NCBI GenBank assembly: GCA_903864435.1
Contig: CAIPFY010000035.1
Coordinates: forward strand, 1 to 42,845
Origin: an uncultured Chloroflexota bacterium
GTDB lineage: Bacteria; Chloroflexota; Anaerolineae; Aggregatilineales; Phototrophicaceae
Direction of reading: 5' to 3'
Length of the DNA stretch: 42,845 nt
Position 1 is the first letter of the stretch; every line of letters begins with the position of its first letter. The translations under genes were made by a program, and so were the position numbers. A model generated the notes under the pieces. That model did no database searches, was not told where the DNA came from, and saw only the letters and a list, made by a program, of their open reading frames with translations. This document shows positions 1 through 42,845 of this stretch, in pieces.

Positions 1-2
1 AC

Positions 3-1430
3 ACGGGCGCTTCCGGCGTGGCGCTGGTGGACACCCCCGGAGTGGGGTCAGTGTTTCAGAAGCACGAAAAGACCGCCAAAGCCTTCCTGCATCGCAGTGA
101 TCTGGTGATTTTTGTCGTATCTGCCAAACGCGCCTTCGCCGAAACCGAGCGTTTGTACCTTGAATTGGCGAAGAATTACGGCAAGAAGGTGCTGCTGGTC
201 GTCAACCAGATTGACCTGCTGCAACCGGCAGAACAGACCGAGGTGCGCCGCTTCATCGAAACGCAGGTGGACGAGATGCTAAACATGCGTCCGCTGCTGT
301 TTATGGTGTCGGCGAAAGAGGCGCTCAACGCCATTAAATCGGGCAGCCCAATCATTGGCGATCCGGGCGGGATGGAAGGCTTACGCGCCCATTTGCGCGG
401 CGTGTTCGCTGAAACGCCGCCCGCCAAGCAGAAACTGGTGGCGCAACTGGCGATGGCGGAACGCTTGCTGAACGATTGCCATGCCACCGTTCAGAAGAAC
501 GCTTCGCTGGTGACAGCCGACACCACGAAGGTGAAGGAAGTGCAGCGCGAACTGGAGCAGCAGTCATTGGGACTGCAATCGCAGATGAAGGCCGCCCGTG
601 CTGAATTGGATACGGTGTTCGATGGGATGCGGCAGCGTGGCATGGCGTTCATTGACCAGAACCTTTCGGTGCGGAAGGTGGGGCGTACTGCCAAACCGGA
701 AGTCCTGCAAGCCGAGTTTCAGGAAGTGGTAATCGGGCGGGCGCTGCGCGATGTGGGCGAGGCGACCAACGGCTACATCAACGCGGTGGTGGATAGCAGC
801 CGCTTGTACTGGCGCAGCGTCGTCGAACGCCTGAACCAGTTGCGCGACTTGCTGGATCAGGAAGTGACCGCGCTGGATGCGGGCGTATATGCCGAACAGC
901 GCGAGGCGTTGCAAGAGGCCATCAAAATCGCGGAAAGCGAACTCAAGAGTTATTCCAGCGGTCAAATCGTGACCGAGATGCAGGACATCTTCGAGAAGAA
1001 CGGTGCGGGATTCACCACCTCGTCACTGGCGGCGCTGAGTGGAGTCGTGCTGGTCATTCTGGCGCTTCTTCCTGCCGGGCCGGTCATCAGTACCGCCGCA
1101 CCGTTGGCGTTACCTGCGTTCATCGTGGGTGCGCCGCTGATTCTGGGTGGCGGGTTCTTCGCCGTGCGTTACCTGCGCCGCGTGATTCGCGACACGAAGA
1201 AGGATTTGAACCTGCGGATTGATGAGTTGCAGCAGTCCTACCATAAGGCGCTGGATGGCCTGACGCAGAAAGAGCGCACCCGCCTGACGCAGTACGGACA
1301 GCAGGTGCTGACGCCTATCTACAGCCGCCTCGATGTGCTGGCGAAACGATACGCGGCTCAAGAATCGGCGCTGCGGGCGCATCAAGTACAACTTCAGATG
1401 CTCAAGAGTGGGATTGAGAAAGCGGTCTAA
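3..1430 (+). CDS. Dynamin-like GTPase, 5' end missing
   Basis: The frame is open from base 3, so the real start and the P-loop (G1) lie upstream of the window; the GTG at 18 is inside the GTPase domain. Visible GTPase motifs are G3 (DTPGVGS at the very start), G4 (NQID) and a G5-like SAK. A long helical middle follows, then two hydrophobic stretches about residues 335-385 of the visible protein, then a helical tail. This order (GTPase, helical stalk, membrane hairpin, helix) is that of bacterial dynamin-like proteins, which bind and remodel membranes. The exact role is unknown. Family call is fairly sure; subfamily is not. Confidence 0.8.
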   Translation, partial: TGASGVALVDTPGVGSVFQKHEKTAKAFLHRSDLVIFVVSAKRAFAETERLYLELAKNYGKKVLLVVNQIDLLQPAEQTEVRRFIETQVDEMLNMRPLLFMVSAKEALNAIKSGSPIIGDPGGMEGLRAHLRGVFAETPPAKQKLVAQLAMAERLLNDCHATVQKNASLVTADTTKVKEVQRELEQQSLGLQSQMKAARAELDTVFDGMRQRGMAFIDQNLSVRKVGRTAKPEVLQAEFQEVVIGRALRDVGEATNGYINAVVDSSRLYWRSVVERLNQLRDLLDQEVTALDAGVYAEQREALQEAIKIAESELKSYSSGQIVTEMQDIFEKNGAGFTTSSLAALSGVVLVILALLPAGPVISTAAPLALPAFIVGAPLILGGGFFAVRYLRRVIRDTKKDLNLRIDELQQSYHKALDGLTQKERTRLTQYGQQVLTPIYSRLDVLAKRYAAQESALRAHQVQLQMLKSGIEKAV

Positions 1431-1456
1431 CGGGCGGTCACAATAGTGTTCGGACG

Positions 1457-1487
1457 CAGGGCGCGGGTTGAAGCGCCCTGTTTTGTT
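1457..1487 (+). terminator. Intrinsic terminator after the dynamin-like gene
   Basis: Perfect 8-bp stem (CAGGGCGC 1457-1464 with GCGCCCTG 1473-1480), 8-nt loop, then TTTTGTT. It lies 26 bases after the stop codon. Confidence 0.8.
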
Positions 1488-1549
1488 GCCCATTCGTGAA
1501 GGATTGTTTACACTGTTGATAATAAGGTTTTGAGAAAGGTTTATTGCTC

Positions 1550-3112
1550 ATGAGTACCCTTCCAGTGGTCATTCCCAGCCTGATTCTGAAACAACTTTAC
1601 ACCTTTGGCAGCCTGAAGAATGCCGATAATGGCCTTCAGTTCTCAATCAAGAATCGCTTGAGCGATGCCTCTGTGGTGCGCTTGAGTGCGCTGCGATTGA
1701 ATGGGCGCGAGGTGGCTATGTCCTCTGTGCATGTTGAACTGGATGACGGTAGTTCGCGTGCCGCAGAGCAGATTTCGCCCGAGTCCCCGATTGACTTTCC
1801 GCTGCGGAAGGTGCTGACTGTGCGGGTGACGGGGATGCACATGGGCTATGGCAAGCACCCGATTGAAATCGCCTTTGTAGCGTCTCCGTTTGGCGAACTG
1901 ACGCTTTCGGTGGAAGATTCGATCAGCGAATCGGATGACCATCTGGTGCGCTTGCCGCGTGATGCCGAGGATGATTACTCACCGCAGGCCATTGAGGAAC
2001 GTCAGCAGTTCGTGGAAAAGTTCGCGGATGTGAAGCTCACACATCTGAAGGCCTATTCGTTCGACCCGCATTTGACCAAAGGGAACTGCGAACATTTTAC
2101 CGGCGTGGCGCAAATTCCAATCGGGTTTGCAGGGCCGATTCAGGTGCGTGGTGAACATGCGCAGGGCGAGTTCATCATCCCGCTGGCGACATCCGAAGGG
2201 ACGCTGGTGGCTTCCTACAATCGCGGCATCAAAGTGATTAACCTTAGCGGCGGCGTGAAATGTACCGTCGTGGGGGATGCCATGCAGCGTGCGCCCGTGT
2301 TCGTGTTTGAGGATGCGCGGGGAGGCCGCGATTTCCTGAAGTGGATTGAAGCCAACATAGGCAAAATCCGCGAGGAGGCCGAATCCACCTCCAGCGTGGC
2401 GCGGTTGCAATATATTGACCCGTACCTCTCAAACAAGTTCGTGTTCCTGCGCTTCAATTATTCGACGGGCGATGCAGCCGGTCAGAACATGGTCGGGCGT
2501 GCCACGTTTAGCGCGTGCAGCTGGATTCTCGATCACTACGAGGGCAGCCCGATCAAGCATTTTTACCTCGAATCGAATTTCGCCACCGACAAGAAAGCCT
2601 CGCAGGTGAACATCATGCGTACACGCGGCAAGCGTGTCACCGCCGAAGCGATCATCAAGCGCGACGTGCTGCTCCAGCAGATGCGCGTTACGCCGGAGAA
2701 TTTGCACTATCATTCGGCGGTTTCCAACGTGGGTGCGTTTATGTCCGGCGCGAACAACAACGGCGCCCATTCACCCAATGCCATCACCGCCCTGTTTATC
2801 GCCACCGGGCAAGATGTGGCGAATGTCGCGGAGTCCTCTGCGGGGATTCTCTACACCGAGATTACGCCCGAAGGTGATTTGTACACCTCGATCACCATTC
2901 CGTCGTTGATCGTGGCGACCTATGGCGGCGGCACCGGCTTGCCCACGCAGCGCGAATGTCTCGAAGTGCTAGGTTGCTACGGGCGCGAAAAGGTAAATAA
3001 GCTGGCGGAGATTATTGCCGGTGTGGTGCTGGCGGGTGAATTGTCGCTCGGCGCGGCTATCTCGTCGCTGGATTGGGTATCCAGTCACGAGAAATACGGG
3101 CGCAACCGCTAA
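1550..3112 (+). CDS. 3-hydroxy-3-methylglutaryl-CoA reductase
   Basis: Reduces HMG-CoA to mevalonate, the committed step of the mevalonate isoprenoid route. The catalytic part starts near residue 170 and shows IPIGFAGPI, the glutamate-bearing ATSEGTLVAS segment, a TDKK segment with the catalytic lysine, GQDVAN with the catalytic aspartate, and a C-terminal SSHEKYGR with the expected histidine. ATG 1550 is chosen because AGAAAGG (1533-1539) lies 10 bases before it; a TTG at 1544 is also in frame. The protein (520 aa) carries about 150 extra N-terminal residues of beta-rich character that I do not recognise. It resembles class I rather than class II (mvaA-type) enzymes, but no transmembrane sterol-sensing region is present. 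Confidence 0.9.
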   Translation: MSTLPVVIPSLILKQLYTFGSLKNADNGLQFSIKNRLSDASVVRLSALRLNGREVAMSSVHVELDDGSSRAAEQISPESPIDFPLRKVLTVRVTGMHMGYGKHPIEIAFVASPFGELTLSVEDSISESDDHLVRLPRDAEDDYSPQAIEERQQFVEKFADVKLTHLKAYSFDPHLTKGNCEHFTGVAQIPIGFAGPIQVRGEHAQGEFIIPLATSEGTLVASYNRGIKVINLSGGVKCTVVGDAMQRAPVFVFEDARGGRDFLKWIEANIGKIREEAESTSSVARLQYIDPYLSNKFVFLRFNYSTGDAAGQNMVGRATFSACSWILDHYEGSPIKHFYLESNFATDKKASQVNIMRTRGKRVTAEAIIKRDVLLQQMRVTPENLHYHSAVSNVGAFMSGANNNGAHSPNAITALFIATGQDVANVAESSAGILYTEITPEGDLYTSITIPSLIVATYGGGTGLPTQRECLEVLGCYGREKVNKLAEIIAGVVLAGELSLGAAISSLDWVSSHEKYGRNR

Positions 3113-3130
3113 TTCGTGGCGGGCATCATC

Positions 3131-3631
3131 ATGTCACTTCAGCTTCAAGTCGAGATGTTTTTTTTGCTGCTGTATGCTGCGTTTTTGAGCATGGTGATTG
3201 GCATGAACCGCGAAGATCGCGGTCAGCCTGCCGGATTGCGAACGCACATGCTGGTGGGGTTGGGGTCGTGCTTGTTTACGCAGCTTTCGATCTACGCCTT
3301 TTCACCAGCTGACCCGGGGCGGGTGGCCGCGCAGATTGTGACCGGCATCGGGTTTCTGGGCGCGGGGACGATCATCACGCGCAGCGGGCAACCGCACCAT
3401 CTCACCACAGCGGCGAGCATCTGGGCAACGGCTGCGGTTGGCATGGCGGTCGGCGCGGGTGCATGGTTTTTGGCGCTGGGCGGCACCGTCATTATCTGGG
3501 TTGTGCTGGCGATTCTCGCCCGTTATACCAAGACGGATCGGGTTCAGAAAATGGATATGGGCGGGGGGAATGGGAAGCACCCCCCCCCCGCCAACCCTTT
3601 AGCTGATGTTGTGGATGTGCCGCAACCGTGA
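3131..3631 (+). CDS. MgtC/SapB family membrane protein
   Basis: Small integral membrane protein. Helices at about residues 5-20, 35-55, 65-85 and 95-125, with the family's signature segments GMNREDRG, QIVTGIGFLGAGTI and TAASIWATAAVGMAVG. MgtC-type proteins are linked to survival in low magnesium and acid and to control of membrane energetics; the role here is not shown. It follows HMG-CoA reductase by 18 bases. ATG 3131 is preferred over the GTG at 3116 because the family begins just before the first helix. The last 15 residues are encoded across a run of ten C and overlap the convergent gene by 33 bp, so the C-terminus may be misframed. Confidence 0.8.
   Translation: MSLQLQVEMFFLLLYAAFLSMVIGMNREDRGQPAGLRTHMLVGLGSCLFTQLSIYAFSPADPGRVAAQIVTGIGFLGAGTIITRSGQPHHLTTAASIWATAAVGMAVGAGAWFLALGGTVIIWVVLAILARYTKTDRVQKMDMGGGNGKHPPPANPLADVVDVPQP
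3559..3592. other. G/C homopolymer inverted repeat at a convergent gene junction
   Basis: GGCGGGGGG (3560-3568) is perfectly complementary to CCCCCCGCC (3584-3592), within a run of ten C (3580-3589). There is no T-run on either side. It may act as a weak bidirectional terminator between the converging MgtC and HDAC-like genes, or be a slippage-prone tract. Confidence 0.5.
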
Positions 3632-4639
3632 GATCAGCGGCTTGACATCCTGTTTGATGCTGATCGTCGGTGCCTTCCCCAGTGGATCGAGTACGGTATC
3701 ATCGCCCAGCAGCGCATGGGCGATGTTGGCTATGCCGTAGCTGAGCGCATCCAGATGGTAGCCGCCTTCCAGCGCGAATATGATTTTGCCGCCGCAAAGC
3801 TCGGCAGCCATGCGGATCAGTTCGCGGGTGAGGTGGGCATAGCCGGTCAGGCTGAGGCGCATACTTGCCAGCGGGTCAGTCCAGTGCGAGTCGAACCCCG
3901 CCGAAACGAAGATTACCTCTGGTTGGAAACGCCGCGCCGCAGGCCACACCACCTGCTCGTAAATCGCCGCAAAACTCTCGTCACTGTGCCCGGCGCTCAA
4001 AGGGATATTGAGGGTTGTGCCTCTGGCTTCACCATTTCCGATGTCGGTTAAATCGCCGGTGCCGGGGTAAAACGGATACTGATGGGTGGAGATGAACAGC
4101 ACATCCGGGTCTTCGTAGAACATGGCTTCGGTGCCGTTGCCATGATGCACATCATAATCTATGACCATCACCCGCTTCATTCCGTAGTGTTTTTGTGCAT
4201 GTCGGACTGCGATGGGAACGTTGCCGAGGATGCAGAAGCCCATCGCGTGATCGCGCATGGCGTGGTGTCCGGGGGGGCGCACCACCGCTAACGCATTGTC
4301 TGCCCGCCCGCTCAACACCTCGTCAGTCGCCATCAGCACGCCGCCAGCGGCTAGTCGTGCAATCGCATATGAGGTATGGTTGGCGTAGGTGCTGTTGTCC
4401 AGATAGATGTTGTCTTGCTGCGTGTCCTCCATCCAGTGCATCGTTTCCAGCAGGGCGCTGGAATGCACCGTGAGGATGTGGTCTTCGCTCACCATTTCCG
4501 GTTGGTGCCGGTGCATTCGGGCGCTCAGTCCGGTATCGTCCAGAAGTTTCCAGATGGCGCGGATGCGTCCAGCATGTTCTGGATGCCCGGCAAGATGATG
4601 TTCGGTATAGCGCGGATGCGTAATATAGGCGGTTGTCAT
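3599..4639 (-). CDS. Histone deacetylase family protein (class II-like / AcuC-like)
   Basis: Zinc-dependent deacylase of the arginase/deacetylase fold. Motifs in order: HPEHAGR (19-25), RPPGHHA with the catalytic His pair (125-126), DYDVHHGNGT supplying zinc ligands D163 and H165, YPFYPGTG (188-195), SAGFD with zinc ligand D250, and LEGGY near the C-terminus. All metal and catalytic residues are present, so it should be active. Length (346 aa) is normal. In bacteria such proteins deacetylate acetyl-lysine, acetylpolyamines or similar small amides; the substrate cannot be told. The start has an AAGAGGAA ribosome site just upstream, and the gene is divergent from the AAA+ gene. Confidence 0.88.
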   Translation of the reverse strand: MTTAYITHPRYTEHHLAGHPEHAGRIRAIWKLLDDTGLSARMHRHQPEMVSEDHILTVHSSALLETMHWMEDTQQDNIYLDNSTYANHTSYAIARLAAGGVLMATDEVLSGRADNALAVVRPPGHHAMRDHAMGFCILGNVPIAVRHAQKHYGMKRVMVIDYDVHHGNGTEAMFYEDPDVLFISTHQYPFYPGTGDLTDIGNGEARGTTLNIPLSAGHSDESFAAIYEQVVWPAARRFQPEVIFVSAGFDSHWTDPLASMRLSLTGYAHLTRELIRMAAELCGGKIIFALEGGYHLDALSYGIANIAHALLGDDTVLDPLGKAPTISIKQDVKPLISRLRHIHNIS

Positions 4640-4745
4640 CGAGAAAAATTCCTCTTGGAGTCGTCAATTGATTAATTAGAATGTGCTGATTGTTACGCTG
4701 ATTTCGGGTTTCGGCAAGTACCCTTTCGGATTGTGGAAAACCCTC

Positions 4746-4751
4746 TATAAT
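4746..4751 (+). promoter_or_regulatory. Possible -10 element for the AAA+ gene
   Basis: Perfect TATAAT, but no good -35 hexamer 16-18 bases upstream. It sits in the 221-bp divergent gap between the HDAC-like and AAA+ genes and would give a leader of about 100 bases. Nothing else was recognised in this gap. Confidence 0.35.
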
Positions 4752-4860
4752 CACCCCATTCTGTTCCAAATACCTCGTCTGCTGTTATTTTCCCCATTTT
4801 GTCCGTGTTGTAATTATTTTCTCTCGTCGTTGTTGGATCGGTGGAGGACTCGATAACGCT

Positions 4861-6177
4861 ATGCAGTATGAACGGTTGGTTCAGTGGGCACGCGAAACAT
4901 GGGAGTCCCGCTGGCCGGGGCAAGCGACCATCACAATCTGGGCTTCCACTGAATGCAGCAATAAGATCGCGCAGCAGCAGATGCACGCAGGCCGTAAATT
5001 GCGCGGCAAGGCGCGTTATGACGGTGCGCTTCCGATTGACTGCCCGGTGATTGTACCGATCAGTGATTACGGTTCACGCGGGAAGAAAATGATGCTGACG
5101 GCCAGCGCCGGCGCGTATGTTTTCCGCTTTTCCTCCGAAGGCGACGATCCGTTTGAAGTGATCTACGCCTGCTCCTATTTTGACGACGATTTGCAGGATT
5201 TGACAGCTATTGCCATCGTTCCAGAGGGCAAACTGGATACATGGGCCGCCTTTGAGCTGATGTGTGCCCGTGCTGTGCGTCCGCGCATCAAGCGCCGCCG
5301 CGATGTGTACATCATTGGCGGGACGGACGCCTTTTTTGACCCGACTGTGGAATGGGAAGATGTGATCCTGCCGGAGAGCTTGAAAAACGATCTGGCGGAC
5401 GATATGGACGCCTTTTTTACTAAAGGCGTTGGCATCTACCGCCAGCTAAAGTTAGCGCCTTTTCGTAAGCTGTTGCTGGCAGGGTTGCCCGGAACCGGCA
5501 AAACAATGCTCTGTGCGGCGATGGCAAAACTGGCGATCAGTCATGGGCGCATCGTGGTCTATGTCTCCGGTTCTGACCGGGACGGGGCTTCCTTCGAGAA
5601 GATTCAGCGGGCGCTGCAAGCGGTGACAGCGGCGCGGTATCCGGTGCTGCTGATTGTGGAGGAGATTGACGCCTACTTACAGGGGGATGATAAAGCGCGG
5701 GTGCTGAATGTGCTGGATGGCGTCGAATCGCCCAATAACCCGGAAGGGGCGCTGCTGCTGGCGACCACCAATTACCCGGAAGTGATTGATGAGCGTATCG
5801 CCAAGCGCCCCGGTCGGCTGGATCGCATTTTCGTCATCCCGACGATACAGGATGAACTCCATGCCGAACAGATGCTTCGGCACTATATGTCCGACCAGTG
5901 GCGTGATGAGCATTTGGCGGTGCTTCCACAGTTGATTAGCCAGCCGGGGGCATTTGTGCGCGAGGCTGCGCTCCATGCCCGTATGCTGGCGGCGCATGAG
6001 AACCGCACCGAAGTCACGCTGGAATTTTTGCAGGAATCGGTGGAGAGTTTGCTGCGGCAGATCAACTCCGGCAATGACTTCTTGCGTGACCGCCGACCGA
6101 TCGGGTTGGTCGGCAACAACGGCAAATCACCGAAGAAATCGTCTCGTAGTAACCCCTTCGGCTTCCGCGAGCGTTAA
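4861..6177 (+). CDS. AAA+ family ATPase
   Basis: Residues 1-190 form an N-terminal region without a motif I recognise. The C-terminal half is a classical AAA+ module: Walker A GLPGTGKT (about 208-215), Walker B VLLIVEEID (about 261-269), sensor 1 in LLATTNYPE, and the arginine-rich RIAKRPGRLDR segment (about 310-320) where the arginine finger lies. The C-terminus (residues 415-438) is basic and probably disordered. GGTGGAGGA at 4840-4848 supports ATG 4861. It is a single-gene unit ended by a terminator. The fold resembles FtsZ-unrelated, FtsH/CDC48-type ATPases, so remodelling of a protein complex is the general expectation; the partner is unknown. Confidence 0.8.
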   Translation: MQYERLVQWARETWESRWPGQATITIWASTECSNKIAQQQMHAGRKLRGKARYDGALPIDCPVIVPISDYGSRGKKMMLTASAGAYVFRFSSEGDDPFEVIYACSYFDDDLQDLTAIAIVPEGKLDTWAAFELMCARAVRPRIKRRRDVYIIGGTDAFFDPTVEWEDVILPESLKNDLADDMDAFFTKGVGIYRQLKLAPFRKLLLAGLPGTGKTMLCAAMAKLAISHGRIVVYVSGSDRDGASFEKIQRALQAVTAARYPVLLIVEEIDAYLQGDDKARVLNVLDGVESPNNPEGALLLATTNYPEVIDERIAKRPGRLDRIFVIPTIQDELHAEQMLRHYMSDQWRDEHLAVLPQLISQPGAFVREAALHARMLAAHENRTEVTLEFLQESVESLLRQINSGNDFLRDRRPIGLVGNNGKSPKKSSRSNPFGFRER

Positions 6178-6214
6178 TCCGTTCTGCGATTCCCCGTCAC
6201 GAAATGTGGGTCGT

Positions 6215-6260
6215 TCCGGCTTCTGCATGGAAATGGAGAAGCCGGATTATTGTTGTGTTT
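6215..6260 (+). terminator. Intrinsic terminator after the AAA+ gene
   Basis: Perfect 10-bp stem TCCGGCTTCT (6215-6224) with AGAAGCCGGA (6237-6246), 12-nt loop, followed by the T-rich stretch TTATTGTTGTGTTTG. Confidence 0.75.
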
Positions 6261-6352
6261 GTATTATCTAACGATAGTAGTCTCAAAATGGCAGTATGAT
6301 AATCTTTATCGAAATAGTTTCCGGTAAAGTGATCTGCATGGAGGAGACTGTG

Positions 6353-7030
6353 ATGCACGCCCAACGTTTAATTCGCTTGTTGCTGCCCATTCTTATACTG
6401 GTTTCGGCACTCTGGTTTGTGGCTCCACAGGTGGCACGAGCTGAGTGCGGCGTGACCCATACCGTACTTTACGGTCAGAATTTGTTCCGCATTGCGCTGC
6501 GCTACGGCGTGAATATGTATGATGTCGCTGCTGCCAACGGCATCACCGATGTCAGCCGCATCTATGCCGGACAGGTGCTAGTCATCCCGTGTCCCGCCGG
6601 GGTGTCTCCGTCTGCCAGCAGCGCAGTAGTTCCCGTCACCACGTATCCCGCTACCACGTATCCCGCCACAACGGTTTATCCCACGCCGTCCGTAGCGGGG
6701 GCGCTGGACTGCACCGGCTTCCGGGCGACCTCACCGTTGGATGGCCTGCCGGACGGCGCGACGACATTCTACTGGGATTTGCCGCGTTCGCCTGCCGGAA
6801 TCGAAATCTATCAGGTGATTGTGGTGGATGATCGGGGACGGCGCGTGGCCTCGTTCGATACTGCCGGGGGGATTTACTCGGTTTATGGCGATGTGAGCTT
6901 TAACGGCATTGGCGGGCGCATGCGCTTCTCGTGGTATGTGACCGCGTTGGCCGGGGGCGCGGAAGTGTGCCGCACGCAGGTGACGACGGTCAACCGCGCA
7001 TGGAACCCCTACGCGGGCATTTCGCCTTAA
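6353..7030 (+). CDS. Secreted LysM-domain protein
   Basis: 225 aa from ATG 6353, chosen because GGAGGAG (6340-6346) is 6 bases upstream; the frame is open further 5' but those starts lack a ribosome site. Residues 1-30 are a signal peptide (basic start, hydrophobic core, Ala-x-Ala end). One LysM motif (about 32-78; HTVLYGQNLFRIALRYGV... ending VIPC) should bind peptidoglycan or related glycans. A short Ser/Pro/Thr linker with repeats of TTYPA, encoded by a 17-base near-repeat around 6637-6676, leads to a C-terminal beta-rich domain (about 115-225) with two cysteines that I do not recognise. Likely an envelope-bound protein of unknown role. Confidence 0.8.
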   Translation: MHAQRLIRLLLPILILVSALWFVAPQVARAECGVTHTVLYGQNLFRIALRYGVNMYDVAAANGITDVSRIYAGQVLVIPCPAGVSPSASSAVVPVTTYPATTYPATTVYPTPSVAGALDCTGFRATSPLDGLPDGATTFYWDLPRSPAGIEIYQVIVVDDRGRRVASFDTAGGIYSVYGDVSFNGIGGRMRFSWYVTALAGGAEVCRTQVTTVNRAWNPYAGISP

Positions 7031-7064
7031 GGAATGTTTTGCGGTTCAGTTGCTAGAGAAGATT

Positions 7065-7092
7065 ATCCCCGCCGCGCATGGCGGGGATTTTT
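7065..7092 (+). terminator. Intrinsic terminator after the LysM gene
   Basis: Perfect 9-bp stem ATCCCCGCC (7065-7073) with GGCGGGGAT (7080-7088), 6-nt loop, then TTTTT. It touches the 3' end of the convergent glycosyltransferase gene at 7091 and may limit read-through both ways. Confidence 0.85.
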
Positions 7093-8737
7093 ATTCCGGC
7101 TTGGGGTGCAGCAGCAGGTAGTTAAACCCGTTCATGGTTACTGTGTCGAACTGGTCATAGCGGCGGCTGATGGCTTGCAGCACGCGGTCGGGATAGAACT
7201 GCGCTCGCAGCACGATCAGGCCAAACTCCCGCGCCTCGATCATCCTGACCAGTTCATCCCCTTTGTATAACCCCTTTTTATCGAGATTGAGCAATTGCGT
7301 GGGGTTGGTAATGGCAGGCCGCCCCGCCATCAGGCTGAATCCGGCGTCTTCGCTGATTGCAGGTTGGTCGCTGGCGCGAATGAGGTTACTGATTTTCCAG
7401 CCGGCCTCGATGTCAGCTTCGGTTGTCCAGTGTCCGATGTTGGCGTAGCCTGTCGCGTATTGCCCATCGGCGGTGCGTGCTGAGTCATAGAAGCCGTTGA
7501 GCGCGTTCGGATGTAGGCCGAGCGCCTGCGATAGTGCGCCAAAGATTTCGCCATCGGTGGGCATGTGCAGCACGGCCCGCCCGTAGCCCAGATACAGCAG
7601 CGGCACGATCACCAGCGCGGCCTGAGCGAGCAGGGGGGCAGCGCGGCGCAGCGGGTTAATCAGCCAGCGCGTCAGGTAGTTAGCGGGGAAGTGCCAGCCG
7701 CCGCGCAAGGTGCGCGAGGCGAAAATGCCGCTGAGGATGCACAGCGCGGCGATGGCGGTGGTGAAGTAGCTATCGCCGCCGCCCCATGTGCCGGAGGCCG
7801 CGCCATTCACGATGACCGCGAATACGAACCACAGGGTATAGATCGAAAGGCGGTCAAAATAGAGTTCGTAGATTGCCAGCAGCACGGCAGGCACGATCAG
7901 GAAACCATGGAGGCCGAACCACTGATTGAATAGCGCCACCGTCTGAACGATTCGCAGTTCGTTCACGTTGGCGAGGATGGCTTGCCGCCACCATTCGCCG
8001 CCCGTTGCCAGCGTCATCCAACCGAAGATGGCTGCACCCACGATACCCGCGCCGATTCCCCACACGAGGGCGCGGCGCGGTTGCCGGATGAACAGGAAGA
8101 TGCCGGCGGCCACAGCGGTAATCAGCGCAAGCTGCTTCGTATAGCCAGCAGCAAGGATGAACCCAAACCCCAGCGCCAGACGGCGGCGGCGTTGCTTACG
8201 GTCAGTGATTTCGTTGGCGTTTGCCAGCAGTACCACCGCCAGCGTCTCGAACATGACCATACTGGCGTGCTGGCGGAACAACGGGCCGATGTGATAGACC
8301 GTGTTGGAGGCCAGAAACGCCAGCCCTGCTATGAGCGCGATGGGGCGGTTGCGCCCTTCGCGGTAGACGGCGTAGGCGATGGCGCTGGCTGTGACCAGCG
8401 TCCCCAAAAAGCCGAGCAACCGCCCGTACCAGTAGGCCGCCCCGAACACCCACACGAAAGGCGCGGCGACGATGTGGAACAGCGGCGGGTAGTTGCTGGA
8501 ATAAAACGGGAAGGCTTCGGTATCGCGGTAAGGCCACTGTCCCTGACTGAACAGCATGGTATCCACCAGCTCAAAACCTTCGCCCTGATCGTAGTCAAAT
8601 GGGAAGCGCATCAAATTGACGGCATAGCCGATGTATACCGCTAGATGGAACATGAGCAACAGCAGGGCTGATGCCATCAACAGGCGGTGCAGGGCGGTCA
8701 GCCAGCGGGGGGTGGGGGCGTGTGCGGCAGTGTTCAT
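7091..8737 (-). CDS. GT39-like multi-pass membrane glycosyltransferase
   Basis: 548 aa with about ten hydrophobic segments spread from residue 20 to 390, then a soluble C-terminal part. An acidic first loop (FPFDYDQGEGFE, about 45-56) matches the Asp/Glu site of the GT-C fold used by dolichyl- or undecaprenyl-phosphate sugar transferases of the PMT/ArnT (GT39) type. The soluble end contains the usual GLIVLRAQFYPDRV-like segment that places it in the widespread 'glycosyltransferase family 39' membrane proteins. Acceptor and sugar are unknown. It is the second gene of a two-gene unit: its ATG overlaps the stop of the upstream small gene in an ATGA arrangement, which suggests translational coupling. 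Confidence 0.72.
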   Translation of the reverse strand: MNTAAHAPTPRWLTALHRLLMASALLLLMFHLAVYIGYAVNLMRFPFDYDQGEGFELVDTMLFSQGQWPYRDTEAFPFYSSNYPPLFHIVAAPFVWVFGAAYWYGRLLGFLGTLVTASAIAYAVYREGRNRPIALIAGLAFLASNTVYHIGPLFRQHASMVMFETLAVVLLANANEITDRKQRRRRLALGFGFILAAGYTKQLALITAVAAGIFLFIRQPRRALVWGIGAGIVGAAIFGWMTLATGGEWWRQAILANVNELRIVQTVALFNQWFGLHGFLIVPAVLLAIYELYFDRLSIYTLWFVFAVIVNGAASGTWGGGDSYFTTAIAALCILSGIFASRTLRGGWHFPANYLTRWLINPLRRAAPLLAQAALVIVPLLYLGYGRAVLHMPTDGEIFGALSQALGLHPNALNGFYDSARTADGQYATGYANIGHWTTEADIEAGWKISNLIRASDQPAISEDAGFSLMAGRPAITNPTQLLNLDKKGLYKGDELVRMIEAREFGLIVLRAQFYPDRVLQAISRRYDQFDTVTMNGFNYLLLHPKPE

Positions 8738-8949
8738 GCAGGGCGTGAACCTAATGGAATAAGCGTGAGGCCGAGCAGGGCGACGAGGGCGCTGCTGATG
8801 AGCGCGATTTGCTGCGCGGGGCCGATGCCCCCTTCGCGGCCTGCGTCCAGCAGATCAATGCTGAGGATGGCTGTGAAGGCCAACCCGCCGATGACGAGCA
8901 GCAGCCCGCCGAGATGACGTTTGGTGAGGGTGAAGTCGTTTGTGAACAT
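8734..8949 (-). CDS. Small two-helix membrane protein, function unknown
   Basis: 71 aa. Two hydrophobic helices (about residues 14-34 and 46-66) separated by a short GREGGIGP loop; a charged N-terminal tail. No family recognised. It is judged real because its stop codon overlaps the start of the glycosyltransferase gene by four bases (ATGA), it has a plausible promoter directly upstream, and its base composition fits the region. It could be an accessory subunit of the downstream membrane glycosyltransferase. Confidence 0.6.
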   Translation of the reverse strand: MFTNDFTLTKRHLGGLLLVIGGLAFTAILSIDLLDAGREGGIGPAQQIALISSALVALLGLTLIPLGSRPA

Positions 8950-8958
8950 AGTGCGCGG

Positions 8959-8988
8959 AGTATACCGTCACACTACGCGCATAGCCAA
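8959..8988 (-). promoter_or_regulatory. Putative promoter for the small membrane protein / GT39 unit
   Basis: On the minus strand TTGGCT (8988-8983), an 18-bp spacer, and TATACT (8964-8959). The predicted RNA start is only a few bases before the ATG at 8949, so the message would be nearly leaderless; no ribosome site is visible. Confidence 0.45.
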
Positions 8989-9072
8989 GAGTGTACCTGA
9001 GCGCGGGTTGCTTCGATCAGCGCCTTGCACAACTCGATTGGTGGAGAAATCAGTATCGTAAGACGCAACTTC

Positions 9073-9102
9073 TTGAACGGTAGTGCGTATAAAGGATACA
9101 GT
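9073..9102 (+). promoter_or_regulatory. Putative promoter for the DUF4870 gene
   Basis: TTGAAC (9073-9078), 18-bp spacer, TACAGT (9097-9102). The leader would be about 40 bases. Imperfect hexamers make this tentative. Confidence 0.4.
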
Positions 9103-9146
9103 AGAACACTGACGAATTGACCATGTTGCACGAGGGCAGTTTCACC

Positions 9147-9827
9147 ATGACCGACCACAGCACCCGCCCGACGGATGACTCTGAGCGCGTATCCCGTTTG
9201 ACGGCCAACACACCGCCTGCGCCACCGGAACGTGCTGCCGCGCCCGAACCGGCAAGCGGGAATGATGTGGTGCGCGAGTATGAGGTGCGTTATCAAGAGC
9301 CGCGCCGGATGCGGGCGACACCGCGCAGTTACAGCACTATGAACATCAGCGACGAGGAAAAGCTGTGGTCAGCGATTGCGCATGGCAGCATCTGGGTGAC
9401 GCTGCTCAGCGGGTTTGCGACGGGCGGCTTCTCGGTGCCGTTGAGCGTGTTTGTGCCGCTGGTGATCTACTTCATGTTCCGCAAGAAGTCGGATTACATC
9501 GTGTTCCACAGTATGCAGGCCTTCGTGTTGCAACTGATCGCTACGGTGGGCGTGCTGGCGCTGGCGGTGGTGGGCGGAACGGCGTGGCTGATCGGGATGA
9601 TTGTATCGCTGCTGGCGGTGTTCGTGCTGGCGGGGATTGTGCTGGTGCCGCTGTGGGGTATCGTGGGGATTGTGCTGGCACTGACGATTTTCTTCACCCC
9701 GCTGGTGGCGCTGGTTTTCGGGACGATTGCGGTTGTCGAAACCTTTAACAAACGCGATTATCGCTACCCGTTTATCGCCCGCTGGATAGATCGGCAGTTG
9801 GCGGGCGGTGTCTTGAGCGCGAATTAA
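9147..9827 (+). CDS. DUF4870-family membrane protein
   Basis: 226 aa from ATG 9147 (GAGGG 9132-9136 lies 10 bases upstream; TTG 9117 and ATG 9123 are also in frame). The first 70 residues are polar and rich in Pro and Arg. Then comes the DUF4870 (Tic20-like) pattern: EEKLWSAIAHGS, a first helix, the conserved KKSDYIVFHSMQA segment, and three further hydrophobic helices, ending with FNKRDYRYPFIARWID. The biochemical role of the family is not established. It is a single-gene unit followed by a terminator. Confidence 0.78.
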   Translation: MTDHSTRPTDDSERVSRLTANTPPAPPERAAAPEPASGNDVVREYEVRYQEPRRMRATPRSYSTMNISDEEKLWSAIAHGSIWVTLLSGFATGGFSVPLSVFVPLVIYFMFRKKSDYIVFHSMQAFVLQLIATVGVLALAVVGGTAWLIGMIVSLLAVFVLAGIVLVPLWGIVGIVLALTIFFTPLVALVFGTIAVVETFNKRDYRYPFIARWIDRQLAGGVLSAN

Positions 9828-9858
9828 TTTGCTGTTTCGCGTACAATCAGTAGCTAAG

Positions 9859-9886
9859 GGCGGCGTGATGAGCGCCGCTTTTGTTT
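9859..9886 (+). terminator. Intrinsic terminator after the DUF4870 gene
   Basis: Stem GCGGCG (9860-9865) with CGCCGC (9873-9878), extendable by a G-T pair, followed by TTTTGTTT. Confidence 0.75.
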
Positions 9887-9904
9887 GTCACTACAAGGCC
9901 ACTA

Positions 9905-9933
9905 TTTGTTTCTCCCATTGGTCGTGCTATCCT
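9905..9933 (+). promoter_or_regulatory. Putative aspS promoter
   Basis: TATCCT (9928-9933) preceded by TGC (an extended -10), with a weak -35 TTTGTT at 9905-9910 and a 17-bp spacer. The leader to aspS would be about 90 bases. No T-box motif was found in it. Confidence 0.4.
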
Positions 9934-10027
9934 TTGCAACACTCGAAGTCGTGATCGGTCAGGTTTTTCTCATGTGACCACATCCGACAACTATTTTCAC
10001 AATGTTTTTGTCAGGAGCAGCCACGTT

Positions 10028-11839
10028 ATGTTGAAGACTCATACCTGCGGTGAACTGCGTTTAGAGAACGCTGGACAGACTGTGACTTTGGCAGGTTGGG
10101 TCAACCGTCGCCGCGATCAGGGCGGGTTGATCTTTATTGACCTGCGTGACCGTTGGGGCGTGACGCAGGTGGTGATAGATCAGGCCAGCAACCCGGATGC
10201 CCATCAGATCGCCAGCGATTCGCGCAGCGAGTTTGTGCTTCAGGTGACGGGGCTGGTGCGCCGCCGTCCCGAAGGCACGGATAACCCGGAACTGGAAACG
10301 GGTTTGGTGGAAGTGGTTGCGGATAAAATTAGCCAGTTGAACGCTTCCAAGACGCCGCCGTTTTACATTCACAAGGAAGAAAAAATCGAGGAAGTGCGGC
10401 GCATGGAATACCGCTACCTCGACCTGCGCCGCCCGCGTATGCAGCAGAATATCATCCTGCGCCACCGGACGATGAAATTCATCCGCGACTATCTGGATGC
10501 GCAGCGTTTTATCGAGATCGAAACACCGATTCTGTTCAAGACCACCCCGGAAGGCGCACGCGAATTTCTGGTTCCCAGTCGCTATCATGCCGGCAAGTTC
10601 TACGCGCTGGCGCAAAGCCCGCAGCAGTTCAAGCAACTGTTGATGGTTTCGGGCTACGAACGTTATTTCCAGATCGCCCGCTGCTTCCGTGATGAAGACC
10701 TGCGTGGCGAACGTCAGCCGGAATTCACGCAGCTTGACCTCGAAATGAGCTTTGTCGAGCGCGAAGATGTGATGAGCTTGATCGAAGCCCTGATGACCGA
10801 TCTGGTTGAGAAGGTTTCGGGCAAGCAGTTGTTGTTCAAGCCGTTCAAGCGCCTGACCTTCCGCGAAGCGATGGAATCCTACGGTTCGGACAAGCCTGAC
10901 CTGCGCTACGGCTTGGAAGCGATTGACATTAGCGATCTAGGCGGCAAGTGCGCTTTCCCGGTGCTCGTTTCCAACGTGGCTGAAGGTAAGCCGGTGAAGG
11001 TGATGCGCGTGCCGGGTGCAGCCAAAGTGAGTGGCACGTTGCTCCGCAAGCAGGCCGCCGACCTCGAAACGCTGGCGCGGGGCGCTGGTGCGAAGGGTTT
11101 GGCATATATCGCGCTGCCCGAAAACGAGGCCGAAGAAGTGAAAGGCCCCGCCGCCAAGTATTTCACGGTGGAGCAGAAGATGGAATTGATCCAGCGCACG
11201 GGCGCACAACCCGGCGACCTGCTGCTGTTCATCTCCGACACGCGCAAAGTGGTGTATGCCGTGACCGATATTTTGCGCCGCACGCTGGCCGCACAGATGA
11301 ATCTGGGCGACCCGAACATTCTGGCCTTCTGCTGGGTGTATGATTTCCCGCTGGTGGAATGGAACGAGGACGAGAAGCGTTGGGATCCCTCGCATCATCT
11401 GTTCACCGCGCCCGTCTGGGACGACATTCAGTACATGGATAGCGATCCGGGGCGTATGCGCGGTCAGCAGTACGATCTGGCCTGCAACGGTTATGAAGTG
11501 GCCGGTGGCAGCATCCGTATCCATAAGGCTGATTTGCAGGAGCGCATCCTCAAGCTAATCGGGCAGGATTTGGAACATGCCCGCAAGATGTTTGGTCACT
11601 TGCTGGAAGCGTTTACCTATGGCGTGCCGCCGCATGGCGGTATCGCGTGGGGGCTGGATCGCTTGGTGATGCTGTTCGCGGGCGAACCGAATATCCGCGA
11701 AGTGATCGCCTTCCCCAAGACGCAGACCGGCGCGGACATCATGGTGAATGCGCCGTCGCCCGCCGCCGCCAAGCAGTTAGCCGAAGTGCATATCTCGGTG
11801 GTTGAGGAAGATATTGAAGACGAGGAAAAGGGTAGCTAA
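10028..11839 (+). CDS. aspS: Aspartyl-tRNA synthetase
   Basis: Class II synthetase that charges tRNA-Asp. 603 aa from ATG 10028, supported by AGGAG at 10012-10016 and by the family N-terminus; the frame stays open upstream to 9881 but that stretch has no coding character. N-terminal OB-fold anticodon domain (WVNRRRDQGGLIFIDLRDR, about 20-40), motif 2 with FRDEDLRGERQPEFTQLD (about 220-237), the bacterial insertion domain (about 290-410), and motif 3 (GIAWGLDRLVMLFAG, about 540-555). Whether it is discriminating or also makes Asp-tRNA-Asn cannot be told by eye. Confidence 0.95.
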   Translation: MLKTHTCGELRLENAGQTVTLAGWVNRRRDQGGLIFIDLRDRWGVTQVVIDQASNPDAHQIASDSRSEFVLQVTGLVRRRPEGTDNPELETGLVEVVADKISQLNASKTPPFYIHKEEKIEEVRRMEYRYLDLRRPRMQQNIILRHRTMKFIRDYLDAQRFIEIETPILFKTTPEGAREFLVPSRYHAGKFYALAQSPQQFKQLLMVSGYERYFQIARCFRDEDLRGERQPEFTQLDLEMSFVEREDVMSLIEALMTDLVEKVSGKQLLFKPFKRLTFREAMESYGSDKPDLRYGLEAIDISDLGGKCAFPVLVSNVAEGKPVKVMRVPGAAKVSGTLLRKQAADLETLARGAGAKGLAYIALPENEAEEVKGPAAKYFTVEQKMELIQRTGAQPGDLLLFISDTRKVVYAVTDILRRTLAAQMNLGDPNILAFCWVYDFPLVEWNEDEKRWDPSHHLFTAPVWDDIQYMDSDPGRMRGQQYDLACNGYEVAGGSIRIHKADLQERILKLIGQDLEHARKMFGHLLEAFTYGVPPHGGIAWGLDRLVMLFAGEPNIREVIAFPKTQTGADIMVNAPSPAAAKQLAEVHISVVEEDIEDEEKGS

Positions 11840-11863
11840 CGCGCCCGTTTGACCGCCTGAATG

Positions 11864-11900
11864 AAGCCGCCCGTAGCGTGTATCCTGCGGGCGGCTTTTT
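11864..11900 (+). terminator. Intrinsic terminator after aspS
   Basis: Ten-bp stem AAGCCGCCCG (11864-11873) with CGGGCGGCTT (11888-11897), 14-nt loop, T-run through 11900. It may also serve the convergent aquaporin gene. Confidence 0.85.
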
Positions 11901-11918
11901 GATTCGGGGTGTCCGGCG

Positions 11919-12563
11919 TTATTCCGACGTGAAGAAGCGACTGTGCAGCAGGCCAGCCACCGCGCCGCCGATCAGGATGGCGACGACATACGGGATGGCA
12001 TAGCTCAGGTCGCCTGCGATCAGCGCCGGGCCGAGGGTGCGTGCCGGGTTGAGGGACGCGCCGGTATACGTGCCGCCTGCGAGGATCGAACCCGCCAGCG
12101 TGAAGCCGATGGCGACGCCTGCGAGGTTGCCAGCCTTGCCATAGACCGCCGCCTGATACACCGTGCTGACGAGGAAGAAGGTGAGGATGGCCTCGAAGAT
12201 GGCGGCTTGTCCCACGCTGCCCGCCGTCAATGAGCCGATAGTTTGTCCCGCTTTGGCGGCATCCGGCGAGATCACATTCAGCAGAATCGCCGCCACAATC
12301 GCGCCGACCAATTGCGCCACCCAGTAGTAGACCGCTTTGGTCACGTTAATTTTGCCGCCCACCAGCAGCCCCATCGTGACCGCCGGATTGACGTGTGCGC
12401 CGGAGATATGCCCCAGCATGTAGATGATGGCTGCCAGAATCAGCCCGTGCGCCAGCGCCGCCACCACTACACCCTGATTGGAGGCGACTGCGAAACCGCC
12501 GACGAACACGAGGATGAACGTTCCCAACGCTTCGGCGACAGCGGATTTCAGTAAAGTGTTCAT
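11919..12563 (-). CDS. Aquaporin / MIP-family channel
   Basis: 214 aa with six membrane helices and both pore half-helices: NPA at residues 59-61 (GAHVNPAVTMG) and 173-175 (ASLNPARTLGP). The Arg after the second NPA is present. The short loops and Thr/Leu-rich pore residues look closer to the water-selective aquaporins (AqpZ/AqpM-like) than to glycerol facilitators, which carry an Asp after the second NPAR; here it is Thr. AAAGGGA lies 6 bases before the ATG. Stand-alone gene. Confidence 0.88.
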   Translation of the reverse strand: MNTLLKSAVAEALGTFILVFVGGFAVASNQGVVVAALAHGLILAAIIYMLGHISGAHVNPAVTMGLLVGGKINVTKAVYYWVAQLVGAIVAAILLNVISPDAAKAGQTIGSLTAGSVGQAAIFEAILTFFLVSTVYQAAVYGKAGNLAGVAIGFTLAGSILAGGTYTGASLNPARTLGPALIAGDLSYAIPYVVAILIGGAVAGLLHSRFFTSE

Positions 12564-12603
12564 GATGTCCCTTTCTTATGATAAAGCGAAGCCACTAGCA
12601 GGA

Positions 12604-12609
12604 ATTGTA
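12604..12609 (-). promoter_or_regulatory. Possible -10 element for the aquaporin gene
   Basis: TACAAT on the minus strand, about 40 bases before the ATG. No clear -35 hexamer. Confidence 0.35.
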
Positions 12610-12659
12610 TCGCAGTTGATGATAATAACAGGTTAAAAAGCGGACTAAATGTTAATCTG

Positions 12660-12935
12660 TCCGTTCGCGTTCAGGCTTTACACGGCGGGTTTGCTCTGCT
12701 ATAACTACACCAACCTGCTGTGCCCGTGATGGCGCGCAATGCGTTTGAGCCAACACCCAAAATTCGGGGGTCACACGTCTGGCTGTTTGGTGATAGGCTT
12801 TAGCCAAGACCTCGCTGCCCAGTCCGATCCCCACCTGCGAAAGCAGGTTCAAAAACATGGCGTTACACGACATAGCGGGGTTTTTTAAGAATCAACAGCG
12901 CCGACTTCATAACAAGAAGTCGGCGCTGTTTTTTT
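12660..12935 (+). ncRNA. Candidate structured RNA in a gene-free gap
   Basis: The 381-bp gap between the aquaporin and LCP genes has no convincing plus-strand gene but contains several plus-strand hairpins: AGCC/GGCT enclosing ACCC/GGGT around 12749-12784, and ACCTGC-GAAA-GCAGGT at 12833-12848, whose GNRA tetraloop forms only in the plus-strand RNA. A T6 run follows at 12881 and a strong terminator at 12894-12935. The boundaries are a guess, no promoter is clear, and I could not match it to tmRNA, RNase P, 6S or SRP RNA. A 73-codon minus-strand ORF (12652-12873) is the competing reading. Confidence 0.3.
12894..12935 (+). terminator. Very strong intrinsic terminator with plus-strand polarity
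   Basis: Perfect 15-bp stem (12894-12908 with 12916-12930), 7-nt loop, then seven T ending at 12935. On the minus strand the bases after the stem are TTGATTCTT, a poor tract, so the efficient direction is plus, although no plus-strand gene lies upstream. It may still serve weakly for the minus-strand LCP gene that ends at 12945. Confidence 0.85.
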
Positions 12936-12944
12936 GTTGTGAGG

Positions 12945-14231
12945 CTATTGCGAGTAATTCGCGCCGAACACTTCGACCATGAGTCCGCCGAGGCGAGCGC
13001 GGTCTGGAATGAGTACCGATGCACCGCGAGAGGTGGTGTAATTGACGGCATAGCTTTCGTCAATCACGCCCGTGCGGATGTTTCCGCCCGGAATGTCTTT
13101 CATGTACCACACCAACTGCAAAATCTGATCGAGTGTCAGCCCGGTGCTTACGCCCTGACTGACCGCGTTCCAGATGGTCGGCGCTTGCACAATCATTTGT
13201 GGGAGCATATTCAGGTTTAACACACGGTCACGGATGGCGTACAACACGGCCTGCTGGCGTTCGGCGCGACCAAAGTCGCTATCCCCGTGTCGGGTACGGG
13301 CATATTTCAACGCCGTGAGGCCGTCCAGATGTTGAAAGCCGGCCTGAATGTAGAACGGGTCATAGCCGTAATTCATGTCGGGGTACTGCGGGTCGTTGAT
13401 GGTGTAAGGGATGTCCATATCCACGCCGCCGACCGAATCCACAATCGAGATGAACGTGTTGAAGTCCACCGCCACGTAATCATGTACGCGGATGCCGAGA
13501 TTGTACTGAACCGTTTGTTTCATCAGTTCCGGCCCGTATCCCGGTTGCTGAAGTTCGCCTAGCACCATCGCGGAGTTCACGCGCTGAAGTTCGCTGTAAC
13601 CCGGCACTTCCACATACAGGTCGCGGGGGATGCTCAGGATGCCCAGACTCAGCGTGGCGGGGTCTAGGCTGACCAGCATCATCGTATCGGTGCGGTAAGC
13701 CAATCCGGTTTCACCCGGACGGCGATCCAAACCCACCACCAGCACCGTGAAACGTGATGAACCGTCCCACGCACTGAGCAAAATGCTGCGACCATCGTTT
13801 AGGGTGAACCGCTGTGCGCCGCCTTCCGCCGTGCCCACGCCGCCCAATCCGGTATTCACATCCACCGGGGTCGGCAGGACAGCCGCAGCGGTGGCGAGCG
13901 TTTCGGACGGGGCGCTGCTGGCGCGGAGCAGAATGAAGGCGCTCATGCTGAACACTACCACCACGCTCAGGAGTGCCAGTGCGATGACCACCCACGCCCA
14001 TTCTCCGCCCCGGTTGCGACTGCGCCGTTTGCGAACCCGTTCACGGGCAGCGGTTTCACGCATCTGCGGCGGCGGCGGGATTGTCCCGGTATAATAGATT
14101 GAAGGACGCAGCGGCGTCTGGTTGAGCAGGGCGGTGGCGGTGGGTCGGCGCGTGTCGTCGTCTTGGCCTCCGTAAACAGGCCGTCCGTTTACCAGCGTTT
14201 GAGGGTCATCCGGCGACCACGTTTCCGGCAT
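12945..14231 (-). CDS. LCP-family (LytR-CpsA-Psr) cell-wall glycopolymer transferase
   Basis: 428 aa from the ATG at 14231, which has GGAGG four bases upstream; longer starts lack one and run into the divergent gene. A polar N-terminus, one transmembrane helix (about 80-106), a linker, then an extracellular LCP domain (about 155-330) with the conserved YRTDTMMLVSLD, SIPRDLYVEVPG, DSVGGVDM, LDGLTALKYARTRHGDSDFGRAERQQ segments, including the arginines and aspartates that hold the pyrophosphate lipid. LCP proteins move glycopolymers from a lipid carrier to the cell wall or other acceptors. The acceptor in this lineage is not known. Confidence 0.88.
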   Translation of the reverse strand: MPETWSPDDPQTLVNGRPVYGGQDDDTRRPTATALLNQTPLRPSIYYTGTIPPPPQMRETAARERVRKRRSRNRGGEWAWVVIALALLSVVVVFSMSAFILLRASSAPSETLATAAAVLPTPVDVNTGLGGVGTAEGGAQRFTLNDGRSILLSAWDGSSRFTVLVVGLDRRPGETGLAYRTDTMMLVSLDPATLSLGILSIPRDLYVEVPGYSELQRVNSAMVLGELQQPGYGPELMKQTVQYNLGIRVHDYVAVDFNTFISIVDSVGGVDMDIPYTINDPQYPDMNYGYDPFYIQAGFQHLDGLTALKYARTRHGDSDFGRAERQQAVLYAIRDRVLNLNMLPQMIVQAPTIWNAVSQGVSTGLTLDQILQLVWYMKDIPGGNIRTGVIDESYAVNYTTSRGASVLIPDRARLGGLMVEVFGANYSQ

Positions 14232-14288
14232 GGAACCTCCAGTATGTCGAGTTGATTGCTCTGTCATAAGTTCGAGTATAGGGTGACT

Positions 14289-15104
14289 GTGCAACAGCGT
14301 CAATGGCGCTTGATCTATGATTGCCCATCGGCGGGCGCACGCAACATGGCTGCTGATGTGGCGCTGCTGGAGTCTGTCGGGGCGGGATTATCTGTGCCGG
14401 TGCTGCGCCTGTATGCGTGGTCGCCGCCTTGCCTGTCGTTGGGCTACGGACAGCGTGTCAGCGATGCCGATCGCGGACGGCTGACGGCGCTGGGCTGGGG
14501 GATTGTGCGTCGTCCCACCGGAGGCCGTGCCATTCTGCACACCGATGAGCTGACGTATAGCGTGGCGCTACCTGCCGATCATCCCCTCGCGGCGGGCAGC
14601 GTGGTCGAAAGCTACCGGCGATTGAGCGCGGCGCTGATGGCGGCGCTGGATAGGCTGGGTGCTGCTCCCCGCGCCGAACCCAAGCAGACCGATGATACCC
14701 ACCCCGAAGGGCCGGTCTGCTTTGAAGTGCCTTCACATTACGAGATTACCGTCGGCGGGCGCAAACTGGTCGGCAGCGCACAGGTGCGGCGCTCCGGTGG
14801 CCTGTTGCAGCATGGTTCGCTGCCCCTGACGGGCGACCTCGCCCGAATCTGCGATGGGCTGGCCTATGATAGCGAAGCCGAACGCGAAGCATCCCGCCAG
14901 ATGGTACACCAGCGGGCGCTGACGCTGGCGGAGGCACTTGGTCAGGCGGTGTCGTGGGATGCTGCGGCGCAGACCGTCTGCGCGGGGTTTGAGCAGGCGC
15001 TATTGGTGGCGTTGCAGCCTTCGGAGTACACCGCCGCCGAACGTGCCCGCGCACAGGCGCTCGAAGCCGAATATGCAGATGAGGTGTGGACGGCGCGGCG
15101 CTGA
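14289..15104 (+). CDS. Lipoate-protein ligase A-family octanoyltransferase (LipM-like)
   Basis: Transfers octanoyl (or lipoyl) groups to lipoyl domains. Conserved features: an early GARNMAADVALLE segment, SLGYGQRV, the RRPTGGRAILH lipoyl-binding loop, a Cys in GPVCFEVPSHYEI that matches the catalytic Cys of LipM, and the GRKLVGSAQVRRSGGLLQHGS segment with the conserved Lys. The start is not marked by ATG; GTG 14289 is chosen for its AGGG five bases upstream and its fit to family length (271 aa). GTG 14283 is the alternative. Divergent from the LCP gene with about 57 bp between them. Confidence 0.82.
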   Translation: MQQRQWRLIYDCPSAGARNMAADVALLESVGAGLSVPVLRLYAWSPPCLSLGYGQRVSDADRGRLTALGWGIVRRPTGGRAILHTDELTYSVALPADHPLAAGSVVESYRRLSAALMAALDRLGAAPRAEPKQTDDTHPEGPVCFEVPSHYEITVGGRKLVGSAQVRRSGGLLQHGSLPLTGDLARICDGLAYDSEAEREASRQMVHQRALTLAEALGQAVSWDAAAQTVCAGFEQALLVALQPSEYTAAERARAQALEAEYADEVWTARR

Positions 15105-15166
15105 ATTGACAGCCTCGAACAAAGGGTCTATGCTTTTCGCCAGTATCCGTGCAAGGCAGGTAACGC

Positions 15167-16135
15167 ATGACTCCTCGACAATTACCACTATTCGCCAATC
15201 AGCCTCAATCCGTCAGCGACTTGAGCCCGCAGAGCGAACTGCGCTACACCTTCGCGCTGTTTCAGCAGTATCTAGTTGGCGAGGGCAAATCGCAGCATAC
15301 CGTGAACGCCTTCACCAGCGATCTGCAACTGCTCTCCGATCAGGCGGGGGGCGAAACGGCGCTGGGCGATTTGACCACCACCGATTTGAACGAATTCTTG
15401 GAATGGCTGGAGCATGGGCGCGGTGTGCCATGCAGTCGTAAATCGTATGCGCGGCGGGTGACGACGCTCAAAGTGTTTTTCAAATGGCTGCACTCCGCCG
15501 GGGTAATTCCCTATGACCCCGCCAAGCCGATTTTGCAACGATCTGGCCCCGCACCGCTGGCAACGGCGCTCACGCCCGACGAGGTGATGGCGGCATTATA
15601 CGCGGCACGCCAGTTGCGGCGCGGCGAGGAGACCGACACGCGCCCCGAAATGCTGTTCAAGCTGATCCTCGATACGGGCATCAAAAAGAGCGAGGCGATG
15701 GGGCTGCACCCGCGAGATATTGATCGCTCGAATCCGCGCTTGCCCGTGTTGACGGTCAAGCACAAGGTTCGCAATGTGTTCAAAGAGCGCATCATCGAAC
15801 TTGACACGGATTGGCTGCCGCTGCTGGATGCGTATCTGGTGCAGTATCACCCGCAGGATACGTTGTTTAACTGCACAGCCCGCAATCTGGAGTACGTCCT
15901 CTCGGATGTGGGGGAGGGCGCAGCGTTGGCGGTCAAAGTCTCCTTCGAGATGCTACGCTGGACATGCGCGGTGCGCGACATGCGGGCGGGCCAAGAAGAA
16001 GACTTTATCCGCGACAAGATGGGACTCAGTCCGATCAGCTGGGTGGAGACGCGCAGCAAGATCAAGAAGCTGATCGAACTTCAGATGACTGCCGAAAACC
16101 CGTCGTTTATACCACCCGAACCAACAGCCCCTTGA
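15167..16135 (+). CDS. Tyrosine-recombinase-fold protein lacking catalytic residues
   Basis: 322 aa. Residues 25-115 match the SAM-like core-binding domain of XerC/XerD (YLVGEGKSQHTVNAFTSDL; ARRVTTLKVFFKWLHSAG). Residues 135-305 match the catalytic fold, yet the residues that define activity differ: the first Arg is Lys173 (GIKKSE), the His of HxxR is Glu261 (only Arg264 remains), the later His/Trp is Leu287, and the position of the nucleophilic Tyr is Arg296; there is no Tyr at all after residue 243. It is full-length with no frameshift, so it looks like a maintained DNA-binding protein rather than debris. ATG 15167 has AAGGCAGG upstream. Its 3' end overlaps rlmI by 29 bp, tail to tail. Confidence 0.7.
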   Translation: MTPRQLPLFANQPQSVSDLSPQSELRYTFALFQQYLVGEGKSQHTVNAFTSDLQLLSDQAGGETALGDLTTTDLNEFLEWLEHGRGVPCSRKSYARRVTTLKVFFKWLHSAGVIPYDPAKPILQRSGPAPLATALTPDEVMAALYAARQLRRGEETDTRPEMLFKLILDTGIKKSEAMGLHPRDIDRSNPRLPVLTVKHKVRNVFKERIIELDTDWLPLLDAYLVQYHPQDTLFNCTARNLEYVLSDVGEGAALAVKVSFEMLRWTCAVRDMRAGQEEDFIRDKMGLSPISWVETRSKIKKLIELQMTAENPSFIPPEPTAP

Positions 16136-17294
16136 GGTAGCTGCCTTCGGGGAAGGTGAGCGCGATAGGATGGTCGGGGGCGGCGTCGAGGTGCGCCACG
16201 ATTTGTCCCTGCCGATCGGTATCCGCCAGCGCCCCGAATACGATCTTCTGGAACAGGTCGGTGGTGATCGCGCCGGAACAGGAGAAGGTGAGCAGCCAAC
16301 CGCCGGGTTTCAGGCAGCGGAAGGCGTTCAGGTTGATGTCTTTGTAGCCCCGTGCCGCACTATCCACCTGTCCGGCATTATGCGCGAACTTGGGCGGGTC
16401 TAGCACAATCGCATCAAAGCGTTCGCCCGCTGTGGCCTGTTCGCGCAAATAGTCGAACACATCGGCTTGCACGAACTCTGCGCCTGCATCCTTGCCGTTG
16501 AGTGTGTGGGTTTGCTCCGCCAGCGCCAGCGCATCCCGCGAGGCATCCACATTGATGCGCTGCCCCGCCGCGCCCAGCCCGAACGCGCCCGTGTAGCAGA
16601 AGGTGTTCAGGATGCGGCTTTGAGCCGGTAGGTCAGCCGACAGCCGCCACAGCAGCGCATGGTTGGTCATCTGGTCGAGGTAGTAGCCGGTTTTATGCCC
16701 GTGCCGTACATCCACCAACCGCCGCAAGCCGTCGCGCTCAAATTCGATCAGCGGCGGCGGTTCTTCGCCCCACAGCACGCCGGATTGCGCTTTTAAGCCT
16801 TCTTTGCCGCGCACATCCACATCACTGCGCTCGTATACCCCGCGCACAGGCCGTCCGAGGGCGATGAGCGTTTCGGCTAACTGTGCTGCCAGCGCCGTCT
16901 TGTGCTGGTCAATATGCAGCGTGAGCGCCTGCAACACGATGTACTCGCCATAGTAGTCTGCGATCAGACCGGGCAGGAAATCGTTCTCGGCGTTCACCAA
17001 CCGCCCCGCTGCGAGGCGCAAATCGCGGCGCGTAGCCGCAGCACGGAGGCGGGCGCGCCACCACGCTGCATCAATCGTTTCATCTACCCATGTCAGCATC
17101 CGCACCTGTATTTGGGAACGGACATTCCAGTAGCCGCGTGCGAGGAATTGCCCCCGCGAGTCGCGCACGGTGATGATTGCGCCCGGTGCGGGGTCGCCTT
17201 CTATGCGCTCAATCGCGCCTGAAAAGACCCATGGATGACGCTGGATGATGGGTTTTTCGCGGCCTTGCTTGATGATAATGACAGGTTCAGACAT
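16107..17294 (-). CDS. rlmI: RlmI-like 23S rRNA cytosine-5 methyltransferase (PUA + SAM domains)
   Basis: 395 aa, the same length as RlmI. Residues 1-75 are a PUA domain (KPIIQRHPWVFSGAIERIEG). A central EEHEE-like region leads to a Rossmann SAM-binding domain with ILNTFCYTGAFGLGAA, then the FDAIVLDPPKFAHNAGQ catalytic loop and LLTFSCSGAIT, where the Cys in the DPP-following region and FSCS match the m5C methyltransferases of this family (C1962 in E. coli numbering). The ATG at 17294 is chosen by homology; the longer start would enter ligA. Last gene of the polX-SH3b-ligA-rlmI operon, 13 bases after ligA. Confidence 0.85.
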   Translation of the reverse strand: MSEPVIIIKQGREKPIIQRHPWVFSGAIERIEGDPAPGAIITVRDSRGQFLARGYWNVRSQIQVRMLTWVDETIDAAWWRARLRAAATRRDLRLAAGRLVNAENDFLPGLIADYYGEYIVLQALTLHIDQHKTALAAQLAETLIALGRPVRGVYERSDVDVRGKEGLKAQSGVLWGEEPPPLIEFERDGLRRLVDVRHGHKTGYYLDQMTNHALLWRLSADLPAQSRILNTFCYTGAFGLGAAGQRINVDASRDALALAEQTHTLNGKDAGAEFVQADVFDYLREQATAGERFDAIVLDPPKFAHNAGQVDSAARGYKDINLNAFRCLKPGGWLLTFSCSGAITTDLFQKIVFGALADTDRQGQIVAHLDAAPDHPIALTFPEGSYLKGLLVRVV

Positions 17295-17307
17295 ACTGCG
17301 CTCGCTC

Positions 17308-19359
17308 TCAGAATAGGGTAGGTTGGGTGGGATCAGCCGCGCTGCTGGCGCTGCCAATCATATTCAGGAATTCAGGTTCGCTCAGGATGGGGACGCCAAG
17401 CTGACGCGCTTTTTCGGCTTTGCTGCCGGGGGAATCCCCCATGAGGACATAGCTGGTCTTTTTGCTCACGCTGCCGGTGACTTTGCCTCCGTGCGACTGA
17501 ATCAGGTTTTCGGCGGCTTCACGGGTGAGCGTGGGCAGCGTTCCAGTGAGGACGAACGTCAGCCCGGTCAGCGAGTCGCCCGCTGCCTCGCGGGGCGTGT
17601 TCTGCATATTCACCCCGGCGGCGCGCATCTTTTCCAGCAGGGCGCGGTGGTCAGGGTCGGCGAACCAGTCTACCACATTCTGCGCCAGAACCGTGCCGAT
17701 GCCTTCCAGATCGTCCATTGCTTCGGCGCTGGCGCTCATCAGGCCGTCCATCGAAACGAACGCTTCCGCCAGCAAATTCGCCACCACGCCGCCCACGCCA
17801 TCAATCCCCAACGAGCTGATTAACTGCCCTAGCGGGCGCTGACGCGCAGCTTCAATCGAGGCCAGCAGGTTATCCACTTTTTTCGCGGCAAAGCCTTCCA
17901 GTTCCAGCAGCGGTTCGCGCTGAAGGGAGAATAGGTCGGCCTCGTCGCGGATGAAGCCTTTTTCGATCAGCGTTTTGACGGTTTGCGGCCCCATGCCTTC
18001 GATGTCCATCGCGCTTTTGGAGACGAAGAACTCGATGCTGCGAAACACGCGCTCCGGGCAAACGCGGTTCGGGCAGATGTAATCCACCATGCCTGCCGGT
18101 TTGCTGATGGGAGTCTGGCAGTAGGGGCAGGTTTCGGGCGGGAGGATGGGCGTTTCGCTGCCGTCCCGCGCCGCCGTCACCGGGCCGATGACATACGGGA
18201 TGACTTCGCCAGAGCGTTTGATAATCACCCGATCACCCATGCGAATATCCAGCCGCGCCACCTGATCGTAGTTGTGCAGGCTGGCGCTGACCACCGTTAC
18301 GCCGCCGATGAACACCGGTTCAAGCTGGGCAGTGGGCGTGACTTTGCCCGTGCGCCCGATGTTGACGGTGATTCCGGTCAGTTGGGTGGTCATTTCCTCG
18401 GCGGGGAATTTGTAGGCCGTCGCACCACGCGGGTCTTTTCCCGCAAAACCCAGTTCAGCGGCGATCTTCAAATCGTTGATCTTCAGTACCACGCCGTCAA
18501 TTTCAAAATCCAGTGTGGGTTTGCGGGATTCCCATGTGGGTAACTGCTGGATAACGTCGGATAAAGTGGGATATAAACCCACATGCGGTGGGATAAGAAA
18601 TCCCATATCCCGCAAATAGTTCAACCAATCCCACTGACGATCCAAACTGATTCCCACAGCCTGCACCACCGCGTAGATATAGGCGGTCAGGGTGCGGGTG
18701 GCAGTGATGCGCGAGTCCTTTTGCTTGAGCGTCCCGGAAGCGGTGTTGCGGGCGTTCACATACAGTGGCAGCCCGTCCGCCGCCTGTTTCTGGTTCAGGG
18801 CGGCGAAATCCCGCTTGTGGAACAGCACTTCGCCACGCACGACCAGCTTTTCCGGCGCGGGCGGCCCGTCGGGATGCACGGGAATCCGCAGCGGGACGGA
18901 GCGGATGGTGCGGACGTTGGCGGTCACATCGTCGCCCACATCGCCGTTGCCGCGTGTGGCCGCCTGTGTCAGCAGACCGTTCTCGTAGGTCAGGACGATG
19001 GTTAGCCCGTCCAGCTTGGGTTCGAGCGTGTAGGTTAAGGTTGTGTCGGCGGACAGCAGCTTCAGGTTGCGTTCTTCCCACGCGGTCAGGTCGCTCTCGC
19101 TGAAGCAGTTAGAGAGGCTGAGGATGGGCGCGGGGTGTGGGATTTTGGCGAAGTCGCCGGAGAGGTCGCTGCCGGAACGCTGGGTGGGCGAATCGGGCGT
19201 GACCAGTTCCGGGTGTTCGCTTTCCAGCATCACCAGTTCCCGGTACAGCAGATCATATTCGCCGTCGCTGATAGTGGGCGCGTTCAGCACATAGTAGCGG
19301 TAACTGTGCGCGTTCAGTTGGGCGCGGAGCTTATGGGCGCGGGTGGCAAACTCGTTCAT
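17308..19359 (-). CDS. ligA: NAD-dependent DNA ligase
   Basis: Seals nicks in replication and repair with NAD as cofactor. 683 aa from the ATG at 19359, with AAGGAG about 10 bases upstream; the open frame extends further 5' but into the SH3b gene. Domain order: Ia with the SDGEYDLLYREL segment (31-42), adenylation domain with active Lys115 (EPKLDG), OB fold, four-Cys zinc finger (CPYC...CPNRVC), helix-hairpin-helix repeats, and a C-terminal BRCT domain (LTFVLTGTLPTLTREAAENLI). All elements are intact. It lies in one unit with polX, which suggests gap filling followed by ligation. Confidence 0.95.
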   Translation of the reverse strand: MNEFATRAHKLRAQLNAHSYRYYVLNAPTISDGEYDLLYRELVMLESEHPELVTPDSPTQRSGSDLSGDFAKIPHPAPILSLSNCFSESDLTAWEERNLKLLSADTTLTYTLEPKLDGLTIVLTYENGLLTQAATRGNGDVGDDVTANVRTIRSVPLRIPVHPDGPPAPEKLVVRGEVLFHKRDFAALNQKQAADGLPLYVNARNTASGTLKQKDSRITATRTLTAYIYAVVQAVGISLDRQWDWLNYLRDMGFLIPPHVGLYPTLSDVIQQLPTWESRKPTLDFEIDGVVLKINDLKIAAELGFAGKDPRGATAYKFPAEEMTTQLTGITVNIGRTGKVTPTAQLEPVFIGGVTVVSASLHNYDQVARLDIRMGDRVIIKRSGEVIPYVIGPVTAARDGSETPILPPETCPYCQTPISKPAGMVDYICPNRVCPERVFRSIEFFVSKSAMDIEGMGPQTVKTLIEKGFIRDEADLFSLQREPLLELEGFAAKKVDNLLASIEAARQRPLGQLISSLGIDGVGGVVANLLAEAFVSMDGLMSASAEAMDDLEGIGTVLAQNVVDWFADPDHRALLEKMRAAGVNMQNTPREAAGDSLTGLTFVLTGTLPTLTREAAENLIQSHGGKVTGSVSKKTSYVLMGDSPGSKAEKARQLGVPILSEPEFLNMIGSASSAADPTQPTLF

Positions 19360-19373
19360 CAGGGTTGCGCTCC

Positions 19374-20012
19374 TTATGGGGCGATCACTTGCAGCAGTGT
19401 TTGTACGCCATCGCTTTCGGCTGCCCAACCGATCACGGTTGCGTCCGCGTTCTGGATGCGCCACCACGTCAGCCCGTTGGCGGTCAGCGGCCCTTCGATC
19501 ACGGTGAAGCGTTCGCCGGGGTTGGCAATCGTGAGGACGATGTTTGCGGCGTTATCCGTCCCCGCCGAATCGCGGATGCGGATGCCATCCGTTCCCACCA
19601 CTTCAATCATGCTGCCCACGCCGATGCGCGGCGGGGTGGTGGGCGTGGCGGTGAAGATGATGGGCGGCAGCGTCGGCCCTGCCAGCACAGGTACGGAGTC
19701 GGCGGCTTGCAGCGGCGGCAGAACCGGTGTGACCGCCAGCGGGGGCAGGGTGATGATCGGTGTCAGGCTGGCTGCGGCGGTGACGATGACGAAGCGCGGT
19801 GGCGCTTCCGATGGGGTGTTGCCGCCCAGCGCCAGCACCGCCACCACCACGCAGGCCACCATGCCGCAGACCATCATCAGCGTGAGCAGCATTGCCCAGA
19901 TCGGCAGGTGAAACGGGTTATTGCGCCGCGGTTGTGGCCACTGGTCGGGGGGTTGCAAACGTGAATCTTTAACGGGCAAGAGGCTGTTTTCGGTCGGTGG
20001 TCGGTTGCTCAT
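19374..20012 (-). CDS. Membrane-anchored SH3b-like domain protein
   Basis: 212 aa. A cytoplasmic Pro/Asn-rich tail (1-35), one transmembrane helix (about 36-62), a Pro/Thr/Leu-rich extracellular linker (about 65-130), and a C-terminal domain (about 135-205) with the bacterial SH3 pattern: GIRIRDSAGTDNAANIV, PGERFTVIEGP, LTWWRIQNADATVIGWAAE. SH3b domains usually bind cell-wall components. The ATG at 20012 is 2 bases after the polX stop, so it is translated from the same message. Why an envelope protein sits between two DNA-repair genes is unclear. Confidence 0.75.
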   Translation of the reverse strand: MSNRPPTENSLLPVKDSRLQPPDQWPQPRRNNPFHLPIWAMLLTLMMVCGMVACVVVAVLALGGNTPSEAPPRFVIVTAAASLTPIITLPPLAVTPVLPPLQAADSVPVLAGPTLPPIIFTATPTTPPRIGVGSMIEVVGTDGIRIRDSAGTDNAANIVLTIANPGERFTVIEGPLTANGLTWWRIQNADATVIGWAAESDGVQTLLQVIAP

Positions 20013-20014
20013 GG

Positions 20015-21766
20015 TTATCTGCCCCGTGCGCGTGTCCATGCCATAAATTGTTCGACAGGCCATGTGTTGATGACCGAACGCGCTTCCACCCAACCGCGCC
20101 GCGCCGTCAGGATGCCATACGGCAGCAAGTCCATTTGTTCTGGCGCGTGTGCGTCACTGTCAATGGCAATCGGAATGCCCATCTCCACCGCCCGCCGCGC
20201 ATACGGCGCTTCCAGATCGAGGCGACGCGGATTGGAGTTGATTTCGAGCGCCGTGCCGGAGACTTTAGCGGCTTCAAAGATCGCGTCCATATCCAGATCA
20301 GCCGGTTCACGATCCGGGATGTACTGCGCGGTGGGATGACCGATCAGGTCTACATGCGGGTTTTGTAGCGCGTTCAACACGCGGCGGGTGATGGTGGTGC
20401 GGTCTTGGCGCAGGCTAACGTGCAGCGAGGCCACCACGAAATCCAGCTTTTCCAGCACTTCGTCGGGATAATCGAGGCTGCCATCGGCGTTCATATCCAT
20501 CTCGGTGCCATGAAACACGCGGATGCGCCCCTTCATCTCGGCATCCACGCGGCGCACTTCTTCCTGCTGCTCCAGCAACCGTTCGATGGAGAGGCCGTTG
20601 CCAATCCCCAGACTGCGCGAATGGTCGGTGATGACGATGTACTCGCGTCCGCGTGCGTAGGCGGCCTCCGCCATCTCGCGCACGCTCAAGGTGCCATCGC
20701 TCCATGTGGTGTGCATGTGCAGATCGCCGCGCAGGTCATTCATGGTGATGAGCGCGGGGAGCTTGCTGGCCTGCGCCGCCTCGATTTCGCCCGCATCCTC
20801 GCGCAGTTCGGGCGGGATGAAGGGCAGGCCGAGCAGCGCGTAGACTTCTTCTTCGGTGGCACACAGGGTTTTGGGCGCATCTTCAACGATGCTGCCGTTT
20901 TCGTCCACCGGACTGAAGGCGTGTTCGTTCAGGCTGAATCCGCGTTTCAGCGCCAGATTGCGTAGCCGGACGTTGTGCGCCTGACTACCGGTGAAGTAGC
21001 ACAGCGCCGTCCCCCAACGCGCTTTTTCCAGCACGCGCACATCCACCTGCAAGCCACTGAGCAGTTCAACCGAACTTTTGGTCGGCCCATGTCCCAGTAC
21101 CCGCGCTACATTCTCCATCGAAACCAGCGCGTCCATGATGGGCGCGGCGTGGTCGCTGGCGATCAGGATATCCACATCCCCGATGGTGGGACGCCCGCGC
21201 CGGATGCTGCCGCCAATCGCCCCTTCCAGCGCCCCCGGCACCGCCAGCAGCCGTTGCAGGATGGCTTGCGCGGCGGGTAACGCTTTCCCTAGTGGGGTGC
21301 GTCCGGTGCGGCGGGAGAGCGCCTCAATCGCCTCGATGATCTTTTTCTCGCTTTTTTCGCCCATCTTTTCGAGATCGCGCAGCTTGCCCGCACGGGCGGC
21401 GGCTTCCAACCCCTCGATGGTGACGATTCCCAGTTCCTTCCAGAACAGCCGCGCCTTTTTGGGGCCGACACCGTTGATCGCCACAATATCCACCAGACCG
21501 GGCGGGATTTCGGCAGACAACCGTTCGTAAAATTCCAGTTTGCCCGTTTCCAGCAGTTCGGTGATCTTGGCAGCCAGCGTGTCCCCGATGTTGGGCAGGT
21601 CGGTCAAACCGCCTTCGGCAGCAATCGCACGCAGGTCGCGGGGGAGTTCGCGGATGCTTTCACCAGCGCGACGATAGGAGAGGACGCGGTGAATGATCTC
21701 GCCTTTGATTTCCAGCATCACGGCGATTTTTTCAAAGCGATCAGCAATATCGCGGTTGGTTAACAC
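20015..21766 (-). CDS. polX: DNA polymerase X with C-terminal PHP domain
   Basis: 583 aa. N-terminal helix-hairpin-helix 8-kDa-like domain (LTDLPNIGDTLAAKI, INGVGPKKARLFW), family X nucleotidyltransferase core with GGSIRRGRPTIGDVDILI carrying catalytic Asp197 and Asp199, and a PHP phosphoesterase domain with DLHMHTTWSDG, ITDHSRSLGIGNG, FHGTEMDMNADGSLDY, ASLHVS, IGHPTAQY and IDSDAH, so metal ligands for 3'-5' exonuclease or phosphatase activity are complete. The start is GTG 21766, which has GAGAAAGG 8 bases upstream and fits the family N-terminus; TTG 21784 is the alternative. Role: short-gap filling in base-excision repair. First gene of its operon. Confidence 0.9.
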   Translation of the reverse strand: MLTNRDIADRFEKIAVMLEIKGEIIHRVLSYRRAGESIRELPRDLRAIAAEGGLTDLPNIGDTLAAKITELLETGKLEFYERLSAEIPPGLVDIVAINGVGPKKARLFWKELGIVTIEGLEAAARAGKLRDLEKMGEKSEKKIIEAIEALSRRTGRTPLGKALPAAQAILQRLLAVPGALEGAIGGSIRRGRPTIGDVDILIASDHAAPIMDALVSMENVARVLGHGPTKSSVELLSGLQVDVRVLEKARWGTALCYFTGSQAHNVRLRNLALKRGFSLNEHAFSPVDENGSIVEDAPKTLCATEEEVYALLGLPFIPPELREDAGEIEAAQASKLPALITMNDLRGDLHMHTTWSDGTLSVREMAEAAYARGREYIVITDHSRSLGIGNGLSIERLLEQQEEVRRVDAEMKGRIRVFHGTEMDMNADGSLDYPDEVLEKLDFVVASLHVSLRQDRTTITRRVLNALQNPHVDLIGHPTAQYIPDREPADLDMDAIFEAAKVSGTALEINSNPRRLDLEAPYARRAVEMGIPIAIDSDAHAPEQMDLLPYGILTARRGWVEARSVINTWPVEQFMAWTRARGR

Positions 21767-21807
21767 GCGGTCAGCCTTTCTCAATGGGTAGAACTTCTGT
21801 TTTATTT

Positions 21808-21813
21808 ATTATA
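21808..21813 (-). promoter_or_regulatory. Possible -10 element for the polX operon
   Basis: TATAAT on the minus strand, about 40 bases before the polX start. The -35 (TGGCTA-like, 17 bp upstream, inside the end of the preceding gene) is weak. Confidence 0.35.
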
Positions 21814-21829
21814 ATCTATGCCGGACAAC

Positions 21830-23758
21830 CTAGCCAGATAAAGTGAGGCTTTCGCCGCCGAAAATTCCGCTGATACGGTTGTTTCCGTCCGCATCTTGCA
21901 CATACGCCAACCGCCCCTCGTGTAGGCCGCCGATGACCACATCCAGCGTGAAATCGCCGCTGGTGTAGTCGGTGCTGCCGCTGCCGGTCAGGATGAATCC
22001 CTCGCTGAACGCGCACTGGCTCAAACGGAATTGTTCCCCTGCGGCAGAAGGCGCGAACGCTACTGAACCCCCATACGGGCAACCGACCAACTCTAGCGTG
22101 GTGCCGTCCCACGCCACATAGTCGGGCAGGTAGAACAGATCATCATAGGCTGCGTTCAACGCCTCTAGCGGTGTGGTGAACGCTGCCGCCGACTGCGGAG
22201 ACAGCGGAACATAGGCACGGGCGACCACCCCCTCGCAGCGGGTTTCAGGTTCGGCGGGGAGTACATCGTTCACCAGAAAATCGGTTACAGGCAAGTCCGG
22301 GCATTCGTCGCCCCGCCCGAAGATGACATGTGCGCCGCCCTCGGTGGTCATGAGATAACCGTTATCTAGTCGCTGCACGATGCGCTGTCCGTTTTCAACC
22401 GGCGTGGCAGGGTCAGCCGTTGCGCCTAGCACCAGCGTGGGGATGCCGGGGGCGGTCAGCGGTTGCGGGCGTTCCGGCGGCGCAGACGTAGGCCAGAAGG
22501 CGCAGGGTAGGTCGCCGTAGAAGATGGCGGCGAACAAGGGTTGTCCGGCGTGTTCCGCACCAGCACGCAGGTAAGCAGCGGCACGTTCGTCCGGTGTGCC
22601 GCTGAAATCGTGGTAGTCGTTACACTCGACGGCGTAATACAGGCCGTCGGAATAGGTCGGGTCAGGGGTGGCGATCAGCGTTTCGGCGTTCAGGCCGTAG
22701 GCGCTGTAGGCCATCCGCGCCAGCACGGCCAAATCGCCCCGTGCGGCGGCGGCTAACCCGCGCTGGAGGCGCATCCGCCCGCCTTCGGTGTACAGGTTGT
22801 CTATCACGACGGTTTCCAGATCGCTGTGGGTGAAGGTGCGCTGCACCTTACCGGACGTCGTGGGGAAGAATAGCGGCGCGGGGGCGGCACTCAGTTCGGC
22901 GGTCAGATCGTCGTAAAAGGCGGCGGGGTCGGAGTCCGGGAAGGCAGCGGCACAAGCGGCATCATCTTCGCAGGCTTGCAGCGTCATTTGGAGGACATTA
23001 CCAAAAGCCTGCGCCTGCTCCGCGAGATAGTCTGTGCCGGAGAGTGTCAAATCTACCGCGCTATCGAGGATGAGTCCGCGCAGGCCAGCGGGGTAGGCAG
23101 CGGCATAGGTTTGCGCCAACTGCGTGCCGTAGCTTTCGCCGTACAGCCAGATGACCGGACTGCCGAGGGCGGTGCGGAAGGTTTCGAGATCGGCGGCGGC
23201 CTGCGCGGTGCCGTAGAAAGGCAGTAGGGCAGGTTCAATGCCCATTTCGGTAATGCAATCCTGTGCGAAGGTGCGGGCGGCGCTGACGAGGGCCTCATCG
23301 CTCGTCGCATCGGTCTGGTAATAGGCAGCGGCGGCGGTGGCGCACTGAAGATTGCCGGATAGGGCCGCGCCGCGCTGGTCGAAGAACACGATGTCGAAAT
23401 GCTCGGTGATCGAAGGGTCGAAGGCCGCTATGTACGAATCGGCAGCAGCGAGGCCGGACGTGCCGGGGCCACCGGTCGCCGTGACGAACAGCCCTTTCGA
23501 GGTGCCGGTTGCGGGCAGTATGCCGAACGTCACCTGCTGAATGCGCCCGTCTGACGGATTGAAATGATCCAGCGGCATCGCCAGCGTGACGCAGGTGAAG
23601 GTGCTGTCGGGGCAGGGCGCACCATCCAGCGCGGCCAATTGCTCGGCTATGCTTGTAAGGGGTTCTTGTGCTTGTGTAGGTAGTGTGTTGATGACCATCA
23701 CTGTGATGCAGGCAGCGATGAGTGTGTGGCGCAACAAAAGGCGAAAACGGGTCTTCAT
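21830..23758 (-). CDS. Secreted tripeptidyl-aminopeptidase-like alpha/beta hydrolase
   Basis: 642 aa. Signal peptide 1-30 (MKTRFRLLLR start, ending PTQA). The oxyanion segment TATGGPGTSG (94-102), FFDQRG (126-130) and nucleophile elbow GESYG with Ser209 match the S33/TAP (SlpD/E-like) family; the Asp is in GATADPATP and the His in TEGGAHVIF. The family's C-terminal TAP-like lid is present, followed by about 120 extra residues with a beta pattern ending GIFGGESLTLSG. Likely releases N-terminal peptides outside the cell for nutrition. AGGAAG precedes the ATG. The open frame extends upstream into the trp promoter region, which is not coding. Confidence 0.82.
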   Translation of the reverse strand: MKTRFRLLLRHTLIAACITVMVINTLPTQAQEPLTSIAEQLAALDGAPCPDSTFTCVTLAMPLDHFNPSDGRIQQVTFGILPATGTSKGLFVTATGGPGTSGLAAADSYIAAFDPSITEHFDIVFFDQRGAALSGNLQCATAAAAYYQTDATSDEALVSAARTFAQDCITEMGIEPALLPFYGTAQAAADLETFRTALGSPVIWLYGESYGTQLAQTYAAAYPAGLRGLILDSAVDLTLSGTDYLAEQAQAFGNVLQMTLQACEDDAACAAAFPDSDPAAFYDDLTAELSAAPAPLFFPTTSGKVQRTFTHSDLETVVIDNLYTEGGRMRLQRGLAAAARGDLAVLARMAYSAYGLNAETLIATPDPTYSDGLYYAVECNDYHDFSGTPDERAAAYLRAGAEHAGQPLFAAIFYGDLPCAFWPTSAPPERPQPLTAPGIPTLVLGATADPATPVENGQRIVQRLDNGYLMTTEGGAHVIFGRGDECPDLPVTDFLVNDVLPAEPETRCEGVVARAYVPLSPQSAAAFTTPLEALNAAYDDLFYLPDYVAWDGTTLELVGCPYGGSVAFAPSAAGEQFRLSQCAFSEGFILTGSGSTDYTSGDFTLDVVIGGLHEGRLAYVQDADGNNRISGIFGGESLTLSG

Positions 23759-23788
23759 GTTGATTCTTCCTGTGAGGCAGTCTATATG

Positions 23789-23794
23789 ATTATA
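23789..23794 (-). promoter_or_regulatory. -10 element of the hydrolase promoter
   Basis: Perfect TATAAT on the minus strand 30 bases before the ATG. A weak -35 (TTCCGA, 17 bp upstream) falls within the divergent trp promoter, so the two promoters interlock. Confidence 0.5.
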
Positions 23795-23804
23795 GTAGAA
23801 TTGC

Positions 23805-23833
23805 TTGACAGTCGGAATGATTGTGGTTATTCT
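23805..23833 (+). promoter_or_regulatory. trp operon promoter
   Basis: Consensus TTGACA (23805-23810), exactly 17 bp spacer, TATTCT (23828-23833). The transcript should begin near 23840 and carry a leader of about 300 bases before trpE. Confidence 0.75.
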
Positions 23834-23869
23834 GTTGCACAGTCGAATATGCAATAACGTTGATCCGAA

Positions 23870-24121
23870 AAAGTACACACCCCATCGGTGTTCAGAGAGC
23901 CGCCGGTTGCTGTGAAGGCGGTACACGCGAGGATGTGGAATGGGTCGGGGAGTTGCGCGGGCGAACCTCAAACAGTAGCCCACGCCGGAAGCGCACCGTT
24001 ACCACAGCGCAGGGTATCGCTCCGGCTGTACCCGTTCGAGTGAAGCCATGTTCACAACTGGCTTAACCAAGGTGGCACCACGGGAACCCCGTCTCGTCCT
24101 TGAACGATGATGGGGTTTTTT
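23870..24121 (+). promoter_or_regulatory. T-box riboswitch, tryptophan-specific, upstream of trpE
   Basis: The leader has AGAGAGCCGCCGGTTGCTGTGAAGG-type stem I features beginning near 23894, a specifier loop in which GAA (23938-23940) is followed by TGG (23941-23943), the Trp codon, and the invariant T-box sequence AAGGTGGCACCACGG (24069-24083), followed by a terminator. In this class, uncharged tRNA pairs with the specifier and with the T-box bulge and stabilises an antiterminator, so trp genes are transcribed when charged tRNA-Trp is scarce. The T-box motif and terminator are clear; the outer limits and the specifier choice (a second TGG lies at 23936) are my reading. Confidence 0.85.
24085..24121 (+). 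terminator. T-box-controlled terminator before trpE
   Basis: Stem AACCCCGTC (24085-24093) with GATGGGGTT (24109-24117), including one G-T pair, extended by TCGT/ACGA inside, then six T (24116-24121). Its 5' arm adjoins the T-box sequence, as expected for mutually exclusive antiterminator and terminator. Confidence 0.88.
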
Positions 24122-24145
24122 ATTGCCATCGAAGGAGACGTGGAC

Positions 24146-25672
24146 ATGGTACTCTTTAAGACTGCCGTCCGTGAGATGCTCACTCCCACCCGCGAACAAG
24201 CCCGCGCCCTGTTCGCGCAGGGCGATCTCGTCCCGGTTTATCGCCGGTTGCCCGCCGACCTCGAAACGCCCGTTTCGGTCTATCTCAAACTGGCGCAGGG
24301 CAGCGCGACCTCTTTCTTGCTGGAAAGCGTGGAAGGGGGCGAACAGATCGGGCGCTACTCATTCCTCGGTGTGAATCCCAAAGGTGTTATCCTCGTGAAG
24401 GGCGGGCAGGTGACTCGCACCGTGCATGGTGTGACCAGCACCCGACCCCTAGCAGACGGCGAAGACCCGCTGATGGCGGTCAAAGCCGAGTTCGGGCGGG
24501 TGCATCCGGTGGTGGTGGATGGCCTGCCGCGCTTCATTGGCGGCGCGGTGGGTTTTCTGAGCTACGATGCGGTGCGCTCGTTTGAACGCCTGCCGGATAC
24601 CTCCACCGATGAACTGGGCGTGCCGGACGCGGCTTTCCTGCTGCCGGATACGCTGGTGATTTTCGACCATGCCAAGCATCAACTCACCATTCTGGCGAAT
24701 GCGCATAATGAAGGTGATCCTGACGCGGCTTATGATGACGCGGCGGCACGCATCGAGGCGATTGCCTCCGCGCTGCGGCAGGCCGCCGTACCCCCGCCGC
24801 ATGCGAACGCTCCCGCTGATCCGAACGCTGATGCCGAGATGCACTCCAACCTGAGCCGCGAACGCTATGAACAGATGGTACGGGATGCGAAAGAGTATGT
24901 TGCGGCGGGGGATGCTTTTCAGATCGTGCTGTCACAGCGGTTCAGCCGTCAGACGAGTGCCGCACCTTTGAGCATCTATCGCGCTTTGCGAATGCTCAAT
25001 CCCTCGCCCTATATGTTCCTGCTGAATTTTGGCCCCGACTTGAACCTGATCGGAGCGTCCCCTGAAATGATGGTGCGGTTGGAAGATGGCATCGCCACAG
25101 TGCGCCCGATTGCGGGAACACGTCCACGCGGCGCGGACGAGGCTGAGGATAAGTCGCTGGCGGAGGAACTGCTGGCTGACCCGAAAGAACGCGCCGAGCA
25201 TGTCATGCTGGTGGATTTGGGGCGCAATGATCTGGGGCGCGTGTGCGACTATGGCACCGTGAAAGTGCCGCGCATGATGTACGTGGAGCGTTACTCCCAT
25301 GTGATGCACATTGTCAGTCAGGTGCAGGGCAAACTGCGGGCGGGCATGGACGCTTTCGACCTGCTGCGGGCGACCTTCCCGGCAGGGACGCTCAGTGGTG
25401 CGCCTAAAGTGCGGGCGATGGAGATCATCGAAGAACTGGAAGGCACGCGGCGCGGGACGTATGGCGGCGCGGTGGGCTATTTCAGTTTCGACGGCTCGAT
25501 GGATACCTGCATCACCATTCGCTCGGTGTTGATGCGCGGGAATACCATCAGCATTCAGTCCGGCGCGGGGATTGTGGCGGATAGCGATCCGGGGCGCGAG
25601 TATGAGGAGACGATCAACAAAGCCCGCGCCGTAGCCCTTGCGATACAATATGCGGAGCAGGGTTTCGTTTAG
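24146..25672 (+). CDS. trpE: Anthranilate synthase component I
   Basis: Converts chorismate to anthranilate using ammonia delivered by TrpG. 508 aa from ATG 24146, with GAAGGAG 8 bases upstream; the open frame begins inside the terminator at 24107, which is not the true start. The tryptophan feedback site motif LLES is at 58-61. The chorismate-binding half includes RPIAGTRPRG, DPKERAEHVMLVDLGRNDLGRV, FPAGTLSGAPKVRAMEIIEELE, and GGAVGYFSFDG with IQSGAGIVADSDP at the end. All key segments are intact. First gene of the trp operon, controlled by the T-box. Confidence 0.97.
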   Translation: MVLFKTAVREMLTPTREQARALFAQGDLVPVYRRLPADLETPVSVYLKLAQGSATSFLLESVEGGEQIGRYSFLGVNPKGVILVKGGQVTRTVHGVTSTRPLADGEDPLMAVKAEFGRVHPVVVDGLPRFIGGAVGFLSYDAVRSFERLPDTSTDELGVPDAAFLLPDTLVIFDHAKHQLTILANAHNEGDPDAAYDDAAARIEAIASALRQAAVPPPHANAPADPNADAEMHSNLSRERYEQMVRDAKEYVAAGDAFQIVLSQRFSRQTSAAPLSIYRALRMLNPSPYMFLLNFGPDLNLIGASPEMMVRLEDGIATVRPIAGTRPRGADEAEDKSLAEELLADPKERAEHVMLVDLGRNDLGRVCDYGTVKVPRMMYVERYSHVMHIVSQVQGKLRAGMDAFDLLRATFPAGTLSGAPKVRAMEIIEELEGTRRGTYGGAVGYFSFDGSMDTCITIRSVLMRGNTISIQSGAGIVADSDPGREYEETINKARAVALAIQYAEQGFV

Positions 25673-25699
25673 CACCTGCTTACAGGTTGTGGAGGCATG

Positions 25700-26350
25700 A
25701 TGACTGTCAAACGGTTGGTCTTTATTCGTCCCGGTGAAACCGATTGGAACCGTGATCTGCGCTGGCAGGGGTGGGTCGCCATTCCGCTGAACGCACATGG
25801 CCGCCTTCAGGCCGGACGGTTGGCGAATTTTGTGCGGAACATCGGCATGAGCGCCCTGTACAGCAGCGATTTGCGCCGTGCGGTGGAAACGGCGGGGATT
25901 CTCTCCGAGAAGTTGGGTTTTGCCCCGATACCGGACGCACGACTGCGCGAACGCAACATCGGCGTGTGGCAGGGGTTGAAGCCGGGTGAAATGCAGTTGT
26001 GGTATGCCGAGGACTATAACCGCCTGATGACTGATCCTGAGAACTATCCGGTTCCGGGCGGCGAGTCGCGGCAGGATGTACGCCTGCGGATGCGGGCGGC
26101 CTTCGAGGACATTCTGGCGCAGGATAAGGGCGAAACCATCGGCGTGATCTCGCATACCTCGGCTATCAAGATTCTGCTCTCGGACATTGTGCCGGGGGGC
26201 GTATCCGCACAGGTTCCGGTCAGCAATTCGTCGGTGACGACGATTGTCCGCGAGAATGATGTGTGGAAAGTGGTCGCGCTGGATGATGTACTGCATCTGG
26301 AAGGTTTGGAATCCAAAACCGTACCTGATTTTGAGGAAAAAACCACATGA
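25700..26350 (+). CDS. Histidine phosphatase (phosphoglycerate mutase-like) protein with RPG instead of RHG
   Basis: 216 aa between trpE and trpG. The fold is clear: FIRPGETDWN at the N-terminus, YSSDLRRAVETA (54-65), LRERNIGVWQG (82-92), GESRQDVRLRM and GVISHTSAIKIL with the second His (152). The nucleophilic His of the RHG motif is Pro11 (codon CCC, 25730-25732; His would be CAC, one base away), while the pocket Arg, Glu and second His remain. Such a protein should not form the phospho-histidine intermediate and may be inactive or regulatory, unless this is a read error. ATG 25700 is chosen for GGAGG at 25691-25695. Its stop overlaps the trpG start (ATGA). Confidence 0.8.
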   Translation: MTVKRLVFIRPGETDWNRDLRWQGWVAIPLNAHGRLQAGRLANFVRNIGMSALYSSDLRRAVETAGILSEKLGFAPIPDARLRERNIGVWQGLKPGEMQLWYAEDYNRLMTDPENYPVPGGESRQDVRLRMRAAFEDILAQDKGETIGVISHTSAIKILLSDIVPGGVSAQVPVSNSSVTTIVRENDVWKVVALDDVLHLEGLESKTVPDFEEKTT

Positions 26351-26928
26351 TCTTGGTGATTGATAACTACGATAGCTTCACCTACAACATCGTGCAGGAG
26401 ATGGGCGAGATGGGCGCTCATCTGGAAGTGATCCGCAACGATCAGACCACGCTGGAGGCGATTCGCGCCATGAACCCCAGCCACATCCTGATCTCCCCCG
26501 GCCCCGGCGACCCGGACGACAGCGGTATTTCGCTGGATGTGCTGCGCGAGTTTGGCTCACACACACCTATCCTCGGCGTGTGCCTCGGTCATCAGTGCAT
26601 CGGGCAGGTGTATGGTGGCGTGGTGAAGCGTGCGCCGCGCTTGATGCACGGCAAGACCAGCCCGATTCTGCACACGGGGGATGCTATGTTTGAAGGCGTT
26701 CCTAGCCCGTTCGAGGCTACCCGCTATCACAGCCTGATCGTGGAACAAGAGAGCTTGCCGGACTGTTTGATGGTGACGGCTTCCACCCACGAGGGCGAAA
26801 TTATGGGATTGCGCCACCGAGAGTTTCCGGTGTACGGGGTGCAGTTTCATCCCGAAAGCATCCTGACCGGCTACGGGCCGCGAATCCTGAAGAACTTTCT
26901 GGACGTGCGCGTTGGGGAACGGGTTTAA
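26347..26928 (+). CDS. trpG: Anthranilate synthase component II (glutamine amidotransferase)
   Basis: Class I glutaminase subunit that feeds ammonia to TrpE. 193 aa. Oxyanion segment ISPGPGDPDDSG (49-60), nucleophile Cys79 in LGVCLGHQ, and His168 and Glu170 in VQFHPES complete the triad. The start overlaps the upstream stop by four bases. It lacks fusion to trpE or trpD. It could also serve 4-amino-4-deoxychorismate synthase, as in some bacteria with a shared subunit, but the neighbourhood favours tryptophan. Confidence 0.95.
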   Translation: MILVIDNYDSFTYNIVQEMGEMGAHLEVIRNDQTTLEAIRAMNPSHILISPGPGDPDDSGISLDVLREFGSHTPILGVCLGHQCIGQVYGGVVKRAPRLMHGKTSPILHTGDAMFEGVPSPFEATRYHSLIVEQESLPDCLMVTASTHEGEIMGLRHREFPVYGVQFHPESILTGYGPRILKNFLDVRVGERV

Positions 26929-26950
26929 CGGATTATAAGGGGATATGACG

Positions 26951-27988
26951 ATGGATATTGTTCGCGCAATTGACATCACCAGCCGCTTCGGTCATTTGCA
27001 GGACGATGAGGCCGAAGCCGTGATGAACCAGATTATGACGGGAACGGCGACGGACGCACAGATTGCCGCCTACCTGATGGCGCTGCGCATGAAGGGTGAA
27101 ACGGCAGACGAGATCACGGGCAGCGCCCGCGCCATGCGCTCTAACGCGCACAATGTCCCCTCGTCGGGCGGGGATGAACTGCTGGATACTTGCGGCACAG
27201 GCGGCGACAAGTCCGGGACGTTCAACATCAGCACGACGGTGGCATTTGTGGCGGCGGGCGCTGGCGCGAAAGTCGCCAAGCACGGCAACCGCGCTTCCAG
27301 CAGCAAATGTGGCAGCGCCGATGTGCTGGCGGAACTGGGTGTGAATCTTGACCTGACGCCGGAACAGGTGGGGCAGTGTATTGATGATGTCGGCATCGGT
27401 TTCCTGTTCGCTGCCAAACTGCATCCGGCGATGAAGTATGCGATTGGCCCGCGCAAGCAGATGGCGGTACGCACGATCTTCAACATTCTTGGCCCTCTCA
27501 CGAATCCGGCGGGCGCGAAACGGCAGTTGATGGGCGTGTTCGCCGCCGACCTGACCGATATGCTGGCGCATGTGCTAGGCAAACTGGGGTCTATTTCCGC
27601 GCTGGTGGTCAGCGGCTACGGTGGGTTGGACGAACTGACGACCACCGGCCCCAACCGCATCAGCCGTTACGAAGCCGGTACGGTGCGGACGGATGAGATT
27701 GACCCGCGTGAATTCGGCTTCCGGGGTGCGGCCATCAGCGAACTGCTGGGCGATGACGCGCCAACCAATGCCCGTATTCTGCGGGGCGTGCTGAATGGTG
27801 AAATTCAAGATGCGCGGCGGGATGTGGTGTTGCTCAATGCGGGCGCCGCGCTGATTGCGGCGGGGCTGGCGGCCAATCTGAATGATGGCATTCGTCTGGC
27901 AACGGAGTCTATTGATAGCGGGCGTGCGCTGGCGAAACTGGATATGCTGGTAGATGTCAGTCGCCGTTTGACCAGCACCCCGGCATAA
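26951..27988 (+). CDS. trpD: Anthranilate phosphoribosyltransferase
   Basis: Joins anthranilate and PRPP to phosphoribosylanthranilate. 345 aa. PRPP-binding DTCGTGGDKSGTFNISTTVAF, the KHGNRASSSKCGSADVLAELG segment, the Arg-bearing HPAMKYAIGPRKQMAVRTIFN loop and NPAGAKRQLMGVF are all present. Of two close ATGs (26945, 26951) the second has AAGGGG (26937-26942) at 8 bases and is preferred. Confidence 0.96.
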   Translation: MDIVRAIDITSRFGHLQDDEAEAVMNQIMTGTATDAQIAAYLMALRMKGETADEITGSARAMRSNAHNVPSSGGDELLDTCGTGGDKSGTFNISTTVAFVAAGAGAKVAKHGNRASSSKCGSADVLAELGVNLDLTPEQVGQCIDDVGIGFLFAAKLHPAMKYAIGPRKQMAVRTIFNILGPLTNPAGAKRQLMGVFAADLTDMLAHVLGKLGSISALVVSGYGGLDELTTTGPNRISRYEAGTVRTDEIDPREFGFRGAAISELLGDDAPTNARILRGVLNGEIQDARRDVVLLNAGAALIAAGLAANLNDGIRLATESIDSGRALAKLDMLVDVSRRLTSTPA

Positions 27989-28011
27989 CCGGCAGCAGAA
28001 GTGGAGGCCGA

Positions 28012-28836
28012 ATGACTCATTTCGTAGCGACGGATACCATTCTGGATCGAATTCTGGCGCAGAAGGTGTTGGATTTACACGATCTGCGTGAAGATCGGGC
28101 ATTCCTCGCGCAGACCGAGTACCGGGCGCGTCATGCCCCGCCCGCCCGTGACTTCGCCGCTGCGTTACGCCGGGGCGATCATGTGGCGCTGATCGCAGAA
28201 GTGAAAAAGGCTTCGCCTAGCAAAGGGGTACTGGTCGAGCATTTCGACCCGGTAGCCATCGGGACGACTTACGCGCAGAACGGCGCTTCGGCTATCTCCG
28301 TGCTGACCGATACGCCCTTCTTTCAGGGGCGCTTGGCGGATATGCAGCAAGTGCGCGAGGCGGTGCCGGTGCCGGTGCTGCGTAAGGATTTCATCATCGC
28401 GGAGCATCAAATTTACGAGGCGCGTGCATCACAGGCCGACGCAGTGCTGCTCATCGTGATGGCGCTGGAAGATGCGCAAATCCGCGATTTGCAGGCGCTT
28501 ATTCACGAGTTAGGCATGGCGGCGCTGGTCGAGGTACATCATGAGCAAGAACTCGAACGCGCTCTTAAGGCCGGGGCGCGGCTGATCGGCGTGAACAACC
28601 GTGATCTGCGAACCTTCCACGAGGATTTGGGTACGACGGCGCGGGTGGCGCGGTTGGTGCCGCCGGAGGTGACGCTGGTGGCCGAGAGCGCCATTCGCAG
28701 CGCCGAGGATGTGCGGCGGATGGGCGAGTTGGGCGCTCATGCGGTGCTGGTGGGTGAGGGGCTGGTGAAAGCTGGAATAGAACTGACCGGACGGGTGCGC
28801 GATTTTAGCAGCCAACCCCGTTTGGCACGGGAGTAA
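28012..28836 (+). CDS. trpC: Indole-3-glycerol phosphate synthase
   Basis: TIM-barrel enzyme that closes the indole ring of CdRP. 274 aa. Visible motifs: IAEVKKASPSKG (catalytic Lys on strand 2), SVLTDTPFFQG, VLRKDFI (catalytic Lys), VEVHHEQELERAL, GVNNRDLRTF, and VAESAIRSAEDV with the phosphate-binding AVLVGEGL at the end. GGAGG is four bases before ATG. It is not fused to trpF, which follows after four bases. Confidence 0.96.
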   Translation: MTHFVATDTILDRILAQKVLDLHDLREDRAFLAQTEYRARHAPPARDFAAALRRGDHVALIAEVKKASPSKGVLVEHFDPVAIGTTYAQNGASAISVLTDTPFFQGRLADMQQVREAVPVPVLRKDFIIAEHQIYEARASQADAVLLIVMALEDAQIRDLQALIHELGMAALVEVHHEQELERALKAGARLIGVNNRDLRTFHEDLGTTARVARLVPPEVTLVAESAIRSAEDVRRMGELGAHAVLVGEGLVKAGIELTGRVRDFSSQPRLARE

Positions 28837-28840
28837 TGAC

Positions 28841-29521
28841 ATGTCTCTTGTGGTTCATGTGAAGATTTGCGGCATTCGGACGTTGGAAGATGCGCTGATG
28901 GCAACCGCTGCCGGGGCGGATTTGCTCGGCTTCAATTTCTACCGGAAAAGTCCCCGTGCGCTGCCTGTGGGTGACGCGGCGACCCTCTGTGATGCGCTGC
29001 GGGCGCGGTTGGGCGCGGCCTGCCCGCTGCTAATCGGCCTGTTTGTGAACGAGAATGTAGGCACGATACAGTCTGTTCTAGAGCAGGTGGGGCTGGACGG
29101 GGCGCAACTGCACGGTGACGAATCCGACGAGGTGCTGCGTGAACTGCGCGGCGCGGGCTACAAGGCGATTCGCCCGCAATCGCTGGCGCAGGCGTTGGAT
29201 GATGTGATGTATTTTCAACCGTATTTCCCCGCCAACGAACGCTTCCCGTCGCTGCTGCTGGATGCCTACAACCCGCAGTTGTACGGGGGGACGGGCGAAC
29301 AGGCCAGCCTCGATATTGCGCGGACAGTGAAGGATGATGTGCCGCGTTTGATGCTGGCTGGCGGATTGACCCCGCAGAATGTGGCGAAGCACATTAAAGC
29401 CGCACGCCCGTGGGGGGTGGATGTTGCCAGCGGTGTCGAAATGGATGGGCAACCGGGACGCAAGGACGCGGAGAAGGTGAAGTCGTTCATCCGCGCCGCC
29501 AAAGGCGTGATCTTGCTATGA
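28841..29521 (+). CDS. trpF: Phosphoribosylanthranilate isomerase
   Basis: Amadori rearrangement of phosphoribosylanthranilate to CdRP. 226 aa TIM barrel: VKICGIRTLEDA (catalytic Cys), GFNFYRKSPRAL, LIGLFVNE, QLHGDESDEVL, LLLDAYNPQLYGGTG (catalytic Asp), LAGGLTPQNV and GVDVASGVEMDGQPGRKD. The stop overlaps the start of the NUDIX gene by four bases (ATGA). Confidence 0.95.
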   Translation: MSLVVHVKICGIRTLEDALMATAAGADLLGFNFYRKSPRALPVGDAATLCDALRARLGAACPLLIGLFVNENVGTIQSVLEQVGLDGAQLHGDESDEVLRELRGAGYKAIRPQSLAQALDDVMYFQPYFPANERFPSLLLDAYNPQLYGGTGEQASLDIARTVKDDVPRLMLAGGLTPQNVAKHIKAARPWGVDVASGVEMDGQPGRKDAEKVKSFIRAAKGVILL

Positions 29522-30144
29522 CCGAAATGCTGGATATTTACGACGACAATCTGGTTCACGTCGGTGTGAAAGAACGCGAGGCCGTTCACCGCGATGGGGA
29601 CTGGCATCGGGTATTCCACTGTTGGGTGATTGGGCGGGATGCACAGGGGCAACCGCGCATCGTAGTGCAGCGCCGCGCCGCCGAAAAAGACACCTTCCCC
29701 AACCGCTTCGATGTGAGTGCGGCAGGTCACTATCATGCGGGGGAATCTATCCGCGACGGGGTGCGCGAGGTGGAAGAAGAACTGGGGATTCCGGTGTCGT
29801 TCGAGCAGCTTATCCCGGTGGGGCTGAAGATTCACACCGCCCGCTATTCCAGCAAGATTGACCGCGAATTTAGCGATGTGTTCTTCTATGTGACGGACTG
29901 CACCCTCAGCCGCTTCGACTATCAACGCGAAGAAGTGGCCGGGCTGGTGGCCTTCGCCATTGATGAGGGGATCGCGCTCATGGCGGGCGAACGCGACAGT
30001 TTGCAGGCTGAGGCGGCGGGCTTGGGGGCGGATGTGGTGACGCTGCGGGCGGGGGATTTCGTGCCGCGTCCCGACCAGTACGTGCTGAAAGTGCTGCTGA
30101 CGGCCAAACATTGTTTGAACGGTGAGAAGTATCTGGTGGTGTGA
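29518..30144 (+). CDS. NUDIX hydrolase, passenger in the trp operon
   Basis: 208 aa from ATG 29518, translationally coupled to trpF. The Nudix box lies about residues 68-89 (GHYHAGESIRDGVREVEEELGI); it has six rather than seven residues between the first Glu and the REVEEELGI core, a spacing seen in the isopentenyl-diphosphate-isomerase-like group of NUDIX enzymes. The N-terminal DIYDDNLVHVGVKEREAVHRDGDWHRVFHCWVI also fits that group, which includes hydrolases of unknown substrate often mislabelled Idi. Metal-binding glutamates are intact. No direct role in tryptophan synthesis is known. Confidence 0.82.
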   Translation: MTEMLDIYDDNLVHVGVKEREAVHRDGDWHRVFHCWVIGRDAQGQPRIVVQRRAAEKDTFPNRFDVSAAGHYHAGESIRDGVREVEEELGIPVSFEQLIPVGLKIHTARYSSKIDREFSDVFFYVTDCTLSRFDYQREEVAGLVAFAIDEGIALMAGERDSLQAEAAGLGADVVTLRAGDFVPRPDQYVLKVLLTAKHCLNGEKYLVV

Positions 30145-30153
30145 GGGGCGCGA

Positions 30154-30645
30154 ATGAGCTTCCATATCGAACCGATGATGGCTGAAGATTGGGACGCGGT
30201 GCTGGCGATCTACCTTGAGGGGATCGCCACCCGCAACGCCACTTTTGAAACCAGTGCGCCGGAGTGGGAAAAGTGGGATAGCGGCCACCGCGCCGACTGT
30301 CGTTTGGTATCGCGGCAGGGCGGGAACATGCTCGGATGGGCGGCGCTGTCGCCGGTATCGGGGCGCTGCGTATATGCAGGTGTGGCGGAAGTGAGCATTT
30401 ACATCACGGCGGCGGCACGCGGGCAAGGGGTGGGGCGGGCGCTGCTTACCCAACTGGTGAACGAGTCTGAGGCGGCGGGGTTGTGGACGCTGCAAGCGGG
30501 TATTTTGCGCGAAAATGCCGCCAGTCGCGCCCTACACGCGGCCTGCGGGTTTCGGGAACTGGGCTACCGCGAACGGGTGGGACAGTTGGATGGCGTGTGG
30601 CGGGATGTGATTTTGATGGAACGCCGCAGCGGGAAAATGGGTTGA
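30154..30645 (+). CDS. GNAT N-acetyltransferase, phosphinothricin-acetyltransferase-like
   Basis: 163 aa. The pattern is that of the PAT/YwnH group: an N-terminal MAEDWDAVLAIYLEGIATRNATFET, GWAALSPVSGRCVYAGVAEVSIYI, the acetyl-CoA loop RGQGVGRALL (about 88-97), and GILRENAASRALHAACGFRELG. The group acetylates methionine sulfone or sulfoximine and similar amino-acid analogues; the native substrate is not known here. It follows the NUDIX gene by nine bases with GAGGGG before its ATG and precedes trpB, so it is co-transcribed. Confidence 0.82.
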   Translation: MSFHIEPMMAEDWDAVLAIYLEGIATRNATFETSAPEWEKWDSGHRADCRLVSRQGGNMLGWAALSPVSGRCVYAGVAEVSIYITAAARGQGVGRALLTQLVNESEAAGLWTLQAGILRENAASRALHAACGFRELGYRERVGQLDGVWRDVILMERRSGKMG

Positions 30646-30675
30646 AAACAGAACTAGGTGGGGCAGGGGATGACG

Positions 30676-31896
30676 ATGTATATCGAAGTTGGAAAGACGA
30701 ATGTGCCGGATGAGCGCGGGTATTTCGGTGAATTTGGCGGGCGCTATGTGCCGGAAACGCTCATGCCGGCGCTGGACGAACTGGCCGCCGCCTATGCCGA
30801 GGCGATGGCGGATGCCGATTTTCAGGGGCGGCTGGCGCATTTGCAGCGCACCTTCACCGGACGGCCAACGCCGGTTACGTATGCGGCGCGGTTGAGCGAG
30901 CAGTTGGGCGGGGCGCGTATTTTCCTCAAGCGCGAGGATTTGGCGCACACGGGCGCACACAAGATCAACAACGCGCTGGGGCAGGCGCTTCTGGCGCAGC
31001 GCATGGGCAAACGGCGCATTGTGGCGGAAACGGGCGCGGGGCAGCATGGCGTGGGCAGCGCCACCGCCTGCGCCATGCTCGGCCTCGAATGCCATGTGTA
31101 TATGGGCAGCGTGGATATGGCGCGGCAACAGCCGAACGTATTCCGCATGAAGCTGATGGGCGCGAACGTGATTCCGGTGGAAAGCGGGACGAAAACGCTC
31201 AAGGATGCGATCAACGAGGCCATCCGCGACTGGGTGACGAATGTTCGCAGCACCTTCTACTTGCTCGGTTCGGCGTTGGGGCCGCACCCGTACCCGATGA
31301 TGGTGCGCGATTTCCAGAGCGTGATCGGCATCGAAGCGCGACAGCAAATGCTGGAACTGGCGGGGCGCTTGCCCGATGTGGCGATTGCCTGTGTGGGCGG
31401 CGGCAGCAACTCCATCGGCCTGTTTCATGGCTTCCGGGATGACGAGTCGGTGGAACTGATCGGCGTGGAGGCGGGCGGTCATGGTGTGCTGAGTGGTGAA
31501 CACGCGGCGCGGTTTGCCGACCCCGCGAAAGGTCGTCCGGGGGTGCTGCACGGGACGCGCTCGTTTGTGCTTCAGGACGCGGACGGGCAGATTATGAACA
31601 CGCACAGCGTTTCGGCGGGGCTGGATTACGCCTCTATCGGGCCGGAACACGCTTATTTGCGCCAGACCGAACGCGCATTCTACACACTGGCGACGGATGA
31701 GGAGGCACTGGAAGCTGTTAAAACGCTGTCGCAGACCGAAGGCATCATCCCCGCGTTGGAGAGCGCCCACGCCGTCGTGGAGGCCGTCAAACGTGCGCCC
31801 ACCATGCCGAAGGACTCGATCATTCTGGTCAACCTGTCGGGGCGAGGCGATAAGGATTTGGACACGATCATGCGCGAGTTGAAGCTGAATGAGTGA
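30676..31896 (+). CDS. trpB: Tryptophan synthase beta chain
   Basis: PLP enzyme that condenses indole with serine. 406 aa. [17 protein letters not shown] (17-33), PLP-binding Lys96 in [21 protein letters not shown], the phosphate loop VGGGSNSIG, and the C-terminal [14 protein letters not shown]. It is TrpB1-type, the alpha-associating form. AGGGG (30665-30669) supports ATG 30676 over ATG 30670. The end overlaps the next gene by eight bases. Confidence 0.97.
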
Positions 31897-32365
31897 CCGC
31901 CGTCCGCGCACCGTCAGCGCCTTCCTGCACAACGGGCGCGGCGAGGTGCTGGTGCAACTGCGCGATTCGAAGCCGGGATTGCGCTTCCCGCGTTGCTGGT
32001 CAACGCTCGGCGGCGCGATGGAAGCGGGGGAGTCGCCGGAACAGGCCATGCAGCGCGAGTTGATCGAGGAGATCGAGATTTGCCCGCCGCTGACGTTCTG
32101 GCGGACGTTCGACCATCGCTATGCTTATCGCGGGCAAGAGGTTGAGGTGCAGGTTCACGCCTTCACGGGGCTGCTGGATATGCCAGCGGAGGCGGTGCGT
32201 TTGCACGAAGGGGAACGGGTGGCGTGGTTGAACGCCGCTGACATTGAGCGACTGCCGTTCGCGTTCGGTCTGGACGCGCTGTTCAGGGAGTTTTTCGCAA
32301 CCTATGACCACCGAAATCACACTGGCGACCACCTTTCATCCCAGAGGCGAAACGGCACGTCTTGA
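31889..32365 (+). CDS. NUDIX hydrolase, second passenger in the trp operon
   Basis: 158 aa. Compact MutT-like NUDIX fold with the box at about residues 44-66 ([24 protein letters not shown]); the Gly near the end of the canonical box is Glu, but the metal-binding RE..EE core is kept. MutT-type enzymes clean up modified nucleotides or hydrolyse other nucleoside diphosphates. It is unrelated in sequence to the first NUDIX gene of this operon. It overlaps trpB by eight bases and the next gene by 62 bases. Confidence 0.8.
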
Positions 32366-33095
32366 ACGCCTGTATCCGCAACTGCTGGCCGCATATCGCC
32401 ATTTGATCGTGTCGCTACCGCCGGATGCGGCGGAGGAAGATGCCGAGCGCATCGGCGAATTGCCGGGTGTGCAGACGCACGTCAACGCCGATTGGGCACA
32501 TGGGCGCTATCAGGCGTTGCGGTTGGCGGCGGTGACAGATGCGACCTGTGTGCATTACTGTGATATGGATCGGTTGCTGCGCTGGGTGGAAACCCGCCCC
32601 GATGAGTGGACGCAAACGCTCAAACAGGTCAGGCAGAGCGATTGTCTTGTTATCGGGCGCACGGCTGCCGCGTGGGATACGCACCCGCAGGCACTCCGTC
32701 AGACCGAGGCCATCAGCAGCGGTTTGTTTTCGCGCTTGCTCGGTCAAACGCTCGATTTGAGCGCCGGTTCAAAGGGATTTAGCCGCCGCGCACTGGATTG
32801 CTTGATGGCGAATACCGCGCCGGGGCGGGCGATTGGCACGGATGCCGAGTGGGTGGTGATTTTGCACCGCGCCGGATTCCCTGTGGATGCGGTGCTGGTG
32901 GATGGGCTGGACTGGGAGATTCCCGACCAGCATCAGAGCGCGGCGGCCAGCCCGGAACGCCAGCGGGTGCTGGCCTCGCAGTACGATGCCGACCCCGGAC
33001 GCTGGGCGCATCGGGTGCGGATCGCGCAGGAGATTGTGGATGCGGGAATGGATGCGTGGACGAGATCATTACAATTGCCCACAGGGGGACAATAA
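32304..33095 (+). CDS. Nucleotide-sugar-transferase-like protein, function unknown
   Basis: 263 aa from ATG 32304, inside the end of the NUDIX gene. It lacks a clear ribosome site, so it is probably coupled to the upstream gene. The pattern of LIVSLPPDA, HVNADWAHGRYQALRLA and a DMD motif in HYCDMDRLLRW (about 92-102) suggests a GT-A type glycosyltransferase core, with later SAGSKGFSRRALDCL and GTDAEWVVILHRAG resembling the acceptor and second acidic sites. The assignment is a fold-level guess. TAATG joins it to trpA (one-base overlap). Confidence 0.6.
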   Translation: MTTEITLATTFHPRGETARLERLYPQLLAAYRHLIVSLPPDAAEEDAERIGELPGVQTHVNADWAHGRYQALRLAAVTDATCVHYCDMDRLLRWVETRPDEWTQTLKQVRQSDCLVIGRTAAAWDTHPQALRQTEAISSGLFSRLLGQTLDLSAGSKGFSRRALDCLMANTAPGRAIGTDAEWVVILHRAGFPVDAVLVDGLDWEIPDQHQSAAASPERQRVLASQYDADPGRWAHRVRIAQEIVDAGMDAWTRSLQLPTGGQ

Positions 33096-33889
33096 TGGGT
33101 GTTGAGGCCATTCGGGGGATGTTTGACCGCGCTAAAGCTGAAGGGCGGGCGGCGTTTCTGCCGTATTTTCCGGTGGGCTATCCCGACTATGCCGGGTCGC
33201 TGGACGCGATTGAGGCCATGTCCAGAGCCGGTGTAGACGGTTTTGAGATCGGGATTCCGTTCAGCGACCCGCTGGCGGATGGCCCCGTGATTCAGGCGGC
33301 GACGCAGGTGGCGCTGGAAAAGGGCATGACGGTGCGCAAGTGCCTCGAAGGGGTGCGGACGCTGCGGGGGCGCGGGGTGCATCAGCCGATGATGATGATG
33401 GGCTACATCAACCCGCTACTGTCTTATGGCGTGCAGGCTTTCGTGCGGGACGCGAAAGCCGCCGGAGCCGACGGCCTGATTATCCCCGATTTGCCGCCGG
33501 AAGAAGCGCAGGATTTCGTGGCGGCCTGCGCTGCCGAACACATGGCGCTGGTGTTCTTCCTCGCGCCCACCAGCAGCGCCGAGCGCATCCGTGCAGTGGG
33601 GGAACGGGCAACCGGGTTCATCTATGTGGTGTCGTTGACCGGCGTGACCGGGGCACGTACCGAACTGCCGAGCGATTTGAAGGACTTTGTCGCCCGCCTG
33701 AAGGCCGCAACGGATCGCCCGCTGGTGCTGGGTTTTGGCATCAGCACGCCGGAGCAGGCGCGGAGCATGAACGGCCTCGTGGAAGGGTTCATTGTGGGCA
33801 GCGCACTGGTGCGGGCTGGCGCGAATGGCGCGGCGGCGGTGGGGGCGCTGGCGGGTGAATTACGTGCCGCTTTGAACACCGCCGAATAG
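33095..33889 (+). CDS. trpA: Tryptophan synthase alpha chain
   Basis: Cleaves indole-3-glycerol phosphate to indole for TrpB. 264 aa TIM barrel. Catalytic Glu51 (GFEIGIPFSDP) and Asp62 (DPLADGP) are present, with MMMMGYINPLL, IIPDLPPEEA, FFLAPTSSAERI, YVVSLTGVTGAR and LGFGISTPEQA. The start ATG shares one base with the upstream stop (TAATG); AGGGGG lies just before. Last trp gene. Confidence 0.96.
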   Translation: MGVEAIRGMFDRAKAEGRAAFLPYFPVGYPDYAGSLDAIEAMSRAGVDGFEIGIPFSDPLADGPVIQAATQVALEKGMTVRKCLEGVRTLRGRGVHQPMMMMGYINPLLSYGVQAFVRDAKAAGADGLIIPDLPPEEAQDFVAACAAEHMALVFFLAPTSSAERIRAVGERATGFIYVVSLTGVTGARTELPSDLKDFVARLKAATDRPLVLGFGISTPEQARSMNGLVEGFIVGSALVRAGANGAAAVGALAGELRAALNTAE

Positions 33890-33893
33890 GAAT

Positions 33894-33923
33894 TTGACAA
33901 CTTGCGTAAGACTGTGTTAGCCT
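33894..33923 (+). promoter_or_regulatory. Putative promoter of the aro operon
   Basis: Consensus TTGACA (33894-33899) four bases after the trpA stop. An 18-bp spacer leads to TAGCCT (33918-33923), a modest -10. TATAGG at 33935-33940 is an alternative -10 but lacks a good -35. Confidence 0.5.
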
Positions 33924-33961
33924 TTGCGCCATTGTATAGGGAACTGATTTTCAAACTCGTG

Positions 33962-34060
33962 ATGCACACCGCAACCTACCGCCCGTATTATTATTATTAC
34001 TTTAGCAGCCCCATAGAGGCGGATAGAGCGTTGTGTGCCGGGTCTGGACTGACGACGTAG
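33962..34060 (+). CDS. Tyr/Phe-rich leader peptide of the aro operon
   Basis: A 32-codon ORF in the 262-bp trpA-aroH gap. It reads M-H-T-A-T-Y-R-P, then five Tyr codons (33986-34000), a Phe codon (34001-34003), then S-S-P-I and an unremarkable tail to TAG at 34058-34060. A run of Tyr and Phe codons before a terminator and in front of chorismate mutase and DAHP synthase genes is the hallmark of transcription attenuation by ribosome stalling. The weak point is the start: no good ribosome site lies before ATG 33962 (an in-frame GTG is at 33959 and a TTG at 33932), and the Tyr run is also a TAT trinucleotide repeat. No homologue is known to me. Confidence 0.65.
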   Translation: MHTATYRPYYYYYFSSPIEADRALCAGSGLTT

Positions 34061-34084
34061 ACCCTTATCAGTTCGGAAGTACCG

Positions 34085-34117
34085 AAGGCGCAGAGCAAAA
34101 CGCTCCGCGCCTTTTTT
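34085..34117 (+). terminator. Attenuator terminator upstream of aroH
   Basis: Stem AAGGCGC (34085-34091) with GCGCCTT (34107-34113), extended inside by GAGC/GCTC around an AAAAC loop, followed by six T (34112-34117). It is 34 bases before the aroH start and after the leader ORF. Upstream sequences complementary to its arms exist: 34026-34032 GAGCGTT with 34099-34105, 34017-34021 AGGCG with 34108-34112, and TGTGCC 34034-34039 with 34087-34092. Confidence 0.85.
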
Positions 34118-34151
34118 GTTGTCTTTTTCAGCCACTCTAGGGAGCGAGACT

Positions 34152-34553
34152 ATGCTGTGTTTGGGCGTGCGTGGTGCGACGACAGTAAACGAGAATACGG
34201 CTGCGGCCATCCTGAGCGCGACTCGTGAATTGTTGCAGAAAGTGATCGAGGTCAACGGGATTGAGGAGGATTATGTCGCCAGCGTCATCTTCACCACCAC
34301 GCCGGATTTGAACGCGGCGTTTCCAGCGAAGGCTGCGCGTGATCTGGGGTGGCACCGGGCGGCGCTGATGGGGGCGCAGGAGGTGGATGTGCCGAATGGT
34401 ATTCCGATGTGCATCCGCATCCTGATTCACTGGAATACCGAGAGGCCGATGGATGCCATTCAGCATGTGTATATGCACGGGGCGATGGCGCTGCGGCCTG
34501 ATTTATACCCGGATAACAAAATCGTTTTAAGTGATGAGGATAAGGGGAGCTAA
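34152..34553 (+). CDS. aroH: Chorismate mutase, AroH type
   Basis: Rearranges chorismate to prephenate, the entry to Tyr and Phe. 133 aa, the trimeric AroH fold of Bacillus subtilis rather than the helical AroQ-type mutase. Active-site residues match: Arg7 (GVRGAT), Arg63, Glu77, Cys87, Arg89 (MCIRILIHW) and the Tyr in HVYMHGA. AGGGAG at 34139-34144 supports ATG 34152. It heads the aro block directly behind the attenuator. Confidence 0.93.
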
Positions 34554-34555
34554 AC

Positions 34556-35572
34556 ATGATCGTCATTATGAAGCCCGGTGCGGGTGTACAGCAGATTACC
34601 GATGTGATGAACCGTGTGCGCGGGGATGGCTACGCGCCGCACCTGACCGAAGGTGAGCAGCAGACCATCATCGGCGTGGTGGGCGAAAGCCCCACGCCGC
34701 TGCGTGAGGACAACTATAGCTCGATGGATGGCGTGGAACGGGTGGTGCGCGTTTCGGTGCCGTACAAACTCGCCAGTCGCCATTTCAATCCGGCGGATAC
34801 GCTGGTTCCGCTGAACGGTAGTCAGATGGGCGGGAACAAGGTGCTGATTATCGCGGGGCCGTGTTCGGTGGAAAGCCGCGAACAGATCATCGAAGTGGCG
34901 GAACAGGTGAAAGAAGCGGGTGCAACGGCACTGCGTGGCGGCGCGTTCAAACCGCGCACTTCGCCCTACAGCTTTCAGGGTTTCGGTGAGAAGGGGTTGC
35001 AATGGCTGGCGGAAGCGCGGGAACGCACCGGCCTGCCCATCGTGACCGAGGTGATGGACACCGCGCAGGTTCCGCTGGTGTGCCAGTATGCGGATGTGCT
35101 GCAAATCGGCGCACGTAACATGCAGAACTTTAGCCTGTTGAACGCCGTCGGGCAGACGCAACACACCATCCTGCTCAAGCGCGGGATGAGCAGCACGGTT
35201 GAGGATTTGCTGATGTCGGCGGAATATGTGCTGTCGAACGGCAACAAGCGTGTGATGTTGTGCGAGCGCGGCATCCGCACGTTTGAACGGGCGACGCGCA
35301 ATACCTTCGATGTGAACGCGATTCCGGTGCTGAAGGCGCTCACGCATCTGCCGGTGCTGGCTGACCCCAGCCATGCGGTTGGGCTGTGGGAATATGTCGA
35401 GTCGATTGCGCGGGCGGCGGTGGCGGCTGGCGCAGATGGCTTGATCGTGGAAGTGCATTCCAAGCCGGAAGAAGCCGTGTCGGATGGTCGCCAGAGCTTG
35501 AAACCGGATCGGTTCAAGGCGATGGTGGATCAGGTGAAGCGCGTCGCCAATGCAGTAGGACGGACAGCCTGA
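34556..35572 (+). CDS. aroF: 3-deoxy-7-phosphoheptulonate (DAHP) synthase with N-terminal regulatory domain
   Basis: First step of the shikimate pathway (PEP + erythrose-4-phosphate). 338 aa. Residues 1-70 form the ferredoxin-like domain typical of the Thermotoga-type (I-beta) enzymes, through which tyrosine or phenylalanine inhibits the enzyme. The barrel follows: [10 protein letters not shown] (metal Cys), [60 protein letters not shown] and [10 protein letters not shown]. Separate from chorismate mutase here, while some bacteria have them fused. The stop overlaps tyrA by one base. Confidence 0.95.
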
Positions 35573-36474
35573 TGACAGGCGGCACGGGCTTTCAGAGCCG
35601 CCATCTGGCGGTGGTCGGGCTGGGGCTGATGGGGGGGTCGCTGGCGCGTGCGCTGCGATCCCACGCGGCGGTGATTACGGGCGTGGAAGCCAACCCGGAG
35701 TCCCGCGAATATGCGCTGGCGCAGGGCATCGTTGACCATGCCACCGACGATCTGCGGGCGGGTGTGAGCGAGGCCGACACGGTGATTCTGTGTGCGCCGG
35801 TTCGTATCATCCAGACGATGCTGGAAAAGCGCATCGGCTCGTATCTGCGCTCGAATACGCTGCTTATTGACATTGGCAGCACGAAACGCGATATTTGCGA
35901 GGCAATGGGCAAATTGCCGGTGGGTATTCATGCCATCGGCGGCCACCCGATGACGGGCAAAGAGGTCAGCGGCGTGGCGGCCAGCGATGGTGCGTTGTAC
36001 CGGGGGCGGCCTTTCGTGCTGTGTCCCACGCGGCGCACGCTGCCGGCCACACGCCTGCGGGCGCTGTCGCTGGTGGCGGCGCTGGAAGCCGTGCCGTTCG
36101 AGATGGAGGCGCAGCGCCACGATCATTTAGTGGCGGCCATCAGCCATCTGCCGTACATTCTCAGCGCGGCGCTGGTGGCAACGGTGGATAAGCAGGGTAA
36201 ATCCGATCCGCAGGTGTGGGAATTGGCGGCGGGCGGCTTCCGCGATATGTCGCGCTTGGCGGGACAGGACGTGCAGATGATGAGCGACATCATGAGCACG
36301 AATACGCAGGCGGTGGCGACGTTGTTGGCGTTGTTCCGCGTGCAACTGGCGATGCTGGAGGCGATGCTGGTGTCGCGGGACGATCAACAACTGGCGGACT
36401 TCTTGCGTCCTGCTCGTGAAGCGCGGTTGGAATGGATCCAAAAATACGAGAATGGAGCCAAGAATGGCAAATGA
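35572..36474 (+). CDS. tyrA: Prephenate dehydrogenase
   Basis: Oxidises prephenate to 4-hydroxyphenylpyruvate for tyrosine. 300 aa. NAD-binding VVGLGLMGGSLARAL at the N-terminus, then AIGGHPMTGKEVSGVAASDGALYRG and HDHLVAAISHLPYILSAAL with the catalytic His, the prephenate-binding region of TyrA. No ACT domain follows, so feedback by tyrosine is not built in through that route. TGATG overlap with aroF suggests coupling. Could also accept arogenate; not decidable by reading. Confidence 0.92.
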   Translation: MTGGTGFQSRHLAVVGLGLMGGSLARALRSHAAVITGVEANPESREYALAQGIVDHATDDLRAGVSEADTVILCAPVRIIQTMLEKRIGSYLRSNTLLIDIGSTKRDICEAMGKLPVGIHAIGGHPMTGKEVSGVAASDGALYRGRPFVLCPTRRTLPATRLRALSLVAALEAVPFEMEAQRHDHLVAAISHLPYILSAALVATVDKQGKSDPQVWELAAGGFRDMSRLAGQDVQMMSDIMSTNTQAVATLLALFRVQLAMLEAMLVSRDDQQLADFLRPAREARLEWIQKYENGAKNGK

Positions 36475-37768
36475 TTGTTTTGTGGTTCGTCCCGGCAGCG
36501 GTTTGCGCGGCGGCAGCACCGTTCCGGGCGATAAGTCTATCTCGCACCGGGCGGTGATGTTCGGGGCGATGGCCGTCGGCACGACGCATGTGCGGGCATG
36601 GCTGGCGGCGGGCGATACCGAGGCTTCACTGGCGAGCATTCAGGCGCTGGGGATTCGGGTGGAGCGTTTGAGCCGGAATGAACTGGTGATTCATGGAGGC
36701 GCGTTTGAGCCGCCCAAGAGCTATCTGAATCTGGTGAATGCCGGCACGGGCATTCGCCTGCTGGCGGGGATTATGTGCGGGCAGCCGTTCCCTAGCGTGC
36801 TGGATGGCAGCGAACAACTGCGCCGCCGCCCGATGAAGCGCATCCTCACCCCGTTGCAGATGATGGGGGCGGCTATCAGCGGCACGAATGACCGCGCCCC
36901 GCTGACGATTCAGCCCGCGCAGATGCAGGGTATCCAGTACGATATGCCCGTCGCCAGCGCACAGGTCAAGAGCGCGGTTCTGCTGGCGGGGCTGTTCGCC
37001 AAAGGTGCGACGACGGTGGTGCAGCCGGGGCCTGCCCGTGACCACACCGAGCGCATGTTGAGCGCGATGGGCGTGAACATCGTCACCGAGGGCGACCATA
37101 TTGTGCTGACACCGGGCGCAACGCTGAAGCCGATTAACCTGACCGTTCCGGGCGATATTTCGTCCGCTGCGTTCCCGATTGTGGCGGCGCTGCTGGTTCC
37201 GGGTAGCGACATCACCCTGACGGGCATCAACCTGAACAGCACGCGCACCGGCCTGATTGATGTGCTGCACGCGATGGGCGCAGACTTGACGGTGACAGAA
37301 ACCGGATTGGAAGGCGGCGAACCCGTCGGCACGATTCGCGCACGCCACAGCGTTCTGAAGGGGACGCAGGTGGGCGGCGCGAAAGTGGTCGAGATGATTG
37401 ACGAGTTCCCGATTTTGATGGTGGCGGCGACGCAGGCCGAGGGCGAAACCGTTGTGCGGGACGCGCAAGAACTGCGTGTGAAAGAAACAGACCGCATCAG
37501 CGTGATGGCGGGCGAACTGCGGAAGTTCGGCGCGGAGATCACCGAAACGCCGGATGGTTTCATCATCAAAGGGCCGCAAAAGCTGACGGCGACGGTGGCG
37601 GAAGGCCATGACGATCATCGTATCTCGATGAGCCTGTCGGTGGCGGCGCTGCTGACCGAAGGGCAAAGCACGGTGATTGATGCCCGTTGCGCGGGCGACT
37701 CATTCCCCGGCTTCGCGGGCACAATGGCGGCGCTGGGCATGGATATTCAACAGCGCGATCTTGAGTAG
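36464..37768 (+). CDS. aroA: 5-enolpyruvylshikimate-3-phosphate synthase
   Basis: Sixth shikimate step. 434 aa. PGDKSISHRAVMFGA near the N-terminus (PEP and S3P sites), NAGTGIRLLAG, the RRRPMKRILTPLQMMGA segment, SAQVKSAVLLAGL, DISSAAFPIVAALL, EMIDEFPILMVAATQAEG, LRVKETDRISVMA, and GHDDHRISMSLSVAALL with the catalytic residues. GGAG six bases before ATG 36464; overlaps tyrA by 11 bases. Confidence 0.96.
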   Translation: MANDCFVVRPGSGLRGGSTVPGDKSISHRAVMFGAMAVGTTHVRAWLAAGDTEASLASIQALGIRVERLSRNELVIHGGAFEPPKSYLNLVNAGTGIRLLAGIMCGQPFPSVLDGSEQLRRRPMKRILTPLQMMGAAISGTNDRAPLTIQPAQMQGIQYDMPVASAQVKSAVLLAGLFAKGATTVVQPGPARDHTERMLSAMGVNIVTEGDHIVLTPGATLKPINLTVPGDISSAAFPIVAALLVPGSDITLTGINLNSTRTGLIDVLHAMGADLTVTETGLEGGEPVGTIRARHSVLKGTQVGGAKVVEMIDEFPILMVAATQAEGETVVRDAQELRVKETDRISVMAGELRKFGAEITETPDGFIIKGPQKLTATVAEGHDDHRISMSLSVAALLTEGQSTVIDARCAGDSFPGFAGTMAALGMDIQQRDLE

Positions 37769-37786
37769 GCTGAAGGGATACGACGC

Positions 37787-38617
37787 ATGAAAAAAGTGGG
37801 CATCATCGGGTGGCCGGTTACGCACAGCATCAGCCCCGCCATGCACAACGCGGCTTACGCGGCGCTCGGACTGACCGATTGGCAGTACGAACTCGCGCCC
37901 GTCCCGCCGGACATCGTGCGGCAGGGGTTACGAACGCTGCGCGACGAGGGCGGGTTCATTGGTGTGAATGTGACCGTTCCGCTGAAAGAGAAGGTGATGC
38001 CCCACGTTCGCCCGGATGAACGCGCCCGTGCGGTGGGCGCAGTCAACACGATTGACTTCCGCGACAATTCGGGCACGAATACCGATGTGATCGGCTTCAT
38101 GGACGATTTGAAGGCGCACGGGGTCGAAGTGCAGGGGCAGCGGGTGATCGTACTGGGGGCGGGTGGCGCGGCGCGGGCGGCGGTCTACGGGCTGGCGCGG
38201 GCGGGCGCACAGGTGACGGTGGTGAACCGCACCCCGCAGAAGGCACAGGTCATGCTGGCGGATATGATGCTCTCGGCGAATATCCGCAGCGCGGACGTGC
38301 TGACGCTTGATGAGGCTGCTGAACAGGGCGCGGTGCTGGTGGTGAATGCTACATCGGTGGGGATGTGGCCCAAGACCGAAGAATCCCCTTGGATTACAGG
38401 GGTGGCATGGCCGGCGGGCGCGGTGGCCTACGATATGGTCTACCGTCCCCACCAGACGACTTTCATGCGGCAGGCCGAACAATCCGGTGCGCGGGTGATT
38501 GGCGGGTTGGGGATGCTGGTGCGGCAGGGCGCGGCGGCCTTCAAATTGTGGACAGGACAGGATGCGCCGGTGGAGGTGATGTATGCTGCCGCCGAGTCCG
38601 CTTTGCAGACGACGTGA
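37787..38617 (+). CDS. aroE: Shikimate 5-dehydrogenase
   Basis: Fourth shikimate step, NADPH-linked. 276 aa. IIGWPVTHSISPAMHNAAY, NVTVPLKEKV (catalytic Lys), GAVNTIDF, NTDVIGFMDDL (catalytic Asp), the Rossmann GAGGAARAAVYGL, VNRTPQKA for the NADP phosphate and GLGMLVRQGAAAFKLWTG are all present. GAAGGGA lies upstream of ATG. Confidence 0.96.
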   Translation: MKKVGIIGWPVTHSISPAMHNAAYAALGLTDWQYELAPVPPDIVRQGLRTLRDEGGFIGVNVTVPLKEKVMPHVRPDERARAVGAVNTIDFRDNSGTNTDVIGFMDDLKAHGVEVQGQRVIVLGAGGAARAAVYGLARAGAQVTVVNRTPQKAQVMLADMMLSANIRSADVLTLDEAAEQGAVLVVNATSVGMWPKTEESPWITGVAWPAGAVAYDMVYRPHQTTFMRQAEQSGARVIGGLGMLVRQGAAAFKLWTGQDAPVEVMYAAAESALQTT

Positions 38618-38643
38618 GAATTTGAACAGAACGGGGATGGGGC

Positions 38644-39822
38644 ATGATTCGTTTTCTGACAGCCGGAGAATCGCATGGGCCGCTGCTCACGGCCATTCTG
38701 GAAGGGATGCCAGCGGGTGTTCCGCTGACCGCTGACGACATCAACCGCGAACTGGCGCGCCGCCAGCAGGGGTACGGGTCGGGCGGGCGCATGAACATCG
38801 AGCGTGACGAAGTACGGATTACGGCGGGGGTCGTCAAAGGGCACACCACCGGCGCACCGATTTCGCTGCTGGTGGAAAACCGCGATTATAAGAACTGGCG
38901 CGAGAAAGATATTGCGCCCATGTCTACCCCGCGCCCCGGCCATGCGGATTTGACGGGCGCGGTCAAGTACGGCTACGGCGATTTGCGGATTGCGCTGGAA
39001 CGCGCCAGTGCCCGCGAGACGACGATGCGGGTGGCGGCGGGTGCGGTGTGCAAGCGGTTGCTGGCGGCGTTCAATATCCGCGTGGGCGGGTATGTGGTGC
39101 AGATTGGGGATGTGCGGGCGGTTGTGCCGGATGATTTGTCGTATGAGACGCGCTTCCAGACCGCCGAGGAGAACGATGTTCGCGCTCCTGTAGCGGACTG
39201 TGTGGAGGCCATGCACGAAGCCATTCACCAGACCAAAGTGGATAAGGACACGCTGGGCGGGGTGATGGAGATCGTGGCGGTGGGCGCACCCCCCGGCTTG
39301 GGGTCGCATGTCCACTGGGATCGCCGCTTGGATGCGCGGATTGTGGGCGCGATGGTCAGCATTCAGGCTATGAAGGGCGCGGAGATTGGCTCGGCCTTTG
39401 ACAATGCAGCACGCCCCGGTTCGCAGGTACACGACGAAATTCTGCTGGGCGAGGATGGGGCGCTGGTGCGCCACACCAACCGCGCTGGCGGCCTCGAAGG
39501 GGGCATCACGACAGGCGATCCGATTGTGGCGCGGGTGGCGATGAAGCCGATTGCCACGATTTTGAAGGCACTGGGGTCGGTCAATCTGGCGACGGGGCAG
39601 GTCGAGACGACCACGTATGAACGCAGCGATTTTTGTGCGCTACCACGCGCCATCCCCATCGGGGAAGCGATGATGGCGCTGGTGCTGGCGGATGCGCTGG
39701 TCGAAAAGCTAGGCGGCGACAGCCTGAGCGAATTGCAACCGCGTTTCGAGACGTTGCGCCGCGCCCGTTTGCAGGATTTGCCGATGGACAATGTGGAATG
39801 GCGGTTCGGTTATGAAGCCTGA
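38644..39822 (+). CDS. aroC: Chorismate synthase
   Basis: Last common step, FMN-dependent. 392 aa. GESHGPLLTAILEGMPAG, RRQQGYGSGGRMNIERDEV, GKTTG-type GHTTGAPISLLVEN, RPGHADLTGAVKYG, RASARETTMRVAAGAV and GSAFDNAARPGSQVHDE, then NRAGGLEGGITTGDPIV. Overlaps aroK by 11 bases. Confidence 0.97.
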   Translation: MIRFLTAGESHGPLLTAILEGMPAGVPLTADDINRELARRQQGYGSGGRMNIERDEVRITAGVVKGHTTGAPISLLVENRDYKNWREKDIAPMSTPRPGHADLTGAVKYGYGDLRIALERASARETTMRVAAGAVCKRLLAAFNIRVGGYVVQIGDVRAVVPDDLSYETRFQTAEENDVRAPVADCVEAMHEAIHQTKVDKDTLGGVMEIVAVGAPPGLGSHVHWDRRLDARIVGAMVSIQAMKGAEIGSAFDNAARPGSQVHDEILLGEDGALVRHTNRAGGLEGGITTGDPIVARVAMKPIATILKALGSVNLATGQVETTTYERSDFCALPRAIPIGEAMMALVLADALVEKLGGDSLSELQPRFETLRRARLQDLPMDNVEWRFGYEA

Positions 39823-40324
39823 GTCCAATATCGTCATCACGGGGTTTATGGGTACAGGGAAGTCTACTGCCGGGCAACTGGTGGCGGCGCAGTTGAACCG
39901 CCCGTTTCTGGATACCGATGCTGAGATTGAGAAGCGCGTGGGCAAGACTATCCCGCAGATTTTCGCGGACGAGGGCGAGGCGGCTTTCCGGCATATCGAA
40001 CGGCGCATGTGCCGCTTCCTAGCCGCGCAGGAGGGGTACGTGATCTCGACGGGCGGCGGGATGCTGGTGGACGAGGGCAACCGCGAGGTGATGCTGTCGT
40101 CCGGGCTGGTGGTGTGCCTGTCCGCCACGCCAGAGATATTGTTGCAGCGGTTGCAGGCCGACAAAGCCGAACGTCCGCTGCTGCGCGGCGATTGGCGCGG
40201 GTTGCTGGAAAAGCGCCGTCCGGCCTATGAAGCAATCCCCTGTCAGATTGATACAACGGGTAAGACGGCAGAAGCCGTTGCGACGGAGATTATCGCCCTA
40301 TGGAACAACAGCCTATCCGCGTGA
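39812..40324 (+). CDS. aroK: Shikimate kinase
   Basis: Fifth shikimate step. 170 aa. P-loop GFMGTGKSTAG (10-20), DTDAEIEKRVG with the shikimate-binding Asp, FADEGEAAFRHIERR, STGGGMLV and the lid RPLLRGD. ATG 39812 falls within the end of aroC; the longer frame from 39791 would lengthen the overlap without a better ribosome site. Confidence 0.94.
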   Translation: MKPESNIVITGFMGTGKSTAGQLVAAQLNRPFLDTDAEIEKRVGKTIPQIFADEGEAAFRHIERRMCRFLAAQEGYVISTGGGMLVDEGNREVMLSSGLVVCLSATPEILLQRLQADKAERPLLRGDWRGLLEKRRPAYEAIPCQIDTTGKTAEAVATEIIALWNNSLSA

Positions 40325-41337
40325 CCGCCCCCGGTGGCGATTACGACATCCATATTCAGCGCGGCTTATTGCGGCAGGTGGCGGCGCTGCTGCCCAAAGG
40401 CCGCCCGATCATTATCACCAATACCACTTTAGCGCCCCTGTACGGACAGGCGCTGGCGGAGGCGCTCTCCGGCGCTGCGCTGCTACAGATGCCGGATGGC
40501 GAACGCTACAAGACGCTGGATACCGTCGCGCAGTTGTACCGCGATCTGGTGGCTGCTCGCGCTGACCGCGACAGCGTGATTATCGCGCTAGGTGGCGGCG
40601 TGGTGGGCGATACGGTGGGTTTCGTGGCGGCGACCTATATGCGCGGCGTGGCTTTCGTGCAGATTCCGACGACGCTGCTGGCGATGGTGGATTCCAGCGT
40701 GGGCGGCAAGGTGGGCGTGGATTTGCCGGAAGGCAAGAATCTTGTGGGCGCGTTCAAGCAACCGGATTGTGTGCTGATTGACCCCGACGTGCTGGATACG
40801 CTGCCTCCGGCTGAATGGCGCTGCGGCATGGCGGAAACCTACAAGCACTACCTGTTGAGCGCCAGCGAGGGGCTGGCGGCGCTGGACGCACCCGGCGTTG
40901 ACCGCGCCGCCATGATCCGGGCGGCGGTGCAGGTCAAGGTGGATGTGGTGCAGCAAGACCCGTTCGAGAAGAATATTCGCGCCCACCTGAATCTGGGGCA
41001 TACTTTCGCTCATGCGGTGGAACAGGTGTCCGGCTATGCGTGGTTGCATGGCGCGGCGGTGGGGGCGGGGCTGGTGGCGGCGGCGCGGCTTTCGGCGGCG
41101 CTCCAGCACTGCGAGGCGGGGCTGGCGCAGCAAGTGGAGGAAACGGTGGCGCGAATCGGGCTGCCCACACGCTTTGGCGATCTGGACGCGGAACGGCTGT
41201 ATGCGGCGATGGCGACGGATAAGAAGTGGCAGGGCGGGCGTTCGCGGTTCGTGCTGCTGCGCGGCGTGGGGCAGCCGTTCGTGGCACATGATGTTCCCAA
41301 ATCGGCGGTGATGTCCATTCTGGAGGGGATGCGATGA
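40300..41337 (+). CDS. aroB: 3-dehydroquinate synthase
   Basis: Second shikimate step, NAD- and zinc-dependent. 345 aa. [85 protein letters not shown] (zinc-binding His) and [10 protein letters not shown]. Its start lies 25 bases inside aroK, so coupling is likely. Confidence 0.96.
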
Positions 41338-41789
41338 CGAAGAAAATTTTGCTGCTGCACGGCCCGAACCTGAATTTGCTAGGGACACGCGAACCGACGG
41401 TCTACGGGAACGTGACGCTGGAGCAGGTCAACGCATGGGCGGAGGCCCGCGCCCACTGGCACAAGGCTGAACTGCGTGCGGAACAATCCAACCACGAAGG
41501 CGCGTTGATTGATATTCTGCACATCGCCCGCAACTGGGCGGATGGCGTGGTTTTCAATCCGGGGGCGTATACGCATACCTCAATCGCGCTGCGGGATGCG
41601 ATCAGCGGGATTGGCCTGCCCGTCGTGGAAGTGCATCTGTCCAACGTCCATGCCCGCGAGGAATTTCGCCACCGTTCGCTGCTGGCTCCGGTGTGCGTGG
41701 GGCAAATCTGCGGCTTCGGTTGGCGCAGCTATTTGCTAGGCGTGGATGCGTTGCTAGGGCATCTGGGGGTGTTGGCTGCGCCGGAATGA
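41334..41789 (+). CDS. aroQ: 3-dehydroquinate dehydratase, type II
   Basis: Third shikimate step. 151 aa, the small dodecameric type. [19 protein letters not shown] holds the catalytic Tyr and Arg; [29 protein letters not shown] and [18 protein letters not shown] contain the other active-site residues. ATGA overlap with aroB. Last aro gene of the block; no clear terminator follows. Confidence 0.96.
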
Positions 41790-41863
41790 TTGGTGGTCTT
41801 GTACAACAATTGCAGCCCTGTTTTTAGGCATGTCGGCGGTATGTGACCCGCAACGGCTTGATT

Positions 41864-41869
41864 TATACT
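41864..41869 (+). promoter_or_regulatory. Possible -10 element of the glutamine synthetase gene
   Basis: TATACT 30 bases before the start codon, in the 110-bp gap after aroQ. No convincing -35 hexamer. Confidence 0.4.
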
Positions 41870-41899
41870 GACATAAAAAGCAATCCGAACCGAGGGCAG

Positions 41900-42845
41900 A
41901 TGGTCACAAAAGAGTCCATTTTGGCGGCAGTCGAAGCGCAGCAGATTCGCTTTATTGATCTGTGGTTCACCGACATCACCGGTATGGTCAAAAGCGTGAC
42001 CATGCCTAGCGCCGAACTGGAAGATGTGATTGACAGCGGCACACATTTCGATGGCTCGTCTATCGAAGGATTCGCCCGTGTAGCCGAGAGCGATATGATT
42101 CTGATTCCTGACCTCGACACGTTTGTGGTGTTGCCGTGGGAAGCAGCCGAGGAACGCACCGCCCGCCTGATTTGCAACGTGCATACGCTCAACGGGGAGC
42201 CGTTCATTGGCGACCCGCGCAATGTGCTGATTCGCACGCTCAAGCAGGCCGAGGAGATGGGATTTAACTACAAAACGGGGATGGAACTGGAATTTTTCCT
42301 GTTTCGCGCCGGAATGCCGCTGACCCCGCAGGATAACGCCAGCTACTTCGATATGTCTATGGATTTCGCCCAGTCCATGCGTCGCAAGATGGTGGCGACG
42401 CTGGCGAGTATGAATATCGCAGTGGATTCGACTCATCATGAGATTGGTTCCGGTCAGCACGAGATTGATTTCAAATACGATCATGCGCTGGCTTCGGCGG
42501 ACAAGGTGTTGACGGCGCGGGTGGCGCTGAAAGCAGTAGCAACCCGCCACCAACTGCACTGTACGTTCATGCCGCGACCGGATGCTGGCTTGCCGGGATC
42601 AGGAATGCACACGCATCAAAGCCTGCATGATTCGCGGACAGATGCCAATGTGTTCGCTGAACTTTCGGACGAAAATGGCCTATCCCCGCTGGCGCGTCAT
42701 TTTCTGGCGGGACAACTGGCTCATGCGCGGGCGATGTGCGCGGTGCTGGCGCCGCTGGTGAACTCGTACAAGCGGTTGGGGACGAGCTTTGAAGCGCCGG
42801 TCTATGTGACGTGGGCGCATATCAATCGTTCGGCGCTGATTCGAG
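41900..42845 (+). CDS. Glutamine synthetase, type I family, 3' end beyond the window
   Basis: The frame is open from ATG 41900 to the window end (315 codons). GAGGG lies just before the start. Conserved segments: FTDITGMVKSVTMP, DGSSIEGFARV, metal-binding MELEFFLF, the HHEIGSGQHEIDF glutamate site, HCTFMPRPDAGLPGSGMHTHQSL with the ammonium and metal residues, and VNSYKRLGTSFEAPVY near the end. It matches the shorter GlnA type (about 440-450 aa) found in Firmicutes and archaea. Glutamine made here is the nitrogen donor for TrpG upstream, but its own promoter seems separate. A GlnA-like amide ligase cannot be excluded. Confidence 0.85.
   Translation, partial: MVTKESILAAVEAQQIRFIDLWFTDITGMVKSVTMPSAELEDVIDSGTHFDGSSIEGFARVAESDMILIPDLDTFVVLPWEAAEERTARLICNVHTLNGEPFIGDPRNVLIRTLKQAEEMGFNYKTGMELEFFLFRAGMPLTPQDNASYFDMSMDFAQSMRRKMVATLASMNIAVDSTHHEIGSGQHEIDFKYDHALASADKVLTARVALKAVATRHQLHCTFMPRPDAGLPGSGMHTHQSLHDSRTDANVFAELSDENGLSPLARHFLAGQLAHARAMCAVLAPLVNSYKRLGTSFEAPVYVTWAHINRSALIR

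Follow-up and report, generated by a model that had tools for sequence, protein, structure and literature searches.

The gap between trpA and aroH in the genome of an uncultured Chloroflexota bacterium contains a short open reading frame with a run of tyrosine codons, followed by an intrinsic terminator, which raises the question of how the aroH-to-aroQ operon lying immediately downstream is controlled. Sequence comparison suggests that ribosome-mediated transcription attenuation by this leader peptide controls the operon, a reading to which we assign a probability of about 0.92. The best reading of the signal is that Tyr and Phe are sensed together, with Trp in addition in some families, and that such sensing occurs in both Anaerolineae and Chloroflexia.

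Leader, terminator and operon in the window

The window, by which is meant the whole stretch of 42,845 nucleotides that was analysed, carries the operon on its forward strand, to which all coordinates below refer. The gene upstream of the leader was identified as trpA by NCBIfam. Downstream, aroH (34152-34553) encodes a monofunctional chorismate mutase, the match to TIGR01796 scoring 140.1 bits against a cut-off of 82. It is followed by aroG (DAHP synthase, 34556-35572), tyrA (prephenate dehydrogenase, 35572-36474, start approximate), aroA (EPSP synthase, an ORF at 36416-37768, start approximate), aroE (shikimate dehydrogenase, 37787-38617), aroC (chorismate synthase, 38644-39822), aroK (shikimate kinase, 39791-40324), aroB (dehydroquinate synthase, 40300-41337) and aroQ (dehydroquinate dehydratase, 41334-41789). 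NCBIfam models identified aroG, aroA, aroE, aroC, aroB and aroQ; for tyrA all 15 listed models, and for aroK the models, fell below their own cut-offs. The order aroH-aroG-tyrA-aroA-aroE-aroC-aroK-aroB-aroQ is also the usual one in relatives; for part of the family, no aroG was detected downstream of aroH in many cases. Elsewhere in the window, a T-box leader (RF00230, 118.4 bits) lies at 23851-24104, directly before a trpE-like ORF at 24107, and a 6S RNA (RF00013, 57.6 bits) at 12709-12885; NUDIX- and acetyltransferase-like ORFs were recognized by eye between the trp genes (29410-32365).

The initial annotation described a 32-codon leader ORF containing five consecutive Tyr codons, an earlier Tyr and a later Phe, and its coordinates proved exact. 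The ORF, MHTATYRPYYYYYFSSPIEADRALCAGSGLTT, occupies 33962-34060, is conserved in relatives and reads directly as ATG ... TAT TAT TAT TAT TAC TTT ... TAG. The putative Tyr5-Phe control codons lie at 33986-34003 and are kept as a Tyr/Phe cluster in relatives; together with the Tyr that precedes the run, six of the seven aromatic codons of this leader specify Tyr and one specifies Phe.

Upstream of the ORF, the TTGACA previously noted as promoter-like was recovered as a -35 element at 33894-33899, to which a probable -10 element, TAGCCT (33918-33923; TATGCT in many relatives), can now be added. The two are separated by a spacer of 18 and give 9 of 12 matches, and a promoter-like score of at least 9 of 12 was found upstream of 64 of 81 leaders, compared with 9 of 405 shuffles. 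Direct reading also bore out an intrinsic terminator, GAAGGCGCAGAGC/GCTCCGCGCCTTT, at 34084-34117, the end of which is separated from the aroH ATG at 34152 by 34 bases. It consists of a 5' arm (34084-34096), a loop (34097-34101), a 3' arm (34102-34114) and a T6 tract (34112-34117), and its hairpin energy is -19.5 kcal/mol. A simple promoter and terminator scanner run on the window listed neither the leader promoter nor the leader terminator, and both elements are regarded as supported because relatives carry them.

Codon clusters in relatives and in other operons

AroH was found in 91 of the 101 genomes searched, which comprised the bacterium's own genome and those of its genus, family and order. 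Of the 89 upstream regions examined, which left out the matches in G045 and G040, 83 were scored by a script as having a candidate leader ORF and, after it, an intrinsic terminator. The six regions set aside were L011, L015, L046 and L076 (4 of the 89), where no leader precedes aroH, L049, which lies at a contig edge, and L083, where a leader is present and the script found no terminator. Two doubtful leaders (L032 and L035) were additionally excluded from tests counting 81 or 41.

Within the 83 regions, a hand-selected set from which regions without a leader had already been removed, 72 leaders contain at least five Tyr, Phe or Trp in eight residues, as opposed to 30 of 1660 dinucleotide shuffles, and the remaining 11 fall short. 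A joint criterion was also applied without hand selection, namely at least five chosen residues in eight plus a terminator at no more than 60 nt. For aromatic residues it was passed by 71 of 88 aroH regions of the order and for Thr/Met by none of the 88; it is loose for common residues, the same regions passing for Ile/Leu/Val (17/88) and for Gly/Ala (18/88). Among 80 named loci kept from Aggregatilineales and other Anaerolineae of the Chloroflexota, which overlap with the 101 genomes, 76 carry a candidate ORF and terminator, and 58 show five aromatics in eight residues with a terminator at no more than 60 nt.

That the run might be a variable TAT microsatellite, a possibility raised by the initial annotation, is contradicted by the codons themselves: at least two different codons occur in the aromatic cluster of all 83 leaders, and both TAT and TAC occur in 69. 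Such codon mixing argues that the leaders are translated. Points against the attenuation reading are that a Shine-Dalgarno-like 4-mer precedes the leader start, at a distance of 5-16 nt, in just 32 of the 83 and that several leaders need a GTG, TTG or CTG start.

The composition of the cluster varies with family. Tyr had been proposed as the probable signal, and it does dominate the leader in the window; across the wider family, the signal is better described as Tyr and Phe together, joined in some families by Trp. The f1 leaders contain 3.6 Tyr and 2.3 Phe on average; in the seven f3 leaders Phe exceeds Tyr and is accompanied by an average of 1.9 Trp. The leader accompanies aroH and the aro operon both where trpA lies upstream and where the trp genes run divergently (L092, L100, L123). 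G074, which yielded no AroH, has a leader ahead of aroG (L193), and in G025 a second Tyr leader stands before another aroG (L190). In the five f3 genomes checked (G062, G069, G075, G090, G094), the aro operon also includes tyrS, between aroE and aroC. Seven f3 stretches (L170-L176, of which two are short) yielded no trp genes on the strand of the aro operon. Both this result and the presence of Trp besides Phe and Tyr in the f3 leaders fit a leader that senses every end product fed by the common trunk.

Leaders of this kind extend beyond the order. In a sample of the phylum AroH was present in 158 of 301 genomes, and 47 upstream regions, mostly one per family, were inspected. Five of eight aromatics were reached in 20 of these, 15 of them with a terminator at no more than 60 nt, and the other 27 were below the threshold. 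One of the 15, L243, passed the script and was judged spurious because it lies far from the gene; the remaining 14 belong to families f9-f12, f15, f16, f19, f30, f40 and f66. The other five of the 20 (L208, L213, L217, L220 and L237) have a leader without a detected terminator. Individual examples include MVGSRFYTYFFYFTSRKPDWSLRISWR, from a genome that we take to be Chloroflexus aurantiacus J-10-fl, MRGSRFYTYFFYFTGPQLDWSLRIS, from what is presumably C. aggregans, for which the script found no terminator, and MQSRSAYYFWFWYFASSPRDWLLRVG, from a genome assumed to be that of Roseiflexus sp. RS-1. The last of these, like family f3, has a leader combining Tyr, Phe and Trp.

A covariance model trained on 38 of the aroH leader sequences found matches in 55 of the 61 relatives at E ≤ 0.1. 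Thirteen weaker matches were fetched; leaders with fitting codons were present in L190-L194, L199 and L200, and none was seen in L195-L198, L201 and L202. No plasmid matched when the leader DNA was used as query. Unexpectedly, two of the matches (L191 and L192) were leaders with Thr and Met codons placed before aspartokinase. By the joint criterion, a Thr/Met leader with terminator occurs in 20 of 30 aspartokinase regions (L280-L309), 1 of the 30 passing for aromatics, and the window's own genome has a fitting Thr/Met leader before aspartokinase, MTMGMYTTPGETPRRLCHLS (L310). Sporadic cases were a Thr7 leader before a thrS-like gene (L312, G019) and a CSCCCC leader before a cysteine-synthase-like gene (L311, G026), both genes being named from their translations, and a Tyr3 leader with terminator before tyrS in G068 (L255/L317). 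As a general second target tyrS was rejected, since L255 was the only one of 30 tyrS regions with a Tyr leader and terminator, and 0 of 30 passed the joint criterion. Nor did any of 23 ilvB regions (of 26 loci, those over the family's cut-off) pass for Ile/Leu/Val.

These codon assignments bear on the possibility that a T-box or riboswitch leader RNA controls the terminator and that the short ORF is incidental, which we consider very improbable. A T-box (RF00230) senses tRNA charging and controls a terminator with no need for a ribosome, and the one before trpE indicates that the organism has leader RNAs of the tRNA-sensing kind. However, RF00230 matched the window only at that site and not before aroH, and no Rfam family was found at the aroH leader, where the best hits (E values of 4.4 and 4.9) scored well short of the gathering thresholds. 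Rfam 15, its amino-acid leaders included, gave no match at the leader in the window or at 22 loci. Codon-degenerate conservation, together with the matching codons of the Thr/Met, Thr and Cys leaders, points instead to translation. A similarly low probability is given to attenuation through Rho or translational coupling in place of the intrinsic terminator. Leader loci in which the script found no terminator (the L083, L208, L213, L217, L220 and L237 regions already mentioned, and L315) may use such control, whereas 83 of 89 loci retain a hairpin with a U run beyond the leader stop, the median distance from it being 26 nt (81 leaders).

Predicted pairing of region 2 with the terminator

Two segments of the leader transcript are predicted to take part in competing structures. 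Region 1 (33964-33983), recognized from the minimum free energy fold and a swap test, forms the 5' strand of a protector hairpin, a pairing absent from those listed by the initial annotation. Region 2 (34016-34038), recognized from duplex prediction and swap tests, is the strand common to the protector and the antiterminator. It includes AGGCG (34017-34021) and GAGCGTT (34026-34032), whose complementarity to the terminator was confirmed by a duplex of -20.7 kcal/mol with the terminator loop and 3' arm.

The terminator itself is well supported by covariation. In an alignment of 38 near relatives its arms pair in 95.0% of cells, and seven pairs show two-sided changes, a number reached by 0 of 500 shuffles. 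In the same alignment, pairing of the antiterminator core is seen in 82.7% of cells, and its covariation did not rise above that of shuffles (218 of 500 as high), which counts against the attenuation reading. For this reason partner swapping at the level of the order was used, in which the pairing of region 2 with its own terminator was compared with its pairing with the terminators of other genomes, one sequence being taken per genus (n = 41). The terminator arms served as positive control and gave z = -9.1 for own versus swapped partner.

Region 2 paired with its own loop and 3' arm at -17.4 kcal/mol, compared with -15.2 kcal/mol after swapping (z = -5.6). The value was -6.5 with 14 nt of loop and arm and -7.2 when a trimmed region 2 was paired with the loop and 3' arm, and 0 of 20,000 permutations matched the own-partner pairing. 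Segments 60 nt upstream (z = +0.65) and 60 nt downstream (z = -1.5) and the segment between region 2 and the terminator (z = +1.0) were null controls. The protector hairpin was likewise supported, region 1 preferring its own region 2 with z = -4.23 (n = 41). Comparison of the relatives' gaps revealed both a conserved Tyr/Phe run and own-terminator pairing across the order. The sequences show directly which parts are present, how they are spaced and conserved and how their pairings compete. The alternative hairpins proposed around the leader stop codon did not hold up, since 32 of 81 leaders reached the threshold and 33% of shuffles did so too.

As to the part of the terminator that is captured, the tests favor the 3' arm proposed earlier together with the loop, which carries most of the signal. 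Region 2 gave z = -8.1 with the loop plus 3 nt and z = -6.3 with the loop plus 9 nt of the 3' arm. With the 3' arm minus the loop, the preference in aroH leaders was weak (z = -2.1); the terminator 5' arm also exceeded chance, giving z = -3.0 in the split test and -2.8 to -3.1 over all tests. In 58 of 81 leaders the best duplex includes two or more paired loop bases. The identity of the captured arm is less sure than capture of the loop, because region 2 appears to prefer the 5' arm about as much as the loopless 3' arm. Furthermore, a strand that pairs with the 3' arm meets a kinetic handicap, the nearer 5' arm competing for it, which counts against this arrangement. Loop-first capture of the terminator by region 2 nevertheless seems likely to us.

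The aspartokinase leaders behaved comparably in swap tests confined to the 20 regions passing the joint criterion, the ten failing it being left out. Region 2 preferred its own terminator (z = -3.7, p = 0.00015) and its own loop plus 3' arm (z = -3.6), and single arms gave nothing (5' arm, z = +0.8; 3' arm, z = +1.2; n = 20 throughout).

Region 2 begins at a median of 17 nt after the aromatic run (interquartile range 15-19), and the leader stop codon lies at a median of 13 nt beyond region 2 (n = 81 for both), a spacing at which region 2 would stay accessible when a ribosome stalls on the run. A point against the scheme is that the duplex of the window stops 21 nt short of the leader stop codon, so that region 2 would be covered only in part by a ribosome standing there.

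A further element, CATA (or CATC), follows the aromatic run within 4-22 nt in 49 of 81 leaders, at roughly 5-14 nt. In CATA-bearing f1 leaders it occupies one frame in 33 of 35 cases, and its frame differs from that of f1 in 6 of 7 f3 and 3 of 5 f4 leaders. Since the frame varies between families, CATA looks like an RNA or DNA signal rather than a peptide signal; it may pause RNA polymerase and couple the polymerase to the ribosome. That the ORF instead encodes a functional micro-protein ahead of an ordinary, constitutive terminator is the least probable reading of all, for the partly conserved C-terminal stretch of the near family (F-S/T-x-H/D-I ... ALRAG) that would favor it overlaps the DNA of region 2 and CATA, CATA stands in other frames elsewhere, and the sequence of region 2 follows that of the terminator loop through base pairing.

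Proposed mechanism and relation to known attenuators

The layout of ribosome-mediated attenuation proposed by the initial annotation is thus upheld by comparison of relatives with respect to leader, terminator and antiterminator, and a protector has been added to it. Translation of the leader, stalling as the trigger, pairing that starts at the loop and increased readthrough at low Tyr or Phe are what we infer from it. The species sensed would be charged tRNA-Tyr and tRNA-Phe. With Tyr and Phe in ample supply, the ribosome would pass the Tyr5-Phe codons and cover region 2, allowing the terminator arms to pair and transcription to stop near 34117. With Tyr or Phe in short supply, it would stall on the aromatic run and block pairing by region 1, leaving region 2, ∼13-17 nt downstream, free to grip the terminator loop as it emerges and then to zip along the 3' arm. 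The terminator would be kept open in this way, and RNA polymerase would read into aroH. If the leader were not translated, the 1:2 hairpin would form and the terminator would win.

In pheL/pheA, pheST and trpL of Escherichia coli, a control-codon run, a protector, an antiterminator and a terminator precede the first gene, and the same succession of parts is seen here. The codons and genes differ from those of pheL, pheST and trpL, and the Rfam leader models are without a match at this locus. The antiterminator of E. coli trpL holds the terminator 5' arm, whereas the region 2 signal reported here falls on the terminator loop and 3' arm; the aroH leader is therefore predicted to work like trpL and is not filed as trpL-type with regard to the captured arm. 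In reading several end products by one leader, it would resemble the multivalent ilv and thr leaders of E. coli.

The E. coli systems pheL/pheA, pheST and trpL are named as leader-peptide systems in excerpts of PMC11802643, and the same excerpts contain what appears to be the closest described counterpart in function. This is aroR of Corynebacterium glutamicum, a Phe-Tyr-Phe leader before the aroF/DAHP synthase operon that acts by attenuation (PMC11802643, citing Neshat 2014). As far as that account goes, the present leader differs in that Tyr dominates it in the window, AroH comes first, a shikimate operon follows and the phylum is another. According to the same excerpts aroR responds to Phe and not to Tyr (PMC11802643), which cautions against reading Tyr alone as what the present leader senses.

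In the portions of the literature searched, an aromatic leader set of Tyr, Phe and Trp was not met. No Tyr/Phe leader or other amino-acid leader peptide was found for Chloroflexota in the literature searched; a 2010 survey outside that set (Lopatovskaya et al., Mol Biol 44:128) is the likeliest place for such cases. Another 2010 survey, as excerpted, held that leader-peptide systems had to its authors' knowledge been shown only in Proteobacteria and Actinobacteria, and added a Firmicutes case (PMC2965389). Leader-peptide control is hardly known from this branch of bacteria. We tentatively propose, at somewhat less than even odds, that Anaerolineae and Chloroflexia possess a home-grown set of attenuators with a loop-then-3'-arm geometry of its own, serving the aromatic trunk (Tyr plus Phe, or Tyr plus Phe plus Trp), aspartokinase (Thr plus Met) and, sporadically, tyrS, thrS and cysteine synthase, the aromatic type being equipped with CATA some 8-12 nt beyond the run.

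If a diverse set of this kind does exist in Chloroflexota, the mechanism would be older, or would arise more easily, than the survey in PMC2965389 implied, and capture of the loop in two unrelated leaders would represent a distinct way of building an antiterminator. The neighboring trp and aro genes of this bacterium would use two different sensors of tRNA charge, a T-box in the one case and a leader peptide in the other. In organisms known mostly from metagenomes, the leader codons would predict, operon by operon, which amino acid is sensed.
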